Shown here in pieces: positions 1-64,000 of a stretch of 64,000 bases of DNA. The DNA comes from Litorilituus sediminis (GTDB taxonomy: Bacteria > Pseudomonadota > Gammaproteobacteria > Enterobacterales > Alteromonadaceae). The notes beneath the pieces are model-generated. The model saw nothing but the letters and a program-made list of their open reading frames with translations, did not search any database and was not told the origin of the DNA. Positions within the stretch are counted from its first letter, which is position 1, and the number at the start of each line of letters is the position of its first letter. The DNA lies in contig NZ_CP034759.1 of assembly GCF_004295665.1 (NCBI RefSeq), positions 682,001-746,000 of the forward strand, read 5' to 3'. Both the position numbers and the translations under genes were made by a program.

Positions 1-3000
1 TAGTAGGGATAACTTCCTCAGCAAACTTTTGAAGCTTTACCTCTAATAAATCATCTGTTTGAATAAACTTATCTAGCTCATGTAATACTTGGCTCTCGTG
101 CTCGACAACGTTTTCAATTTCTTCTACTTCAGATTCTATCTCAGCATGTTCAGGTACTTCAGTTTTTAGCTGATGTAATGCTTCAATAATTGGCTTTAAT
201 TGAGCTTGTGGATTTTTGAACCAATCGGTTGACCATATTCGTTTAATATTCCAGCCTAAGCCTTCTAGTACCGATTGACGTAACCTGTCCCTGTCACGTG
301 CGGATTTAGCAGAATGGTATGTTGCTCCATCACATTCCACGCCCATTAAGTAGCGACCTGGCTGACCAGGGTCTTGCACTGCTAGGTCAATAAAGTAACC
401 GGCAACCCCAACTTGTGGCACACAAGTAAAGCCCTCAAGCTTTAATGCATTCATCACGGCTATTTCAAAATCACTATCTGGCTGTTTTCCAGTATGTTTT
501 TGCTGTTGAAGCTTGCCAGTTTGAGCAAAGCTTAAAAAGCTTTTAAGGGCTTGTACACCTGGGCTTGATGTTTCAGATGCGACAATATGGCCTTCTGTCA
601 TTGAGCTAAATACATGCATGCGTTTTTTAGAACGAGTGAATAATACATTTAATCGTCTGCCACCTGCGGCTGAATTAATTGGGCCAAAACGCTGCGGCAT
701 TTGAGCCGCCCCTGCTTCTTGTGGACCGTAGGTGCATGAAATGTAGATAACGTCTCTTTCATCACCTTGTACATTTTCAAGGTTTTTAAGGAATAATGCT
801 TCATCTGTATTCGCATTATCCGCCAATGCATCTCTAAATTGAGGGTCATCTTTAGATAGCTCTTCCACACAGCGCTCTATTTGCTCTCGCTGTTTTGAAC
901 TCATTGCAACCACACCTAACGATTCATGTGGTCGATGTAATAAATGGTTTCTCACGGCTTCGGCAATAACTTTAGCTTCTTCAATATTATGCTGATTTAC
1001 AAAGCGACCACTTTTTACGTGGGTAAATTTAATACCAAATTCATCACTTTTACTTGATGGTGATGGGAATACCACTAAGTTACTGTCGTAAAATTCCTGG
1101 TTGGAAAAGGCAATTAAACTTTCGTGACGCGAGCGATAATGCCAACGTAACCGACGAGCATTGAACATAGGGAAAGAGACATCGAGGATGCTTTCTGATT
1201 GCTCTATCGCTGTGGTATCTTCATCATCGTTATCAACGGCTTTATCAAAAAAGCTCGTTGGTGGTAACTGCTTTGGATCGCCAACAACAACTAATTGTTT
1301 ACCCCGAGCAATAGTACCTAAAGCATCTTGTGGTTTAATTTGTGATGCTTCATCCATAACGACTAAATCAAATTCTAGTTGTCCTGGTGCTAGGTATTGA
1401 GCTACAGAGTGCGGCCCCATCATGAAGCAAGGTTTTAAAGCCACTAAAGATTTACTGGCTCGTCTAACTAGTTGCCTTATCGGTGCATGACGAGTTTTTT
1501 TGTTCACTTCATTGTTGATAAGACCCATTTCAGTGTAAGAAGATACCTTACCGCTTGAAACACCAGAAAGAGTATTATTAAAGCCTTGTGCAACCTGATA
1601 GGCAATTTTCTGCTGTTGAAGCGTTTTAAGCTTATTGTCGTATTCTCTAAATTGCTTACGAATAGCATTTTGGTCGGCTCCTGAAAAATAAGCTAACTCT
1701 TGGTTCTCATTTATTATTTCTCTGGCCAGAATGTCAAATACTGAGTAAACATAGATTTGTTCAATATTTTCTAAATCTAAAGCACCGGTTTCGGTATAAC
1801 GTAATAAATTCTCTAATCCTTTGTCTGACAATGACGATCTGATTCGAATAAAGTCTACCCAAGTGCTCAGCCAACGAGGCTGGCTAATCGCTTTATGATT
1901 ACGTTCTTGCAATAACTTGAAATTACTATTCGTCCCTTTAAACCATGCGCTCTCATCTAATTCAACTCTATCGGTGAACTCCTGTAATGTCTTTTGATAA
2001 CCATTAAACGCATCTGAAATCTTTTTCAAATTAGATGTAATTGTAGATAACGCTTCACTGCTAACATTATTTAACAGATATTCTCGTAAAGGCTCAGACT
2101 CAAGCACGTTAATGGCCTTACTTAGCTCTAGCGTAGATTCAATTTTTATTAGCTGCGAACTAGAGTCATTTCTTGTTGAAAGATGTGTATGCTCATCAAA
2201 TAGTTCTCTAGAAATATCATTTTTATGTAGTTCACCCTCAGCCCGAAATAAAGTTAAAACTTGCTCAATAGAGCTAGCTAACTGATTTAAGGTAAAGTCT
2301 TTGTTAGACAGTGATTGTATGGTTTTAATGTCACCTTCTAGTTCATCAACAAACGAAGAAATGCCTATGTCTGCTGATAAGTTTGTATTTTTATCAGTAA
2401 ACAGCTGATGCGAGAAAACACGCTCAAGTTGAGGGAATAATTGCGAGAACTGTTCAAATTCTGCAAGTGATTTAGTTGCTGCTAAATGCTTTAAGCCTTT
2501 ATATAAATCACCTTCAATAGAAAATAATGAATTAGCAAAAGAAACTCTTTTACCAAACCCAACCCCATAAGAAGCTCGAACATCTTTATACCAAGACCTC
2601 AAGCTTATTAGTTCTGCTATTGGTGTATCAATTCCTTTGAACTCATGTTGCAGTAAAGTTTGATATGCTGGCTCTTTATTTAATTCATCTATCATCTCTC
2701 GATATGAAGTTAAGCTGGCAATTAGTGGTGCTAATTTTTTAACTTTAGGTTTCAGACCTTTAGCATACATAAGCAGTTTAGACTTAGCAGCTCGCCACTC
2801 ACTGCTAAACCAACAAAAAAATCCTGCATTTTTTAATATGCTATCAATCTCTTTTAGTTCATTTACTGAAGGTAAATTTTCTAGGTTAAAGTGTTGCTCT
2901 AAACTCTGGTGTAGAGGTTTAATTTTTGGAAGAAGTTCTTCTAAATTAGCTAAGTGTTGATCTAAAAGCTCATTATCAAATAATTCGTGTCTTCTGGATA

Positions 3001-5446
3001 TAAGCGTTACATCTAGGGCATTTATATGTTCAAAGAACTGTTTGCACTCTATAAAGCCATTATATGATGGTGATAATAACTCAGTTAAACTACTTTCTTG
3101 CTCCGTTAATATTCGCAAATCATCAGACAGAGACAAACTTATATCTCTTAATGTTTTTAGTAACTGTAACTGTTGAAAAATATTAGTTAGCGTTAGCTCT
3201 ACACTCTTACACTGTTCTCGTAGATTATTATTAGATTTTGTAAAACGCTCGAAGGTTTCTTCTTCATTTAGAATGACAGGCTCGAATAACTCTTCCATCT
3301 CCCCTAAAAGTTTAGATGTCGCTTTATAATCATTTATATATTCAGTTAACTCATTCTCTTTCTGAGAACTCATTAAGCTTAAAGTTTGAAGATGTTCCGT
3401 GCCTTTTAATTTAGGTATCTTATCGCTGTCAGATAATACTTGTTTTAATGAGCTAATATCACTAACAACATCACTTCGAAGTTGCTCATTAAATGGTGTA
3501 ACTGCTCCTTCTACAGCCGCAATAGCGTTATCCCAAGCGGTCAATAGCTTGCATATTTCATCACAATCAAATAATTGGATAGACTTGTTGTAGACACCAA
3601 ACCATGGATGTTCAGCTAACTCTGCGTCAGAACCATACTGTTTTTTTACTTCTTCAAAAACATCAGCGTATTTTTTTAGCTCATCCGTAGTTCTTCTTGA
3701 AGATATTTCATCAAAGCTTTGGCCATTGATATGATCAGGTTTAATATCTTCTATTGATATATTTGTATATTCTTCACGATACCGTGTTGCTGTAGAAAAG
3801 ATTTGATGAATTGTTCTCCCGGTGTTTTTCCATGTGCTGTTGATCAAATTAGCATAACGAGTTAATGCTTCTTTTTTCTCTTCATACATTTGGATATCAA
3901 TATCAATTGATGACGGGTAACGATAATCATCTTGGTTGTTTATTCGCTTGGCTATATTTTCATATACTTGTTTTTTCTGTGTTTTATGGCTGTGTAATTC
4001 TAGACAAAAATCACCTAAACCAGCTCTAGATAGTCTAGATTTTACAACTTGAAGTGCAGCCATTTTCTCAGCTACAAATAGTACTTTTTTACCTTGTGCA
4101 ATTGCCGCTGCTATTAAGTTTGTTATCGTTTGAGATTTGCCAGAGCCTGGAGGACCCTCTATAACTAAATCTTTACCTTGAATAGCATCAACCAAAGCAC
4201 TGTGTTGTGAGCTGTCTGCATCATCAATTAACGGGTACTGGTTATGCACTTCATCTAGCTTATCTATTAAATACTCTTCACCGAAACTTGTATTACTTCC
4301 GTTGCCTTCATCGACTCCTTGTTTAGCAAAAAACTTTTGAAGAATTGAATGGTTTTGAATGTTACTCGCACCTTGTGGCCAACGTGAAGGGTCTAAATCT
4401 AAGTACATGAGTAACTTGCCAAAATCGAACATTGACAGTGTAGAAAAACGCTTAACTTTCCACTCAGGCTTATGTCGCGAGAATTGCTTTTCTACTTTTT
4501 CTAAATAGGCTTCAGGTAAGATATCTTCACTTAGCTCGGGTAAATCGAGATGAAAATCATGTTTAAGCTTTTCTCTAAGTGAAAGGTTTGAAATTATATC
4601 TTCGCCAGTATACTCAATGGTATACGTATATGTACCAAGCTCTTTATTTAATGCTGCTCTATCGATTTTTACGGGTATCAAATAAAGAGGCGCTTGCCGT
4701 GTAACGCTTGAGTTTTCATCTTCAAACCATTCAAGAAAACCAAATGCTAAATACAAAATATTTGCACCTGTTTCTTCAATAGCTGTATTTGCTTTCGTTC
4801 GAATATTACGTAACTGTGCTTCTAACTCTCTCGGATATAGCAAAGATTGAATGTTTGTATCATTGTGTTTGGAGTCTTTTGACTTAGTGCTTAATGGCAG
4901 CTCATAGCTAGTATTAAACCCTTTAACTTTTGCCCATTCTTTTGCACTAGGATCTGCTTTTATTTTTACTTCTTGGCCATTATCGTCTATGACGATATAT
5001 CCTTGTCCAATTAACTCATCTCTTAATGGTTCATCAATTGGTATAAAAGTAAATTTATGTGACTCTAAAATATTTTCAGCAAGCTGATCCGGCATTTCAT
5101 CAATTACACGAATAAAGCCTGATCTACCATGTTTGAAGTTTAACAGTCTGTTTCTGCCTGTTAGATCTAATAAGCGATTTCGAATTGACTGCAAAGAATC
5201 AAATGCAAAGTTCTCATTTAACTGAGTATTAATAGAATTATCCATATCTTGAGGTACTCCCTTTTTCTTTATTTCAGTTAAACACCACGAGTAATCTTCA
5301 TTTTGCTTTACCTTGTCGAACAGTACCGAGTACAAGGTGTGATTGATTGATTTTTTGTCTACATCAAGTTTCTTAGCAAGATCTTTAGCTTTCTGATTTG
5401 GTGTTGCCTTAAGTTCACATAAAATTAGATCAGATAACTCGCTCAT
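1..5446 (-). CDS. DUF4011 / SF1 helicase with C-terminal Vsr/DUF559-like nuclease, 3' end beyond window
   Basis: The frame is open without a stop from the ATG at 5446 to the left edge (at least 1815 codons), so the C-terminus is missing. Residues 1-60 look like a small winged helix. About 88-108 carries the DUF4011 signature (LLDLTGRNRLLNF). Walker A GPPGSGKS is near residue 430. About 930 mostly helical, charged residues follow before Walker B (VVMDEAS, near 1365), GDPKQLPP (near 1388), HYRSRHE and QGDERDVIYIS (near 1565), which are UvrD/Upf1-type superfamily-1 motifs. A PD-(D/E)XK nuclease follows, with FIDLAV and VECDGATYH near 1685-1710. This layout matches DUF4011-helicase-Vsr anti-phage proteins (called Hhe, as I recall). 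A DUF3320 domain would be expected past the edge. It is the second gene of an operon with the WYL regulator, 7 bp downstream. Defence function is inferred from family and context. Confidence 0.93.
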   Translation of the reverse strand, partial: MSELSDLILCELKATPNQKAKDLAKKLDVDKKSINHTLYSVLFDKVKQNEDYSWCLTEIKKKGVPQDMDNSINTQLNENFAFDSLQSIRNRLLDLTGRNRLLNFKHGRSGFIRVIDEMPDQLAENILESHKFTFIPIDEPLRDELIGQGYIVIDDNGQEVKIKADPSAKEWAKVKGFNTSYELPLSTKSKDSKHNDTNIQSLLYPRELEAQLRNIRTKANTAIEETGANILYLAFGFLEWFEDENSSVTRQAPLYLIPVKIDRAALNKELGTYTYTIEYTGEDIISNLSLREKLKHDFHLDLPELSEDILPEAYLEKVEKQFSRHKPEWKVKRFSTLSMFDFGKLLMYLDLDPSRWPQGASNIQNHSILQKFFAKQGVDEGNGSNTSFGEEYLIDKLDEVHNQYPLIDDADSSQHSALVDAIQGKDLVIEGPPGSGKSQTITNLIAAAIAQGKKVLFVAEKMAALQVVKSRLSRAGLGDFCLELHSHKTQKKQVYENIAKRINNQDDYRYPSSIDIDIQMYEEKKEALTRYANLINSTWKNTGRTIHQIFSTATRYREEYTNISIEDIKPDHINGQSFDEISSRRTTDELKKYADVFEEVKKQYGSDAELAEHPWFGVYNKSIQLFDCDEICKLLTAWDNAIAAVEGAVTPFNEQLRSDVVSDISSLKQVLSDSDKIPKLKGTEHLQTLSLMSSQKENELTEYINDYKATSKLLGEMEELFEPVILNEEETFERFTKSNNNLREQCKSVELTLTNIFQQLQLLKTLRDISLSLSDDLRILTEQESSLTELLSPSYNGFIECKQFFEHINALDVTLISRRHELFDNELLDQHLANLEELLPKIKPLHQSLEQHFNLENLPSVNELKEIDSILKNAGFFCWFSSEWRAAKSKLLMYAKGLKPKVKKLAPLIASLTSYREMIDELNKEPAYQTLLQHEFKGIDTPIAELISLRSWYKDVRASYGVGFGKRVSFANSLFSIEGDLYKGLKHLAATKSLAEFEQFSQLFPQLERVFSHQLFTDKNTNLSADIGISSFVDELEGDIKTIQSLSNKDFTLNQLASSIEQVLTLFRAEGELHKNDISRELFDEHTHLSTRNDSSSQLIKIESTLELSKAINVLESEPLREYLLNNVSSEALSTITSNLKKISDAFNGYQKTLQEFTDRVELDESAWFKGTNSNFKLLQERNHKAISQPRWLSTWVDFIRIRSSLSDKGLENLLRYTETGALDLENIEQIYVYSVFDILAREIINENQELAYFSGADQNAIRKQFREYDNKLKTLQQQKIAYQVAQGFNNTLSGVSSGKVSSYTEMGLINNEVNKKTRHAPIRQLVRRASKSLVALKPCFMMGPHSVAQYLAPGQLEFDLVVMDEASQIKPQDALGTIARGKQLVVVGDPKQLPPTSFFDKAVDNDDEDTTAIEQSESILDVSFPMFNARRLRWHYRSRHESLIAFSNQEFYDSNLVVFPSPSSKSDEFGIKFTHVKSGRFVNQHNIEEAKVIAEAVRNHLLHRPHESLGVVAMSSKQREQIERCVEELSKDDPQFRDALADNANTDEALFLKNLENVQGDERDVIYISCTYGPQEAGAAQMPQRFGPINSAAGGRRLNVLFTRSKKRMHVFSSMTEGHIVASETSSPGVQALKSFLSFAQTGKLQQQKHTGKQPDSDFEIAVMNALKLEGFTCVPQVGVAGYFIDLAVQDPGQPGRYLMGVECDGATYHSAKSARDRDRLRQSVLEGLGWNIKRIWSTDWFKNPQAQLKPIIEALHQLKTEVPEHAEIESEVEEIENVVEHESQVLHELDKFIQTDDLLEVKLQKFAEEVIPT

Positions 5447-5453
5447 TAAAAAC

Positions 5454-6323
5454 CTACTTCATTTCATAGCCTGGTGCGATAGCTAAGTTTTCAGCACCGT
5501 ATAAGGTTTGTGTATTGCGTAAAAACAGTTGATATTCAGGTCCAGAAAGCGTTCCGCTTTCAGAGCAATCCACGTTCCAGCGCCTTAACAAGTAGCCTGC
5601 CATGGCGGCTCTTACATTAACCTCTAGCACACCGCTTTCCATGCCAAAATCGAGCTTTATTGCCGTAGGGTGCTCAACATTCTTTGGATGTGGAATAATC
5701 TGCAATGGCACTATACGCATCCATTGATGATCTTCTAACTTATCCTCTTCAGGCTTTGGTGTCTGTGCCAGAATTGTAACTTTGGTAATGCGGGTTAAAA
5801 CAAAATCTCGGAATGATTTTGATTTGCGATCATAGGCTCTTAGATGCCATCGTAGGCCGTTATCAACTATAGAATGAGGCACTAGCTCCCTTGAACCTGA
5901 GCCACTAGTCAAAGACGTATAAATAACGCTAATAGGCTTTTGATTAATAATCGCTTGAGATAACTTAGCAATAATATCAATTTCTGGCACATTTAGAGGG
6001 CTTGGAGTTTCTATGGGGAATGATGTTTCACCAATTGCATCAAAACCATCACTGATATTGTTTGCTAATTTGATAAGTGTACGGCGAGCATCGTGCTTAA
6101 ATACAGGCTTGAACTTAGTCGTAATAAAGTATTTTTTCTCTACATTATCATAAGCCATATTATTAGGGGCTTGCTCTTTGTAGAACTTCAAATCACGAGT
6201 AGCAGCCGCCAAACCTAACTCAAAATGGCTAACTATTTCACTACGAGTAACCATACCTGTGAAGTACAGTTTAAAGTCGATATAAGCTAAGCGCTGCCTC
6301 TGTGCAAAACTAAAGTCGGTCAT
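5454..6323 (-). CDS. WYL-domain transcriptional repressor, BrxR/CapW type
   Basis: 289 residues, the usual length of BrxR/CapW regulators. The N-terminal winged helix (1-80) carries the typical pattern QRLAYIDFKLYFTG, then AAATRDLKFYKE and NNMAYD. A WYL domain follows (about 115-195; here the motif residues appear as GLRWHLRAYD), then a C-terminal dimerisation-type domain with YLLRRWNV. Members of this family repress BREX, CBASS and other phage-defence operons and are thought to release DNA on sensing a nucleic-acid or nucleotide signal. The gene lies just upstream of the helicase-nuclease with 7 bp between them, so it is most likely co-transcribed and autoregulatory. A palindrome at 6351-6368 in the divergent promoter is a candidate operator. 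The ligand is unknown. Confidence 0.88.
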   Translation of the reverse strand: MTDFSFAQRQRLAYIDFKLYFTGMVTRSEIVSHFELGLAAATRDLKFYKEQAPNNMAYDNVEKKYFITTKFKPVFKHDARRTLIKLANNISDGFDAIGETSFPIETPSPLNVPEIDIIAKLSQAIINQKPISVIYTSLTSGSGSRELVPHSIVDNGLRWHLRAYDRKSKSFRDFVLTRITKVTILAQTPKPEEDKLEDHQWMRIVPLQIIPHPKNVEHPTAIKLDFGMESGVLEVNVRAAMAGYLLRRWNVDCSESGTLSGPEYQLFLRNTQTLYGAENLAIAPGYEMK

Positions 6324-6341
6324 TCAAGAACCCTGATTCTA

Positions 6342-6371
6342 TTGACATTTCTATTTAAGCGGAAATAGTAT
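6342..6371 (+). promoter_or_regulatory. Candidate promoter with overlapping palindromic operator
   Basis: TTGACA at 6342-6347 is followed 18 bp later by TAGTAT (6366-6371), a plausible sigma-70 promoter for the plus-strand gene at 6452. An inverted repeat CTATTT-N6-AAATAG occupies 6351-6368, exactly between the two elements. On the minus strand a weaker TTGATG/CATACT pair toward the WYL gene places the same repeat at its start region. A repressor bound here could shut both directions. This is a sequence-based inference. Confidence 0.4.
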
Positions 6372-6451
6372 GTATCATTATGAGTTAGACATCAAATGGA
6401 TTTTGTGCTTTATTGTTGATTAAGATCATCATTACCTAAAAGCATCTAACA

Positions 6452-6706
6452 ATGCCTAAATCAAACACTGAAATTCACCTCGATAATCAGAGCCATTTAC
6501 CTGAACTAGAGCAGTTAAAATCTGAATACGTTGATATTTACAATGAGCTAATGGCTCAGTTCAGGTTTGATGAGAAAACTTGTCAGGAGTGGCTAATAAC
6601 ACCTAAACGCCCATTGCAAGGTAAGTCTCCTTTTGAACAGTTAATAATTAATGCTGATGAAGTGATGGGATTACTGGTTCGTATGAAGACAGGAGATTTT
6701 TCGTGA
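6452..6706 (+). CDS. Short MbcA/ParS-like (DUF2384) protein
   Basis: 84 residues. The C-terminal half (about 45-84) matches the MbcA/ParS/Xre toxin-binding domain: WLITPKRPLQGKSPFEQL, then ADEVMGLL and a GDFS ending. Family antitoxins usually carry an N-terminal Xre-type helix-turn-helix and pair with a RES-domain toxin. Here the N-terminus is only about 40 residues with no clear DNA-binding domain, and no RES toxin follows. Its last codons overlap the GTG of a 53-residue ORF, so the two are translationally coupled. It is divergent from the WYL gene and shares its promoter region. It could be an orphan antitoxin, a degraded toxin-antitoxin locus, or an accessory part of the neighbouring system. 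Confidence 0.7.
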   Translation: MPKSNTEIHLDNQSHLPELEQLKSEYVDIYNELMAQFRFDEKTCQEWLITPKRPLQGKSPFEQLIINADEVMGLLVRMKTGDFS

Positions 6707-6864
6707 AGCCAGCACCTAAGTCAATTTCGAGCAAAAAAGAGTTTGTAAATTCATTTAAAACTGGTCAGTTAGAAAATCCAGGCGTGGACATACACGAATC
6801 TCGTAAGCGTACTGAGAAGAAGTTGAAGCAAATAAAAGCAACTATAGATAAAAGCCAGACTTAA
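6703..6864 (+). CDS. Small basic protein, 53 residues, coupled to the MbcA-like gene
   Basis: Starts with GTG at 6703, overlapping the stop of the upstream gene by four bases (GTGA), and ends with TAA at 6862-6864. The upstream AGGAG at 6691-6695 is a good ribosome binding site for this GTG. The protein is lysine-rich and hydrophilic, with a predicted helix rich in K, R and E at its C-terminus (ESRKRTEKKLKQIKATI). I recognise no family, and it is far too short to be a RES toxin. The tight coupling supports a real gene whose product may act with the MbcA-like protein. Confidence 0.6.
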   Translation: MKPAPKSISSKKEFVNSFKTGQLENPGVDIHESRKRTEKKLKQIKATIDKSQT

Positions 6865-6870
6865 GGATAT

Positions 6871-6926
6871 GTCCATTTTTATGATAAATATTTTGATGAA
6901 ATCATCACAAAAATGGGCAGTTTTTC
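6871..6926 (+). terminator. Rho-independent terminator of the MbcA-like operon
   Basis: GTCCATTTTTATGAT at 6871-6885 pairs with ATCATCACAAAAATGGGC ending at 6918, forming a long imperfect stem, followed by TTTTTC. It begins 6 bp after the 53-residue ORF. Confidence 0.6.
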
Positions 6927-7050
6927 TAAAATTTATGATAAATTTTTAGATTAGATAAAAGTACATACAAATTTTAACTTAACCTACTGTTAAAGATAGT
7001 TTTTTATAGTAAAAATCATATTTTTAGTCATGAACTATTTCCAAGGATAG

Positions 7051-7203
7051 ATGCTTATGGGTAAAGAATATGACGGCATTCACCGCTTAAGCTTTTTAAT
7101 TGGTCTAGATGGCAACATTAGCCATGTTTTTAACAAGTTTAAAACTAAAAACCACCATGAAGTGGTATTAGAAGTTTTAGCTGAATTAGAACAGTCTGCT
7201 TAA
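7051..7203 (+). pseudogene. bcp: 3' fragment of bcp (thiol peroxidase)
   Basis: Fifty codons remain (ATG at 7051 or 7057, TAA at 7201-7203). The text MGKEYDGIHRLSFLIG followed by VFNKFKTKNHHEVVLE is the C-terminus of bacterioferritin comigratory protein / Bcp peroxiredoxin, close to E. coli Bcp. The catalytic N-terminal two thirds, including the peroxidatic cysteine, are absent, and an in-frame TAG lies just upstream. In E. coli bcp lies in the same neighbourhood as perM-bepA-yfgD-hda, which are found in order further right, so this is the native 3' end left behind when foreign DNA entered. The product cannot be an active peroxidase. An intact copy may lie beyond the left edge. Confidence 0.82.
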
Positions 7204-7250
7204 TAGCAAAACTAATGCCCCCTAAATCAGGGTCTCTCATTTAAAAATAT

Positions 7251-7280
7251 AAAATGCGGTAATTTATACCGCATTTTTTA
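7251..7280. terminator. Bidirectional terminator between bcp remnant and mgsA
   Basis: AAAATGCGGTA and TACCGCATTTTTT flank a short AT loop, with an A-rich left side and a T-run on the right. It serves convergent genes on both strands and is probably the original bcp terminator. Confidence 0.8.
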
Positions 7281-7294
7281 TGCATAGAGTTACG

Positions 7295-7762
7295 CTAATT
7301 TGTCGTTCTATTAGCGATATAGTTTTGATAATCAGGTACCTCTATAACACTTTCCTCTTTCAAGCTACTTGAAGCAATCAAAAAATTCGCACTGGCTTGA
7401 TTCGTTGCAACAGGAATATTCCAAACTGCCGCCAACCTAAGTAATGCCTTGACATCAGGGTCATGAGGTACGGCATCAAGCGGATCCCAAAAGAAAATTA
7501 GTACATCTATTTTACCCTCGGCAATCATAGCACCAAGCTGTTGATCACCTCCCATAGGGCCAGAAAGTAAGCAGGTTATGGGCAATTCAATTTGCTTTTG
7601 TAGTAATGTTCCCGTTGTACCTGTGGCGTACAGTTGATGACATTTAAGCTCAGCTGATACTTGCTTAGCCCAATTGATTAAATCTGCTTTCTTATTATCA
7701 TGAGCAACTAATGCCATACGTTTACACTTAGGTAAAGTTCGAGTTGTCACACCAATAGCCAT
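7295..7762 (-). CDS. mgsA: Methylglyoxal synthase
   Basis: 155 residues (E. coli MgsA has 152). Cytosolic; converts dihydroxyacetone phosphate to methylglyoxal and phosphate, a bypass that relieves sugar-phosphate build-up. Visible motifs are HDNKK (21-25), TGTTG (47-51, phosphate binding), GPMGGDQQ with the catalytic aspartate at 73, and H100/D103 in PHDPD, matching the family active site. It is transcribed alone, with a lipoprotein gene 28 bp upstream on the same strand, and ends against a bidirectional terminator. Confidence 0.96.
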
Positions 7763-7790
7763 AGCCTCTCCTTCTTTTTAGTAAAAGTAA

Positions 7791-8471
7791 CTAGCCTTCT
7801 TCAACCAGCACCAAAAGCCCTTGCTCATTTACCACAGCAAGATAAGACTTACCTAAATTACCGCTTTGGCATAAGTCAATTTCATTATCGTCAACCATTA
7901 ATGCTGTACAATCGTTAACGGTTACATATTGCGATACTTGCCCTTTTTGCACTGTAAACTCAGCGCTAGTGTTACCATTAACATAAACATTCTGAACACT
8001 ATTACTAAATAGGCGCACGCGATAAACCCCATCTTGGTTATCAGAGGTTTTTATTAAATGGTTTAACTCAAAACTATTGCCATTTTGCCAAGCAAGCAAC
8101 CAATAGTTTTGCTTATCTACTAATGTTGCAGATAGTGTCGCACTCTTTGAGCGGTAATTAGCTTCGCGCACACCAAAATCAGAAACACTATTGCCCAGCC
8201 ATCGATGCGGCAGATTTTCACTTGCTTGCTGCTCTAATAAGGTCACCGTCAGATTATCATCGTGATAAAGTGATGTGGTTGTGCCGGTGTTCTTAGCATA
8301 GAAACTGACTGGAATGTCAGTGGCATTGATATAACCAATATAAGCTTTGTTATTCGTTAACGTACCGCCACCAGAGCCTTCGCTGCTATCAGAGCCACCA
8401 CAAGCACTGAGCATAGTAACTAAAGCCAAGCTAGTTAACTTACTAGCTAAACCATAAGTAAACCTCATCAA
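7791..8471 (-). CDS. Hypothetical lipoprotein
   Basis: 226 residues. The signal peptide ends in the lipobox LSAC (cysteine near 24), followed by a Gly/Ser-rich linker (GGSDSSEGSGGG), so it is a membrane-anchored periplasmic or outer-membrane lipoprotein. The rest looks like a beta-sandwich with two repeated-type segments (YIGYINATDIPVSFYAKN early, YRVRLFSNSVQNVYVNG late), reminiscent of DUF4397-like domains. I do not recognise the family with confidence. Two cysteines near the C-terminus (in NDCTAL and DLCQSG) could form a disulphide. It lies 28 bp upstream of mgsA and may be co-transcribed with it. Confidence 0.75.
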   Translation of the reverse strand: MMRFTYGLASKLTSLALVTMLSACGGSDSSEGSGGGTLTNNKAYIGYINATDIPVSFYAKNTGTTTSLYHDDNLTVTLLEQQASENLPHRWLGNSVSDFGVREANYRSKSATLSATLVDKQNYWLLAWQNGNSFELNHLIKTSDNQDGVYRVRLFSNSVQNVYVNGNTSAEFTVQKGQVSQYVTVNDCTALMVDDNEIDLCQSGNLGKSYLAVVNEQGLLVLVEEG

Positions 8472-8592
8472 AACACATCCCTAAAAGTAATAAATAACTT
8501 AGCTTCATCTTAACATTGTTGTAATACCAATTTAACCTCGATTTATCAGAGATTTAATTTTTACATAGCAATAATAGCTGCTTCACGCCCTC

Positions 8593-8609
8593 AATCGTAA
8601 ATTACGATT
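8593..8609. promoter_or_regulatory. Palindromic candidate operator upstream of the cytochrome c peroxidase
   Basis: AATCGTAA and TTACGATT form perfect 8-bp arms around one central base, about 100 bp upstream of the peroxidase start and in the divergent region shared with the lipoprotein gene. A further TACGAT lies near 8634. The regulator is unknown. I see no canonical FNR or OxyR site. Confidence 0.35.
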
Positions 8610-8707
8610 AGAACAATCAATTTATTTCGTTAGATACGATAAAAAACTCTCTGTAACATGCGCGCCATAAAACAATAGTCCTCAAGCCTTACAAAAGGAA
8701 CAACAAT

Positions 8708-9697
8708 ATGCTTAAAACTGTTATCTTACCCTTAAGTTTACTTATGCTGACCTTGTCTGTACAAGCGAGCCGAATTGATCAAGAGCCAATAAAAGTCATT
8801 GAACCTGCAACAGGTTTAAATACCGCTATGGTCGAATTAGGTAAAAATTTATGGTTTGATCCTCGTTTATCAAAATCAAACGCTATTTCCTGTAATTCTT
8901 GTCACAACCTTGCCACAGGTGGCGTTGATAATTTACCCAGTTCCATTGGTCATCAATGGACTATCGGCCCAATTAACTCACCAACTGTGTTAAATGCAGA
9001 GTATAACTTTGTTCAGTTTTGGAACGGGCGAGCAAAAGATCTTAAGGCGCAGGCTTCAGGCCCTATAGATAACCCGAAAGAAATGGCATTTACTCATCAA
9101 CTCGCTGTTGAAACCGTTGCCAGTATACCTGCCTATCAAACCATGTTTACCAAAGCATTTGGTAGCAAAGATATTTCAATTGATAAGGTTGCCCAAGCTA
9201 TTGCAGAATTTGAAAAAACTTTACGCACGCCAAACGCTAATTTTGATTTATGGTTAAAAGGCGATGACAAGGCGCTAACTGCTAAGCAAAAAGCAGGTTA
9301 CCAATTATTTAAAGATATTGGCTGTATTGCTTGTCACAGTGGCCCAGCAGTAGGTGGGCAAATGTATCAAAAAATGGGCTTAGTTAAACCTTATAAAACG
9401 AACAACCCTGACACTGGCCGAGCAGCTATCACCAATAACCCAAGTGATAAGCATTTTTTCAAAGTACCAACACTGAGAAATGTTGAATTAACCTACCCTT
9501 ATTTTCATGATGGTGCTATTTGGAGTTTACAAGAAGCGGTAGAAATTATGGCAGATGTACAATTAGGGCGCACCTTAAGTAAGGATGAATCAGCAAAAAT
9601 TGTTGCCTTTTTACAGTCATTAACCGGAGAACAACCTAAGGTAACCTTGCCTAGCTTGCCACCTTCAACCTATAAAACACCACAACCAAAATTGTAA
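8708..9697 (+). CDS. Dihaem cytochrome c peroxidase (CcpA/MauG family)
   Basis: 329 residues, typical for bacterial dihaem peroxidases. A signal peptide (about 1-20) sends it to the periplasm. Two c-type haem motifs are visible: CNSCH (62-66, the peroxidatic haem) and CIACH (206-210, the electron-transferring haem). NFVQFWNGRA and VPTLRNVELTYPYFHDG are typical of the family. It reduces hydrogen peroxide to water using electrons from small c-type cytochromes or cupredoxins. The ribosome binding site AAGGA lies 7 bp before the ATG. It stands alone, with a palindrome upstream and a strong terminator downstream. Confidence 0.94.
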   Translation: MLKTVILPLSLLMLTLSVQASRIDQEPIKVIEPATGLNTAMVELGKNLWFDPRLSKSNAISCNSCHNLATGGVDNLPSSIGHQWTIGPINSPTVLNAEYNFVQFWNGRAKDLKAQASGPIDNPKEMAFTHQLAVETVASIPAYQTMFTKAFGSKDISIDKVAQAIAEFEKTLRTPNANFDLWLKGDDKALTAKQKAGYQLFKDIGCIACHSGPAVGGQMYQKMGLVKPYKTNNPDTGRAAITNNPSDKHFFKVPTLRNVELTYPYFHDGAIWSLQEAVEIMADVQLGRTLSKDESAKIVAFLQSLTGEQPKVTLPSLPPSTYKTPQPKL

Positions 9698-9718
9698 ATT
9701 TCCAGCATAGCAGACTAA

Positions 9719-9746
9719 AAAGCCATAAGCTTACGCTTATGGCTTT
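9719..9746 (+). terminator. Terminator after the cytochrome c peroxidase
   Basis: AAAGCCATAAGC and GCTTATGGCTTT form a perfect 12-bp stem with loop TTAC. The A-rich left and T-rich right flanks suggest it can act for both convergent genes. Confidence 0.8.
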
Positions 9747-9784
9747 AATCATTTAATGCTATTTTATTTAATTTTACTACTAAG

Positions 9785-10861
9785 TTAGCCCTTAGACTCG
9801 TTTTCCTCTATTTCAGGGGTTGAAGGCCAAGCATTAGTCACAGCTTTTACTAAAGTCGCAAGCGGTATCGCAAAAAATACCCCCCAAAAGCCCCATAAGC
9901 CACCAAAGAAAATGACGGCAATAATAATGGTTACCGGATGTAAATTAACCGCCTCAGAGAACAATAAAGGTACGATGACATTGCCGTCTAAGGCCTGAAT
10001 AATGCCATAAGCTAACATAACATAGCCAAACTCACTGGTTAAACCAAACTGAAACAGCGCCACTAATGCTACCGGTATAGTAACTACTGTTGCACCAACA
10101 TAAGGAACTAATACTGATAAGCCCACTAATACCCCAAGCAATACCGCATAATTTAAGCCTAAGAAGATAAAGGCGACCGTCGACATAGCACCAACAATGA
10201 TAATTTCAATCACTTTACCTCGAATATAGTTTAAGATCTGCTGGTTCATTTCTTTACCAACTTGTGTTGCCATACGGCGCTCTCTAGGTAAAAAGCTGGT
10301 AAAATAACGCACTAATTCCTGTTTATCTTTAAGAAAGAAAAACACCATTAATGGTACTAAAATTAAATAAACCATTAAGGCAACAATATCTGAAATAGAA
10401 TTAAGAGACGCTTTAAGTACGACCTCCCCCCATTCAAGTATCTTGTCATTAACTAAATTAATTAAGGTTTCTACTTGCGATACCTGCAAAATTTCCGGGT
10501 ATTTTTCAGGTAAGGTTAATAAAAAGCCTTTACCTTGGGTGATCATATTAGGTACTTCTTGCACTAAACTACTACTTTGCTGCCAAATAATGGGCATCAA
10601 ACCTAAAATAGCCACTAAAGAAAAGCTGATAAAGGTCAGTACTACCGCTACCGATGCAGAGGTACGAGAGACATTGATTTGAGTGAGCTTATTAACAGGT
10701 AAATCCAGCAAAAATGCTATCGCTATTGCCACAAACACTGGCATTAATAAACTGCTAAACATAGCAATAAATAAAAATAAACACAGCAATATCACCACTA
10801 AGGTTACGGCATTAGGATCAGAAAATTTGCGCGTATACCAATTGGTAAACATTTTTATCAT
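9785..10861 (-). CDS. perM: AI-2E family transporter / PerM-like permease
   Basis: 358 residues with about eight hydrophobic segments, of the AI-2E transporter family (E. coli YfgO/PerM, TqsA). The N-terminal helices (about 20-85) and the C-terminal set (about 215-345) flank a soluble helical region. The family motif region near 250-320 includes VPYVGATVVTIPVAL and VPLLFSEAVNLHP. Members export small molecules or act as Na+(Li+)/H+ antiporters; the substrate here is not predictable. The ATG overlaps the stop of the TusA-like gene by four bases (10858-10861), so the two form an operon. Its place beside bepA is conserved with E. coli. Confidence 0.9.
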   Translation of the reverse strand: MIKMFTNWYTRKFSDPNAVTLVVILLCLFLFIAMFSSLLMPVFVAIAIAFLLDLPVNKLTQINVSRTSASVAVVLTFISFSLVAILGLMPIIWQQSSSLVQEVPNMITQGKGFLLTLPEKYPEILQVSQVETLINLVNDKILEWGEVVLKASLNSISDIVALMVYLILVPLMVFFFLKDKQELVRYFTSFLPRERRMATQVGKEMNQQILNYIRGKVIEIIIVGAMSTVAFIFLGLNYAVLLGVLVGLSVLVPYVGATVVTIPVALVALFQFGLTSEFGYVMLAYGIIQALDGNVIVPLLFSEAVNLHPVTIIIAVIFFGGLWGFWGVFFAIPLATLVKAVTNAWPSTPEIEENESKG

Positions 10862-11106
10862 AATATTTTTTTCTCTTTATCAAAGTGCTTTGCTTGAATG
10901 CAGATTTCAATAATGCCATTTGCTTTAGGGGTTTGGCTATAGCTATAGCCCTGTTTTAGCAATAATTTTGGAATATCTTTGATCGAACCTGCATCTTTTA
11001 ACATCAGCATGCAAGTATCACCAGGCGTTAACTGTTTTAATAATAATCGTGTTTGTACCAAAGGTATCGGACACTTTTCCTTTGTGCCATCATAGTGATA
11101 TATCAT
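10858..11106 (-). CDS. TusA-like sulfurtransferase
   Basis: 82 residues of the TusA/SirA/YedF family. The CPxP signature is present as KCPIPLVQTR (cysteine at residue 12), followed by the two-layer alpha/beta core. TusA-family proteins carry persulphide on this cysteine and relay sulphur, for example to tRNA thiolation or respiratory enzymes. This copy is fused to no other domain and overlaps perM by four bases, a pairing seen in marine gammaproteobacteria. Whether it is the housekeeping TusA or a specialised paralogue cannot be told from sequence. Confidence 0.88.
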   Translation of the reverse strand: MIYHYDGTKEKCPIPLVQTRLLLKQLTPGDTCMLMLKDAGSIKDIPKLLLKQGYSYSQTPKANGIIEICIQAKHFDKEKKIL

Positions 11107-11243
11107 GAGAAACTTACAAACAACTCTTTTGTTTAATTAGTTAATTTGCGACAATTATACCCATAGCCAAGGGCGACACAAATGAATTTCCCTCATGATA
11201 ACGGCATTAGGTTTTACCCATTCGATTAGGAATTTTAACAACT

Positions 11244-11855
11244 ATGAGCGCTTTAAGCCCTAACGCTAATTTAAAAGAAATAAACGCCTATAAGAAACAA
11301 ATTAACTGGGGAGATGTACCTGCGATTTTTCACTTGGTGTCTTCTTCTGTTGGCGAGTTAGATAGTATCTTAACTCACGGTTTTGATAGCGCTTACAAAA
11401 AAGTCATTAACCCTAATAGCTGGAACCTAGAACTCTTTGGCGCCTATAAAGATGAAAACGGCGAATTAAAAGTAAAAAACAAGCCTGAAATCATTCTCAA
11501 ACATGACTACACAGACATGGGCTATGAATTACATTGCTACCCAGTAATCAATGGTGAAGTCGTCACACAAATGGTGCTCAACAATGCACAATGTCCTTTT
11601 GAGCGCTGGATGCCCGAGAGCATGCAAATGTTATTTAGAGTGAACAGCTTAATCGCCTTTGCTATTTTTTGCTATCAAAGTGGTGATGATGCTGATCTTG
11701 CCTTAATGAAGTTTACCCATAGACGCGTTGAACAATTAATTAAGAATTTAAGCGAATTTTTTCATATTTCAGCTATCAAAGGATACAATATCGCACAATT
11801 TTACCAAGAAATTGTGAAGAGAAATGGTAATATCCTAACTCAGGAAGAAGGTTAA
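11244..11855 (+). CDS. Conserved hypothetical protein, 203 residues
   Basis: Soluble, no signal peptide, mixed alpha/beta in the first 115 residues, then helical. The middle has DYTDMGYELHCYPVING and CPFERWMPES. The C-terminal half (140-200) is strongly helical (FAIFCYQSGDDADLALMKFTHRRVEQL). I recognise no domain. It is divergent from the TusA-perM operon and lies 83 bp upstream of bepA on the same strand. Confidence 0.7.
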   Translation: MSALSPNANLKEINAYKKQINWGDVPAIFHLVSSSVGELDSILTHGFDSAYKKVINPNSWNLELFGAYKDENGELKVKNKPEIILKHDYTDMGYELHCYPVINGEVVTQMVLNNAQCPFERWMPESMQMLFRVNSLIAFAIFCYQSGDDADLALMKFTHRRVEQLIKNLSEFFHISAIKGYNIAQFYQEIVKRNGNILTQEEG

Positions 11856-11938
11856 GGTATCGTCACAGGCACTAACCTTAATTATCATTTTTAACCGTCA
11901 AAATAAATTCGCTGGTTTAGCGTAAACAGGATTTACTA

Positions 11939-13402
11939 TTGTTCAATCTAAAACCATTATTTAAAGCGACCACATTAACACTCGCCATTGCTGGCGCGAC
12001 AAGTTTTAATGCCAACGCTATAGCCAATGACAAGAACAAACTACCCGAAATAGGTACCTCTGCATTTAGTATTTTGTCACTCGATAAAGAGCGACAAATC
12101 GGCCAAGCCATGATGCGTCAACTGCGCGCAACATCACCTATCATTCAAGATCCTGTCTTAATTGAATATATTAATGATTTAGGTAATCAATTAGTCAAGC
12201 ATGCACAAGATGTAAATTATGCCTTTGAATTTTTTATTATTAATAATAATGAATTAAATGCTTTTGCATTTTTTGGCGGACATGTCGGTATTCACAGCGG
12301 CTTAATCACAGCAGCAGATACCGAAAGTGAACTGGCATCCGTTATTGCCCATGAAATTTCTCACGTTACCCAGCGCCACTTAGCTCGCAGATTAGAGTCA
12401 CAAAGCCAAACACAAGCATTAACTATGGCCGGCTTAGTATCAGGGGTATTATTAAGCTTAGTCAATCCAACTATGGGTATGGCAGCATTAAGCGCCAGTA
12501 TGGCGGCGACACAACAAGCGAGCATAAACTACACGCGCGGCAATGAGAAAGAAGCCGATCGCGTAGGTATTGCCCTACTCGCCAATAGTGGTTTTGACCC
12601 CCAAGGTGCACCCAGCTTTTTTAGTAAAATGTCGGAAAAGTATCGCTATGCCAGTAAACCGCCGGCCATGTTACTCACTCACCCATTGCCTGAGTCTCGT
12701 ATCGCCGATGCTCGTCAAAGAGCACATAATTACCCTGTGAGACCTTTGCCGCCAAGCACACAGTTTGAGTTAGCAAAAGCACGCATTAGAGCAAGATATC
12801 AAGGTAATGCCAAAGATAACATTAATTACTTTAAGCGATTATTGAGCAAAAACAGTTACATAATCGCAGAAGCGGCTCAATATGGCTTAGCGCTCTCTTA
12901 TTATGAAGACAAACAATACAAGCAAGCGCAAACACTATTAGAGCAACTAAGAGACACTAACAAGCATAATTTATTTTATGTTGATGCCTTAACCGATGCC
13001 TACTTATCATCTCATCAATACGATGATGCCATTAAAATGCTCGCCGATCTTAGCCTGATCATGCCGAATAACCAGGTGGTAAGTCTTAATTATGGTAATG
13101 CACTACTTAGCGCAAAAAAATACGATGAAGCCGCGCAAGTGCTACAAGATTTCTTAATCGTCAATCCAGGTAATTTTATTGCCCATGACCTATTAACCTC
13201 AGTTTATAGAAAACAAGGGAAAACTGGCTTAATGCATATGAATAAAGCAGAAGTTTTCGCCTTGTTAGGCGCTTATGCTAAAGCCGTAGATGAGTTACAA
13301 ACCAGCTATGGCTTTTTAGAAGAACAACCACTGATGCAAAAACGCGTTAAAGCAAGAATTTTACAATTTCAAGAGCAAGAAAATAGACTTAAACGCCTAT
13401 AG
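11939..13402 (+). CDS. bepA: Periplasmic M48 metalloprotease/chaperone BepA (YfgC)
   Basis: 487 residues, the same size as E. coli BepA. The start is TTG at 11939, preceded by an ACAGGA ribosome binding site; it gives a good signal peptide ending near ANA (about 27). The zinc motif HEISH is at 138-142, with the third ligand region NEKEADRVG near 205. A C-terminal TPR array spans about 300-480. BepA assists or degrades stalled LptD at the BAM complex and maintains the outer membrane. The perM-bepA-arsC order is the same as in E. coli. Downstream arsC starts 34 bp later. Confidence 0.95.
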   Translation: MFNLKPLFKATTLTLAIAGATSFNANAIANDKNKLPEIGTSAFSILSLDKERQIGQAMMRQLRATSPIIQDPVLIEYINDLGNQLVKHAQDVNYAFEFFIINNNELNAFAFFGGHVGIHSGLITAADTESELASVIAHEISHVTQRHLARRLESQSQTQALTMAGLVSGVLLSLVNPTMGMAALSASMAATQQASINYTRGNEKEADRVGIALLANSGFDPQGAPSFFSKMSEKYRYASKPPAMLLTHPLPESRIADARQRAHNYPVRPLPPSTQFELAKARIRARYQGNAKDNINYFKRLLSKNSYIIAEAAQYGLALSYYEDKQYKQAQTLLEQLRDTNKHNLFYVDALTDAYLSSHQYDDAIKMLADLSLIMPNNQVVSLNYGNALLSAKKYDEAAQVLQDFLIVNPGNFIAHDLLTSVYRKQGKTGLMHMNKAEVFALLGAYAKAVDELQTSYGFLEEQPLMQKRVKARILQFQEQENRLKRL

Positions 13403-13436
13403 TTCTTAGCCACAATTAGCAAATCAAGGAAATAAC

Positions 13437-13793
13437 ATGTTAACTATTTACCACAACCCTCGCTGTTCAAAAAGCCGTCAAACTTTAGCCTTACTCGAGG
13501 AAAAAGCCAACGAGCACAAGCAAGAGTTTACTATCGTAGAATACTTAAAAACGCCATTAAACCAAGGGCAAATTGAACAGCTACTTGTGCAGCTTAACTG
13601 TACACCAGTTGAAATGATACGTACTAAAGAAGCTGAGTTTAAAGAGCAAGAGTTAAACGGTGCAAGTGACGAGCAACTAATTCAGGCCATGGTCAATACA
13701 CCAAAACTAGTAGAGCGCCCAATAGTATCAGACGGTGACAAAGCAATTATTGGCCGTCCGCCAGAAAATGTCTTTTCGCTATTTAACCAATAA
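13437..13793 (+). CDS. arsC: ArsC-family reductase (YfgD-like)
   Basis: 118 residues of the glutaredoxin-like ArsC family. The N-terminal HNPRCSKSR motif holds the redox cysteine (residue 10), and RPIVSDGDKAIIGRPPE is the conserved C-terminal arginine loop. Family members reduce arsenate with glutaredoxin, but the orthologue in this locus (E. coli YfgD) has no proven arsenate role. No ars operon genes are nearby. It is downstream of bepA and 14 bp upstream of the DUF2069 gene, so these probably form one transcript. Confidence 0.9.
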   Translation: MLTIYHNPRCSKSRQTLALLEEKANEHKQEFTIVEYLKTPLNQGQIEQLLVQLNCTPVEMIRTKEAEFKEQELNGASDEQLIQAMVNTPKLVERPIVSDGDKAIIGRPPENVFSLFNQ

Positions 13794-13807
13794 ATTCGAG
13801 TTGTTCA

Positions 13808-14209
13808 ATGTCTAAACAAAGAATATCGACAACTAACCTAAGAAAAATAGCCTTAACTGGCTATTTTTCTTTATTAGTTTATATGCCGCTGTGGCTGTTA
13901 GTAATCAATCCAAGTACCAGCTTAAGTACAACCACCACCTTAGCATTATTTACGCTACCGCTGCTTTTTCCACTGAAAGGTTTATTACAAGGTAACCCTT
14001 ATACTTACGCCTGGTCTAACTTTATCGTGCTTATCTATTTTCTGCACAGCTTAACAACATTGTGGGTATCACCAGCTGATAGGATCTGGGCTTTACTAGA
14101 GCTAATTTTTGCCTCAGCCATGTTTTTAGGCGCAACCTATTATGCCAAGTATCGCGGCCAAGAATTAGGGCTTAGCATTCGTAAAAAGAAAGACGCCAAA
14201 AAGAGTTAA
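13808..14209 (+). CDS. DUF2069 inner-membrane protein
   Basis: 133 residues with about four hydrophobic segments (near 16-35, 43-58, 68-88 and 93-112) and a lysine-rich C-terminal tail (SIRKKKDAKKS). This matches the DUF2069 family of small predicted membrane proteins, function unknown. NPYTYAWSNFIVLIYFLH is the conserved core. It closes the bepA-arsC transcript. The positive tail suggests a cytosolic C-terminus. Confidence 0.85.
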   Translation: MSKQRISTTNLRKIALTGYFSLLVYMPLWLLVINPSTSLSTTTTLALFTLPLLFPLKGLLQGNPYTYAWSNFIVLIYFLHSLTTLWVSPADRIWALLELIFASAMFLGATYYAKYRGQELGLSIRKKKDAKKS

Positions 14210-14278
14210 TTAGTCATATAGCTAAAAATTGTATAAAGTAGAGAGGCTCGGTAATGATTATTTAAGGACTTATTTATT

Positions 14279-16198
14279 ATGCGACTCACCCTCTCTACTC
14301 TAACCATAGCAATGTGCTTAGCATTAAGTGCATGCGGTGGTGGCTCAGACTCCAGCAATGAAGATTTAGGCCAATTGCCAGGCACTAATAGTGGCTCAAT
14401 TGTTCAAGTAGAAGACACGTTAAATATCAACCAAGGCGTTGAATTAGCGTTATATTATCCAAATGATACCTTAAGTAATATTCACTGGCAGCAAACAGCT
14501 GGTCAGCCAATAAACTTAGTAGCCCAAAACACTAAAGTACTCGCTTTCACACCTGAAACTGCTGGTGACTATAGCTTTAGCGTGAGCTTTTCTGTGAACG
14601 GCGGCGCATTACAAACGCTTGAGCAAGACATCACAGTAAATGAGCAAGATAACGGTATTACCGCACGTTTAGGCCATGCAGTCCTCTCAGAAAACAAGGT
14701 CTCTTTAAGAGCTAGCCTAAACAATATCACCCCTATTGGTAACACAACTTGGCAGCAACTTTCCGGACCAAAAATAGACTTTTCTGATCATAGTGATGAT
14801 TGGTCTGTGGTTTATTTTGACGCACCTAAGGTGTCAACAGATACATTAATTACCTTTGAGGTCAGCAGCACAGATACAAACAACACTTATACTGACTCTG
14901 TCACCATACTTGTTGAAAAAGCTGATGCAATCAGTAGTAGCGCTCTATTTGACGAGCGTGTTGCCCGTGTTTCTCCTTACAATAACAATAGCCCTTATGC
15001 TAATGATATAGTGCACTGCGTTTATGCAAATACCTTGATTGACCCTTGCACATTAAACACCTTGCCTTTAATTGCTGAAGAAACTAAAGGCAGCTCAGAA
15101 AGCCCAAGCGTTGAAGATATTATGAATCGCGTAGTTGTCTCACACCAGTGGATGGGCGATCGCTTTAAGCATTTTATTGAAAACTATGATGAGCACAATG
15201 ACTTTAAAAATCTACTTAGAGCCACCACAGCTATTGTTATTTCCTATGACGTAAGACCTTCCTTTTATTGGGCAGCAACCGGGGCAATTTATTTAGATGC
15301 AGAAAATTTTTGGCTAAACCCACAAGAGCGTGACACCATCAACGAAGCGCCTGATTACCGCTCTGATTTTGGCAAAGACTTAAACTTTGTTATGCCATGG
15401 CGTTATGTAAAAGATAACGATTACGCTAGCCGCTCATTTAGCCGCAATATTCGCACAACAAGAACCGAAGAAGATGGCTTATATCGCTTAACCAGCTTAA
15501 TGTATCATGAGCTTGCTCATGCTAATGACTTTTTCCCAAGTACCCAGTGGTATAGTCACTCAGGTAGTACTAGCATTTATAACGCTGCCGTTGGCAGTGA
15601 CACCGAATCAGACAAATTAACCGATGCCTACCCTCTTAATAGTAATGAGATGAATAGCTTAGCCAAGGTAAGTTTTCGTGGTGAAACAGCAACATCAACA
15701 CAAGTAAACTATCAACCGAGTGACGTTGAAGGCTTCTTTAGTACAGATAGCGCTAATGATTATTACAACTACTCAAGTACCCGAGAAGATTATGCAATGT
15801 TATTTGAAGAATTAATGATGAAATCTCGTTATGGTGTCGTTCGTGATGTTGCCATCACCAACAAGCCAAGTGGTGATAATGTCACCGCACTTGATTACAT
15901 TGTTACTTGGGGTCAACGCGGCCGCATTGGTGAAGAAGACATAAAGCCTCGGGTAAATTTTGCTGCCAAACGCATTTTACCTGAATTTGACAGTGATAGC
16001 GCCATTGCAACCTTAGCTGCGCCAATCCCTATGATCTCAGGTGACAACTGGCTTGATAATTTAAACATTAGCCCGAGCAACGCCAATATAAATAACGCTA
16101 GTCCGCAATTTAGCGCCTTTATTAAAGCACCAATTACCGTGCCCGACATGAGAAGTGACGTAACACGTTACTATCATAAGGCACTACCGAAGAAATAG
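14279..16198 (+). CDS. Large lipoprotein with HExxH metallopeptidase-like motif
   Basis: 639 residues. The signal peptide ends in the lipobox LSAC (cysteine near 19), followed by GGGSDSS. Residues about 40-215 look like two Ig/PKD-like beta domains (IHWQQTAGQPINLV, then TTWQQLSGPKIDFS). The C-terminal part (220-639) contains SLMYHELAHANDFF, an HExxH zinc-binding motif followed by an acidic residue, and LFEELMMKSRYG, which could supply the third ligand. This suggests a surface or periplasmic zinc peptidase, but I do not recognise the family. No protein partner is evident. It stands alone, convergent with hda. Confidence 0.75.
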   Translation: MRLTLSTLTIAMCLALSACGGGSDSSNEDLGQLPGTNSGSIVQVEDTLNINQGVELALYYPNDTLSNIHWQQTAGQPINLVAQNTKVLAFTPETAGDYSFSVSFSVNGGALQTLEQDITVNEQDNGITARLGHAVLSENKVSLRASLNNITPIGNTTWQQLSGPKIDFSDHSDDWSVVYFDAPKVSTDTLITFEVSSTDTNNTYTDSVTILVEKADAISSSALFDERVARVSPYNNNSPYANDIVHCVYANTLIDPCTLNTLPLIAEETKGSSESPSVEDIMNRVVVSHQWMGDRFKHFIENYDEHNDFKNLLRATTAIVISYDVRPSFYWAATGAIYLDAENFWLNPQERDTINEAPDYRSDFGKDLNFVMPWRYVKDNDYASRSFSRNIRTTRTEEDGLYRLTSLMYHELAHANDFFPSTQWYSHSGSTSIYNAAVGSDTESDKLTDAYPLNSNEMNSLAKVSFRGETATSTQVNYQPSDVEGFFSTDSANDYYNYSSTREDYAMLFEELMMKSRYGVVRDVAITNKPSGDNVTALDYIVTWGQRGRIGEEDIKPRVNFAAKRILPEFDSDSAIATLAAPIPMISGDNWLDNLNISPSNANINNASPQFSAFIKAPITVPDMRSDVTRYYHKALPKK

Positions 16199-16209
16199 CT
16201 GAAAAGCCT

Positions 16210-16265
16210 GTGCTAAATATCACTAGCCTCTGGCTAGCATACGAAAGCTAATTGATATTTAGCAC
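16210..16265. terminator. Long nested hairpin between the lipoprotein gene and hda
   Basis: GTGCTAAATATCA (16210-16222) pairs perfectly with 16253-16265. Inside it CTAGCC-TCT-GGCTAG (16223-16237) forms a second stem. The right arm lies inside the 3' end of hda. It has no clear U-tract, so its role as a convergent terminator is probable but not certain. Confidence 0.5.
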
Positions 16266-17000
16266 TTGTTTTATAAAAGGAATGGTTATTCTTCTTTGCG
16301 CTCGAATAGACGCTTTATCTAGCGTATCGAGCGCCTTTAATAGACTCGACATATCCCGACTAGCACGATTAAGTAAAAATCGCACCGCTTCATCCGATAA
16401 TAATAAACCACGTTGCCCTGCTCGATATTGCAACGCAAGTACCTTTTCATCATCACACAAAGGCTTTATTTGCTCGGTATAACCCCAAGAAAGTCGCGAC
16501 ACTAAATCAGGTAAAGTAATACCAAGTTGATGAGCCGTTTCATCGCCGGTAATAATCAGATAGTTGTTTTGCTCTAGCACCCGATTAAATAAATCAAAAA
16601 TAGCCTGTTGCCACTTTTCATCGCCTGCAATAAGGCCGATATCATCTAGGCAAATTAAATCCATTTGCTCTAAACCATCCAGTACTTCAACGGGCAAATG
16701 TTTTAACTCCGCACAAGATAAGCACACTGATGACTTACCTAACTGAGCGGCAAAGTTACTACTTGCATGGAGCAAATGTGATTTACCAACCCCAGCTAAC
16801 CCGAACAAGAAAAAGCTATGGGGTAATTCACCAAAAAGCGCTAATGACTCTTCTTCGGTGTTATCCACCAGTTGTAGTTGATCTTGCCTGACAAAATCTT
16901 GTAATTGACCTGTAACAACACTATTGGCTTCACTCCTAAAGCTATCAAAAGTTTCATCATCAGGTAATTGCACTGATAACCCTAACTGAGATGCCTGCAT
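16248..17000 (-). CDS. hda: DnaA regulatory inactivator Hda
   Basis: 250 residues from the ATG at 17000. An upstream in-frame ATG at 17015 exists, but the chosen one overlaps the TAA of the DUF2066 gene (TAATG) and gives the family N-terminus. The clamp-binding motif is QLGLS at the N-terminus, then LPDDETF. AAA+ motifs are GLAGVGKSHL (Walker A) and LICLDDIG (Walker B). Hda with the DNA-loaded beta clamp stimulates DnaA-ATP hydrolysis and limits re-initiation. The position between bepA-arsC and purM-purN is conserved with E. coli. Confidence 0.95.
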   Translation of the reverse strand: MQASQLGLSVQLPDDETFDSFRSEANSVVTGQLQDFVRQDQLQLVDNTEEESLALFGELPHSFFLFGLAGVGKSHLLHASSNFAAQLGKSSVCLSCAELKHLPVEVLDGLEQMDLICLDDIGLIAGDEKWQQAIFDLFNRVLEQNNYLIITGDETAHQLGITLPDLVSRLSWGYTEQIKPLCDDEKVLALQYRAGQRGLLLSDEAVRFLLNRASRDMSSLLKALDTLDKASIRAQRRITIPFIKQVLNIN

Positions 17001-18142
17001 TATTGTTGACCCCAATAAAATACAGGAATCGCGTCTACATCCACTTCTGCTAGTGGGTCAATATACTGCTTAAGCTGTTTATTTAACTGCAATGATGCCA
17101 TAAACGCCGCCTTTGAACCTAAAAGCTGCAATCTAAACTGCATCGATGTACCTTGTGCTGAGGTTAAGGTTACGGCATTCACCGCAGATAACTCCGATAA
17201 AAACGTAAATATTTCTTTATAACTTTTAAGGGAGTCAACATTAGCAACTTCCAGTACAAACTCATTACTATTCGTTGCTGATAAAGCATAGTGCTTATAA
17301 ATTAATTCGGTAATATCCGCCAAGCCCTGATTTACTAAAGCAGCTTTGTTACTGCCTTGGTATTGAGAAGTAAAGCGCTGCGACTGGGCAAATAAAGTCC
17401 AATCTAGATGATAACGCTGCTCGGTTTGCTGTTCTACACACAATAAACCACAGTTACTGTTATCATCTTCTCTAGTGCTATCAGCATCCTCTGCTAAAGT
17501 ATCATCTTGGGCTAATAAACTTGAATTTGATAAACGCATCACCACGATCGCTTCAGCAAAATAGCGCATTGAGGCAGTACGAATAGGCTGTTCAAAACGC
17601 CCCCAAACATCACTTAAACTGACTTGTGTGGCATCAGTTAAATCCATTAACGGCATCACTAAGGGTAAGCCCCTTAATGATGAAAAATCATTAACTACCT
17701 CAGGCAGTGACGACGAGCTTGAGTTAGCCATAATTTCTCGAGTTAATCCCTGCTCATCAATAAGCCACAATAACACCTGTGGTCTTAAGCGCCCCCAAAG
17801 TGGTAGTTGCGCTTGTTGAAACAAGGCATTAACCTTATCTTCATTAAAACTTGCTAATAAATACAGCTGTTGCTGCTTGGTGTGATAACGATACTTAGTA
17901 ATATAATTGTTGTAGTTGCTTACCGCTGTTTTCAATACCTCATTATCAAGTACGCTTTGCTCACCGCCCACCTTTAACATTACCGCCTGTAACGCTTTTT
18001 CGCTTGCTTCGCGGCGTAATTTACTTGATTGCGAGTCAACCGGAACGCTGGCTTGATATAAGTCATTTACTTCAACCGCTGCCACTTGAATACAAACAGC
18101 AGAATAAGCGACAAAACAAAGAGCAATGAGATATTTGTGCAT
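17000..18142 (-). CDS. DUF2066 domain protein, exported
   Basis: 380 residues with an N-terminal signal peptide (about 1-22, MHKYLIALCFVAYSAVCIQV). It matches the DUF2066 family, found next to hda in many marine gammaproteobacteria; function unknown. The N-terminal core (25-110) has VPVDSQSSKLRREASEKALQAVMLKVGG. A cysteine-bearing acidic stretch (about 220-240) looks like a variable loop. It overlaps hda by one base, so hda translation is probably coupled to it. The periplasmic location contrasts with the cytosolic partner Hda, so the linkage may be only transcriptional. Confidence 0.87.
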   Translation of the reverse strand: MHKYLIALCFVAYSAVCIQVAAVEVNDLYQASVPVDSQSSKLRREASEKALQAVMLKVGGEQSVLDNEVLKTAVSNYNNYITKYRYHTKQQQLYLLASFNEDKVNALFQQAQLPLWGRLRPQVLLWLIDEQGLTREIMANSSSSSLPEVVNDFSSLRGLPLVMPLMDLTDATQVSLSDVWGRFEQPIRTASMRYFAEAIVVMRLSNSSLLAQDDTLAEDADSTREDDNSNCGLLCVEQQTEQRYHLDWTLFAQSQRFTSQYQGSNKAALVNQGLADITELIYKHYALSATNSNEFVLEVANVDSLKSYKEIFTFLSELSAVNAVTLTSAQGTSMQFRLQLLGSKAAFMASLQLNKQLKQYIDPLAEVDVDAIPVFYWGQQ

Positions 18143-18366
18143 AGAAGATAAAAAATAGTAAAACGCTAATAATTTTGTGAAAAAGATATTATCACAATGT
18201 TAGCCATTTGACCGCCCTCTTTTATAATCACTAAGATAAAAATCTTTGCCAAAGCCAGAATCTAAATAACTTATTAAAGATAGCCACGAGTCTTTCTTGA
18301 GTATGCGTGGTAGCACTGATAGAATACGCCCCTTTAAATACTGTCGGTAATTTCTGAGGTTTCCCC

Positions 18367-19407
18367 GTGAGCGAACAAAAACAGTCGTTGAGCTATAAAG
18401 ATGCTGGTGTTGATATTGATGCTGGTAACGCCCTAGTAGAAAACATTAAAGGTGCGGTAAAACGTACTACCCGTCCTGAAGTAATGGGTGGTTTAGGTGG
18501 TTTTGGCTCAGTATGCCAATTACCGACAGGTTACAAAGAGCCTGTATTAGTAGCGGGTACTGACGGTGTTGGTACTAAATTACGTCTTGCTATCGATTTA
18601 GCTAAACACGATACCGTAGGTATCGATTTAGTTGCTATGTGTGTAAACGATCTTATCGTTCAAGGTGCAGAGCCATTATTTTTCTTAGATTACTATGCAA
18701 CCGCTAAATTAGATGTCGACGTTGCTTCATCTGTTGTTGAAGGTATTGCTGAAGGTTGTATTCAATCTGGTTGTGCCTTAGTAGGTGGTGAAACTGCTGA
18801 AATGCCAGGCATGTATCATCAAGGCGACTATGATATTGCAGGTTTTTGTGTTGGTGTCGCAGAAAAGTCACGTTTACTTGACGGCAGCAGCGTAGCAGAA
18901 GGTGACCAACTTATCGCATTAGGCGCTTCAGGTCCTCATTCAAATGGCTTCTCACTTATTCGTAAAGTATTGGAAGTAAACAATACCGATACAAGCGAAC
19001 TGCTTGATGGTAAAGCGATTAGCGATCACTTATTAGAGCCAACTAAAATTTATGTTAAATCAGTATTAGCTTTATTAAAAGACGTTGATGTACACGCGTT
19101 ATCGCACATTACTGGTGGCGGTTTCTGGGAAAACATTCCACGTGTATTACCTGAATCAGCGCAAGCGGTAATTAAAGGTGATAGCTGGCAATGGCCTAGC
19201 ATTTTCAACTGGTTACAAGAAAAAGGTAACATTACCGAGCATGAAATGTACCGTACCTTTAACTGTGGTGTTGGTATGATCATCGCAGTACCTGCAGATA
19301 AAGTTGAACAAAGTATTGAAATTTTAACTGCACACGGTGAAAAAGCATGGCACATTGGTGAAATCGCCAATAAAGCAGATGATGCCGAACAAGTAGTCTT
19401 TGCTTAA
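18367..19407 (+). CDS. purM: Phosphoribosylformylglycinamidine cyclo-ligase
   Basis: 346 residues, standard for PurM (AIR synthase). Start codon GTG at 18367; the protein begins [21 protein letters not shown]. It converts FGAM to AIR with ATP in the fifth step of purine synthesis. Visible signatures are GGFG near 40, [14 protein letters not shown] (about 60-75), [15 protein letters not shown] (about 95-110), [11 protein letters not shown] and [12 protein letters not shown], then [16 protein letters not shown]. Cytosolic. purN follows, but a terminator lies between them. I see no clear PurR box upstream. Confidence 0.98.
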
Positions 19408-19444
19408 TTAAGCAACTACTTTACGTTTTACGTTAATAAAAAAT

Positions 19445-19471
19445 AAAAAGGGCTTTTAATAGCCCTTTTTC
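19445..19471 (+). terminator. Terminator/attenuator between purM and purN
   Basis: AAAAAGGGCT and AGCCCTTTTT pair around a TTTAAT loop, with a T-run on the right side. purN begins 24 bp later, so purN may have partial readthrough or its own promoter. Confidence 0.75.
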
Positions 19472-19494
19472 ATATTTCGACACTAGGAATAAAC

Positions 19495-20160
19495 ATGTCT
19501 AGCCGAATCGTAGTATTAATTTCAGGCAGTGGTAGTAACTTACAAGCCATTATTGATGCCAGTAATCAAGATGATTATCAAGGCAAGGTTGTCGGGGTTT
19601 TATCGAATAAAGCCGACGCCTATGGTCTAACGCGTGCACAAAACGCAGGTATTGACACAGTCACCTTATCCCATAAAGATTTCGATAGTCGCGAACAGTA
19701 TGACTTAGCCTTGATTGAAAAAATTGACGCCTTTAAGCCCGATGTTATTGTACTTGCTGGCTTTATGCGTATTTTAACCGCTGAGTTTGTTCAGCACTTT
19801 CAGGGTAAATTACTTAATATCCACCCTTCTCTTTTACCTAAATATCAAGGTTTGAATACTCATCAACGCGCCTTAGATGCTGGCGATAAAGAGCACGGTG
19901 TTAGCGTTCATTTTGTCACAGAAGAGCTCGATGGTGGTCCGGTAATATTACAAGCTAAAGTACCTGTTTTTGACGGTGATAGCAGTGATGATTTAGCAGA
20001 GCGCGTGCATGAGCAAGAGCATAGAATCTACCCTCTTGTGGTTAAATGGTTTTGCGATAAGCGTTTAACCATGGCAAGCGCCAATATAGCAGGCAAGCAA
20101 GTTGAGCAAGCAATACTTGATGGCAATGTATTACCTAGCTCAGGTTACGCAAACGACTAA
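19495..20160 (+). CDS. purN: Phosphoribosylglycinamide formyltransferase
   Basis: 221 residues (E. coli 212). Transfers the formyl group of 10-formyl-THF to GAR in the third step of purine synthesis. The N-terminal ISGSGSNLQAII binds the phosphate of GAR. LNIHPSLLPKYQG holds the catalytic Asn and His, and HFVTEELDGGPVILQ holds the catalytic Asp. The family is cytosolic. Its position after purM is the usual one. A short hairpin follows the stop. Confidence 0.98.
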   Translation: MSSRIVVLISGSGSNLQAIIDASNQDDYQGKVVGVLSNKADAYGLTRAQNAGIDTVTLSHKDFDSREQYDLALIEKIDAFKPDVIVLAGFMRILTAEFVQHFQGKLLNIHPSLLPKYQGLNTHQRALDAGDKEHGVSVHFVTEELDGGPVILQAKVPVFDGDSSDDLAERVHEQEHRIYPLVVKWFCDKRLTMASANIAGKQVEQAILDGNVLPSSGYAND

Positions 20161-20185
20161 AAACTTGTAATATTTTTCAAGTTTT
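20160..20185 (+). terminator. Possible terminator after purN
   Basis: AAAACTTG (20160-20167) and CAAGTTTT (20178-20185) form an 8-bp stem with a T-rich loop. There is no long U-tract, so it may be weak. Confidence 0.4.
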
Positions 20186-20336
20186 CAGCAAAAATCTTCA
20201 CGCCTTAGAGCCTAGCATTTGCGGGTAAAAAACATTAGTATTTAGAGATATTCAGCCATGTTGTCTCTAAATACTATTGAACTCCTGTATTTATACAGCG
20301 TCAAACATAAAAATAATTACAAATAAAGGATAATAC

Positions 20337-21089
20337 ATGCTAGCTTTACCTGCACGACTGTCAGCTTTTTTACTGTGTTTTCCACTTTCATTATCTGCCC
20401 AAGCCTCTACATCAGAGCCGAGTAAACAAAGTACCTCGCCTGTTATACCAGCCTTTACGGCAAACTATACCTTATTACATAAAGGTGATCCGGTAGGCAA
20501 TGCCGTAAGAGAGCTAAAGTACCAAGAAAATAATAAGGCAAGCTATCACTATCATACCGATATAAAGTGGCTAATTTTTTCGGATAGACGCAGCGAAACC
20601 TCAGAGTTAATTGTTAATAATTATCTAGTAACACCGCTACATTATCGCTATGACAGAGAAGGTACAGGTCGAGATAAAAGCTATGAATGGCGCTACGACT
20701 TTGCCAATAAAACCGCGAACAACTTAAAAAAAGACAAGCAGGTAAGCTTAGATATTGTTGACGGCTTACAAGATAAATTAAGCTATCACCTCCAACATAG
20801 ATTAACCCTGATTAATAACCCTGAGCAAAAACGCTTTAGTTATCCAGTTATTAGCACATCAGGCTCAATTAAAGACTATGTTTACCAATATGATGGTGAA
20901 GAAGAATTAATGCTACCTTATGGCTTAGTGAAAACAATCCGCCTAAAGCGTGAAGTCACTGAGAAAAAACGAGTCACCTACGCATGGTTTGCGCCTAAGT
21001 TAAATTACTTGTTGGTAAAACTCTATCAAGTCAAAGCTGGTGCAGAACAATTTGAAGCACAATTAGCCAGTGTTGAATCAAAAAACTAA
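20337..21089 (+). CDS. DUF3108 domain protein, exported
   Basis: 250 residues with a signal peptide ending near AQA (about 22). The family is DUF3108, periplasmic proteins of unknown function often found downstream of purN in Alteromonadales. The core has VPAFTANYTLLHKGDPVGNAVRELKY-type beta strands and HYRYDREGTGRD, with a C-terminal VTYAWFAPKLNYLLVKLYQ. The fold is probably a beta-barrel or half-barrel, by analogy with LolA-like proteins; that is inference. The RBS is AAAGGA before the ATG. Confidence 0.85.
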   Translation: MLALPARLSAFLLCFPLSLSAQASTSEPSKQSTSPVIPAFTANYTLLHKGDPVGNAVRELKYQENNKASYHYHTDIKWLIFSDRRSETSELIVNNYLVTPLHYRYDREGTGRDKSYEWRYDFANKTANNLKKDKQVSLDIVDGLQDKLSYHLQHRLTLINNPEQKRFSYPVISTSGSIKDYVYQYDGEEELMLPYGLVKTIRLKREVTEKKRVTYAWFAPKLNYLLVKLYQVKAGAEQFEAQLASVESKN

Positions 21090-21152
21090 GCTAAACGCAC
21101 TATAATTTATTTCACTAAGCTCAAGCTCACTAACTTTAGGTTAGCTAAGTCT

Positions 21153-21656
21153 TTAACTGCCTGACATAGTTTCAGGCATCAAGACTGCAATTACCTCACC
21201 TTCAGCACATTGAGTATCATTAGCAAAAATCGTCACTTTTACCACGACCTTCTTTGGCTTTACTTCAATAAAACTGCCCGTTATAGCTAATTCTACGCCA
21301 ATGGGGGTAGGTGCTAAATAATTTACCTTAAGTGCCGCCGTGACAAAGCGCAATGCAGGTGTACTCGTCATAACGCGCCTAGCTTGACGAGTCGCTATTG
21401 CCGAGGCACTGGCTGTGCCATGACAATCAATTAGTGAGGCAAGTAAGCCACCATAAACAAAGCCTGGCAATGCCGTGTGATATTGCGCTGGGGTAAATTT
21501 GGCACAGGTTGTAGCACTTAAATCACTTACCTCAGCATCTTGGCTATCATTGGCCCAATAGCTTTTCAGTTGATGACCGTGTTCATTATTTTTTCCGCAA
21601 CCATAACAATGACTAAGATCATCAGGGTAAGCATCTTGAAAAGCAGTTTGTCTCAT
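21153..21656 (-). CDS. PaaI-type hotdog thioesterase
   Basis: 167 residues. The N-terminal CYGCGKNN motif (residues 17-24) and the GFVYGGLLASLIDCHGTASA segment are typical of 4HBT/PaaI-type acyl-CoA thioesterases; VNYLAPTPIGVELAI is the second hotdog strand. It hydrolyses acyl- or aryl-CoA, perhaps recycling CoA from dead-end intermediates made by the ligases of this cluster. It is the last gene of the minus-strand uptake and CoA-activation block, 46 bp downstream of the PaaK-like gene. Confidence 0.85.
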   Translation of the reverse strand: MRQTAFQDAYPDDLSHCYGCGKNNEHGHQLKSYWANDSQDAEVSDLSATTCAKFTPAQYHTALPGFVYGGLLASLIDCHGTASASAIATRQARRVMTSTPALRFVTAALKVNYLAPTPIGVELAITGSFIEVKPKKVVVKVTIFANDTQCAEGEVIAVLMPETMSGS

Positions 21657-21702
21657 AGTGATTTACCTTAATTTTTTATGTGATGTTCTTAGTGTTTAGA
21701 GT

Positions 21703-22950
21703 TTAGTTATTACGTATGTCTTCAATCACTTTACCATCATTTGCTAAGCTGCCGATATTATAAAGTTTCACTTGACCATTTAACTTGGTAACCTGCTGTA
21801 AATAGTCGGTAATCTTGCTAGACAAATCCGTTTGTTGCTCATCATTAAGCGCGCTTAAATCTAACTCACAATGTAACGACATCACATCATTGTGATTGCT
21901 TTGGCTAACTATCAAGCGCATTTTTTCCACTAGCGTGAATGCTGTTCTTATTTTTTCAATTTGCTCTGGATGCACAAACATGCCTTTAACTTTGGTGCTT
22001 TGATCAGCTCTACCTAGCCAACCTTTAAGACGCTGGTTTGTTCTACCACAAGGACTTGGCTCTAGTAACAAAGCAGATAAATCGCCGGTAGCAAAGCGAA
22101 TCAAGGGATAATCTACATTAAAACTTGTCACAACCACCTCACCAACTTCACCTGCTTTTACCGGCTGCGAGCTACCTGGCCTAACTATTTCCACTATAAT
22201 TTCTTCTGCAATAACAAATCCTTGTGAAGCTAGTGTCTCGTAAGCAATCAGGCCGATATCAGCGCTTGCATAAGCTTGTAAAGCACTAATACCTTGCGCT
22301 AAAAACTCTTCACGCAATGACTCAGGTAATGCTTCCCCTGTTAGCAAAGCTTTTCGAATACTGCTACAATCTTGTTGAGTTGCTTTTGCTTTATCTAGTA
22401 AGATTTTTAAAAATGACGGGGTACCACAATAACCTTGTGGTTGTATTTGTGCTATCACCTCTAATTGTTGCTGCGTTTGCCCGGGACCTGCAGGTATAAC
22501 AGTACAGCCACATGCCCGTGCGCCAGAATCAAGTATAAAGCCACCTGGCGTTAAATGATAAGACAAACAATTTTGTACTATATCGCCCGGCTCAAAGCCT
22601 GCAGCCTGAAAAGCTTGCCCCATACGCCACCAATCATCAATACAGTGCTCTGGCTCATTGATGGGCCCAGGTGATTGAAAAAGTCGGCTTAGCTTGCCTT
22701 TTGCTGCATCAAGCCCAGCCAAGGGTGGTTGTTTTGCTTGCAGGTCTTTTAACGCTGACTTTCGTGTAATAGGCAATAAGGCCAATTGCTCCCTAGTATT
22801 AACATCAGCGCAGTCAATTGCAGCAAGTAGCTCGCGATAATAGCTAGATTCCTGCTTTGCATACTGTAAAAAGGCCGGCAAACGCGCTAATAATTGCTGC
22901 TCACGCATCTCAGGGTCTTGATACGCCTGCTCGATAAAACCATTATTCAT
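21703..22950 (-). CDS. PaaK-like phenylacetate-CoA ligase family protein
   Basis: 415 residues, near the PaaK length of about 430. It shows the adenylate-forming pattern: GYCGTPSFLKILLDKA, ISALQAYASADIGLIAYE in place of the usual YG/TE region, VGEVVVTSFNVDYPLIRFATGDLSA, and the C-terminal KGMFVHPEQI. The reaction expected is acid + ATP + CoA to acyl-CoA; the substrate is probably an aromatic or other carboxylic acid, since it sits with a transporter and another CoA ligase. Exact substrate not predictable. Start ATG at 22950, with livF 36 bp upstream. Confidence 0.85.
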   Translation of the reverse strand: MNNGFIEQAYQDPEMREQQLLARLPAFLQYAKQESSYYRELLAAIDCADVNTREQLALLPITRKSALKDLQAKQPPLAGLDAAKGKLSRLFQSPGPINEPEHCIDDWWRMGQAFQAAGFEPGDIVQNCLSYHLTPGGFILDSGARACGCTVIPAGPGQTQQQLEVIAQIQPQGYCGTPSFLKILLDKAKATQQDCSSIRKALLTGEALPESLREEFLAQGISALQAYASADIGLIAYETLASQGFVIAEEIIVEIVRPGSSQPVKAGEVGEVVVTSFNVDYPLIRFATGDLSALLLEPSPCGRTNQRLKGWLGRADQSTKVKGMFVHPEQIEKIRTAFTLVEKMRLIVSQSNHNDVMSLHCELDLSALNDEQQTDLSSKITDYLQQVTKLNGQVKLYNIGSLANDGKVIEDIRNN

Positions 22951-22986
22951 AGTGTGATTCTCAAAAATAAGTTTTCATTCAATACG

Positions 22987-23808
22987 TTATAACCAACGCT
23001 TTCTGCGTTTATAGGATTTAAGGTTCTTAAAGCTTTTACGCTCTTCATTACCGCCACCTAAATAGAATTCTTTTACATCTTCATTGCTTAGTAGTTGCTC
23101 TTGCGTACCATCTAAGACGATTTTGCCAGACTCCATAATGTAGCCATAATTAGCCGCTTTTAATGCGTAGTTAGCATTTTGTTCAACCAATAGCATGGTT
23201 ATACCCTGCTCTTTATTGATTTTTTCAATAATGCCAAATACTTCTTTCACCAATAAGGGAGATAAGCCCATTGACGGCTCATCAAGACAAATCATTTTAG
23301 GTCTTGCCATTAAGGCTCTGCCAATAGCAAGCATTTGTTGCTCGCCCCCCGATAAATAACCCGCTAAGCCAGTACGTTCTTTTAATCGAGGAAAATAGTG
23401 AAAAACCATGTCAATATCTTGGTTAATTTGTGCGTCATTTCGGGTATATGCGCCCAGTTTTAAATTCTCAATTGAGGTCATGTCCTCGACTATGCGCCTA
23501 CCTTCCATCACTTGAAAAATACCGCTTCGCACGACATCTTCAGCATTTTTCTTATCTATTCGCTCCCCCATAAATGAGATATCACCTCGGGTAACTTCGC
23601 CATCTTCTGTTTTCAACAGCCCTGATATGGCTTTTAACGTGGTCGATTTACCAGCGCCATTTGGCCCTAGCAAGGTCACCACATCACCTTCAGGAACGTC
23701 TAAAGAAACACCCCGAAGGACTTGGATAACTTCATCATAAACAACTTCAATATTATTAACTGATAACAATGGGCTTGCTGTTTGGATCTTCATTGCCGCT
23801 TGTGACAT
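22987..23808 (-). CDS. LivF-type ABC transporter ATP-binding protein
   Basis: 273 residues. Walker A is GPNGAGKST, the signature LSGGEQQ, Walker B MICLDEP. It is the LivF-type ATPase of a branched-chain-type (HAAT) importer, partner of the LivG-type ATPase at 29556-30359. The C-terminal basic tail (KSFKNLKSYKRRKRWL) is longer than in classic LivF and looks like a feature of this transporter subfamily. It acts at the inner membrane with the two permeases and the binding protein. Substrate is likely a carboxylic acid rather than leucine, given the two CoA ligases in the cluster; this is inference. Confidence 0.92.
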   Translation of the reverse strand: MSQAAMKIQTASPLLSVNNIEVVYDEVIQVLRGVSLDVPEGDVVTLLGPNGAGKSTTLKAISGLLKTEDGEVTRGDISFMGERIDKKNAEDVVRSGIFQVMEGRRIVEDMTSIENLKLGAYTRNDAQINQDIDMVFHYFPRLKERTGLAGYLSGGEQQMLAIGRALMARPKMICLDEPSMGLSPLLVKEVFGIIEKINKEQGITMLLVEQNANYALKAANYGYIMESGKIVLDGTQEQLLSNEDVKEFYLGGGNEERKSFKNLKSYKRRKRWL

Positions 23809-23895
23809 ATTTACTCCATTATTTGCTTTTAACTATTGTGCTTAGTGACTCAATGTAAGGCGATTGAGGCTGGCAATAACCAGCCTCTGTTTTTC

Positions 23896-25155
23896 TTAAT
23901 AGCCTAACCAGTCATCACGACGCTCTAAGGTCACTTGTGAAACCTGCTCAATTTGCACATCACCACCGTTATAGTTACCTTGATAAATATTCACCTGATT
24001 AATGCCTCGGTGATCTTCATGATCCCAGTTAGCTGCTAAACAAACACCTTCAAGCCCTTTAGGTACCCAGTTTTTCTTCACATACATACCTTTTTTCACA
24101 TTCTCACCAGTAATGCCGCCATTATCTTTTGCCCACTCCATCGCTTCTTTCATAAAGTAAGTGGAGCAGACACCACGCATATAGTGATGTAATCTTGCTT
24201 GCTCTCCTGTGCTATCAGACATTTTTGAAATTTCTCGCACTAGCTTCATGCCAGGGACATCATCAGTCCAAAAGGGTGTCATGGTTGGAAAGATATAATT
24301 TTTGATACCTTCACCCGCGGCTTCAAATACCTTTTGATCGCCGCCCCAAATATTTGACATAAATTGAATATCGGTACCTACGGTGTTACACGACTTCACC
24401 AAAGATAAAACCGAACCACCTAAATTACCTATGTAGCCATAATTAGAGCCTGAGCTTTTTATACTTAAGCATTGCGCTTTAAAGTCACCTGGCTTCATTG
24501 AAATTACCACAGGTGGCATCACCTCAAAGCCAAGCTCCTTGGCATATTCAGCACAAGCTGCTTTTGGCGCATTAGGGAATGGATGATTTGCGCCAATATG
24601 AGTAAACTTAGGCTTGCCTTTATTACCTTTATCTTGCCAATCTTTGGCTGCCCACTGTACTAAACCACGACAAGCATCAGAGTATGAAGCACCATAGAAA
24701 AAGTTATACGGCGCTGGCTTTTTAGTATGGGGATTTTTACCGGTAGGATCGGTTAAATGACCTGAATAAGATGCTGAAAATACGGGGGTTTTATCTCTAG
24801 CAACAAATGATATTAAGGCTTCTGTATCTGCGGTTCCCCAACCTTGCATGACCACCATCTTTTTACGAGACTTCCACTTTTTATAAGCGGCAATCGCTTG
24901 CGGAACCTTGTAGGCATAATCTATGGTTTCAAACTCCAATTTAATGCCATCAATACCACCATTGGCATTAATGTAAGCTAAAGAGTCTCGTACACCATCA
25001 GCGTACACTTTACCGACAAATGCCGTTGGCCCAGACATATCCGCTAAGTGACCAACAAAAACACTCTCCTTAGCAGTTGCGCCAGCACTTAAGGTTAATA
25101 CGCTGCTTGTTGCAATCGTGGTGAGTAATAATTTTGATTTATTCGCTATTTTCAT
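23896..25155 (-). CDS. Periplasmic binding protein of the Liv-type ABC importer
   Basis: 419 residues with a signal peptide (about 1-28, ending GATAKE). It is a type-I periplasmic binding protein of the LivK/HAAT family (VFVGHLADMSGPTAFVGK, then DGVRDSLAYINANGGIDG). It captures the substrate and delivers it to the LivH/LivM permeases. The length exceeds LivK (about 370), in line with binding proteins of aromatic or short-chain carboxylates. A MITE-like element of 264 bp separates it from livM upstream, so the operon may be split. Confidence 0.9.
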   Translation of the reverse strand: MKIANKSKLLLTTIATSSVLTLSAGATAKESVFVGHLADMSGPTAFVGKVYADGVRDSLAYINANGGIDGIKLEFETIDYAYKVPQAIAAYKKWKSRKKMVVMQGWGTADTEALISFVARDKTPVFSASYSGHLTDPTGKNPHTKKPAPYNFFYGASYSDACRGLVQWAAKDWQDKGNKGKPKFTHIGANHPFPNAPKAACAEYAKELGFEVMPPVVISMKPGDFKAQCLSIKSSGSNYGYIGNLGGSVLSLVKSCNTVGTDIQFMSNIWGGDQKVFEAAGEGIKNYIFPTMTPFWTDDVPGMKLVREISKMSDSTGEQARLHHYMRGVCSTYFMKEAMEWAKDNGGITGENVKKGMYVKKNWVPKGLEGVCLAANWDHEDHRGINQVNIYQGNYNGGDVQIEQVSQVTLERRDDWLGY

Positions 25156-25234
25156 TATTCGTCTTCCTTCAAGTAAATGTTTGGCTTTATTGGTAGTAAC
25201 CTACCCATGCCAATTGCTTTTTTTATCGTTACCT

Positions 25235-25498
25235 ATACCAAGTGAAATAATTATTTGACCAATTCAGAGCTATGTCAGGGGGGTGAGAATAAAGCAAATT
25301 TATGCCGCTGTAGTCATTCTCCAGCAAAGATATTTGTGAAATTATCATCTTCCTGACAAGCTCCCAAGGGCGAGTTTAAAAGGCTTATATGCTGTGTTAT
25401 TGCTTTTGACAAGGGGATGACCATTCTCTGCAACCAATGCCTTGCCTATAAGCCTTTTAACTCTCGCTGAATGATTAAATAGTTAATTCAATTGGTAT
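25235..25498. mobile_element. MITE-like element with imperfect terminal inverted repeats
   Basis: The left end (25235-25270, ATACCAAGTGAAATAATTAT and on) and the right end (25463-25498, read in reverse as ATACCAATTGAATTAACTAT) are about 80% identical over 36 bp. No ORF of note lies inside. A second inverted repeat (arms 25370-25389 and 25447-25467, GCGAG...AAAAGGCTTATA) gives an internal hairpin. A related left-end sequence occurs at 43590-43650. It fills the 419-bp gap between livM and the binding-protein gene. It is non-autonomous; no transposase of this type is in the window. Confidence 0.75.
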
Positions 25499-25574
25499 TG
25501 CTTTACTAAATTTGCTGATACTGCCGACTTCCCCATTGCGTTATCAGCCAACGATTCCCCCTTTGCCATAACAA

Positions 25575-26648
25575 CTAATAGGCAAATGGATAGAATTTCC
25601 AATAGTTTTTAATTTGATTCCAACGATGCGCTAACCCCTCAGGCTCAAAGATTAAAAAGCCAATAATCACCAGTCCAATCGCCATCTCTTTGATATAGGC
25701 CAGACCATCAACAACCATAGGAATATTGCCCCAGTCTGTCATTTTCATTAAGCCAACACCGCCTTCGAGTGCTTCAGGTAAAAACACCATAAAGATAACC
25801 CCCATTAAAGTGCCTTTAATTGAGCCTAAACCGCCAATAATAATCATTGCCAAGAACTGAACAGACATAAAAATAGTGAAGCCTTCAGCTGACACATAAC
25901 CTAAGTAATGCGCATATAAAGCGCCGCCAATACCGGCATAAAATGAAGAGACACCAAAAGAGAGCAAACGGTATTTATTTAACTTAACCCCCATGATTTC
26001 TGCTGAAAGATAATGATCACGCACGGCAACAAATGCCCGACCATCGCGGCTACGCATTAAATTGCACCCCCAAATGTACATAAACACTAAGGCAAATAAG
26101 GCGACGTAATAAAAACTTTGGTCGGTATCAAAAACAAAACCAAATAGGTTTAATGGCTCAGCCATAGAACCTGCAGAGCCTCCAGAAAACCACTCTGCTC
26201 TGGCAAAAAAGTCTTCAATAATAAATTGTGCCGCTAATGTCGCTATGGCTAAATACAAGCCCTTAATTCTGGCTGCCGGCATACCAAACATCATGCCGAC
26301 CCCCATAGTTAAGAAACCTGCAAGCGGTATACAAAGAAATACCGGGATACTAAAGCTGGTATTTAACCAAGCAGAAGCAAACGCGCCAAAACCAAAGAAG
26401 GCGCCATGACCTAGTGATATCTGCCCGGTATATCCGACAAGAATATTTAAACCCAGCGCGGCGATGCCTAAATAAGAAATTTGTATTAATAGCGTAATAA
26501 AATAGCTATCAACTAATAAAGGGGCGAAACATAGTGCCGCTATGGTCAATAGCGTAACTAAACGAATAGTTTTGGTTTCAAAAATAGTGTTATCTTGCTT
26601 ATAGCTGGTACGAAAGTCTCCGCACGGACGCATAGTTAAACTCGACAT
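25575..26648 (-). CDS. LivM-type ABC permease
   Basis: 357 residues with about nine hydrophobic segments. The LivM signature GLNILVGYTGQISLGHGAFFGFGAF is present near 70-95, and the EAA-like loop GVKLNKYRLLSFGVSSFYAG near 225. It forms the channel with LivH in the inner membrane. The hydrophilic N-terminal extension of about 28 residues (MSSLTMRPCGDFRTSYKQ) is typical of this subfamily. It starts 38 bp downstream of livH. The operon is interrupted after it by the MITE-like element. Confidence 0.92.
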   Translation of the reverse strand: MSSLTMRPCGDFRTSYKQDNTIFETKTIRLVTLLTIAALCFAPLLVDSYFITLLIQISYLGIAALGLNILVGYTGQISLGHGAFFGFGAFASAWLNTSFSIPVFLCIPLAGFLTMGVGMMFGMPAARIKGLYLAIATLAAQFIIEDFFARAEWFSGGSAGSMAEPLNLFGFVFDTDQSFYYVALFALVFMYIWGCNLMRSRDGRAFVAVRDHYLSAEIMGVKLNKYRLLSFGVSSFYAGIGGALYAHYLGYVSAEGFTIFMSVQFLAMIIIGGLGSIKGTLMGVIFMVFLPEALEGGVGLMKMTDWGNIPMVVDGLAYIKEMAIGLVIIGFLIFEPEGLAHRWNQIKNYWKFYPFAY

Positions 26649-26686
26649 AATTAACTCCTCGTTATTCTTTTTCTGCTCAGTGCGAT

Positions 26687-27580
26687 TTAAATTCGTTCAA
26701 TATCTTTGGTGCCAAATAAACCATAGGGCTTAAACCATAAGATAATGAGCAAGACATAAAACGGCGCAATATCGTACATATTGCCCACTTGTAAATATTG
26801 GCTATCAACAAATTCAGCTAGGTTTTCTAAAATGCCGATAGTGACGCCGCCGACAATGGCCCCAACGATGGAGTCTAAGCCCCCTAAAATAACCGCCGGA
26901 AATACCTTAATACCCATAATTGACAGCGAATCAGAAACACCATTAACCATACCGATCACCACACCCGCGGTGGCTGATACAGTTGCAGCAATCCCCCAAC
27001 TCATGGCAAAAACTTGTTTTACAGAAATTCCCAAACTTTGGGCTACTTGCTGATCAAAAGCGGTAGCGCGCATAGCTAAGCCATGTTTGGAATGTTTAAA
27101 GAATAAATAGAAGGCGACCATTATCATGATGGCGATAATTGTGCTCATCAAATAGGCCATTTCGATATTTAAACCAAATATATTTATTGACTGTGTATCA
27201 AACACTTGTGGATAGCTCTGCGGCGAAACACCAAATATCCATTTCATCAGCGCTTGGAAAAACATCGACAAACCTATAGTGACCATAATCACAGAAATAA
27301 TCGGCTCACCTATCATAGGTCTAAGGACTATCATTTGTAGCAATACGCCAAAGGCAGCCATAAAACACAAGGACAAGATAAAGCCTAAAAAGAACGGCAA
27401 CTCTAAGTAAATAAGCGCTGCCCAACAAACCCAGGCACCAACCAATAAAAATTCACCTTGAGCAAAATTAACAATTTGCGTTGATTTATAGACAAGTACA
27501 AAACACATACCTATCACGCCATATAACAAGCCAACAATCAGGCCATTCACCACTAACTGGATTAGTAATTCAAAATTCAT
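26687..27580 (-). CDS. LivH-type ABC permease
   Basis: 297 residues, the usual size of LivH. Signatures are GLIVGLLYGVIGMCFVLVYKSTQIVNFAQGEF at the N-terminus and GGLDSIVGAIVGGVTIGILENL near 240. About eight transmembrane segments. It pairs with the LivM-type permease. The ATG overlaps the end of the AMP-ligase gene by four bases (27577-27580), proving tight coupling of transport and CoA activation. Confidence 0.93.
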   Translation of the reverse strand: MNFELLIQLVVNGLIVGLLYGVIGMCFVLVYKSTQIVNFAQGEFLLVGAWVCWAALIYLELPFFLGFILSLCFMAAFGVLLQMIVLRPMIGEPIISVIMVTIGLSMFFQALMKWIFGVSPQSYPQVFDTQSINIFGLNIEMAYLMSTIIAIMIMVAFYLFFKHSKHGLAMRATAFDQQVAQSLGISVKQVFAMSWGIAATVSATAGVVIGMVNGVSDSLSIMGIKVFPAVILGGLDSIVGAIVGGVTIGILENLAEFVDSQYLQVGNMYDIAPFYVLLIILWFKPYGLFGTKDIERI

Positions 27581-29556
27581 GATGCTTTCCTCTGATTGGT
27601 ATTTTCTAACGCTAAATTGCCTTGCGCTGTTGCTGTACTCTCGATCAAGGTTTCAATATTTAGCTGTGTTTGAATACGTGATTTGCTGCCATCTTGGAAG
27701 GTAATGACAGTATCGATATCTACCTGCGGCTTATCGGCATAAATAGCATCAATAATGTCACCATATTTATCTGCAATAACGGTTCTGCGTACTTTACGCG
27801 TTCGAGTTAACTCGCCATCATCAGCATCTAACTCTTTATAAAGTAATGTAAATTTATTTATCTTTTGTGCATCAGGTAAGGTGTCATTTACTTTTTGAAT
27901 TTCTTCAGTCAGTTTTTGATAAACCTGAGGTAGCGTGGAAAGGTTAGTGTAATTTGTAAAGGCATAGCCAAGCTGCTCAGCCCACTTAGCAACAATAGAG
28001 AAACGAATACAAATAATGGCGCTTAAATACGGTTTATCTTTGCCAAGAATAACCGCCTCACCAATAAAGGAAGAAAATTTAAGTTTGTTTTCTATATACT
28101 GCGGTGAGTACTGGACCCCATGGCTAGTTTTTGCCAAGTCCTTAATACGATCAATAATTACCAGGTGTCCTGAAGGCTTAAAATAGCCGGCATCCCCGGT
28201 ATGCATCCAACCATCAATAACATCTTCTTCATAAGCAGCTTGGTTGTCTAAATAGCCAGTGAACATACCCACGGTTTTGGCAATAACTTCACCTACCCCT
28301 TCCTTATCGGCATTGATAACTTTTACTTGGGCAGTATCAAAGGCAACACCGACACTGTCATAGTCAACATCATCAGCTTGGTGCACTGTATAGGCGCCAC
28401 AAAGTTCAGTTTGCCCATACAACTGTCTAAGCGGTACACCTATGGTTTGGAAAAAACGAAAGGTGTCAGGCCCCATAGCAGCGCCACCTGTAGCGGCTGA
28501 TTTTAAAAAGCTAAAGCCTAATCTATCCTTTAAGGCGTTCATTAACAGTAAATCTGCCAATTTCGAGCGTTTTCCCTGAGCCTGCTTTTTTTCCGCTAAG
28601 CCATAGGCAAAATCAAATAACTTTTGCTTAAGTGGCGTTGAGTCCATCATTCTAGCTTTGACATCAGCAAGAATGCCCTCCCAAACACGCGGTGCTAATA
28701 AAACAAAGCTTGGCCCTATTTCACGTAAGTCGGCCATTAAGGTTTCCTGCTCTTCAACAAAGTTAACAATTTGTCTGGCAATCAGTGCTTGGCCTACGGC
28801 ATAGACTTGCTCCATAATCCAAGGCAGTGGCAAAACAGAAACATAGTTATCGCCAGCTTGTCTTGGATCGGCCCTTAAATAAGAACTGCAATGCTTAACA
28901 AAATTACCGCCTGCTAAGAACGCGATTTTAGGCTTTGAGGTGGTTCCTGAAGTAGTGCAATAAATTGCGGTATCTTCGGCATTGGTTGCATCCACTAAAC
29001 TGTCATATAGCTGTGGCGAACTTTCATCAACTTGCTGGCCTTGCTCGTATAAATCCTCAACAAATACCAGACGTTTATCATCATACTTGCGCATGCCGCG
29101 CGCATCACAATAGACAATAAGCTTAACGTCAGGAATTTCATCGCCTAACTCAAGTAGCTTGTCACATTGCTCTTCATCTTCGGCAATAACCACAGTGGCA
29201 TTACTTTTATTCAGTAAATAAACCACTTCTTCATGCAACGAGTCTTGAAAAATCCCTATGGAGTAGCAACTTATCGCATGCGCAGCTAATTCTCCCCAAA
29301 CCCACTCTGGACGGTTATCCCCTAAAAGAGCAATGGCATCACCTGATTTAACACCACGTTTTCTTAATGCCAGCGATAGCCACTTAACTCGGTTTTGATA
29401 TGCTAACCAAGTAAACTCATTCCAAATGCCGAACTCCTTTTCACGCATAGCGACATCGTTTGGCCAATGCTTTGCGTTATGACGCAAGATTTTTGGAAAA
29501 GTATCTAAATCACCCATTTCAAAATCAGGTGATGTTACCGTTTGAATTGTTGTCAT
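27577..29556 (-). CDS. AMP-dependent acyl-CoA synthetase (long-chain-type ligase family)
   Basis: 659 residues. The adenylation P-loop YCTTSGTTSKPK is at 199-210; LYGQTELCGAYT, DGWMHTGDAGYF and IDRIKDLAKTSHG follow in order, as in the long-chain acyl-CoA synthetase family. It activates a carboxylic acid through an acyl-AMP to acyl-CoA. It is encoded between the LivG-type ATPase (one-base overlap at 29556) and LivH (four-base overlap), so import and activation are co-produced, a form of vectorial trapping. The substrate is unknown; fatty, branched or aromatic acids are possible. Confidence 0.92.
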   Translation of the reverse strand: MTTIQTVTSPDFEMGDLDTFPKILRHNAKHWPNDVAMREKEFGIWNEFTWLAYQNRVKWLSLALRKRGVKSGDAIALLGDNRPEWVWGELAAHAISCYSIGIFQDSLHEEVVYLLNKSNATVVIAEDEEQCDKLLELGDEIPDVKLIVYCDARGMRKYDDKRLVFVEDLYEQGQQVDESSPQLYDSLVDATNAEDTAIYCTTSGTTSKPKIAFLAGGNFVKHCSSYLRADPRQAGDNYVSVLPLPWIMEQVYAVGQALIARQIVNFVEEQETLMADLREIGPSFVLLAPRVWEGILADVKARMMDSTPLKQKLFDFAYGLAEKKQAQGKRSKLADLLLMNALKDRLGFSFLKSAATGGAAMGPDTFRFFQTIGVPLRQLYGQTELCGAYTVHQADDVDYDSVGVAFDTAQVKVINADKEGVGEVIAKTVGMFTGYLDNQAAYEEDVIDGWMHTGDAGYFKPSGHLVIIDRIKDLAKTSHGVQYSPQYIENKLKFSSFIGEAVILGKDKPYLSAIICIRFSIVAKWAEQLGYAFTNYTNLSTLPQVYQKLTEEIQKVNDTLPDAQKINKFTLLYKELDADDGELTRTRKVRRTVIADKYGDIIDAIYADKPQVDIDTVITFQDGSKSRIQTQLNIETLIESTATAQGNLALENTNQRKAS

Positions 29557-30359
29557 TAGCTTGCCTCCAAAATATCACTATCAGCATCTTCTTCAATGCC
29601 TAGGTAGGCTCGTTTTACATGAGGGTCAGCCATTACTTCATCAGGTAAGCCACAAATTAGTTTTTTACCAAAATCTAATACCATCACCTGATGAGAAATA
29701 TCCATTACCACCCCCATATCATGTTCAATCATGACCACGGTAATGCCGAACTCCTCATTTAAATCTAAAATGTATCGAGCCATATCCTCTTTTTCTTCTA
29801 GGTTCATGCCCGCCATAGGCTCATCTAATAAGATAAGATCAGGTTTTAATGCCATAGCTCGCGCTAATTCAACACGCTTACGTAAACCATAAGACAAAGT
29901 ACCTGCAACAGACTTTCGAATATGAGAAATTTCTAGAAAGTCAATGACCTCTTCCACGTAGCGTCTATGCGCCAACTCTTCTTTTTGCGCTTTTGTCGCC
30001 CAATAAAGCGGCCCGGTGATCCAGTTATTTTTAAGTAAGTGATGTCGACCAACCATGATGTTATCGAGCACCGTCATATGGCCAAACAAGGCTAAGTTTT
30101 GGAAAGTACGCCCCATACCCAAATCTGCTCTATCATTGGGTCTGAGCTTAGTAACGTCTTGTTTATTGAAAGTAATAGTGCCGGCATTGGGGCGATAGCG
30201 TCCTGATATACAGTTAAGCATTGAGGTTTTGCCAGCACCATTGGGCCCGATGATAGAAAATATAGAGCCGCGTTCTACCGAAAAGCTCACATCAGTTAGT
30301 GCCTTTACGCCGCCAAAGGCCAGGGAAATATGCTCTACTTTGAGTATTGACTCAGCCAT
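29556..30359 (-). CDS. LivG-type ABC transporter ATP-binding protein
   Basis: 267 residues from ATG at 30359 (MAESILKVEHISLAFGG), which has TAGGAGA upstream; the frame extends to 30473 but the extra 38 residues (cysteine- and phenylalanine-rich) look spurious and overlap a terminator hairpin. Walker A GPNGAGKTS, signature LSYGLRKRVELARAM (a LivG-like C-loop variant), Walker B LILLDEP. Partner of the LivF-type ATPase. It is the first ABC gene after the porin and overlaps the next ligase gene by one base. Confidence 0.92.
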   Translation of the reverse strand: MAESILKVEHISLAFGGVKALTDVSFSVERGSIFSIIGPNGAGKTSMLNCISGRYRPNAGTITFNKQDVTKLRPNDRADLGMGRTFQNLALFGHMTVLDNIMVGRHHLLKNNWITGPLYWATKAQKEELAHRRYVEEVIDFLEISHIRKSVAGTLSYGLRKRVELARAMALKPDLILLDEPMAGMNLEEKEDMARYILDLNEEFGITVVMIEHDMGVVMDISHQVMVLDFGKKLICGLPDEVMADPHVKRAYLGIEEDADSDILEAS

Positions 30360-30401
30360 ACTCAGTCTCCTACAGTGAAAAAATAAACAGTGAGATAAGT
30401 T

Positions 30402-30428
30402 AAAAAATGGAGGGGGAAATCCCCCTCC
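30402..30428 (-). terminator. Strong hairpin between the porin and the LivG-type gene
   Basis: GGAGGGGG (30409-30416) and CCCCCTCC (30421-30428) form a perfect 8-bp GC stem with a 4-base loop. On the minus strand it is followed by ATTTTTTA. It lies after the porin stop and before the ATP-binding gene, so it ends most porin transcripts and may set a high porin to low transporter ratio. Confidence 0.82.
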
Positions 30429-30476
30429 GAACACGCAACTAAAATGGGAACGTTGCGCTAGCGAGTAAAGCACTTG

Positions 30477-31517
30477 CTATAAAACATACTTCATTGATAA
30501 TTGCGCATAGTTTGAGTCGACATTCATATCAGCCATTTCAAAATTCCCCACTTCCACACCAACAGCAAGTTGTTTGGTTAGGTTTTGAAATAGATTCACA
30601 CTCCACTGTCTTCTATCAGCGCCCGATACATCAGCTTTTGCTTTACCATAAAGTACCGTTGTTCTTAAGGTTTCTGTCCAGAAGTGGCGATAAGCGGCTA
30701 AGTAAGCGGTCATATCTTCTACTTTTTCACCGACAACATCTTTAGCAACCATAACACCGATATAGCGCCCTAGCTCACCTTGGTGTAGCTGGAATCTAAA
30801 ATCATCTTTACCAAAGGTTTTAATACGACCAGCAATTGAGGCACCTATTGCGGTCTCTGTATTACCTAGTGCGGTATTTAACTGACGACCTAACGCGGAA
30901 AAGGAAACACTGCCCCAATCACCTTTTAAGTTATAACGAGCGACAACATCAGGCAGATCATCGTTAGCCGGATCGCCGCCCCAGGTTTCAGGGTTTTCAA
31001 GCGATACCTGAAAATTGCCCAGGGTATAACGCACTTGCCCTTGACGAATGAAAACTAAACCGGGTGTTGCGCCAGCAAAGTCTGCTGACTCAGGAATAGC
31101 ACTGGTGTTCATAAAGGTTGACCAAGTTTGCCCCGCCAAGACATCTTTATACTTGATAAAAGCATGACGAATACGCGGATTAGCAGAATTAGAGATAACT
31201 TCATTACCGCCACCGCCCCAAAAATCTAACTCGATAAAACCCGTTACATCACCATGTACATATTTAGTATTAAAGCGAGTTTCGTTAGCAAAAATACGAA
31301 ACTGTGAAGCGCTTTGCTCCAATGGCGTACCTGTACCTATCCAAAAATCGCGATAAGCCACCTTGCCGTCTACATAACGGGCATCGACTTTGATGTAACC
31401 ACCAAATGAAATTTTATCTTCATCTGAAAGCTTTATTTCATAGCCTGCCTGTGCAGCAGCTGAGGCGACAACAATAGAGGATGCTAGTAATAATTTTTTA
31501 GTTTTTGATGTAACCAT
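30477..31517 (-). CDS. DcaP-family trimeric porin-like outer-membrane protein
   Basis: 346 residues with a signal peptide ending AQA (about 23). The mature start GYEIKLSDEDKISFGGYIKVDARY and the pattern of alternating strands ending in a C-terminal aromatic/hydrophobic beta-signature (YAQLSMKYVL) match the DcaP-like porins. DcaP-type porins take up dicarboxylic or other negatively charged compounds. As the first gene of the block, it would admit the acid that the Liv-type importer and ligases then use. It is divergent from the CrbS-like sensor gene. Confidence 0.88.
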   Translation of the reverse strand: MVTSKTKKLLLASSIVVASAAAQAGYEIKLSDEDKISFGGYIKVDARYVDGKVAYRDFWIGTGTPLEQSASQFRIFANETRFNTKYVHGDVTGFIELDFWGGGGNEVISNSANPRIRHAFIKYKDVLAGQTWSTFMNTSAIPESADFAGATPGLVFIRQGQVRYTLGNFQVSLENPETWGGDPANDDLPDVVARYNLKGDWGSVSFSALGRQLNTALGNTETAIGASIAGRIKTFGKDDFRFQLHQGELGRYIGVMVAKDVVGEKVEDMTAYLAAYRHFWTETLRTTVLYGKAKADVSGADRRQWSVNLFQNLTKQLAVGVEVGNFEMADMNVDSNYAQLSMKYVL

Positions 31518-31647
31518 TGCTCATTTCCCTTAGTTATTTTTCTAGTTTGGCTTTATTTATCAACTTAGTGGTTTACCTCTGTATTCAAATCCATCATAAA
31601 GAAGCGTTGAAAAGCCACAATCGGCAATAAGACTTAGCACCTCGCGC

Positions 31648-31694
31648 CTAGTCCTAACGAACGAGCACTTAAGGACTAGTACTTAAGTCGTAGT
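31648..31694. promoter_or_regulatory. Inverted and direct repeats in the porin/sensor intergenic region
   Basis: CTAGTCCT (31648-31655) and AGGACTAG (31672-31679) are perfect inverted arms 16 bp apart. Partly overlapping are two direct ACTTAAG motifs (CACTTAAGGACTAG, then TACTTAAGTCGTAG to about 31694). They sit between divergent promoters and are candidate sites for the LuxR-type regulator at 35343. Inference only. Confidence 0.4.
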
Positions 31695-31798
31695 AATTGC
31701 AGAAAAAAAGATGACAAAGGTGTGATAAGTTAGCGGTATGAGGTTGCTCACTTCTTAGCAAGTCATGGCAAGAGCTAAAACAGTTATTAGAGATGTAG

Positions 31799-34700
31799 AT
31801 GTTTTCAAATTGGATATTGATCAGTGTAAGTATCGGCTATATAAGTTTATTGTTTGTTATTGCTCATTTAGGAGGCAAACACCGCCATAAATTAAAAGCG
31901 CATCAGCACGCAATAATTTATGCTTTGTCTTTAGGTGTTTACTGTACTTCTTGGGGTTTTCTTGGCACCACAGCACAGGCTGCTAACAACTCATTTAGTT
32001 ATATTTCAGTTTATCTCGCGCCTATTTTGCTGTTTGTTTTTGCTTGGCCTTTTATTCAACGCATAATCAAAACCAGTTTAGCGCTCAAGATAACCTCAAT
32101 TGCCGACCTATTATCTTCTCGATTTGGTAAATCACAGCGCTTAGCAGTACTGGTCACTGTGGTAGCCTTAATAGGCACCATGCCCTATATTGCCTTGCAG
32201 CTAAAAGCGATTGTTTATTCATTTAACATACTGCAAGAAAACCAAATAATGCCTGTATGGTTACTCGGCTTTATCGTCAGTATATTGCTTGCCGGCTTTA
32301 CCATGATCTTTGGTATTCGAACCATAGATGTCACCGAAAGACATCCTGGCGTTATGATAGCGATTGCTTTTGAGTCACTTGTTAAGCTCATCGCCTTTAT
32401 TTTTGTCGGAATCTTCGTTTGTTTTTTTATTTACGACTCTCCCGTGGATATTTGGCAGCAAGCCAAAGATCACATTTCAATAGCTGAGCAGTTTGAATTT
32501 AATAACTTAGTTGCTTTAATTGGTATGCTCATTATTGTTATGTCAGCTTTTCTTTGCTTACCACGTCAATTTCAAGTGATGTTTGTCGAAATAAAAGAAA
32601 AGAAAACCAGCAACTTAGCAAGAAGCCTATTTCCGCTATACGTGTTAGTCTTCGCTTTTTTTGCCGCCCCGTTAGGTTTAGCTGGCAACCTCAATTATGG
32701 TAATTCCCTCTCACCTGATGCCTATGTACTTTTTTTACCCGCATTTGATGGCCAAATGTGGTTATCTTTGTTTGCCTTCTTAGGCGCTATTTCAGCAGCA
32801 AGCTCTATGGTGATAGTTTCAACTATCGCTTTAAGCACTATGCTCAGTAATGAAATTGTTTTCCCTCTCATGTTTAAGTTTGCTCGGCAAAAAGATCACG
32901 ACTTTCATCATTTTCAGGCTCAGCTGCTGCTAATAAGAAAGGTACTGGTTTTATTGGTGGTATTTTTAAGTTATGGCATGTTATTACTTTCGCCACCAGA
33001 TACGCTGTCATCACTAGGCGAAGTTGCTTTTGGTGCCATTGCACAAATTGGTCCTGCCCTCTTTGTTGCCTTTTTTTGGCGCAGAGCAACACTTAAAGGC
33101 GTGATGACAGGCATTATTTCTGGTTTTTCCGTTTGGGCGCTCTTTAACCTGATACCACAACTTGGCCTTTATCAACACCCGCTTGCACAATCCTCATTAC
33201 CTGCGACTACGGTGATCACCTTATTAGGACTGTTATGTAACATCATCATGCTATTTACGGTGTCACTTTTTAGCAAGCAAACCATACGCGAACAAATGCA
33301 AAGTAAGTTTTTCTATAAAGCACGCAAAAAAACACAATCAAGCTTACCAAGGCAGCCTAAAGTCGATATCCAAGAGCTTGAGTTTCTATTAACGCGCTTT
33401 ATTGGCAGTGACAAAACCAACGACTTTTTCCAAGGGTTTTATCAACAACAGCAAGAGTCAAACCGTCACCGCTCAACAGAAAAAGACTTCAATGAAGCGC
33501 TGATCTTTCAAGCAGAAGACACCTTAGCGAGTGTTATTGGCTCAGCCTCAGCTAAACTGGTTATTTCTTTTGCCCTAGGCGGCAGAGAGATGGCATTTGA
33601 TCAAGTGGCTAAACTAGTTGAGGATAATTCAACTCAACAGTTAGAGTTTAGTCGTAGCGTATTACAAAGTGCCATTGAAAATGCCAGCGAAGGCATTTCA
33701 GTGATTGATGGCGATCTCAAACTGGTTGCCTGGAACAAACAATATTTAGATATTTTTAATTACCCGGAAAACTATATTTACATTGGCTGCCCAATTAGCC
33801 AGCTTATTCGCTTTAACCTAAGTCAGCAAGCCTACTATGTGCCAGATATAGATCAACAAGTTGAAAAACGTATTCAGTTTATCAAGCAAGGCTCTCGCCA
33901 TAGCTCAGAAAGAAAACTAAAAAATGGCCGCACCATACATATTGAAGGCAACCCAATTCCCGGCGGTGGTTTTGTGATGATTTTTTCTGATATCACCACT
34001 TACAAACAAACAGAGCAGGTTCTTAAAGATGAAAATATTGATTTAGAATCTCGCGTTCAAGCGAGAACAAGCCAGTTAGAACAGGCCAACAAAGAGCTAG
34101 CGCTTGCCAATAAAGAACTCGCCGAAGCAAGGAAAAAAGCAGAACAAGCACACTTAAAGAAAAGTCAGTATTTAAAAGCCTGTAGCCATGATTTACTACA
34201 ACCATTATCCGCAGCGCGATTATTTGCCTCTGCTATCACCTTAAACCCCAAAATACCCGCTCAAGAGCGCGAACATATCAAGCAAATTGATACCTCCTTA
34301 GAAATTGCCAATAATCTACTACTTGATTTAAATGAAATTGCGCGCATTGAAAGTGGCAATATAGTGCCAAGTATTGCCCCCGTTTCCGTTAAACAGCTCT
34401 TCTCTTTATTAAAGACAGAATTTAGTGCGCTCACGGAAGAATATCAGGTTGAATTTCGCTGTAAATCCAGAGATTTATATATCAAAACCGATGCCAGCTT
34501 ATTATTGCGCATCATTCAAAACTTTTTATCTAATGCCTTTAGGTATGCAGCAAAAGGTCGGGTTTTACTTGGCTGTAGACGACAAGGTGACTTTGTCGCC
34601 ATACAAGTACTGGATAATGGCCCAGGCATACCAAAAGAAAAGCAGCAAACGGTATTTGAACAATTCACCCAACTAAATACTGGCGCTACAATTGGTCATA

Positions 34701-35308
34701 AAGGGCTAGGACTTGGTCTCAATATAGCTAAGAGTTTGGCCACACTGTTAAAACACACCATCACACTAAGCTCTCAAGAAAATTATGGCAGCACCTTTAG
34801 CATTCGCGTACCCATTTGCCAAAAGCAATACCAAGAGACAACATCAGCAAGCAATACACACTTAACGTTACAAGGAGTTGGCGTGTTATGTGTTGACAAT
34901 GAGCCTGATATTTTAACGGGAATGCAACAATTATTATCTGCTTGGCAATGTAAAGTGTATACCGCAAGCTCTATCAGTGAAGCCAAGGCTCGCTATGCAA
35001 AATATGAAGATCACATTGATATACTGCTGGTAGATTACCAACTAGAAGATAACTCAGCAAAGCCAAGCACAACAACAAATCAAGAAAATAATGGTATAGG
35101 TTTAATTAAAGCGCTACGCCAGTTTAGCAACTATCCGTTACCAGCTATATTAATTACCGCGACAACAGATGAAGCTGTCATTATTGAAGCAAAACAAGCG
35201 GATATTGGTTATCTAAGAAAAATTATAAAACCTTTAGCCCTTCGCTCACTGATGAGTGCCTTAATGACGAAAAAACTAGCGCAAAATTATTCAAGTAATT
35301 ATAAATAA
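31799..35308 (+). CDS. CrbS-like hybrid: Na+/solute symporter domain, PAS, histidine kinase, receiver
   Basis: 1169 residues. Residues 1-490 form an SSS-family transporter domain with about 13 hydrophobic segments (SIADLLSSRFGKSQRLA near 100). A linker and PAS domain span about 610-745. A coiled coil (VQARTSQLEQANKELALANK) leads to the HisKA box ACSHDLLQPL. The HATPase has NFLSNAFRYA, DNGPGI and GLGLNIAK. The C-terminal receiver (about 1030-1160) has DNEP, LLVDYQL and the IKPL lysine. This is the layout of CrbS, which with CrbR controls acetate or short-chain acid use in Vibrio and Pseudomonas. It may sense or transport its ligand. Divergent from the porin-Liv-ligase block; the regulator is convergent, 34 bp away. 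Confidence 0.9.
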   Translation: MFSNWILISVSIGYISLLFVIAHLGGKHRHKLKAHQHAIIYALSLGVYCTSWGFLGTTAQAANNSFSYISVYLAPILLFVFAWPFIQRIIKTSLALKITSIADLLSSRFGKSQRLAVLVTVVALIGTMPYIALQLKAIVYSFNILQENQIMPVWLLGFIVSILLAGFTMIFGIRTIDVTERHPGVMIAIAFESLVKLIAFIFVGIFVCFFIYDSPVDIWQQAKDHISIAEQFEFNNLVALIGMLIIVMSAFLCLPRQFQVMFVEIKEKKTSNLARSLFPLYVLVFAFFAAPLGLAGNLNYGNSLSPDAYVLFLPAFDGQMWLSLFAFLGAISAASSMVIVSTIALSTMLSNEIVFPLMFKFARQKDHDFHHFQAQLLLIRKVLVLLVVFLSYGMLLLSPPDTLSSLGEVAFGAIAQIGPALFVAFFWRRATLKGVMTGIISGFSVWALFNLIPQLGLYQHPLAQSSLPATTVITLLGLLCNIIMLFTVSLFSKQTIREQMQSKFFYKARKKTQSSLPRQPKVDIQELEFLLTRFIGSDKTNDFFQGFYQQQQESNRHRSTEKDFNEALIFQAEDTLASVIGSASAKLVISFALGGREMAFDQVAKLVEDNSTQQLEFSRSVLQSAIENASEGISVIDGDLKLVAWNKQYLDIFNYPENYIYIGCPISQLIRFNLSQQAYYVPDIDQQVEKRIQFIKQGSRHSSERKLKNGRTIHIEGNPIPGGGFVMIFSDITTYKQTEQVLKDENIDLESRVQARTSQLEQANKELALANKELAEARKKAEQAHLKKSQYLKACSHDLLQPLSAARLFASAITLNPKIPAQEREHIKQIDTSLEIANNLLLDLNEIARIESGNIVPSIAPVSVKQLFSLLKTEFSALTEEYQVEFRCKSRDLYIKTDASLLLRIIQNFLSNAFRYAAKGRVLLGCRRQGDFVAIQVLDNGPGIPKEKQQTVFEQFTQLNTGATIGHKGLGLGLNIAKSLATLLKHTITLSSQENYGSTFSIRVPICQKQYQETTSASNTHLTLQGVGVLCVDNEPDILTGMQQLLSAWQCKVYTASSISEAKARYAKYEDHIDILLVDYQLEDNSAKPSTTTNQENNGIGLIKALRQFSNYPLPAILITATTDEAVIIEAKQADIGYLRKIIKPLALRSLMSALMTKKLAQNYSSNYK

Positions 35309-35342
35309 TCGGTTATTTAAGCTCAGGTTACTGAACCTCAGA

Positions 35343-36008
35343 TTACTTATTTGCTTGACTAAAAGGCGCAGCATTAAGCTGTAATTCACTCAGCAAAATA
35401 ACCGCTTGGGTTCTATTTCGTACCCCCAACTTTAAAAATATTGTGCTGGCGTGACTTTTAATTGTTGACTCTGACAAGCCTAATTCATAGGCGATTTGCT
35501 TATTTAACAAACCATCAGCAAACATGGTGAGAATTTTATACTGCTTAGGGGTTAGTGATGCTATCTTACTCTCTTGCGGAATAGTTTCTGGTTGCGCGCT
35601 ATAGCTCCCTGTTGGTGTCCACAAGTTACCCGCCAGTACTGACTCTATTGCCACTACCATATCAGCGACAGGAGTCGATTTAGGGATAAAGCCAGCTGCG
35701 CCATAACTCATAGCTTTATTGATAGTTTGTTCATCTTCAAAACCAGAAATAACAATGACACCAAGCTCTGGATACTGCTGCCTGATATTAATCAAACTGG
35801 TAAAGCCTTCTGCGCCCGGAATATCTAAATCAAGCAATAATAAATCAAGTTCATGATACTGTACCGAAGCCAGCGTTTGTTCAAGCGCAGCAATGGTATC
35901 AACTTCCAACAGAGAAACATCAGCAAAATGTGAAGTTAACGTTAGGCATAATGCTTGGCGAAACAGCGGATGATCATCAGCAATAACGATCTTTATTGAT
36001 TTATTCAT
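35343..36008 (-). CDS. CrbR-like LuxR/FixJ-family response regulator
   Basis: 221 residues from ATG at 36008 (MNKSIKIVIADDHPLFRQ); the frame continues to 36077 but the added 23 residues are atypical for the family. Receiver domain 1-120 with ADDHP, phospho-acceptor LLLLDLDIPG and the KST lysine. The LuxR-type helix-turn-helix is at about 150-215 (LTPKQYKILTMFADGLLNKQIAYELGLSESTIKSH). It is the expected partner of the adjacent kinase and probably controls the uptake/CoA-ligase genes. The two stops are 34 bp apart, so they are convergent, not an operon. Confidence 0.9.
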   Translation of the reverse strand: MNKSIKIVIADDHPLFRQALCLTLTSHFADVSLLEVDTIAALEQTLASVQYHELDLLLLDLDIPGAEGFTSLINIRQQYPELGVIVISGFEDEQTINKAMSYGAAGFIPKSTPVADMVVAIESVLAGNLWTPTGSYSAQPETIPQESKIASLTPKQYKILTMFADGLLNKQIAYELGLSESTIKSHASTIFLKLGVRNRTQAVILLSELQLNAAPFSQANK

Positions 36009-36232
36009 GGCGCGACTTTTTAACAAAAATGAAACATCTAATAAAAACTTACCACAGGAACGACAATTAAAATACACCTAGTCTTTAATTATTTAAATCA
36101 GGGTAGATATCGCTACTCATGATTTATGACAATATAAATTCCCCTCCTACGCTTGGGAACAAACACAATTTATTGAACAAAAAAATTATAAAAAATTTAC
36201 AAGTTTTGCTTGATAATTCACCATAAAGCATA

Positions 36233-36252
36233 TACTGTACATTCATACAGTA
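36233..36252 (+). promoter_or_regulatory. LexA box upstream of the sulA-like gene
   Basis: TACTGTACATTCATACAGTA is a near-perfect gammaproteobacterial SOS box (CTGT-N8-ACAG). It ends 71 bp before the ATG at 36324, so the gene should be LexA-repressed and DNA-damage induced. Confidence 0.88.
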
Positions 36253-36323
36253 TATATTTAATTACTTGATAGCCGCAATAACAACGCGACTTTATTCAAT
36301 ATAACTTAAGTGAGATAATTGTC

Positions 36324-36770
36324 ATGTTTCTTTCAAATTATAATAATATCAATACATTAGAATCTATCGACTATAATACCACCAGCAAAGGTTCAACTTG
36401 GTTACAGCACAAGTATGTTAGTAATAAACTTGAGTTGGCCTCTGAATACGCAGCAATTTGTCAGCAATATCAACAACAAGGTAAATGGGTGATGTTTGTC
36501 AATTCTGATGAAGCAGCCATGGCGCAATTAGCCAGTTTTGTTGACATTAGTCAGATGAATATCTTGTGTGTACACCTAAAAGATAATTGTCCAGATGCTC
36601 GCAACTCTGTATTGCAAAATATTAAACGTACTCTTGCCAACGGTAATTGTGCTTCAATGGTATTATCTGGACAGCTGTTATCAGCAAATGAAAGTGCGGA
36701 GCTAGAGCTATACGCCGCTATGGGCGAAACCCATTGCAGCATTATAGAAAATAAGAATGTCAGCCACTAA
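36324..36770 (+). CDS. sulA: SulA-like SOS cell-division inhibitor
   Basis: 148 residues (E. coli SulA 169). The middle matches the SulA/RecA-like fold: QQQGKWVMFVNSDEAAMAQLA, MNILCVH, then IKRTLANGNCASMVLSGQLLSANESAELE, corresponding to the region that binds FtsZ in SulA. SulA blocks FtsZ polymerisation during DNA damage. A clear LexA box lies upstream. The C-terminal tail is short, unlike E. coli where it is the Lon target, so turnover may differ. Its stop overlaps the stop of the convergent EAL gene by four bases (36767-36770). Assignment rests on moderate sequence likeness plus the SOS box. Confidence 0.78.
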   Translation: MFLSNYNNINTLESIDYNTTSKGSTWLQHKYVSNKLELASEYAAICQQYQQQGKWVMFVNSDEAAMAQLASFVDISQMNILCVHLKDNCPDARNSVLQNIKRTLANGNCASMVLSGQLLSANESAELELYAAMGETHCSIIENKNVSH

Positions 36771-38917
36771 TAATCATCAAAATTAAACTGGCTCAAATAA
36801 TTTGCCAGCTGCTCTGCGGGTAAGGGTTTTGAAAACAAGTAACCTTGAATATAATCACAGGACAATGCGCTTAATAAATCAAGCTGTTCCTTAGTTTCAA
36901 CCCCTTCTGCTACCACTTTTTTACCTAAGGCTTTGCTCATAGCAATAATGGTTGACACTAAAATATTGTCGTCTTCATTAGTACTCATATCGGTAATAAA
37001 AGAGCGATCAATCTTAATATAATCAATAGGTATACGGCGAACATAGGCTAAAGAAGAATAGCCTGTGCCAAAATCATCTAGCGCAATAGTACAGCCAGAT
37101 TCACGTAGCAAATTAAAGAGTATTTCATTATTACGCTTATCTGGTGCTAAAGCACTTTCTGTTAATTCAAAGCAAATATCACTCGGTTGTAAACCGAAGT
37201 GCTCAATGGTATTGAGCCATTGCTTATTTTCACTTTGATTCAGTGGGATTTCAAAAACGGAGCGGTTAATATTAAAAACGACATCATTAAAGCCTTGTTG
37301 CTTTAGCTGTTTCAACACCAGACAAGCCTGTGACAGTACTAGTTGTCCTAACTCTTTGATTAAAGAGAACTCTTCAGCAATTTGAATAAACTCCTCTGGG
37401 GAAACCCATTCTCCTTGGTTATTCCAGCGCACTAAGGCTTCAAATTTATTAACTCGTTTATCTTTAATACTAATAATTGGCTGATAAACCACATTAAGCT
37501 GCCTATTTTCAATGGCATGACTGAGCTGATTTTTCAAATGCAGTTTTCTAAGCGCAGTATCTTGCATTTTCTGAGAAAAGTAACAGTAAGAATTTCTGCC
37601 ACTATCTTTAGCGTGATACATGGCCGTTTCTGCACGCTTCATGATATCACTTACTTGCTCATGTTCTTGAAACACGGTAATACCAATACTCAAAGTGCAT
37701 TGAATGCTAATGTCACCAATAATAAAAGCACCACTAAATGCAGCTAAAATACGTTTTACAATCGCATTAACTATGTACTCATTACTGATATCATTCAGTA
37801 AAATAGCAAAGCCATCGCCCGATATTCGCGCAACACAATCTGTACTTTTAATATAAGATTGTAACCTTTCGGCTGCTTGTATTAATAATTGGTCACCAAA
37901 ATCATGACCGTAGACATCATTAATTTCTTTAAATAAATCTAAGTCCATATGCAATATGGCTGATTTTTTATGACCACTAATCGCGTTATTAACAGCAAGT
38001 GCAACTTGTTCTGTAAACAAAAAGCGATTTGCCAGACCTGTCAGTAAATCAAAATTGGCTTGCTTATAAATTTTGCTTTCAGACGCTTTGCGCTTGCTGA
38101 TATCAAAAAAGAAGGCAACATAATAAGACACCTCATTGTTTTCATCACATATGGTGCTTATAGATAACCATTCAGGGAAAATTTCTCCTGTTTTTTTCTT
38201 ATTCCAGATTTCGCCAGACCAGCTTCCCGTTTCGTGAATGGCCTGCCACATATCACCATAGAAATGCTTATCGGTTAAGCCTGAGCCTAAAAATTTAGGG
38301 TTCTTCCCTTTCACTTCTTTAAAGGTGTAGCCCGATATTTTAGTAAATGCTTTATTAACACTAATAATTTCAACATTTTTATCGCAAACAATAATGGCTT
38401 CTTGGCTTTCTTCTATTATCTCGTTACGAATATTTAACTCAGAAATAAGCGCCTGCTTCTCCATTTCTTTTTTGATCATGCCACTAAACAATAAAAATAA
38501 GGCGCGTACATCTTGCTCAGCGAAAATGGCTTGTTCAAATAAGGCCACCAATATTCCCGTAGTTTGACCCGCTTCATTTCTAAGTGGCACACCAACATAG
38601 CCCGATATATTCATATCAAATAGCAGTTGGTCTTCAGGAAAAGCTTGTTGGCAGTTCTCGCTATAGCTACATACACTACCTTGACCAACATGCTCACAGG
38701 GAGAGTTAGCCAACAGGTAACTAATGTTTTCTTGAATTTCGCCATGGGCAGCGAGTGAAATTGAAGTAGCTCGAGTTAACTGCTCATCAAGCTCAGCAAT
38801 AAAAACATAATCGGCATGAGTCGCTTTTGCTAGCGATAAACAAATAACATCAGCAAAATTATCCGTTGCGGCATGAGATAATGAATCAATAATCGACTTT
38901 ACTTTTTCTTCAACCAC
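36767..38917 (-). CDS. GAF-PAS-GGDEF-EAL protein, probable c-di-GMP phosphodiesterase
   Basis: 716 residues, cytosolic. GAF-like domain about 15-155, with a cluster of Cys (SPCEHVGQGSVCSYSENCQQ) that could bind metal or sense redox. PAS about 165-285. GGDEF about 290-445, where the signature is SGDGF instead of GGDEF, so cyclase activity is unlikely. EAL about 465-705 with all key motifs: FEALVRW, ELTESAL, DDFGTGYSSL, KIDRSF, AEGVET, QGYLFSKPLP. It probably hydrolyses c-di-GMP to pGpG under control of the sensory domains, with the GGDEF domain perhaps binding GTP. Transcribed alone. Confidence 0.9.
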   Translation of the reverse strand: MVEEKVKSIIDSLSHAATDNFADVICLSLAKATHADYVFIAELDEQLTRATSISLAAHGEIQENISYLLANSPCEHVGQGSVCSYSENCQQAFPEDQLLFDMNISGYVGVPLRNEAGQTTGILVALFEQAIFAEQDVRALFLLFSGMIKKEMEKQALISELNIRNEIIEESQEAIIVCDKNVEIISVNKAFTKISGYTFKEVKGKNPKFLGSGLTDKHFYGDMWQAIHETGSWSGEIWNKKKTGEIFPEWLSISTICDENNEVSYYVAFFFDISKRKASESKIYKQANFDLLTGLANRFLFTEQVALAVNNAISGHKKSAILHMDLDLFKEINDVYGHDFGDQLLIQAAERLQSYIKSTDCVARISGDGFAILLNDISNEYIVNAIVKRILAAFSGAFIIGDISIQCTLSIGITVFQEHEQVSDIMKRAETAMYHAKDSGRNSYCYFSQKMQDTALRKLHLKNQLSHAIENRQLNVVYQPIISIKDKRVNKFEALVRWNNQGEWVSPEEFIQIAEEFSLIKELGQLVLSQACLVLKQLKQQGFNDVVFNINRSVFEIPLNQSENKQWLNTIEHFGLQPSDICFELTESALAPDKRNNEILFNLLRESGCTIALDDFGTGYSSLAYVRRIPIDYIKIDRSFITDMSTNEDDNILVSTIIAMSKALGKKVVAEGVETKEQLDLLSALSCDYIQGYLFSKPLPAEQLANYLSQFNFDDY

Positions 38918-38988
38918 AATATTCCCTCATTACGGTCAATACAATGCATGTCATTTAATCTGGAAAATATAGTCACAAGTATTACTGA

Positions 38989-39219
38989 TCACTTAACTTG
39001 CTCACTCGTTGCGGGTAGGTCTTTTCTAAAAAATAGTAACACCACATAAATAATGCCTAAAGGTGGAATGGCCGCTAACATGACCCCCATTAACGCTGTG
39101 ATTTTAGGTGTGGTGGTTTTTCGTTTACCTAAGTTATAGCTGATTACGCCGATAGCAAAAATAAAAGCTAACATAATCAAAGTATAAAGCGTTTTATCTA
39201 TTTCCATTGTCTTATCCAA
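38989..39219 (-). CDS. Small membrane protein, 76 residues
   Basis: Two hydrophobic segments (about 12-30 and 43-64) with a basic loop (NLGKRKTTTPK) between and a polar tail. The loop and tail suggest both termini face opposite the loop. No family recognised. It sits between the EAL gene and the kinase operon, with no clear partner. Confidence 0.6.
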   Translation of the reverse strand: MDKTMEIDKTLYTLIMLAFIFAIGVISYNLGKRKTTTPKITALMGVMLAAIPPLGIIYVVLLFFRKDLPATSEQVK

Positions 39220-39322
39220 TATAAAAAACTACTTACAGCATAACGCTTTTTCAGCAATAACTATTTGCGTTAACGCAAACTAGTCGAGTTTAATTCAACA
39301 TAATTTTTAGGGGTATTATTGC

Positions 39323-39871
39323 TTAACAAGTTGCGGCATCTAAAGTCAGCTTATCACGCCTTACCTGCCAATAACCAACATCTATCCACTGATTAAACTT
39401 AAAGCCCACTTGTGAAAAATGTGCGCTTTTCTCAAAGCCAAATTTTTCATGTAAGGCAATACTGGCTTGGTTAGGTAAAGATATACCGGCAATAATGGCA
39501 TGAATATCTGCCGATTTTAACGCCGTAAATAAGGTAGAATAAAGTTTAGTTCCTAGCCCTTTTGCCTCTTGATTGGCAGCCAGATAAATACTCACTTCCA
39601 CAGAAAATCGATAAGCGGCTCTTTCCTTCCATTGAGAGGCATAAGCATAGCCCAACACGTATTCTTTCCCTGTTACAGGATCTGCTTGCATGATAACGAG
39701 CCAAGGTAACTTGCCTTTAATTACCGAGTTAATTCGCTGTTGTATCTGCGCAGTAGAAACTAACTCTTCTTCAAAGGTGGCAATACTATTGCTGACATAA
39801 TAGTTATAAATATTGGCAATATCACTGGCATGGCTAGCGCTTACCGATTTAATTTCATAGTTCAAAGTCAT
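39323..39871 (-). CDS. GNAT-family N-acetyltransferase (phosphinothricin-acetyltransferase-like)
   Basis: 182 residues. The layout is that of the PAT/Bar-like GNATs: FEEELVSTAQIQQRI near 30, YAYASQWKERAAYRFSVEVSIYL, and the acetyl-CoA loop AKGLGTKLY, then LHEKFGFEKSAHFSQVGFKF. It would acetylate an amine, possibly methionine sulfone/phosphinothricin-type or a protein target. The ATG overlaps the FHA gene by one base (39871), so it is the last gene of the kinase-phosphatase-FHA operon, which is unusual. Confidence 0.88.
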   Translation of the reverse strand: MTLNYEIKSVSASHASDIANIYNYYVSNSIATFEEELVSTAQIQQRINSVIKGKLPWLVIMQADPVTGKEYVLGYAYASQWKERAAYRFSVEVSIYLAANQEAKGLGTKLYSTLFTALKSADIHAIIAGISLPNQASIALHEKFGFEKSAHFSQVGFKFNQWIDVGYWQVRRDKLTLDAATC

Positions 39872-40218
39872 CAGCCAACAATAACAGCGGTTTCATCTAA
39901 ATTAAGTGCTGAGCCATCAACAAACTTAAACTGATTAAAACCGATTTTAATAATATCGCCATTTTTAAGCAGTTGCCTTGAAATCATTCTGCCATTTAGC
40001 TCTGTGCCATTGGTACTATCTAGATCTTCCAGTACAACGACACTGCCCCCTTGTTCATAAGGCACTTGCTTAACAACTAAGCGGGCATGCTTTGAACTAA
40101 CCGCTCTATCTTCAATATGAATATCACAAAACTTCACGCGGCCAATAAGTAATTCATCTTGGTTTAATTCCCATTTATTAATGACTACATCTTCAACAAT
40201 TAGCGCCAAGTAGGCCAT
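39871..40218 (-). CDS. FHA-domain protein
   Basis: 115 residues, a single forkhead-associated domain covering nearly the whole protein. Canonical phospho-threonine-binding residues are visible: LIGRVKFCDIHIED, SSKHARLVV and DSTNGTELNG. FHA domains bind pThr targets of Ser/Thr kinases. It lies between PP2C (9 bp upstream) and GNAT (one-base overlap), and would bridge the kinase to a target. No type VI secretion genes are nearby, although kinase-phosphatase-FHA sets are often found there. Confidence 0.93.
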   Translation of the reverse strand: MAYLALIVEDVVINKWELNQDELLIGRVKFCDIHIEDRAVSSKHARLVVKQVPYEQGGSVVVLEDLDSTNGTELNGRMISRQLLKNGDIIKIGFNQFKFVDGSALNLDETAVIVG

Positions 40219-40227
40219 AATTCACTC

Positions 40228-40980
40228 CTATTCCTCTACGGCAATTAAGCCTAATGTAATATTATCTTTGCTTTTAGCCTCTAAGGCATGTAAATACATT
40301 TGCTGGCAAATCGCACTCCCCTGAGTAGGATTTGCCCTAAAATTATCTAAATAAGTTAACAACTCAGCGTTAGTTAAAAAATCATGCAAACCATCGCTAG
40401 ATAGCATAACAACATCATCACCAGCTAATGGTATTTGACTATAATCCACCTCGATACTGGCTTTACTACCAAATGCTTTTGATAATAAGTTCTTGTTGTT
40501 CGCCTTTTGCGCCTCTTTTGCCGAGATAGCACCTTTATTTAACAAAAACTGAATCATAGTGTGATCTTCGGTCAACTGTTGCAATTGCTGCTGACGCATT
40601 AAATAAGCTCTTGAATCACCGACCCAAGCAATATGACATGTCATATTAACCAAGACAACAAGCACACCGGTTGTGCCCATACCTTGCAGTGCTTGATCGT
40701 TTTGAGCTTGATTATAAATAATCTCGTTTGCTTGGCTCAGTTGTTGTTTTAACCAGACCTGCCAGCCTTCTTCAGGTAAAGCTTGTAGCTTCGACATTTG
40801 CGCTTGTACGTGCTCAACTAAAAGTTTACTGGCCACTTCACCAGCTAAATGCCCGCCCATGCCATCAGCAACAACCATCCACTGAGCAGCTAAAGGTACA
40901 TGAAAACCAAAACTTATAGCGTCTTCATTATTTGCTCTAATATTGCCTCGTTCGCATAATGTACTGACTGGATAACTCAT
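40228..40980 (-). CDS. PP2C-family Ser/Thr phosphatase
   Basis: 250 residues, the common size of bacterial PP2C (Stp/PrpC). Metal-binding motifs in order: RGNIRANNEDA, VVADGMGGHLAGE, TTGVLVVL, WVGDSRAYL, LSSDGLHDFL, KDNITLGLI. It removes phosphate from Ser/Thr and should reverse the adjacent kinase. The ATG overlaps the kinase stop by four bases (ATGA, 40977-40980), so they are translated together. Cytosolic. Confidence 0.95.
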   Translation of the reverse strand: MSYPVSTLCERGNIRANNEDAISFGFHVPLAAQWMVVADGMGGHLAGEVASKLLVEHVQAQMSKLQALPEEGWQVWLKQQLSQANEIIYNQAQNDQALQGMGTTGVLVVLVNMTCHIAWVGDSRAYLMRQQQLQQLTEDHTMIQFLLNKGAISAKEAQKANNKNLLSKAFGSKASIEVDYSQIPLAGDDVVMLSSDGLHDFLTNAELLTYLDNFRANPTQGSAICQQMYLHALEAKSKDNITLGLIAVEE

Positions 40981-42812
40981 ATCATGGGTGCCTGTTTAAA
41001 ATCTCTTTTTAAGGCATTAATAAGTGCCTGCTTAAATTCCTGCATAGATTGATAACGCTTATTCACATCCTTTTGTAAGGCCTTATTGGTAATACGAGTC
41101 GCACTTGCAGGCAAGGCATCATTGCACTTACCAACACTTAAGTGCTTTTCATTGCTAATTTTATATACCACGCTAACGACAGAATCACCTTCAAAAGGCA
41201 AACAGCCACTTAATAGCTGATAAAAGGTTGCCCCTAAACTGAAAATATCACTACGCCCATCAACCTGTTTACCTAAAATTTGCTCTGGTGACATATAGTA
41301 AGGACTGCCCATAATTACGCCAGTACTGGTTCTACTGTTATCATTAACACAAGCGATACCAAAATCCGTTAAAGTGACCTTTTGTAAGTCATCATCATAA
41401 ATAATATTACCGGGCTTGATATCTCGGTGAACGACATTTTGCTTATGTGCATATTCGAGTGCATCGGTGATCTGAATCATCAGCTGATAAACTAGAGGCA
41501 CAGGTAAAAGCCGGTCTGGCTTAATAAAATGTGATAATGGCGCCCCCGTTAATAAATCCATGGCAATATAACCTAAAGCGCCTTCATCACCGACATCATA
41601 AATAGTGACGATATTTGCGTGACTCAAACTACCTGCGGTTTCCGCTTCTCTAAAGAAGCGCTGCTTGGCTTTAGCGAGCTCTACTTCATCAACACTATCA
41701 CTTAATTGCAACGACTTAATCGCCACATGACGATTAATCATAGGATCGATACCTTGATAAACTATCCCCATAGCCCCTTTGCCGAGCAAACCTTCTACTT
41801 GATAACGACCAAATTGCTTGTGTTTAAATGCCATGGTATTAGCAAGGCTTTCAGTTGCTATTGGCTGAGTTTGATCAGCACTTATAACTAACGTTTGCTC
41901 AAGTTGCTCTGCAGCTTCTGATAAAATAAGTGTTTGTTCAAGAGGCTGCTCTTCTGCTGTTTTGCTTGATAAACTATGCCAGTTAATTTTATTAACATCG
42001 GGTTTCTCTTCTTTTGGCACAATATAATTTTGCGCGATATCTTTTTGCTTGATAGCTAAGTTTAAGTCGCTGGTTTGCGCACTAGCCTTGCCAGTAACTA
42101 AACTATCAGAGTTGTTTTCCTGTGCTTTTTTATGAAGCTTACGTTGACGTATTTCTCTTAACATCTGAAGGCTTTCTTGATGAGCAATGTCAGTTTTTTC
42201 TACCCAAGTTAACAATAAAACCCTAATTGCATCTGCTGCTATCGTGTTTCCTTGGCAGAGTTGATAAACCCCCTGCACCATTTGCTCATTAACAGGCAAC
42301 TGATTGAGCAAATAACTAATTTGCTGCTCATCACCATAACTAACAAGGGTTTTTAATTGCTGCAAAAGCAATGGCTCATATTGCGCATTAACCTTGATAA
42401 ATAGCTGACATTCTCTTTGATAGCCTTGCAGCAGCAAACTAGAACAAAAAAGCGCTAAGATACTCGGCGTCAAATCAAGCCAGTATTGAAATTGACTCAA
42501 CAGATATTGACAAGCAAAAAGCACAAGACAATAACTAGCTAAGTAAAAACTGCGCTGTAAATTGGGCTTATTTTGCAGGCGCCACAGCAAGATTAAACCA
42601 CAACAAAAAAATATGAACTGGGCAAGAATCAACAGCCAAGGTGTGCTAATGCTATCTACCCTCAGGTGCATTAATTGCTGATAAAAAGATAAGTTAAACT
42701 GGCTGATTTCATTAAAAAAGCCTGTTATTGTTGCCCATAAACAAACCAGCCAAAATACCATTAAAAGGTATAGCCAGCCTGTTTTATGAAGCGGAAGTAA
42801 ACTGTTATTCAT
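40977..42812 (-). CDS. Membrane Ser/Thr protein kinase
   Basis: 611 residues. Residues 1-135 carry four hydrophobic segments; a linker region (about 140-335) is Gln-rich and helical. The kinase domain (about 340-600) has the Gly loop LGKGAMGIVY, catalytic Lys in HVAIKSL, HRDIKPGNI (catalytic Asp), DFGIA, MGSPYYMSPEQI (activation loop) and RSDIFSLGATFYQLL. All catalytic residues are present. It is N-terminally anchored and cytosolic at the C-terminus, unlike PknB, where the kinase precedes the membrane segment. It heads the operon with PP2C, FHA and GNAT. Confidence 0.93.
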   Translation of the reverse strand: MNNSLLPLHKTGWLYLLMVFWLVCLWATITGFFNEISQFNLSFYQQLMHLRVDSISTPWLLILAQFIFFCCGLILLWRLQNKPNLQRSFYLASYCLVLFACQYLLSQFQYWLDLTPSILALFCSSLLLQGYQRECQLFIKVNAQYEPLLLQQLKTLVSYGDEQQISYLLNQLPVNEQMVQGVYQLCQGNTIAADAIRVLLLTWVEKTDIAHQESLQMLREIRQRKLHKKAQENNSDSLVTGKASAQTSDLNLAIKQKDIAQNYIVPKEEKPDVNKINWHSLSSKTAEEQPLEQTLILSEAAEQLEQTLVISADQTQPIATESLANTMAFKHKQFGRYQVEGLLGKGAMGIVYQGIDPMINRHVAIKSLQLSDSVDEVELAKAKQRFFREAETAGSLSHANIVTIYDVGDEGALGYIAMDLLTGAPLSHFIKPDRLLPVPLVYQLMIQITDALEYAHKQNVVHRDIKPGNIIYDDDLQKVTLTDFGIACVNDNSRTSTGVIMGSPYYMSPEQILGKQVDGRSDIFSLGATFYQLLSGCLPFEGDSVVSVVYKISNEKHLSVGKCNDALPASATRITNKALQKDVNKRYQSMQEFKQALINALKRDFKQAPMI

Positions 42813-42916
42813 TAGCGCCTTATTATTCTTGTTTTTTCTTTAAGCAAAACAGTTAGCTTATGAGTGTAACAATAAAGCAAATAATAATGAAAGTGTGAAT
42901 TTGACTATAACAAGCG

Positions 42917-43426
42917 TTAATTTAATGCCAATAGATAAAAGTTGGTCGGCTGATCGTAATACTCAATCACTTCTTGGAATTCAAAACCAAGTTTATCAAG
43001 CAAGCTATTTGAGCGACTATTTGCAGGTTTAGTAATCGCTGCCAAGGTATCAAAACCAAGCGTATTTTGACAAAAATCAACTATCGCTTTTGCCGCCTCA
43101 ATGGCATAACCTTGGCCATAATATTGTGGTAACAATGAATAACCTATATCAGCGTAGTCAAAATCATCGCGCTTTACTAAGCCACACATACCAATGGGGG
43201 TATCACAGTCGTTTAACGTGACCATATATAAGCCATAACCATGTTTTTCATAACTTGCCATCGGGCCATCATTTAAATACTTAATGGCATCGTCATTAGT
43301 TCTTACGTTTTTATCAACAATATTTTCAATAAAAGACTTATCATTAAGTAAAGTGACAATAAATGGCGCATCGTCGTGATGAAACTCACGCAGCGTTAAT
43401 CTAGGTGTTTGGCAAATCATATTCAA
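42917..43426 (-). CDS. GNAT-family N-acetyltransferase (RimJ/RimL type)
   Basis: 169 residues. RLTLREFHHDDAPFIVTLLND at the N-terminus and YADIGYSLLPQYYGQGYAIEAAKAIVDF with the acetyl-CoA loop match the RimJ/L ribosomal-protein or amino-acid acetyltransferase group. ITKPANSRSNSLLDKLGF is the typical fourth motif. It is transcribed alone between the kinase operon and a broken gene. Substrate unknown. Confidence 0.9.
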   Translation of the reverse strand: MNMICQTPRLTLREFHHDDAPFIVTLLNDKSFIENIVDKNVRTNDDAIKYLNDGPMASYEKHGYGLYMVTLNDCDTPIGMCGLVKRDDFDYADIGYSLLPQYYGQGYAIEAAKAIVDFCQNTLGFDTLAAITKPANSRSNSLLDKLGFEFQEVIEYYDQPTNFYLLALN

Positions 43427-43513
43427 CCTCCTGTATTATTGTAAAATGGAAATAGTTTGCTTAGCACAAACCTCATGTATACAATATACACTTTTAATCA
43501 AAGAGCAAGTGAA

Positions 43514-43728
43514 ATGACGTTAAACTTAACACAAGCAAACCACATTATTGCTAAGGCAATTTCAGCTGCAGAAAAAGCCAATATACAGGTAATATCAATT
43601 AAATTAACTATTTGATCAGTTCAGAGCTGTGTCAGGCTAGGGAAAATAAACACGTGATTGCTGCCATTGGTGTCTCTGGCTCAAGCATAGAAATGATTTA
43701 GCCATTGCCCGTGCTGCGATTTCTAATT
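43514..43728 (+). pseudogene. Broken GlcG/HbpS-like (DUF336) gene with a MITE-related insertion
   Basis: The start MTLNLTQANHIIAKAISAAEKA at 43514 is the N-terminus of a GlcG/HbpS-type protein. After about 25 codons the reading enters a segment (43590-43650) like the left end of the MITE at 25235, and hits a stop. The far side resumes with IAAIGVSGSS and, after a one-base deletion, LAIARAAISN, the family's C-terminus, ending TAA at 43728. The centre of the gene is lost. No functional product is expected. Confidence 0.72.
43590..43652. repeat. Partial copy of the MITE-like left end
   Basis: ATATCAATTAAATTAACTAT continuing to TTCAGAGCTGTGTCAGG resembles 25235-25285 closely. No matching right end is evident, so the copy is truncated. 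It lies within the broken GlcG-like gene. Confidence 0.65.
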
Positions 43729-43779
43729 AACCAGAACTCAGCTTAATTAACAACACGGGCAGATATTTGTTCACCTAAA

Positions 43780-45570
43780 TTAAGGGTTAACAATTTTATC
43801 TAACATACCAACAATTGATGGGTGGTAACCTTCTCTAGCTTGCTGGTAAATCGCTTTAGCCTGATCACTATAACCTGCATCAGCTAAACTCTGATAAAGC
43901 GGCTTAACAAACTTTCCTCGGCCAATTGAGATTAAATAACTTTCAATAGCAGGCAGTGCTGCTTGATACTGATTTCGGATTGCTACGGTAAACCAAGCAA
44001 AGGCAATTTCAGCATTTTTTGATTGGGTAAAAGCGAAACACTCATCTAACTCAGCTAACTGATTAACCGAGACAACCTCAGGCAAGGTTGTTAAGAAGTA
44101 TTGCCAGTGATGCACACTCCAACCTTCCACCTCAAGCTTATTCGCCAATGTACCTGCTAACCAAAGTGCTTGTTGAGCAACAACCTTATCTAAACTACTT
44201 GATTGTGGCGCAACAAACCAACTTGGCATGCCTGTGCCATGAATCCAAGTAAGTAGCTCTTCTTCAGATATTTTATCGCTGTGAGCAACTAATAACGTGG
44301 TTTTAGCATAGGCAATAAAATCTTCTGTGGTAATGGCTTTAAAAGCAAAATGTTCTACGTAGTCAAATAAAAACTTATCAAAATCATCACGGCCTAAACG
44401 GCGCTCTAAGTCATGAACAAACATTGACGCTTTATCATAGGTAAAGCGATCAAAGGCCTTATTAGGGTCATCATACTGAACATTAGCAGTCACATTTTGT
44501 TTATCAACCGGCATGGTTTTAAATTCTTCCATTAAGCGGCCATATTCTAATACCACTTCAAGCTCTGCCATTTCTTTACCGTAAACTGCTTCAACAATAC
44601 GGTTGGTAAAATAGGTGGTAAAGCCCTCATTTAGCCATAAATCACGCCAAGTCGCATTACTGACTAAATTACCCGTCCAAGAGTGTGCCAGCTCGTGCGC
44701 AACGGTAGACACTAATGATTTATCGCCAGCGATTAAGGTTGGTGTCATAAAGGCTAAGCGTGGGTTTTCCATGCCACCAAATGGAAAGCTTGGCGGCAAC
44801 ACTATCATATCGTAGCGTCCCCAGCGGTATGGTCCTAATAACTCTTCAGCTATGGCAACCATTTTTTCGGTATCTTCAAACTCTTTAGCACAAGCCTCTA
44901 ACATGCTTGGCTCAGTGTAAACACCGGTGCGCTCACCTAAAGCTTGAAAGGCTAAATCACCACAAGCAATAGCCATAAGGTGTGTTGGAATGGGCTCCGC
45001 CATCTTAAACATAAATAAGCCATTAAGTGCTTGATTGGTGACATGATCATTATCAGCACTCATTACCACACGCATACCGTGAGGCGCCATAATTTTTGCG
45101 TTAAAGGTAACTCTCGCCTTCGGGCTATCTTGCAAAGGAATCCAGCTTCTGGCATTAATTGGTTGTGATTGACTAAACAAATAAGGCAGTTTCTTACCTG
45201 CAGTTTGTGCTGCTGTTAACCACTGCAAGCCTTCTGCTGACGGGCTGGTTTTATAATATACCTTAACCCAAGGATCATCACCTATTAAAGAGATGCGCAA
45301 TTGACTCCCTAAAATGTCATCAGCATCGCTTAGCTCAAAGCTCAACTCCTCACCCTTACTATTTACTACACGTTCAATGGTTAAATCGCGCGTATCTAAA
45401 ATTAACTCACTAGCCAGCTGCTCTGTTTGATGCTCAATGGCTAAATCAACATAACCAGATAACTGCTTTTGCTCAAAACTAATGGCGAGAGCCAAATCAA
45501 AATGCGTTACCTTAACCTGATCAGTATTCGCATAAGAATGATAGTCACGGGTAAAATCTAATGAACTCAT
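43780..45570 (-). CDS. M1-family metallopeptidase (aminopeptidase, LTA4-hydrolase type)
   Basis: 596 residues, near the length of the LTA4-hydrolase-like branch of M1. The exopeptidase motif FGGMENP and the zinc site HELAHSWTGNL followed by WLNEGFTTYF are intact. A C-terminal helical domain spans about 460-596. No signal peptide is visible, so it is cytosolic. It removes N-terminal residues from peptides. The upstream peptide-type transporter gene is on the same strand, with a terminator in between, so import and cleavage may be linked. Confidence 0.93.
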   Translation of the reverse strand: MSSLDFTRDYHSYANTDQVKVTHFDLALAISFEQKQLSGYVDLAIEHQTEQLASELILDTRDLTIERVVNSKGEELSFELSDADDILGSQLRISLIGDDPWVKVYYKTSPSAEGLQWLTAAQTAGKKLPYLFSQSQPINARSWIPLQDSPKARVTFNAKIMAPHGMRVVMSADNDHVTNQALNGLFMFKMAEPIPTHLMAIACGDLAFQALGERTGVYTEPSMLEACAKEFEDTEKMVAIAEELLGPYRWGRYDMIVLPPSFPFGGMENPRLAFMTPTLIAGDKSLVSTVAHELAHSWTGNLVSNATWRDLWLNEGFTTYFTNRIVEAVYGKEMAELEVVLEYGRLMEEFKTMPVDKQNVTANVQYDDPNKAFDRFTYDKASMFVHDLERRLGRDDFDKFLFDYVEHFAFKAITTEDFIAYAKTTLLVAHSDKISEEELLTWIHGTGMPSWFVAPQSSSLDKVVAQQALWLAGTLANKLEVEGWSVHHWQYFLTTLPEVVSVNQLAELDECFAFTQSKNAEIAFAWFTVAIRNQYQAALPAIESYLISIGRGKFVKPLYQSLADAGYSDQAKAIYQQAREGYHPSIVGMLDKIVNP

Positions 45571-45613
45571 GTAAAAATGTCCGAAAATAAATAGAAAAAA
45601 TAAAGAAAAAGAA

Positions 45614-45639
45614 AAGGCCTAATAAAAACATTAGGCCTT
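45614..45639 (-). terminator. Terminator after the MFS/POT-type transporter gene
   Basis: AAGGCCTAAT and ATTAGGCCTT form a perfect 10-bp stem with a 6-base loop. On the minus strand a T-rich run (TTTCTTTTTC) follows. Confidence 0.85.
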
Positions 45640-45648
45640 AAAACATTA

Positions 45649-47229
45649 TTATAAACTTTGTACTGTGGTTTCTTTCGCACCATCGGCTTCATTAGCCGAG
45701 ATGTTTTTTTGCAAACGGTATACCCATTTAGCATATAAGAAAATTCCAACACCAGAAATAGCGCCAACCGTGGCAATAATGTACCAAGCCATACCAATAT
45801 TATTGGCTTGATATAAGGTATCTGTCATCACTTGTGCAGGCTTACCAGTAAAAGCAACTAAGGTGTCAAAAGCTTCACCGTTTTTAATCGCAGCCACTTT
45901 ATCTGCTGCCATACCTAATTGTTGTAGGTAGTCTCTAGCAAGCAAGTCTTTTGAGGCATAAACATCATAAAGCCATGGACCTAATTTACCTTCAAGTGTC
46001 CAACCAATACCTTGAGGTAGCATAACAAAACCTAAATACATGGCCTTTTTATCGGCTGGGGCAATATTCCCCATAAACTCGCCCTTTTTCGGGCTAAGTA
46101 ACATTTCACCTAAACTAAACACCGCAATAGCAACCAACATGGCCCATGCCATTGGCGTAAAGCCAGCCAGAGTCATAGCTAATACACACAAAATACAGCC
46201 AGCTAACATACTACTTAAAATTCTAAACTTGGCAGTCATACCAGCAACAATAAAACAGGTTGTCGCTATCATGATGAAATTAACACTCATCATATATTCC
46301 GGCATTACCTTAGTACCTTCGTGGTTTAAACCTAATAAACCAATCCAAAATGGGTTTTGTGTACCACCTGCGCCAAATAAATCTGTAACTATAGTGCTAG
46401 TATTGACCCAATCTTCAATGTGTTTTGGTAAAACATCAAACATGGCATTGAACATAAACCAAAAGCCAGAGAAGGCAAACATATAGCCCATTACGATAGG
46501 CTTTTTCACTTCTTTAATGGTTTCACGCCAAAGTGCTTTTTGCTCAACTTCGCCCGATTTCACTTTCGCTTTTTTCGCTAAACGCTCTTCTCTACCTGGC
46601 TCTTTATACATAAGCAATAAGATAAAGTTTAACGAAATAATTGCTGCACAGGTATAGAATAATGAATTCCAACTTAGCTGACGCAGTTGTACGGCAATTA
46701 ATGGCCCTAACCAACCACCAATATTAACTAACTGGTAGAATATCCCCCAAGCCATGGTACTGGTTTCGCGTTTTACCGATTTAACCATAGTTCCTTGAAT
46801 ACCCGGTTTAAAAATACCGGTACCAAAAGCAAGTAACATAGCGCCAAGAGTAAAACCTAAAAAGCTAGGAAACATAGCCATAGTTAGATAAGCGGCGATT
46901 TTAATCACGGTAGAGATGGCAATAGTTTCTTTATAACCAACACGATCCGCTGTGCCACCTAAAACAATCGGAACAAAGGTTTGCGTTAAGGCAAAGATAA
47001 ACATGATGGTACCGTAGTCACTCATGGTTAACCCTAAACCACCTTTAGATACCGCATCGGTTGCATATAAACTGGCACTGGCTTTTACACCGTAATAGGC
47101 GACACGTTCAACGATTTCCATACCGCCTACCAGCCAAAATATATAACCAAGACTTAATATAGATGCCCACAACCCTAGCTGCTTAACATCTTTTAAGTCA
47201 TTCTCTGCATATGTGTTTTGTTCACTCAC
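45649..47229 (-). CDS. MFS transporter, peptide (POT)-like
   Basis: 526 residues with about twelve hydrophobic segments. MEIVERVAYYGVKASASLYAT resembles the ERFSYYG motif of proton-dependent oligopeptide transporters, and VPIVLGGTADRVGYKETI matches MFS motif A. GTGIFKPGIQGTMVKS is also POT-like. Inner-membrane symporter; di/tripeptide uptake is the best guess, helped by the M1 aminopeptidase gene downstream. A long loop (about 265-305) has extra residues. Confidence 0.85.
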   Translation of the reverse strand: MSEQNTYAENDLKDVKQLGLWASILSLGYIFWLVGGMEIVERVAYYGVKASASLYATDAVSKGGLGLTMSDYGTIMFIFALTQTFVPIVLGGTADRVGYKETIAISTVIKIAAYLTMAMFPSFLGFTLGAMLLAFGTGIFKPGIQGTMVKSVKRETSTMAWGIFYQLVNIGGWLGPLIAVQLRQLSWNSLFYTCAAIISLNFILLLMYKEPGREERLAKKAKVKSGEVEQKALWRETIKEVKKPIVMGYMFAFSGFWFMFNAMFDVLPKHIEDWVNTSTIVTDLFGAGGTQNPFWIGLLGLNHEGTKVMPEYMMSVNFIMIATTCFIVAGMTAKFRILSSMLAGCILCVLAMTLAGFTPMAWAMLVAIAVFSLGEMLLSPKKGEFMGNIAPADKKAMYLGFVMLPQGIGWTLEGKLGPWLYDVYASKDLLARDYLQQLGMAADKVAAIKNGEAFDTLVAFTGKPAQVMTDTLYQANNIGMAWYIIATVGAISGVGIFLYAKWVYRLQKNISANEADGAKETTVQSL

Positions 47230-47381
47230 TTAAATGCCCTTATTTTTAGTTTTATTTTTAATTTGCATGCAATATACACCAACTTCAGTTAAAGAAGGAA
47301 ATATAATTTCTTTTACCTAATTTCTAATGCTTATTGGCTAACAGCTATACTTATCTCAGTGTCGTTAATTGAGTATGAGTA

Positions 47382-48260
47382 ATGAAGACTCAAGCTAAGT
47401 TAGTTTTTGTGATTAGCCTACTCTGTCATAGCTTTTGTTATGACGCATTGGCTCAACCTAAGAAAAAGTTAACTTGGCTAGTTGAAAATACTCATGAAGG
47501 CAAGATTAACAGTGATAGCCCCGCTGTTTCAACTTCTCAAGAAACCATTCGCTATATCTTAAAGCAACTCAAAAGCAAAGGTTATGATATAGAATATATT
47601 CCTACGTCAATTAAGCGGATAAACGCTTTATTAAAATCACAGCAAAATGTCTGTGTCGATAACAAAATTAAAACGCCACAACGCCAGCAATACAGTATTT
47701 TTAGTGATGTGCAACATATTTACTTAGGGCTGAAGCTGTATCGCTTAGCGAAAACCTCCCCTATGAGTCAAAAAGCGCTCAATGCACAAGATGAAATTAT
47801 CAGCTTACCGGCATTATTTGCACAATACCCTGATGAAATATTAGGCATTGCCGACGGAGCTTCATACGGCGTCATCCTAGATAAGCAAATAGCACAATTA
47901 GCAAGTAACAATGTCTTTGCTCGCTCCGCTGGTTTTCGGGTCAAATCAACCGCGGATATGCTAGTAAAACAACGAGTTGATTATGTTATCTATTACCCTG
48001 CTGATATAGATATGCTGATAGGCAAACGTATTTCATTAGAAAGTTATAAAGTTGCTAACACGCCTGATTATATCAAGGGACATATCAGCTGCGCCAAAAC
48101 GCCGCTAGGATATGCTGTCATTGAAGATATCAATAGTATTTTAAACAAAGCATATTCAAGTGACTGGTTTTATCAAAGCCATGCGAAGTGGGTACCGCAA
48201 AGCAATCATCAAGATTTAAAACAATATTTTCTAGAAGTATTTAACGTAACAGTGCCTTAA
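47382..48260 (+). CDS. Periplasmic solute-binding-like protein (TIGR02285-type)
   Basis: 292 residues with a signal peptide ending ALAQ (about 24). The rest resembles the family-3 solute-binding fold (LTWLVENTHEG, then ADGASYGVILDKQI and KSTADMLVKQRVDYVIYYPAD), the type seen in TIGR02285 proteins of marine gammaproteobacteria. No ABC permease genes are near, so it may be an orphan sensor or binding protein. The stop lies inside a 17-bp perfect hairpin. Confidence 0.75.
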   Translation: MKTQAKLVFVISLLCHSFCYDALAQPKKKLTWLVENTHEGKINSDSPAVSTSQETIRYILKQLKSKGYDIEYIPTSIKRINALLKSQQNVCVDNKIKTPQRQQYSIFSDVQHIYLGLKLYRLAKTSPMSQKALNAQDEIISLPALFAQYPDEILGIADGASYGVILDKQIAQLASNNVFARSAGFRVKSTADMLVKQRVDYVIYYPADIDMLIGKRISLESYKVANTPDYIKGHISCAKTPLGYAVIEDINSILNKAYSSDWFYQSHAKWVPQSNHQDLKQYFLEVFNVTVP

Positions 48261-48281
48261 GGCATAAGGCACTGTTACGTT
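48243..48281. terminator. 17-bp perfect hairpin spanning a stop codon
   Basis: AACGTAACAGTGCCTTA (48243-48259) pairs perfectly with 48265-48281, loop AGGCA. It covers the last codons and stop of the binding-protein gene and lies 16 bp past the end of the convergent DUF885 gene. No U-tract on either strand, so it may protect mRNA ends rather than terminate. Confidence 0.6.
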
Positions 48282-48297
48282 ACTGCTAATTGGCTAA

Positions 48298-50190
48298 CTA
48301 GCTTTTAGGGTAGTTTTCAATCCACTGAGTAATATTTTGCTCTAGCACTGCCATAGGTACAGCACCACCAAGTAAAATAACATCGTGGAACTCACTTAAA
48401 TCGAAGCGCTCCCCTAACGCTTGTTTGGCTTTATCACGCAGGCTAACAATTTTCAGCATACCTAACTTATAACCCAGCGCCTGACCTGGCCATACCATAT
48501 AACGCTCAATTTCAGAGGTAACATCAGACTCAGCCGAGCCTGTTTTCTCACTCATGTAGCTAATGGCTTGCTCTCGCGTCCAACGTTTTTCATGTAAGCC
48601 CGTATCAACCACTAAACGAACAGCTCTGAATAACTCAGCTTGTAAGCGACCTAAGTTACCAAAGGGGTCGTTGTCATACATGCCTAATTCATAGGCGACT
48701 AACTCCGAATACAGCGCCCAACCTTCAATGTAGGCATTATAGGGTGCGATTCGACGTAAAAACGGCATGACATCTTGCTCTAAATTAAGCGCCACTTGCC
48801 AATGATGACCTGGATTTGCTTCATGATAAGTCAAGGTTTTTAAAGCAAATCTAGGATTAGCTTTCATATCACGTAAATTAATCCAATAAACACCCGGTTT
48901 ACTGCCATCAACGGCTGGCGCTGTATATTGCCCACCCGAGGCACCATCTTGCACTTCCACAGGGAAAGCTTTAACTTCGACTTCATATTTCGGCTTAGTT
49001 TTAAATAGTGGCGCCATTTTTGTCGTCATTTCAGCAATGTAGCCATTAATATCAGCTAAAAGTTCGGCGCGACCTTCATCTGAGTCTTCATATAAAAAGC
49101 GCGGCTCTTCGTTAAGCGCTACCATACGCTCACCAACACTGCCTTCAGTGTAACCTTGCTCACGCAAGATGGTATCCATCTCGGCGCTGATACGTTTTAC
49201 TTCATCTAAACCAATTTGGTGAATTTGCTCTGCTGTTAAATCACTATCACCTAGCTGTTTAATGGCATCTTGATAATAAGCAGCACCGTTAGGTTGTGCC
49301 CAAATACCTGATTCATCACGACCTTTTTCTAACAGTTTCTCTGTTGCCTTAGTGATAGACTGATAAGCTGGATAAACCACATTAGCGACAACATCCGTAG
49401 CTTGCTTAACTAGTTTTTGCTGTTGCGCATCAGATAAATCACTGCCTTTATTAAGCTTATCTTTTAACACAGTGACAAACACATGCTGCTCTGGCTCAAC
49501 ACTGATAAAACCACGTAAATATTTTAACGCCCCTTCAATTGTCACCTTAGGTGGGATCCAGTTCTGCGCCGTATCAAAACTTTGCTTTGCTTCAATACTG
49601 GCCATTAATGGCTCAAATTTATTTAAACGGGCAATATAATCTAAAGCTTGTTGCTCATTAGTAATCGGTTGATCATTTTGCATGGTGCGTGGAATATCAA
49701 TTAACGGACCATTAATTTGATTAACAATAAAAGGTGATAAACCCATCCAAGTATCAATATAGCCGATAGAAAACTTAGGGCTTCCAGCAAAATAACGGGT
49801 TAACCCCTGCATAACTTGTTGGTTAGTTTTATCAACTGTGCTTGGGTTTTCAAGATTAAATTCAGCAATTTGCTTAGATAAGGTTAATAGTTCAAACCTT
49901 AAATTACCTTCATTAATTGGGCTAAAATCTTCAAGTTTATCATTAGCAAAGTAGCCAATATCGTCTTTAGATAAACCGTACATGGTGGCAGATAATGCTC
50001 GGTGATTAAAAAGGACTTTCATGGCCTTTTCATAAAGCGCGTCAATACTGACAGGCGCTTGTTTATTGGCCGCCGCAATCGCTTCACTGGCAGTTTTAGC
50101 TGTTGGCTTTTGCTGATTTGCTTGCTCGTCTGAACATGCTGATAGTGTCAGTGCTGCGCAAACTGCACTGGCTAGAAGTGTGTATTTCAT
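48298..50190 (-). CDS. DUF885 lipoprotein, probable metallopeptidase
   Basis: 630 residues, usual for DUF885 proteins. The signal peptide ends in lipobox LSAC (cysteine near 19). The family motif TYHEANPGHHWQVAL is present, an HExxxGHH-type site that probably binds metal, and YNAYIEGWALYSE follows. DUF885 members are poorly studied, with predicted peptidase activity. It is membrane-anchored facing the periplasm. It stands alone, convergent with the binding-protein gene. Confidence 0.9.
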   Translation of the reverse strand: MKYTLLASAVCAALTLSACSDEQANQQKPTAKTASEAIAAANKQAPVSIDALYEKAMKVLFNHRALSATMYGLSKDDIGYFANDKLEDFSPINEGNLRFELLTLSKQIAEFNLENPSTVDKTNQQVMQGLTRYFAGSPKFSIGYIDTWMGLSPFIVNQINGPLIDIPRTMQNDQPITNEQQALDYIARLNKFEPLMASIEAKQSFDTAQNWIPPKVTIEGALKYLRGFISVEPEQHVFVTVLKDKLNKGSDLSDAQQQKLVKQATDVVANVVYPAYQSITKATEKLLEKGRDESGIWAQPNGAAYYQDAIKQLGDSDLTAEQIHQIGLDEVKRISAEMDTILREQGYTEGSVGERMVALNEEPRFLYEDSDEGRAELLADINGYIAEMTTKMAPLFKTKPKYEVEVKAFPVEVQDGASGGQYTAPAVDGSKPGVYWINLRDMKANPRFALKTLTYHEANPGHHWQVALNLEQDVMPFLRRIAPYNAYIEGWALYSELVAYELGMYDNDPFGNLGRLQAELFRAVRLVVDTGLHEKRWTREQAISYMSEKTGSAESDVTSEIERYMVWPGQALGYKLGMLKIVSLRDKAKQALGERFDLSEFHDVILLGGAVPMAVLEQNITQWIENYPKS

Positions 50191-50428
50191 AGAATTATCT
50201 CTTGGCTAGCATTATTGTTTTTATAAAGCTAATTAATTAACTGGCTAAATTAGAGCAAATCAATTTGGTAAAGTAAATATATGCGCCACAATTGACCTGC
50301 TTAAAATTTAAACACAGTTTCTTTAGGACAGATGCCATATTTTTGCTATAATCGCGCGCCTAGTTTTACCAAGCGCTATTTTTAAGCTCTGTACAACTAA
50401 ATAATTTATCACTGATTGAGCAATACCT

Positions 50429-52759
50429 ATGATCCCAAATCCGCAACAAGCCTTATTCGACTACCCAAAATATTGGGCTGAGTGCTATGGCACGGCACCA
50501 TTTTTGCCGATGTCTCGCCAAGAAATGGATGAGCTAGGTTGGGATAGCTGCGATATTATTTTGGTAACAGGTGATGCCTATGTTGATCACCCAAGCTTTG
50601 GTATGGCAATTATCGGCCGTATGCTTGAAGCGCAAGGCTTTCGCGTTGGCATTATTGCCCAACCAGATTGGCACTCTAAAGATGCCTTTATGCAACTAGG
50701 TAAGCCAAACCTATTTTTTGGTGTAACTGCCGGCAATATGGACTCGATGATCAACCGTTACACGGCTGAACGACGTATGCGTCATGATGATGCTTACACC
50801 CCAAATGATGAAGGTGGCAAGCGCCCAGATAGAGCGGTAACCGTATATACACAACGCTGTAAAGAAGCCTATAAAGGCGTGCCTGTGGTGATTGGCGGTA
50901 TTGAAGCCAGTTTGCGCCGCATTGCCCATTATGATTATTGGTCAGATAAAGTACGCCGCTCAGTATTATTTGACTCAAAAGCTGATATTTTAATCTACGG
51001 TAATGCCGAACGCCCCTTAGTTGAAGTAGCCCACAGAATTGCCCGTGGTGATGATGTTAGTTCATTAACTAATATTCGTGGTACCGCATTTATTACCACA
51101 AAGCCCTTACCTAACTGGCAAGGCATAGATTCACGAGATATCGACAGACCAGGCAAAATTGATCCCATTATCAGCCCATATCAAGAAATGGATAGCAGTA
51201 GCTGTCAAAGCAATGCTGAAAATACTGAAGGTGAAGATGATGTAAACACCTTCACGCCAGATAACGGCGCACAAGTCATAGATATTCTCGATGCAGGGGC
51301 ATACAGTGCTAAAACGCGTAAAAATGACTTTCAAGCCACTTATCAAGACACCTACCCAACAGGTAGCGATAAGCATATGCCTTGGCTCAATACTTATATT
51401 AAGCTGCCAAGCTTTGAGCAGGTAAAAGATAACAAAGTATTATACGCCCATGCTTCGCGTATTTTTCATCAAGAAGTCAACCCAGGCTCAGCAAAGCCCT
51501 TAGTGCAAAGCCATGGTGATCGCATTGTCTGGATCACGCCTCCTGCCATACCGCTTTCGGAAACTGAAATGGATGGCGTATTTGGTTTAAATTACCAGCG
51601 CGTACCGCATCCTAGTTATGGTGATGCTAAAATTCCTGCTTATGACATGATCAAAACCTCAATCAATATCATGCGTGGCTGTTTTGGTGGCTGTACCTTC
51701 TGCTCTATTACCGAGCACGAAGGTCGAATTATTCAGAGTCGCTCACAAGAATCTATCATCAACGAAATTGAAGATATCAAAGAAAAAGTGCCTAACTTTA
51801 CTGGCACGATTTCTGATCTCGGAGGTCCAACGGCCAACATGTATCAGCTTAACTGTAAAAGTAAAAAAGCTGAGGCAACCTGTCGTAAACCTTCTTGCGT
51901 ATGGCCTACCATTTGCGGTCATTTAGATACAGATCACACGCCAACCGTTGAGCTTTATCGTAAAGCAAGAAATGTTAAAGGCATTAAAAAAGTCCTGATC
52001 GCTTCAGGCGTGCGTTACGATTTAGCCATTGAAGATCCAGAATACGTTAAAGAATTAGCAAGTCACCATGTTGGCGGCTATTTAAAAATTGCCCCTGAGC
52101 ATACCGAGAAAGGCCCGTTAGATAAAATGATGAAGCCAGGTATGGGCAGTTACCACAAATTTAAAGAAATGTTTGATCATTACTCTAAAGTTGCGGGTAA
52201 AAAACAATATCTCATCCCTTATTTTATCTCAGCACATCCCGGTACCACGGATAGAGATATGGTAAATCTGGCGCTATGGCTAAAAGAGAATGACTTTAAG
52301 CTTGACCAAGTACAGAACTTTTACCCGTCACCGCTGGCTAATGCTACAACGCTTTATCATACCCAGTTAGACTCGCTAAGTAACATTACCAGTAATAACT
52401 TAGCAAAAGACAGCGCCAACGTGCCAGTACCTAAAGGCGCCATTCAAAGGCGATTACATAAAGCGATTTTACGCTACCACGACCCAGTTAACTGGCCAAT
52501 GATTCGTGAAGCATTGAAAAAGATGGGCTTAGCCAGACAGTTAATAGGTAACAAACCCGGCTGTTTAGTGCCTGCTGAGACTCGTGGCGAAAAATCGTTA
52601 GCCGACCAGCAAAGACAAGGTAAAAACAATGCTAAGGGTAATAAAACTAGCCCAGGGCAGCCAAGAAATTATGGTAAAAGCCAACCTCATAAAAAAGGCT
52701 TAACACGCTTTAGCGACAACCAATTTAAAAAACGTAAGCCAAATAATGGCAATCGTTAA
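50429..52759 (+). CDS. YgiQ-family radical SAM protein
   Basis: 776 residues, as in E. coli YgiQ (about 740). The N-terminal part ([35 protein letters not shown]) is a cobalamin-binding-like/DUF3362-associated domain. The radical SAM motif CFGGCTFC (near 416) gives three cysteines for a 4Fe-4S cluster. DUF3362 lies at the C-terminus, ending in a basic tail. The reaction is unknown. It lies 22 bp upstream of ybiT on the same strand, so they may be co-transcribed. Upstream TATAAT-like sequence near 50347 is a candidate promoter. Confidence 0.95.
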
Positions 52760-52781
52760 CAACCATTAGTAGGAAAATAAC

Positions 52782-54377
52782 TTGTTAGCAGCAAATAATA
52801 TCACTCAACAATTTGGCGCTAAGCCATTATTTGAAAATATTTCACAAAAATTTGGTGGCGGAAACCGTTACGGTTTAATTGGTGCCAACGGCTGTGGTAA
52901 ATCAACCTTAATGAAAATCTTAGGAGGCGATTTAGAGCCAACGTCAGGCAATGTTAGCCTAGATACCGGCGAGCGTTTAGGTAAGCTTCGCCAAGATCAA
53001 TTTGCTTTTGAAAAGTACTCAGTTATTGATACCGTTATTATGGGTCATACAGAGCTTTGGGCAGTAAAAGAAGAGCGCGATCGCATCTATGCTTTGCCTG
53101 AAATGAGCGAAGAAGACGGCATGAAAGTGGGTGATTTAGAATCACAATATGCGGAAATGGACGGCTACTCTGCCGAAAGTCGCGCGGGTGAATTACTTAT
53201 GGGTGTTGGTATTCCTGTTGAACAACACTTTGGTTTAATGAGCGAAATTGCCCCAGGCTTTAAATTACGTATCCTGCTTGCACAAGCACTTTTCTCTGAG
53301 CCAGATATTTTATTACTCGATGAGCCAACCAACAACTTAGATATTCACACCATTCAATGGCTTGAAGAAACGCTCAACGAACGTGATTCAACCATGATTA
53401 TTATTTCGCACGATAGACACTTTTTAAACAGTGTTTGTACTCACATGGCGGATTTAGATTACGGTGAATTACGTGTTTATCCGGGTAACTATGATGAATA
53501 CATGTTAGCGGCAACGCAAGCACGTGCTCGTTTACTTGCTGATAATGCGAAGAAAAAAGCACAAATTGGTGAACTACAAGCATTCGTTGCTCGTTTCTCT
53601 GCTAATGCATCAAAAGCAAAGCAAGCCACATCTCGTGCCAAGCAAATAGATAAAATTCAATTAGAAGAAGTTAAAGTATCTAGCCGTACTAACCCGTTTA
53701 TTCGCTTTGAACAAGAAAAGAAACTATTCCGTAATGCGCTAACCATTGAAAAACTAAACAAAAGCTTTGATGATACGCACATTTTAAAAGATATTTCTGT
53801 CTTAGCAGAAGTAGGCGAACGTATTGCGGTTATCGGTGAAAACGGTATTGGTAAAACTACTTTCCTGCGTACGCTAATGAATGATGTTGGCTATGAGCCA
53901 AGCTCAGGTGAATTTAATTGGTCTGACAATGCCAATATTGGTTACTACGCACAAGATCATGAATATGAATTTGAAAATGACATGAACTTGTTTGACTGGA
54001 TGAGCCAATGGCGACAAGAAGGTGATGACGAACAAGTGGTGCGTGGCTATTTAGGTCGCTTATTGTTCTCAGCTGATGATATTAAAAAGTCAGTAAAAGT
54101 GCTTTCAGGTGGTGAAAAAGGCCGTATGTTATTTGGTAAGCTGATGATGCAAAAACCAAATATATTAGTCATGGATGAGCCAACCAACCACATGGATATG
54201 GAATCTATCGAATCATTAAACATGGCATTAGAAATGTACGAAGGTACCTTAGTATTTGTTAGTCATGACCGTGAATTTGTTTCTTCACTAGCGACCCGCA
54301 TAATCGAGCTAACCGAAGACGGTTACAATGATTTTGCTGGCACATATGATGAATATTTAGCAAGCCAAGCTAAATAA
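52782..54377 (+). CDS. ybiT: ABC-F family ATPase YbiT
   Basis: 531 residues (E. coli YbiT 530). The start is TTG at 52782, with AGGAAA upstream; it gives [21 protein letters not shown], close to E. coli. Two ABC domains: Walker [10 protein letters not shown] and GENGIGKTT; signatures in LSGGEKGRM; Walker [13 protein letters not shown] and [15 protein letters not shown] proteins act on the ribosome E site and resolve stalled translation; YbiT is the paralogue of EttA. Soluble, no transmembrane segment. Downstream stem at 54418-54442. Confidence 0.95.
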
Positions 54378-54417
54378 CCTAAGCTCGGCTTAATAAATAG
54401 TTTAGTCACAGCAATTT

Positions 54418-54442
54418 GCAGCCAATAATCAATATTGGCTGC
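54418..54442 (+). terminator. Possible terminator after ybiT
   Basis: GCAGCCAATA and TATTGGCTGC form a 10-bp stem with a 5-base loop, but only a weak T-tract follows, so this is uncertain. Confidence 0.45.
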
Positions 54443-54509
54443 CTACCCTTCCTGCCCTAACTCCTTCCAGCCCTAACCTTAATAAAACGACTTATTGACA
54501 CTATTGTAA

Positions 54510-56240
54510 CTACAAGGCTACCGTTATAACTAACGCCAAAATCGTAGCTAGCACAATTAACCTTAGTGTTGAGACAAATAATGGCTCTTTTTGCTGCCAA
54601 AGTAATTTCCAACTAGAAAAATGACTCAATTTATTATCAATATTGATATGAGGTAATACGTAGGTTTGTAATTGCTGGTAATCAAAATACCTTTGCTTAG
54701 CATTACCGATAGGAATAGATAAATCATCGGATATGAAATAATTATCGCTAAATTTCATGTCAGCAATATCAAGCCTGACTTCTTTATCTGCTGCTTGCAT
54801 TATTAACTGCTTTCCGGTCACACCAAGTGCTATATTTTTAATATAGTTAACGTTATAAACCATAGATAAAAGCATGCCTTCTAACGCGATAATGACAAAG
54901 AAAAATGGCACCAGCTCCCCCCACTTTTCATCATTTACAGACATCAAAATTTGCACACAACTTATAATGGGCAACAGCAACATGACTAATAACAGAACAT
55001 AAATAATGCCTTGATACTTCTGAGCACGATTTGTTAGCCAAACAATATTATTGCCTTGATGTGGGGTACTATATTGTGCTTTAGCTTTAGTTATCGCTTG
55101 TTCAAGTTCTAATTTGTTTGCTTGTTTAAAAGCTGCTTTGGTTTCCTTACCTTCTAAAATAAATGCCAAAGCAAAACCAACAATCATGATAACTATAAAA
55201 GCATACTTCCCTTGTTGCTCTGTCTCTTGTGCTAACTGAATCAAAGCGTGTCTTTCAGCTTTTAGCTCAGTCAAGGTATCTAGCTGCAGTTCGCCAAGGT
55301 ATTCACCTTGCTCATTAAATTGCTCAATTAATATATCTTGATAATCAGCTAACCATAGTTTTCCTTGCCAAAAAGTAACGGACATAGGATCTTCACCTAC
55401 ACCTTTTTCCAACTTGGTTTTCAGTTTTCCTTGTTTATCAAATAGCGCCATTTGCGCAAAGGCCATATTCTTCGGCGCGACTATAGCCCAAACGTTATCA
55501 TCATGATGGCTAAACTGGTGTGGAAACTTGTATTTTTTATCAATAGAGGTTGCTACTGTTTGAATGATATTGCCAAAGTGCTCAGTCGCTATTTCAACCT
55601 GTTTCAAGCTATGGTTATTGGTATCAGCAAGCCATAATTCATCATTAACCAGCTTTAACTGATTAGGAAACCTAAATAAATTTGCTTTTGAGCTAGCAAT
55701 AACTTTACCTTGTTCATTTATTTTATAGAGCTTATGTTCACTGGTATTGGCCAAAAATACGGTGTTAGTTTTTTGGCTAATTGCTAAATGAAACGTGCGC
55801 TCCAATTTAGGCAAGTTTTCTCCAAATACCTGACATTGGCGAGTAAGCAAGTTACAACGATAAAAACCATCATCACCCAATGCTTGCTCACTATTGACTT
55901 TAGCTTGGCTAGTTAACCTAACAAATGCCGCAATTTGACTTAAAAAGCTAGGGGCTTGGTTACGGTGATATACCAGTAAATCACCATTATTAAACAAGGC
56001 ATAGTCGCCAAAAGCCTTTAAACCTAGCTCACTAAAATCTAATTGTTTACTTAAGCTTTCATTATCTTTAAGCCAAAAAAGCTGTTGTTGATATTGAAGA
56101 ATCAGCTGATTTTCATGAACTTTCAGGTGACCCAAGCGCCCTACTTCAGATTTTAATTGCATGCCCCATAGCCAATAGAACAAACTAATAGCTGCGCCAA
56201 TAACAATAATGCAGGCAGCAAATTGTGACTTTTGTTTCAT
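54510..56240 (-). CDS. Membrane protein with NHL/beta-propeller-like periplasmic domain
   Basis: 576 residues. One N-terminal hydrophobic segment (about 8-26), a long region (about 30-335) of repeated strands with NHL-like units (LRFPNQLKLVNDELWLADTNN, then DPMSVTFWQGKLWLADYQD), then hydrophobic segments near 345-360, 410-435, 445-465 and 555-576. The propeller likely faces the periplasm. No family name is certain. It stands alone. A coiled or lysine-rich stretch follows the second membrane segment. Confidence 0.7.
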   Translation of the reverse strand: MKQKSQFAACIIVIGAAISLFYWLWGMQLKSEVGRLGHLKVHENQLILQYQQQLFWLKDNESLSKQLDFSELGLKAFGDYALFNNGDLLVYHRNQAPSFLSQIAAFVRLTSQAKVNSEQALGDDGFYRCNLLTRQCQVFGENLPKLERTFHLAISQKTNTVFLANTSEHKLYKINEQGKVIASSKANLFRFPNQLKLVNDELWLADTNNHSLKQVEIATEHFGNIIQTVATSIDKKYKFPHQFSHHDDNVWAIVAPKNMAFAQMALFDKQGKLKTKLEKGVGEDPMSVTFWQGKLWLADYQDILIEQFNEQGEYLGELQLDTLTELKAERHALIQLAQETEQQGKYAFIVIMIVGFALAFILEGKETKAAFKQANKLELEQAITKAKAQYSTPHQGNNIVWLTNRAQKYQGIIYVLLLVMLLLPIISCVQILMSVNDEKWGELVPFFFVIIALEGMLLSMVYNVNYIKNIALGVTGKQLIMQAADKEVRLDIADMKFSDNYFISDDLSIPIGNAKQRYFDYQQLQTYVLPHINIDNKLSHFSSWKLLWQQKEPLFVSTLRLIVLATILALVITVAL

Positions 56241-56404
56241 AACGAGATGGAAGGCGCAAGTAGCTGTGTTATTAATTACCAGCGCGACAACATTCCTTGT
56301 ATTTATAACGACAGGGATAAGAACATATCATAAGTTAGGTTAACTTGGTAAAACAATGCCGATGTTCGATACAACCCAAGGGTAGAATTCAATAACGCCT
56401 ATGG

Positions 56405-57490
56405 CTAATTATCGCCTCTCTCAGCTTGCTGTTGAATAAATTGATGCGCTTGTTCAGTGAAAGTTAGCTCAACGGCTGTAACCATAATCTGATCTTTATT
56501 TTGATTCTGCATCATTAACTCACTAATTAAGTTCGCTTCATAGATGTAACAGGCTATTGGTCTTTGTGCTAATAAAGGTTTTAATAACGTGGTGTTATTG
56601 ATCTTAGCTTGCAGTGCTAAGGTTTTTAATATCGGCTCGGGAAAATGCCAATATTTTGCGATGTGATAAGTTAACTTTTTCGAATTCTTATACATTAACT
56701 CTTTAAAAGCAAAAGAGTTAGGCTGACAATCTGGGTGAACAATCGAAAATGCTTCCATTAACAGCTGATAAATAATCATATCGCCTAAATTACAAATTAA
56801 ACCAAGTAAATAAGCTTGTGATGCCTCTTCTTTTATCTCAGATTGCAACACTAACGCCTTGGCAATTTCACCCGTTGATTGGCTATGCTGCCAAATTTTT
56901 TGTCCATACTGCTGAAAATAGATAGGAGAATTTGGGGTTAATTTGCTAACAAAACCATTGATAACGCCTTCGATTAGCCCTTGGGTACCAAGCTGCATAA
57001 AGGCAGATTTAAGATCGGTTATATCTTTATCGCCACGTTTATATAAAGCAGAATTGGCTAACTCGATGACTTTAGCGGCAATAACTGGCTCTTGCTCAAT
57101 TAAAACAATCAATACTTCGGTATCAAATGCTTCATCATTTAACTGCGCTAACACTTTAGATAGTGAGGTAGGCAATACAGGTAAGGCTTCAAGAATATAT
57201 TTAGGGTTGGCAAGGAGTTTTTCTATTTGCTCAGTAACAAACAGAGATAATTCATCCTGTGACGTATTTACCGATGAATCACCAAACAAATAGTCATAAA
57301 AGGCTTTTTGTTGCTGCTCTTCTGGTGAGGTCATTGAAATAGCGGTTTGCGCTAATTCATTTTGTAATTGATTAATCGCCTGCTCTGCTTCTTCTTGTTG
57401 ACTGTTTCTTGTTTCTTCAAAATAAACATAATTTGCCTGCGCACTAGCTCGATTGCCATTAAATACGCGCTTTAACAAGCTTATAAACAT
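56405..57490 (-). CDS. HDOD-domain protein
   Basis: 361 residues. The HDOD core (about 95-300) shows LPVLPTSLSKVLAQLNDEAFDTEVLIVLIEQEPVIAAKVIELANSALY-type sequence, the metal-free HD-related output domain. HDOD proteins act in signalling, motility and c-di-GMP-linked regulation; the partner is unknown. The N-terminal part (about 1-60) is Gln/Glu-rich and helical. The gene stands alone. Confidence 0.9.
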   Translation of the reverse strand: MFISLLKRVFNGNRASAQANYVYFEETRNSQQEEAEQAINQLQNELAQTAISMTSPEEQQQKAFYDYLFGDSSVNTSQDELSLFVTEQIEKLLANPKYILEALPVLPTSLSKVLAQLNDEAFDTEVLIVLIEQEPVIAAKVIELANSALYKRGDKDITDLKSAFMQLGTQGLIEGVINGFVSKLTPNSPIYFQQYGQKIWQHSQSTGEIAKALVLQSEIKEEASQAYLLGLICNLGDMIIYQLLMEAFSIVHPDCQPNSFAFKELMYKNSKKLTYHIAKYWHFPEPILKTLALQAKINNTTLLKPLLAQRPIACYIYEANLISELMMQNQNKDQIMVTAVELTFTEQAHQFIQQQAERGDN

Positions 57491-57630
57491 TAACCACCTT
57501 TACACTATCAAACGTTAACTTTAAGTAAATTAACTAAAATTTTAGTTTAAATCTGAGTTAAGTATAGCGTGATAGATTTATTTGGCGGTTAATCTTGATC
57601 AAACTCTGATATGGCTAACTCAATGTTAAC

Positions 57631-59115
57631 TTAACTGTTGGCAAGTCTTGGTAATGAAAATGAAAAGCAACTTCCCTGTCCTAATCTACTCATTACTTTA
57701 ATATCAGAGTTTAGCAATAAGCTTAGTCTTTTGCTGATGGCTAAGCCTAAACCGGCATGGCGATTTTTGTCTTCACTGGCGTTGCTGGCGCGATATCTAG
57801 CATCAAAAATATAATCCAGCTCTTGCTCACTGATGCCAGTCCCGGTATCGCTTACGGATACAGTAACTTGGTTATTATCTTGTTCAATTCTTAAAGTGAT
57901 TTCACCTTTGCTGGGTGTATGACGAATAGCATTGTCGAGCAAATTGCTTAGGATGCGTTCTAACTTGGCAATATCTGAATGAACCAAATCACTGCACTCT
58001 TGCGGCGTTACCTTTAAGGTGATTTGCTTTTCTTGCGCTTTAAGTGAAAACTTAGCGACAATATCGTGAACAAGCTCAGCTATCGGGAAAGGCTCTAAAT
58101 TAACCGATACTTGACCGTCTTCTAAATGCGCCAGCTCAAATATTTGATCAATAAGTAATTTTAGTTGCTGACCATTACGCATAACTGTTGCGAGAAATCG
58201 CTCTTTTTGCTCTGCTGTTAAGGCATCTCCTTTTAATGCTATGGTTTCAATATAACCTTGCATGGCAGCAAGCGGCGTTCGTAAATCATGGGATAAATGG
58301 GCGAGTAATTCTTTGCGTGTTTTCTCATTTTCAATTAACTGCAGCATTTGTTGATTGATCACCTCAACCATTTCAACAAAGGTATTACCTAACACCTGCA
58401 CCTCATTGTTGTCATCATTTTGTTGCCACTTAACTAAGCTAAGCTTAGCGCTGTCAAATTTATTCTGTTTTAACTTCTCCATATCTTTAGCTAAGGTGCG
58501 AATGGGCACAGTAAAGTAACGAAATAAGGCCAAAAGCAACAGCAGCACTAATACTAACGCGGCTATAATTAGCAAACCATGTTGCTGCAACTGCTGATCA
58601 CTTTGTACTTGAGCAAACACTGAGTCATAAATTTCACCGCCAATAATCACGTATAAATAACCTTGTAGATTACCTTGGTTATAAATAGGTGCGGCAGAGA
58701 ATATTTTTTTACCAGATAAACTGCGAGGATCATCACCATAAATCGGCATGTTTTGCTGATCAGAAATAAGCTGCACTAATGGCGCTAAATCTACCGATTT
58801 GCGTTTTATTTTGTCAGGTTTTGCTGAATAGGTAAGAATATTGCCAGCTGGGTCTAAATAATAAAATTCAAATGCGGGGCCTAACAGCATTAAGGTGTGA
58901 AAAAGGTTTTCAAGTGCGGGTTTATCATAAACGCCGTCTTTTAACAGCGGGTTGTCATTTGCCAAATGCGTCGCAAGTTCTATATGCAGTTTTTGCTCTG
59001 CCTGATGCTTAGATTGCTCAGCTAAGGCGCTACTCCACGACAGCAATAAATATGCAATAACAACAAAAGCTGCTGATACAGTAATCGCTAAACGTTGATA
59101 TAAAGAAAGCTTCAT
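57631..59115 (-). CDS. Sensor histidine kinase
   Basis: 494 residues. Transmembrane segments at about 8-30 and 180-199 enclose a periplasmic sensor region. A HAMP-type linker follows (200-265). The phospho-acceptor histidine is H276 in LLAHLSHDLRTPLA. ATPase motifs: NLLDNAIRHT, SDTGTGIS, HAGLGLAISKRL. It is one base downstream of and overlapping the regulator gene (59115), so kinase and regulator are coupled. The same strand continues from the spondin genes, so the sensor may control them. Confidence 0.95.
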   Translation of the reverse strand: MKLSLYQRLAITVSAAFVVIAYLLLSWSSALAEQSKHQAEQKLHIELATHLANDNPLLKDGVYDKPALENLFHTLMLLGPAFEFYYLDPAGNILTYSAKPDKIKRKSVDLAPLVQLISDQQNMPIYGDDPRSLSGKKIFSAAPIYNQGNLQGYLYVIIGGEIYDSVFAQVQSDQQLQQHGLLIIAALVLVLLLLLALFRYFTVPIRTLAKDMEKLKQNKFDSAKLSLVKWQQNDDNNEVQVLGNTFVEMVEVINQQMLQLIENEKTRKELLAHLSHDLRTPLAAMQGYIETIALKGDALTAEQKERFLATVMRNGQQLKLLIDQIFELAHLEDGQVSVNLEPFPIAELVHDIVAKFSLKAQEKQITLKVTPQECSDLVHSDIAKLERILSNLLDNAIRHTPSKGEITLRIEQDNNQVTVSVSDTGTGISEQELDYIFDARYRASNASEDKNRHAGLGLAISKRLSLLLNSDIKVMSRLGQGSCFSFSLPRLANS

Positions 59116-59990
59116 TAATGAACTCCTGCTGAATTTAACTTATAACCAACCCCCCAAACCGTTTGAATAATTTGCGGCTTAGCCGTATTTTCTTCTAACT
59201 TGCTGCGCAAACGGTTAATATGAGAGTTCACCGTATGCTCATAACCGCTGTGATGATAGCCCCACACAGAATCTAGCAACTGGCTACGGGAAAACACTTG
59301 GTCAGGGTGACTGCTTAAATAACTTAATAACTCAAACTCGGTTGAAGTAAGATCAATAGTATCGTCTTTGTAGCGTACCTGATGATAAACATGATCTATC
59401 ATTAATTGACCAATACAAGTTGCGTTATGATTGATCCTGTCAGTTGCGCCATTTATCGCGTTTGCAGGCTTAATACCGTTTGAGCCATTTACCCCGTTTC
59501 CCCGGTTTACTCCATTCGCTGCATTAGCTGCATTCACTCCATTTAATCCATTCAAACTCGCAGTGTTAGCTGGTAAGGTTTCGCTTTGTACTCGCACATG
59601 ATTACTTTGTTCAATGCAGTGTAATCGCCTTAATTGCGCCCTTACCCTCGCCTGTAATTCACGGACGCTAAATGGCTTGGTCATGTAATCATCGGCTCCT
59701 AACTCTAAACCCAGCACTCTATCCATTTCTGAGGTACGCGAGGTTAACATCAAGATAGCCTGCATCGGCTTTGCCGTTCGCAATTGACGACATATATCTA
59801 AGCCACTTAAGCCTGGCAACATAATGTCTAACATCACTAACTGATAGTCATTTGCTAAGGCGAGCTGTAATGCTTGTTCGCCATTACCACATACATCAAC
59901 CTGAACAGCTAACTCAGATAAATGGACATGAATTAAATCAGCAATATCTTTTTCATCTTCAACAACTAAAATTTTATCTTTATTGTTCAT
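59115..59990 (-). CDS. OmpR-family response regulator with an unusual repetitive linker
   Basis: 291 residues against about 230-240 for the family. Receiver domain 1-120 has EDE at the start, phospho-acceptor D55 (LDIMLPG) and the KPF lysine near 106. A linker (about 146-185) is built of near-repeats of N-G/A units such as NGVNAANAANGVNRGNGVNG. The winged helix (about 195-290) has the TSTEFELLSYLS and DSVWGYHHSGYEHTVNSHINRLRSKLE segments. It pairs with the sensor kinase. The linker length may vary between strains. Confidence 0.95.
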   Translation of the reverse strand: MNNKDKILVVEDEKDIADLIHVHLSELAVQVDVCGNGEQALQLALANDYQLVMLDIMLPGLSGLDICRQLRTAKPMQAILMLTSRTSEMDRVLGLELGADDYMTKPFSVRELQARVRAQLRRLHCIEQSNHVRVQSETLPANTASLNGLNGVNAANAANGVNRGNGVNGSNGIKPANAINGATDRINHNATCIGQLMIDHVYHQVRYKDDTIDLTSTEFELLSYLSSHPDQVFSRSQLLDSVWGYHHSGYEHTVNSHINRLRSKLEENTAKPQIIQTVWGVGYKLNSAGVH

Positions 59991-60027
59991 AAGCTTTGGC
60001 CAACACCGTTGACCAAAGCCAACGGTG

Positions 60028-60759
60028 CTATTTCGTCCGTGTTATTGTTAATTTAATACTTGGGTTATCAAACCTATGCGCTTGCGTTAACACTGAGTTA
60101 GTTAAGCCATCATCTTTACTGACAACGCCAGGATGCATAGCAACTAAATCAATATCATCACGCGTTTGCTCATAACCCATACCGCTATCAGCTGGCCCTG
60201 GAATTGTTCCCATAGCCTCAGTGTTAGCTTCTGTGCCAGCATCGTAGACATTTAAGTGCCAAGTTTTGCTTGCATCAACATCCAACATTGATAGCTCTAA
60301 TCCAGTAAGACCGGAGAAGGCATCATTTGTATTCACTAACATAGTTGCTACCGATAAATGGGTTGCCGCAGTACTGGTAGTGGTTACCGTAACGCTAGTG
60401 CTTGAACCTGGCATTAAAGCCCCTTCAGCGCTATTACTGGCAACAATAAACTCCATTGCTAAAAGTTCGGAATTATCCCCGCCTTCAGCAAGTTTTTCTA
60501 AAGCAACAGAGGCCGGCATACCAATTTGCCATAACATTTCATCACCGTGTAACGCGACCGTTATTGGCGACAAAGGTTGCCCATGCGTTAAGTTAACCAT
60601 AGTCACTTCATAGCTATACTCAGTTGGTGCTGGCTCAGGCGCTGGAGTTGGCATTGCTACGGTATTGTCATTATCGCTACCACAAGCACCTACAAGCACG
60701 GTTGCAGCAAGCGGCATAGCGAGACGTTTTAAAAACACTTTACTGTTTGCTAAAAACAT
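60028..60759 (-). CDS. Spondin-domain lipoprotein
   Basis: 243 residues. The signal peptide ends in a lipobox (LVGAC, cysteine near 26), then GSDNDN and a Pro-rich stretch (TPAPEPAPTEY). The body is a spondin-N type domain: MVNLTHGQPLSPITVALHGDEMLWQIG, then AGTEANTE and the C-terminal FDNPSIKLTITRTK. Spondin domains occur in surface adhesion proteins. It lies 10 bp downstream of the paralogue at 60769 and 37 bp upstream of the regulator, in one probable operon. Confidence 0.87.
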   Translation of the reverse strand: MFLANSKVFLKRLAMPLAATVLVGACGSDNDNTVAMPTPAPEPAPTEYSYEVTMVNLTHGQPLSPITVALHGDEMLWQIGMPASVALEKLAEGGDNSELLAMEFIVASNSAEGALMPGSSTSVTVTTTSTAATHLSVATMLVNTNDAFSGLTGLELSMLDVDASKTWHLNVYDAGTEANTEAMGTIPGPADSGMGYEQTRDDIDLVAMHPGVVSKDDGLTNSVLTQAHRFDNPSIKLTITRTK

Positions 60760-60768
60760 AATGCCCCC

Positions 60769-61470
60769 TTACTTAACTACTACAGTTAATTTTGCAATTG
60801 GGTTTAACCAACGTTGAACACTGCTGTTAATATCACTTTTACCACCAGCCATATCATCGTCACCTAAATTACCGCGGTGTACATGCACCACCATATTGCT
60901 TTCTTCCATGGCAACGCCCGTACCGTTCATACCAATAAGAGATTCTAACGGCGGTGGTACTGGCATGCCTGCTTCACCCGGCGCTCCGCTGCCTCTTATT
61001 TCATCGTTAACCTCTGTGCCCGCATCATAGGCATTGATATACACGGTATACGTACCCGCTTCTTGAGGGATCATCCAACTATCTAAACCAACAAAGCCAT
61101 CGTTTGATGGCAAAATCATTGCGGAAAATGATAAATACTGGTTAGCTTCATCATTGCTCAGCATAAAGGTGGTAGACATAGTTGGTGCTAGTAAACCTGC
61201 TGCTGGATTTTCTACAGTATTAGCATCAGCATTGGTTAATACCGAAACTAAGCCGGAGATATCCCCCCCTTCAGCCATGGCAGTTAGCTCTGGCGATGCA
61301 GCCATACCAACTGAGAATAATTTAGTATCGCCACTGTGAGCAGCAGCAACAATTGGTGTAAAGTACAGGCCCTGGCTTAAGTTCGTTACTGTGATATCTA
61401 AATCTTGTGCTGACACGTTCATGCTTGCAGTTAACATTGCCAGCGTAGTTATTGCTGTTTTCATTTTCAT
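60769..61470 (-). CDS. Spondin-domain exported protein
   Basis: 233 residues from ATG at 61470 (MKMKTAITTLAM), which has AAGGA upstream; the frame extends to 61614, but those residues are not signal-like and lie over the promoter region. The signal peptide ends VSAQ (about 21). Spondin-type domain: ITVTNLSQGLYFTPIVAAAHSGDTKLFSVG, DAGTEVNDE, and the ending WLNPIAKLTVVVK. It is secreted or periplasmic rather than a lipoprotein. It is the first gene of the spondin-regulator-kinase group. Confidence 0.88.
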   Translation of the reverse strand: MKMKTAITTLAMLTASMNVSAQDLDITVTNLSQGLYFTPIVAAAHSGDTKLFSVGMAASPELTAMAEGGDISGLVSVLTNADANTVENPAAGLLAPTMSTTFMLSNDEANQYLSFSAMILPSNDGFVGLDSWMIPQEAGTYTVYINAYDAGTEVNDEIRGSGAPGEAGMPVPPPLESLIGMNGTGVAMEESNMVVHVHRGNLGDDDMAGGKSDINSSVQRWLNPIAKLTVVVK

Positions 61471-61626
61471 GGTGCTTTCCTTCTTATCGTTTATTAGACT
61501 ATTTTTTAAATCAGTCTTTACACTATGAAAAAGAAATATCGCAGTATGATCACGTAAAGATAACGTGTTTATCACAAAAGTATCACAGCTTATCAATTGC
61601 TTGCATTTACCCATAAAAACAGCAAT

Positions 61627-62598
61627 TTAAACCAAGTCAGATAACGGGCTACGTACACCGTTTGCGCCATGTTCTATCACATGGGTATATATTTGGGTTG
61701 TTCTCACATCTGTATGACCTAGTTGTTCTTGTACGGTACGAATATCAGCACCGCGTTGCAGTAAATGGGTGGCAAATGAATGCCGTAAGGTATGACAGGT
61801 GACACGCTTTGTAATGCCTGCTATTTTAGCCGCTTTTTGCACGGCTTTTCTCAATGTAGTTTCATCAATGTGATGACGTCCTAAATGATCACTTGAGGCC
61901 TGCGGCGCATGACTTAAACGACTTGAAGGAAAGAGATAATGCCAAGCAAACTCTTTTGCTGCATAAGGATATTTACGCGCCAATGCATGTGGTAAAAACA
62001 CACCTTTATAATACGGATTTCGAATATCTTGCTGGAAATACAACTTGGCTTTACTGATTTGTTGTTTTAATGGATTAACAAGCTCTTTAGCTAAGGTAAC
62101 TCGCCTACTTTTCCCACCTTTACTATGCCAAACCATCACAGACAAATAATCAAAATCAATATCTTGTATACGTAGTCGTACAGTTTCCATTAAGCGCAAG
62201 CCACTGCCATACATTAATTGGCATGCTAAAGCATGTATACCAGTCACATTATTAAGGAGCTTTGCAACTTCATTCATTGTTAACACCACAGGCAGTTTAG
62301 GCGCTGCAGTACTCTTATTAAAGTTAAGCGTTAGGGTTAACGGTGCTTTTAAAATATCTCGATAAAGAAAGACTAAAGCATTTAGTGCTAACGCTTGTGT
62401 TTTAGGCGCAACATTCAGCTCAACCGAAAGAAAGGTTAAAAACTGCTCCACCTCATTATTATGACAATTAGCGGGATGTGCTTTGCCATTGAAATTAATA
62501 AATGCCTTAATCCAATACAGGTAGGTTTTCACTGTTCTTTTAGCATATCGCTTGGTAAACATTTGTTCACTTACATAATTCAAGAAAATCGATTTCAT
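61627..62598 (-). CDS. intI: Integron integrase (IntI)
   Basis: 323 residues from ATG at 62598 ([22 protein letters not shown]), with GGGAGG 7 bp upstream; the frame extends to 62688 but the extra residues lie over the LexA box and are unlike the family. The tyrosine-recombinase catalytic set is visible: R in [14 protein letters not shown] in [36 protein letters not shown]. The IntI-specific additional helix lies near [21 protein letters not shown]. It recombines attI and attC sites. The cassette array lies upstream on the opposite strand, as in all integrons. Confidence 0.95.
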
Positions 62599-62616
62599 TA
62601 CATCCTCCCAACAAAA

Positions 62617-62636
62617 TACTGTATAAAAATACAGTT
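62617..62636 (-). promoter_or_regulatory. LexA box in the integron-integrase promoter
   Basis: TACTGTATAAAAATACAGTT fits CTGT-N8-ACAG. It ends 19 bp upstream of the integrase ATG, so it should cover the promoter and make the gene SOS-inducible, as known for integrons of Vibrio and others. Confidence 0.88.
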
Positions 62637-62657
62637 TAGACGTGTTTTTCTCATTTT

Positions 62658-62829
62658 GCGTGAAATAAGGAAAAATTCCTCCTTTCACGCATCAACCAGT
62701 CGAGTGCTTTTGTAATAAGTAATTGATTAATATTAAAACTAGGCGTATTGTATGCTTTTTAAAAAACATGAAAGAAGGAATAATTCCGTGTTTAAACAAG
62801 GAATTTTTCCTTCTAATAAGATGTTAGTT
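62658..62829. other. Probable attI region with AGGAA/TTCCT palindromes
   Basis: This stretch lies between the integrase gene and the first cassette. It has GCGTGAAA/TTTCACGC around AGGAA-AAA-TTCCT (62658-62690), GGAA-TAA-TTCC (62777-62787) and AAGGAA-TTT-TTCCTT (62798-62812). GTTAGTT at 62823-62829 is the likely attI crossover, with the cut after G at 62823. The repeated arms may be integrase accessory sites or regulator targets. No ORF is seen. Confidence 0.6.
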
Positions 62830-62853
62830 TGCTAAGGAAAGCTCGGTGCACAT

Positions 62854-63348
62854 ATGAAGTTTCGTGATATAAAAAAATCAGCCATAATTTGTGCCATTTT
62901 CGGTGTTGGTTTACTGGTATTATTCTCAATTAGCGGCAAAGTTCCTAATCGTGAAAATTTGACCAAGATCGAGGGAAATATAGATTGGGTGAAAGCAACT
63001 GGAAAGCACGGGGATACACTTCGATTTAAATTCCAAGAAGATGATACCCACCTTGTTTACCATTCAATTGGCGGGAAAACGAGTAAAACTCATAGTGCCT
63101 TGGCTAAGAGAGGAGCGCACATAAGTGTTCTCTATGATCAAACTGATTCACACTCGCCACCATTTGATGAAAATGAATACCATACTATTTATGAATTAGT
63201 GCAAGACGGGAACATTGTCAGAAGCCATGATGTTATGGTAGAAAAATATGCTGCAAATAGTAGGTTAGCTGGCTGGATGGGGCTCGGTAGTTTAATATTT
63301 TCTGCTGGATTATTCCTAGCTTACAACAGGAAAAAAAACGCAAACTAA
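62854..63348 (+). CDS. Integron cassette 1: two-TM membrane protein
   Basis: 164 residues. Hydrophobic segments at about 10-28 and 139-157 enclose a soluble domain (30-135), so both ends are on the same side. The domain has a DUF3592-like look (IEGNIDWVKATGKHGDTLRFKF, HISVLYDQTDSHSP), a family of small membrane proteins, but this is weak. It begins 25 bp past the presumed attI point, and its stop lies within the attC, as is usual for cassette genes. Function unknown. Confidence 0.8.
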   Translation: MKFRDIKKSAIICAIFGVGLLVLFSISGKVPNRENLTKIEGNIDWVKATGKHGDTLRFKFQEDDTHLVYHSIGGKTSKTHSALAKRGAHISVLYDQTDSHSPPFDENEYHTIYELVQDGNIVRSHDVMVEKYAANSRLAGWMGLGSLIFSAGLFLAYNRKKNAN

Positions 63349-63440
63349 CAAGCTAATAAATAAGGACAAAAAACAGTTGGCTGTTTTCGTTCCTCAACAT
63401 TTTAGCCAACAATTTTTTGCCCATTATTAGGGCGTTAGGT
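63343..63440 (+). repeat. attC site of cassette 1
   Basis: AACTAAC (63343-63349) and GTTAGGT (63434-63440) are the outer R'' and R' boxes. Inside, GCTAATAAATAAGG pairs with CCCATTATTAGGGC, and CAAAAAACAGTTGGCT with AGCCAACAATTTTTTG, around a short loop. This is the folded single-strand structure used by IntI. The cut falls after G at 63434. Confidence 0.88.
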
Positions 63441-63452
63441 AACAAGAAAAGT

Positions 63453-63869
63453 ATGCGTTTAGCCTTAAGTTTGCTCTTATTATCTCTTTTTTCATTTTGT
63501 GCTATTTCACAGGAAGTTGCATATACAAAAGATGGTCGCATGGGGACAAAATGTTTCCCTGAGTACCAAGGCTCAAAAACCGGTATTTGTACCGTTAGTA
63601 TTATCCAATTAGCCCTTACTCCAGAAAAATATCATGGGAAAATTGTTAGAGTTAAAGGTACGCTTTTAATGCGGCATGAAGTTACCGGGATAAAATCCGG
63701 AGACCATAAAATTTGGATTCAGACTGATAATTTAGAAAAGTATTCCAAATTAGATAGTAAACGTGTACAAGTTCAAGGTGTTTTTAACGCTTTAAGTTTT
63801 GGTCATGGCGGCATGTGGGATGGTTCAATAGAAAACCCAACAGAAGTAAGGTTCATAGCTTCGTTGTAA
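63453..63869 (+). CDS. Integron cassette 2: exported OB-like protein
   Basis: 138 residues from ATG at 63453 (MRLALSLLLLSLFSFCAIS), a good signal peptide; an ATG at 63417 lies inside the attC and is rejected. The mature part (about 20-138) has YHGKIVRVKGTLLMRHE, IWIQTDNLEKYSK and RVQVQGVFNALSFGHGG, which suggests an OB-like beta barrel. The two cysteines (TKCFPEYQG and ICTVSI) may form a disulphide. Family unknown; not an obvious resistance gene. It starts 13 bp after the attC. Confidence 0.78.
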   Translation: MRLALSLLLLSLFSFCAISQEVAYTKDGRMGTKCFPEYQGSKTGICTVSIIQLALTPEKYHGKIVRVKGTLLMRHEVTGIKSGDHKIWIQTDNLEKYSKLDSKRVQVQGVFNALSFGHGGMWDGSIENPTEVRFIASL

Positions 63870-63874
63870 TTGTT

Positions 63875-63938
63875 ACCTAACACATATGAGCCTTATTCCC
63901 GTCAATAGACAATAGTATTTTTTTAGCTGCCGTTAGGC
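63875..63938 (+). repeat. Possible second attC (short or partial)
   Basis: ACCTAAC (63875-63881) follows the cassette 2 stop and GTTAGGC (63932-63938) fits R'. Inner pairing is poor, and the GTTAGGC lies in the loop and arm of a hairpin (AGCTGCC-GTTA-GGCAGCT, 63925-63942). It may be a decayed attC, or the true right half may lie past the window end. Confidence 0.4.
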
Positions 63939-63942
63939 AGCT
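63925..63942. terminator. Hairpin at the end of cassette 2
   Basis: AGCTGCC and GGCAGCT pair around GTTA. The left side has seven T and the right ATTTGTTTG, so it could terminate the plus-strand cassette transcript. No gene is seen in the last 60 bases. Confidence 0.45.
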
Positions 63943-64000
63943 ATTTGTTTGGCAATTTACAACAACATTTACTTCGCTATGTCGATAGGCCATTAAACAA

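Follow-up and report, generated by a model that had tools for sequence, protein, structure and literature searches.

Five defence modules appear to stand behind one predicted BrxR-type repressor on an acquired island of Litorilituus sediminis

Gene content and layout of the locus

At the left end of a 64,000-nucleotide stretch of the Litorilituus sediminis genome (the window: bases 682001-746000 of a 4,275,717-bp genome in one contig), the minus strand carries the gene of a WYL-domain regulator, followed after 7 bp by that of a very long helicase. Both genes had been recognised in the original prediction, and both descriptions are borne out: the regulator at 5454-6323 (289 aa) finds its best PDB match in the BrxR structure 7qfz, and the 1815-codon SF1 helicase carries DUF4011 (Pfam PF13195), AAA_11/AAA_12 and a VECDG nuclease (PF18741). 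The features at this end of the window are the following, with positions counted from its first base unless a genome coordinate is given.

1..5446 (ORF 2-5446), minus strand: 5' part of hhe, running off the window edge, 1815 aa in the window
G000:C1:681801-687446, minus strand: complete hhe, reaching 200 bp past the left window edge, 1881 aa
176..469 (residues 1660-1757), minus strand: MTES_1575 restriction-endonuclease-like domain with VECDG (Pfam PF18741, 2.4e-37)
4133..4156 (residues 431-438), minus strand: Walker A motif GPPGSGKS of the SF1 helicase, within the AAA_11 match
4565..5176 (residues 91-294), minus strand: DUF4011 domain of Hhe (Pfam PF13195, 2.6e-39)
5454..6323, minus strand: BrxR/CapW-type WYL protein, predicted repressor and first gene of the operon, 289 aa, 7-bp gap to hhe
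6342..6371, plus strand: sigma-70-like hexamers TTGACA-16-AATAGT or -18-TAGTAT from a consensus scan, divergent from BrxR and abutting the predicted operator
6368..6390, minus strand: predicted BrxR operator GTCTAACTCATAATGATACATAC, 45-67 bp upstream of the BrxR start codon
6452..6706, plus strand: 84-aa ORF with likeness to the C-terminal part of Xre/ParS-type antitoxins, divergent from BrxR, probably a fragment
7055..7205, plus strand: 3' remnant of bcp (peroxiredoxin), the right island boundary, from DNA alignment to same-genus genomes

It is the window edge that makes this locus look small, since it cuts the operon and leaves only two of the eleven genes in the segment listed above. Followed into the rest of the genome, the run spans G000:C1:662211-688323 on the minus strand (26,113 bp), in the order brxR - hhe - orf118 - hsdM - hsdS - drt4 - mkoA - mkoB - hsdR - PDC-M26A - PDC-M26B, with open frames in all eleven genes. 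The ten gaps along it measure 7, 3, 25, -11, -10, 40, 5, 15, -1 and 3 bp, three gene pairs overlap, and so little room is left for intergenic promoters. The proteins encoded left of hhe have 118 (orf118), 523 (hsdM), 449 (hsdS), 551 (drt4), 1648 (mkoA), 464 (mkoB), 1099 (hsdR), 757 (PDC-M26A) and 889 (PDC-M26B) residues. A scan of the operon DNA (L004; L and G numbers denote loci and genomes of the comparison) returned 40 promoter-like sites against 57.2 in shuffled sequence, that is, fewer, and 15 terminator-like sites against 13.0, which is chance level, so that internal signals are neither supported nor excluded by it. From its spacing the run is read as one operon, and the eleven genes are probably carried on a single transcript. 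The defence operon first proposed for the WYL-helicase pair is thus kept as to Hhe, BrxR and the acquired island and given up as to its extent: the pair heads a run of eleven genes.

Composition of the modules

The helicase gene is hhe by both a curated equivalog and a PADLOC model. The whole protein scores 2617 bits against NCBIfam NF042953 over profile positions 1-1797 and has full-length architecture; the part inside the window alone reaches 2531 bits (cut-off 2000; profile 1-1737 of 1797), and the search with the PADLOC Hhe model that had been suggested as a check gives 1767 bits. Hhe was reportedly first described as a DUF4011 domain-containing anti-phage protein, and the present copy is likewise presumed to act against phage. 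Its SF1 helicase is split in Pfam between AAA_11 (residues 411-600) and AAA_12. When six Hhe proteins are aligned, five of them 43-65% identical to that of L. sediminis, the Walker A motif is invariant at seven of eight positions and the VECDG motif (1703-1707) at four of five (E1704, C1705, D1706 and G1707). A DUF3320 domain, anticipated in the terminal part of the gene, was not found in the complete 1881-aa protein (Pfam, E up to 0.1). Neither a lack of DUF4011 and nuclease matches nor a confinement of homologues to non-defence contexts without WYL genes, the two outcomes named beforehand as telling against the prediction, was found. ProA (NF058533) was considered for the in-window part of Hhe and set aside at 1159.6 against a cut-off of 1500.

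The type I restriction-modification system is recognisable in all three subunits. HsdM matches N6_Mtase (1e-110) and HsdM_N in Pfam and the PADLOC model MTase_I at 624.7 bits, and scores 198.1 against TIGR00497, under the cut-off of 242.75; HsdS shows Methylase_S in two stretches, that is, two target domains; HsdR combines HSDR_N, SWI2_SNF2 and a T1RH C-terminal match and passes TIGR00348 (444.8 against 284.55). Drt4 scores 710.8 against the equivalog NF041749 (cut-off 450), with RVT_1 present and YIDD seen in its translation. Mokosh is represented by two adjacent, full-length components, MkoA (PADLOC PDLC03921, 1874 bits, protein 1-1642, profile 1-1603 of 1607) and MkoB (PDLC03923, 342.7 bits, profile 3-446 of 454). 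Equally adjacent and full-length is the PDC-M26 pair, a McrBC-like candidate system of PADLOC, with PDC-M26A at 894.5 bits (profile 10-724 of 724) and PDC-M26B at 336 + 619 bits on two pieces (profile 4-280 and 284-855 of 857). Hhe, type I restriction-modification, DRT4, Mokosh and the McrBC-like candidate appear, on these matches, as five modules behind one predicted repressor. Between hhe and hsdM lies orf118, a 118-aa ORFan with no homologues in plasmids and none confirmed in viral contigs; in 195 other genomes of the family its sole match was weak (30%, E 0.004) and fell within a 904-aa frame.

The regulator and its predicted operator

Although Pfam detects the WYL domain alone in the regulator (1.2e-12), its similarity to the BrxR/CapW family extends over the full wHTH-WYL-C-terminal length, and the protein belongs to that family; its role as a repressor is a prediction from this kinship. 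With phmmer against the PDB, BrxR 7qfz matches residues 3-287 at 8.1e-85, followed in order by CapW 9c5g, 7tb5 and 7tb6 and then BrxR 7t8k. Six ligand-pocket residues of BrxR-Efer are named in the available part of PMC9122601: S143, S145, S146, K173, H174 and R184. The equivalent residues here are S137, T139, S140, K167, S168 and R178, so four of six are identical, with one conservative replacement (S to T) and one difference (H to S). CapW/BrxR proteins repress until single-stranded DNA is bound, as stated in PMC13373217.

A putative operator was sought in comparison with other loci. Upstream of BrxR-type genes a core, ATCAAAATGAT, recurs. The comparison comprised 45 upstream regions, namely that of the window, 41 loci of the order sample (including a second copy in the same genome) and three named records. 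The top 9-mer, TCAAAATGA, tied with the overlapping CAAAATGAT, occurs in 16 of the 45, a count inflated by the close relationship of several genomes; the most that 10 shuffled sets produced was 4-6. The longer core was picked after inspection of those same sequences. The window's copy departs from the core at two bases and does not reach significance by itself (25% of 40 shuffles do equally well). The R-BOX1 region of pEFER (AACCTACTGAAAAACAGTAGGTT), placed as described in the available part of PMC9122601, is similar in layout to the recurring motif; of plasmid neighbourhoods, the analysis covered 1.8 kb of pEFER. A strong palindromic operator within the window alone was rejected, since about 70% of 30 shuffles did at least as well as its best inverted repeat.

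When a 15-base pattern was derived from both BrxR promoters of the genome, it matched at three places genome-wide, namely these promoters and one site inside a 250-aa ORF, and when reversed at none. A BrxR regulon beyond the two promoters was accordingly dropped for this single pattern, the third match falling within that ORF. Promoter-like sites in 5300-7300 number 8 against 7.3 expected by shuffling, so that support for the sigma-70-like hexamers is weak, and the consensus scan found no promoter-like site on the minus strand directly upstream of brxR.

An acquired island with a mosaic interior

An acquired defence island occupies this locus and interrupts bcp. Its flanking genes, taken to be gcvR, perM and bcp, with an element presumed to be of the IS3 type, were compared within the genus. 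The spacing from gcvR to perM is 1.1-1.5 kb in five same-genus genomes against about 33.7 kb here; two further genomes gave no gcvR match at E<=1e-30, and the short, empty site is thus seen in five of seven. The native bcp is in two pieces: the 5' part reaches to about L008:14613, adjoining the IS3-type element, and a stretch at about 7055-7205 matches the 3' end of the gene from four of the five genomes (67-81% identity, with alignments that begin at 7055-7057), which supports the gene remnant that had been suspected at an island boundary. Set against these four, the split gene lacks 42-49 bp between its two parts; the fifth genome (L257) aligns instead to the island's own copy, a second and complete bcp at L008:16609-17073. 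An AhpC-TSA match was computed for both copies, in the native one for its 5' part. Between brxR and the remnant, the 84-aa ORF scores under the curated cut-offs (PF09722, 19.3 against 24.5 bits; NF049845, 24.3 against 90).

Inside the island, the type I restriction-modification operon is the scaffold, and the other modules entered at gene borders. Close HsdR relatives (E<=1e-150) occur in 17 of 295 genomes of the order. No ORF stands between hsdS and hsdR in seven of these (G160, G052, G079, G182, G199, G166, G163), and at least one of 70 aa or more does so in ten (G000, G214, G076, G125, G075, G184, G023, G187, G118, G227), counts that come from one order and are uncorrected for phylogeny. 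In eight of the ten operons, at least one such cargo protein matches a PADLOC model: Drt4 with MkoAB in the present genome (G000), Drt4 in G214, MkoB in G125, PDC-S62 in G076, G187 and G118, PDC-M16/M72A in G023 and PDC-S23 in G227. The scanned cargo protein of G184 and the one of G075 gave no match.

The breakpoints of the mosaic can be read directly from DNA alignments. Pseudoalteromonas sp. MSK9-3 (L196) shares hhe (85-89% similarity), hsdM (84%) and hsdR (79%), and the alignment skips brxR, orf118, drt4, mkoAB and M26; its hsdS is mostly unaligned except for one 332-base patch at 75%, and its slot between hsdS and hsdR holds PDC-S62. With G125 (L145), mkoA-mkoB-hsdR align as a single block of 9.8 kb at 69.5%; in L142 and L143 the mkoAB block alone aligns (78%); G214 (L139) has hsdM, drt4 and hsdR in common; and L138 carries a full-length M26A-M26B pair (proteins 46% and 32% identical) without the other modules. 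The entry borders lie upstream of hsdM, between hsdS and hsdR, and downstream of hsdR.

BrxR-type regulators across the order

BrxR-type genes (E<=1e-60) are found in 51 of the 295 genomes. Besides the two own copies, 40 of 62 places were fetched, nearly all of the best-scoring ones, which with the second own copy makes 41 genes. BrxR is followed directly by hsdM in nine of the 41 (L005, L106, L107, L108, L110, L111, L113, L114, L128) and by an hsdM fragment in one (L109). Two of these operons hold extra systems, with SIR2-HerA behind hsdR in L106 and PDC-S11 and GmrSD-like genes between the hsd genes in L107; in L108 and L110, and in L128, compared by gene size, the sizes match in the same order. 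Other BrxR genes head BrxC-matching genes a few genes downstream (L095, L103), HmaA (L104, L124), a DrmD-like gene (L090), C3a139 (L091, L115), PDC-S63 (L092), or an MmeI-like enzyme with Mokosh farther downstream (L089). In 13 of the 41, no co-directional gene follows, so the presence of BrxR alone is no proof of control over a defence operon.

The second BrxR gene of the genome is 59-60% identical to that of the window and stands at the head of an operon with hsdM, hsdS, hsdR, a weak HEC-05 match and two more genes. Cross-regulation between the two operons is possible. A third WYL match in the genome is weak (32%, E 4.5e-5) and lies in a 256-aa protein whose neighbours have no look of defence.

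A proposed common switch and its alternatives

We propose that the locus is one acquired operon of eleven genes, repressed by BrxR and released by an ssDNA-like trigger, so that its five modules would be induced together, and give this reading a probability of about 0.7. BrxR would bind the BrxR-box-like predicted operator in its own promoter and hold the operon low. Single-stranded DNA, or a similar nucleic-acid signal arising during the replication or cutting of phage DNA, might then enter the WYL pocket and release the repressor. One promoter could thereby raise HsdMSR, a methylation-guided nuclease, together with the helicase-nuclease Hhe, the antiviral reverse transcriptase Drt4, the Mokosh kinase-helicase pair and the M26 McrBC-like candidate, which would act on modified DNA.

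It could instead be that the modules accreted passively and merely lie side by side, each with its own promoter, BrxR regulating only itself and Hhe. Modules have indeed been swapped among relatives at gene borders, MkoAB (L142, L143) and the M26 pair (L138) occur apart from the others, and promoter-like sites, though not above chance, lie within the operon. The hhe-hsdM-hsdR of L196, which has no BrxR, likewise indicates that a close relative manages without the regulator. Yet junctions that all measure -11 to 40 bp, three of them overlaps, fit poorly with separate promoters, and BrxR-headed type I operons with extra systems recur, as L106 and L107 exemplify; we consider passive accretion unlikely.

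Two further readings turn on the linkage of Hhe with its neighbours. Among the 295 genomes of the order, seven hhe genes pass the cut-off, and only that of the window has BrxR (E<=1e-60) beside it. With the Hhe profile, 80 of 546 confirmed DUF4011-helicase loci were fetched, at least four of which (L168, L175, L177, L184) coincide with loci of the order sample. The Hhe-like protein is under 50% identical in 67 of the 80 listed, so that many may not be strict Hhe. Among the loci listed, BrxR stands directly upstream in at least 4 of 80 (L156, L180, L209, L217), and in at least 10 of 80 the co-directional run also includes a type I subunit, both lower bounds because 32 of the 80 runs meet a contig edge; type I genes were sought with the L. 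sediminis Hsd proteins alone, and the run test missed L177, where a 244-bp gap parts the followers of hhe from the run of hsdM. Hhe is at least 80% identical in four of the listed loci (L149, L150, L153, L196), none of which has BrxR; type I genes adjoin hhe in L153 and L196, and the DNA examined of L149 and L150 showed none. Upstream of six other DUF4011-helicase genes no WYL regulator was found, the neighbours there matching Mrr, a Spondin_N domain, an epimerase, a transposase and EF-Ts, with one protein lacking a family match. The BrxR-Hhe linkage is therefore uncommon and no conserved lineage trait. The idea of a WYL-regulated version of this helicase class holds for the present locus, where BrxR sits beside Hhe, and does not carry over to the class (one of seven genes in the order, four of the 80 listed loci, none of the closest four).

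A functional coupling, by which Hhe and perhaps Mokosh would use HsdMS methylation to tell self from non-self within one integrated restriction machine, seems improbable to us. Its appeal is that Hhe is linked to type I genes in varied positions, before hsdM in L196, L200, L205 and L208, between hsdS and hsdR in L179, and after hsdR in L153 and L219. Against it, the run showed no type I gene in 70 of the 80 listed loci, a figure that understates the linkage because of the contig edges and the single-genome queries; of 291 plasmid records that matched, 240 belong to Klebsiella, their neighbours lying outside the linkage count, and MkoAB occurs without detected type I genes in L140-L144. That WYL-Hhe is a two-gene system with the rest as mere neighbours is very improbable, for although the four BrxR-linked loci named above repeat the pair, two of them (L156, L180) in runs that showed no type I gene, the other two (L209, L217) are type I-linked as well, hhe is followed here by orf118 at 3 bp and hsdM at 25 bp, and Hhe shares an operon with a type I subunit in at least ten of the listed loci, including its closest relative L196.

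The reading of one repressed operon may be carried further, to BrxR-headed type I operons as a general cargo platform whose docking borders are hsdM, the hsdS-hsdR interval and the end of hsdR. A single ssDNA switch would then fire the whole battery, and nucleolysis by the first enzymes might feed the signal back to the repressor. This extension is tentative, and we regard it as rather doubtful at present.

Comparison with known systems

The locus bears on how bacteria coordinate many defence systems. In the published cases compared here a repressor is placed ahead of two or three systems, and the present locus has five modules behind a predicted one. Since relatives share the scaffold and differ in cargo, coordinated induction, synergy and the idea of a cargo slot are all testable. 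What makes the locus interesting is how large the stack is, how clean its mosaic is, and that it predicts a common induction open to test. It also carries a caution, as a window edge can disguise a multi-system operon as a two-gene one. No description of this combination of modules was found in listings of open-licence literature, which is no proof of absence; the association of BrxR with defence genes, embedded systems and each of the modules are already published.

Several known systems resemble parts of the arrangement. The MADS system likewise joins type I-like methylation subunits to a kinase, but the matches here lie far under the equivalog cut-offs (HsdM to mad2, 47.7 against 720; HsdS to mad5, 25.9 against 400; MkoA to mad6, 108.5 against 460), and it was rejected. 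Compared with known Hhe, a BrxR neighbour is present here and mostly absent in the loci examined. TgvAB of the V. cholerae island VPI-2 shares the placing of defence genes inside a type I operon, and its genes protect alone; that operon has five genes and one embedded system, and the word WYL is absent from its main text (PMC11411939). On pEFER, the BREX/BrxU island agrees in the family of the regulator, its place ahead of the defence genes and a similar operator box, whereas its cargo is BREX and a type IV enzyme, with Hhe, Drt4, Mokosh and PDC-M26 not mentioned in the available part of the report (PMC9122601). The same source, as far as it is available, counts type I restriction as 34 of 210 BrxR-associated systems and reports islands with three systems (PMC9122601).

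Closest in design is the RptR-RMS-DarTG2-M48 island of enteropathogenic E. coli, where repression of the island promoter by RptR has been shown (PMC12255303). In both islands a repressor is the first ORF and a second system sits between hsdS and hsdR; RptR, however, is a small 9-kDa repressor and not a WYL protein, and its island has one embedded system and seven ORFs where four additional modules and eleven genes are found here (PMC12255303). The L. sediminis island is a larger case of an arrangement known from simpler examples.

Island ends and an ORFan within the main operon

The native bcp (peroxiredoxin gene) is interrupted by the island, which carries a complete copy adjoining what we take to be an IS3-type element, as if the island's own intact bcp compensated for the cost of insertion. 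The same element adjoins another island gene, for a 161-aa protein without a Pfam match; it is possibly a mobile-element accessory gene. No integrase stood out when the listed ORFs were inspected by eye. In the hhe/hsdM interval lies orf118, whose product is acidic in appearance. It matches no known family, and searches of plasmids, viral contigs and 195 other genomes of the family gave no convincing homologue; the hhe-hsdM junction of the Pseudoalteromonas sp. MSK9-3 relative (L196) is 103 bp long and lacks it.

L008:14324-17073 (far side of the island) and window 7055-7205, split bcp and complete island-borne bcp
L008:16036-16521, (+), 161-aa protein gene
L004:17441-17797 (left part of the operon; G000:C1:681441-681797), (-), orf118, 118-aa ORFan

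Related defence gene arrangements

The PADLOC candidate PDC-S62 is SWIM zinc finger/DUF6880-like in two of the four separate type I operons that hold it between hsdS and hsdR (L238, L242, L244 and L196), and the recurrence of this position suggests a specialised type I RM partner. A further mixed defence run is found in G247, where an Mrr-type gene lies immediately 5' of an interrupted Hhe copy, which is itself followed by type I genes.

L147:12590-13507, (-), Mrr-type restriction gene of G247

BrxR-headed operons and other BrxR-like genes

Five BrxR-like genes (46-47% identical; L116, L118, L119, L120 and L121), all of one genus, are followed by only two small co-directional ORFs; their chromosomal context looks conserved, and their role is possibly one other than defence. 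The second BrxR operon of the L. sediminis genome continues past its type I RM genes with a weak HEC-05 match and two more proteins, of 220 and 457 aa, and its predicted operator motif resembles that of the main operon. L089 is a second BrxR-Mokosh operon, built unlike the main one: BrxR comes first, and between it and MkoA-MkoB lie an MmeI-like type IIL RM gene and then three genes without an assignment.

L005:8642-19454, (-), second BrxR operon, type I RM and three further proteins
L089 (G160:C1:644000-663999), BrxR-Mokosh operon with BrxR, MmeI-like type IIL RM gene and MkoA-MkoB
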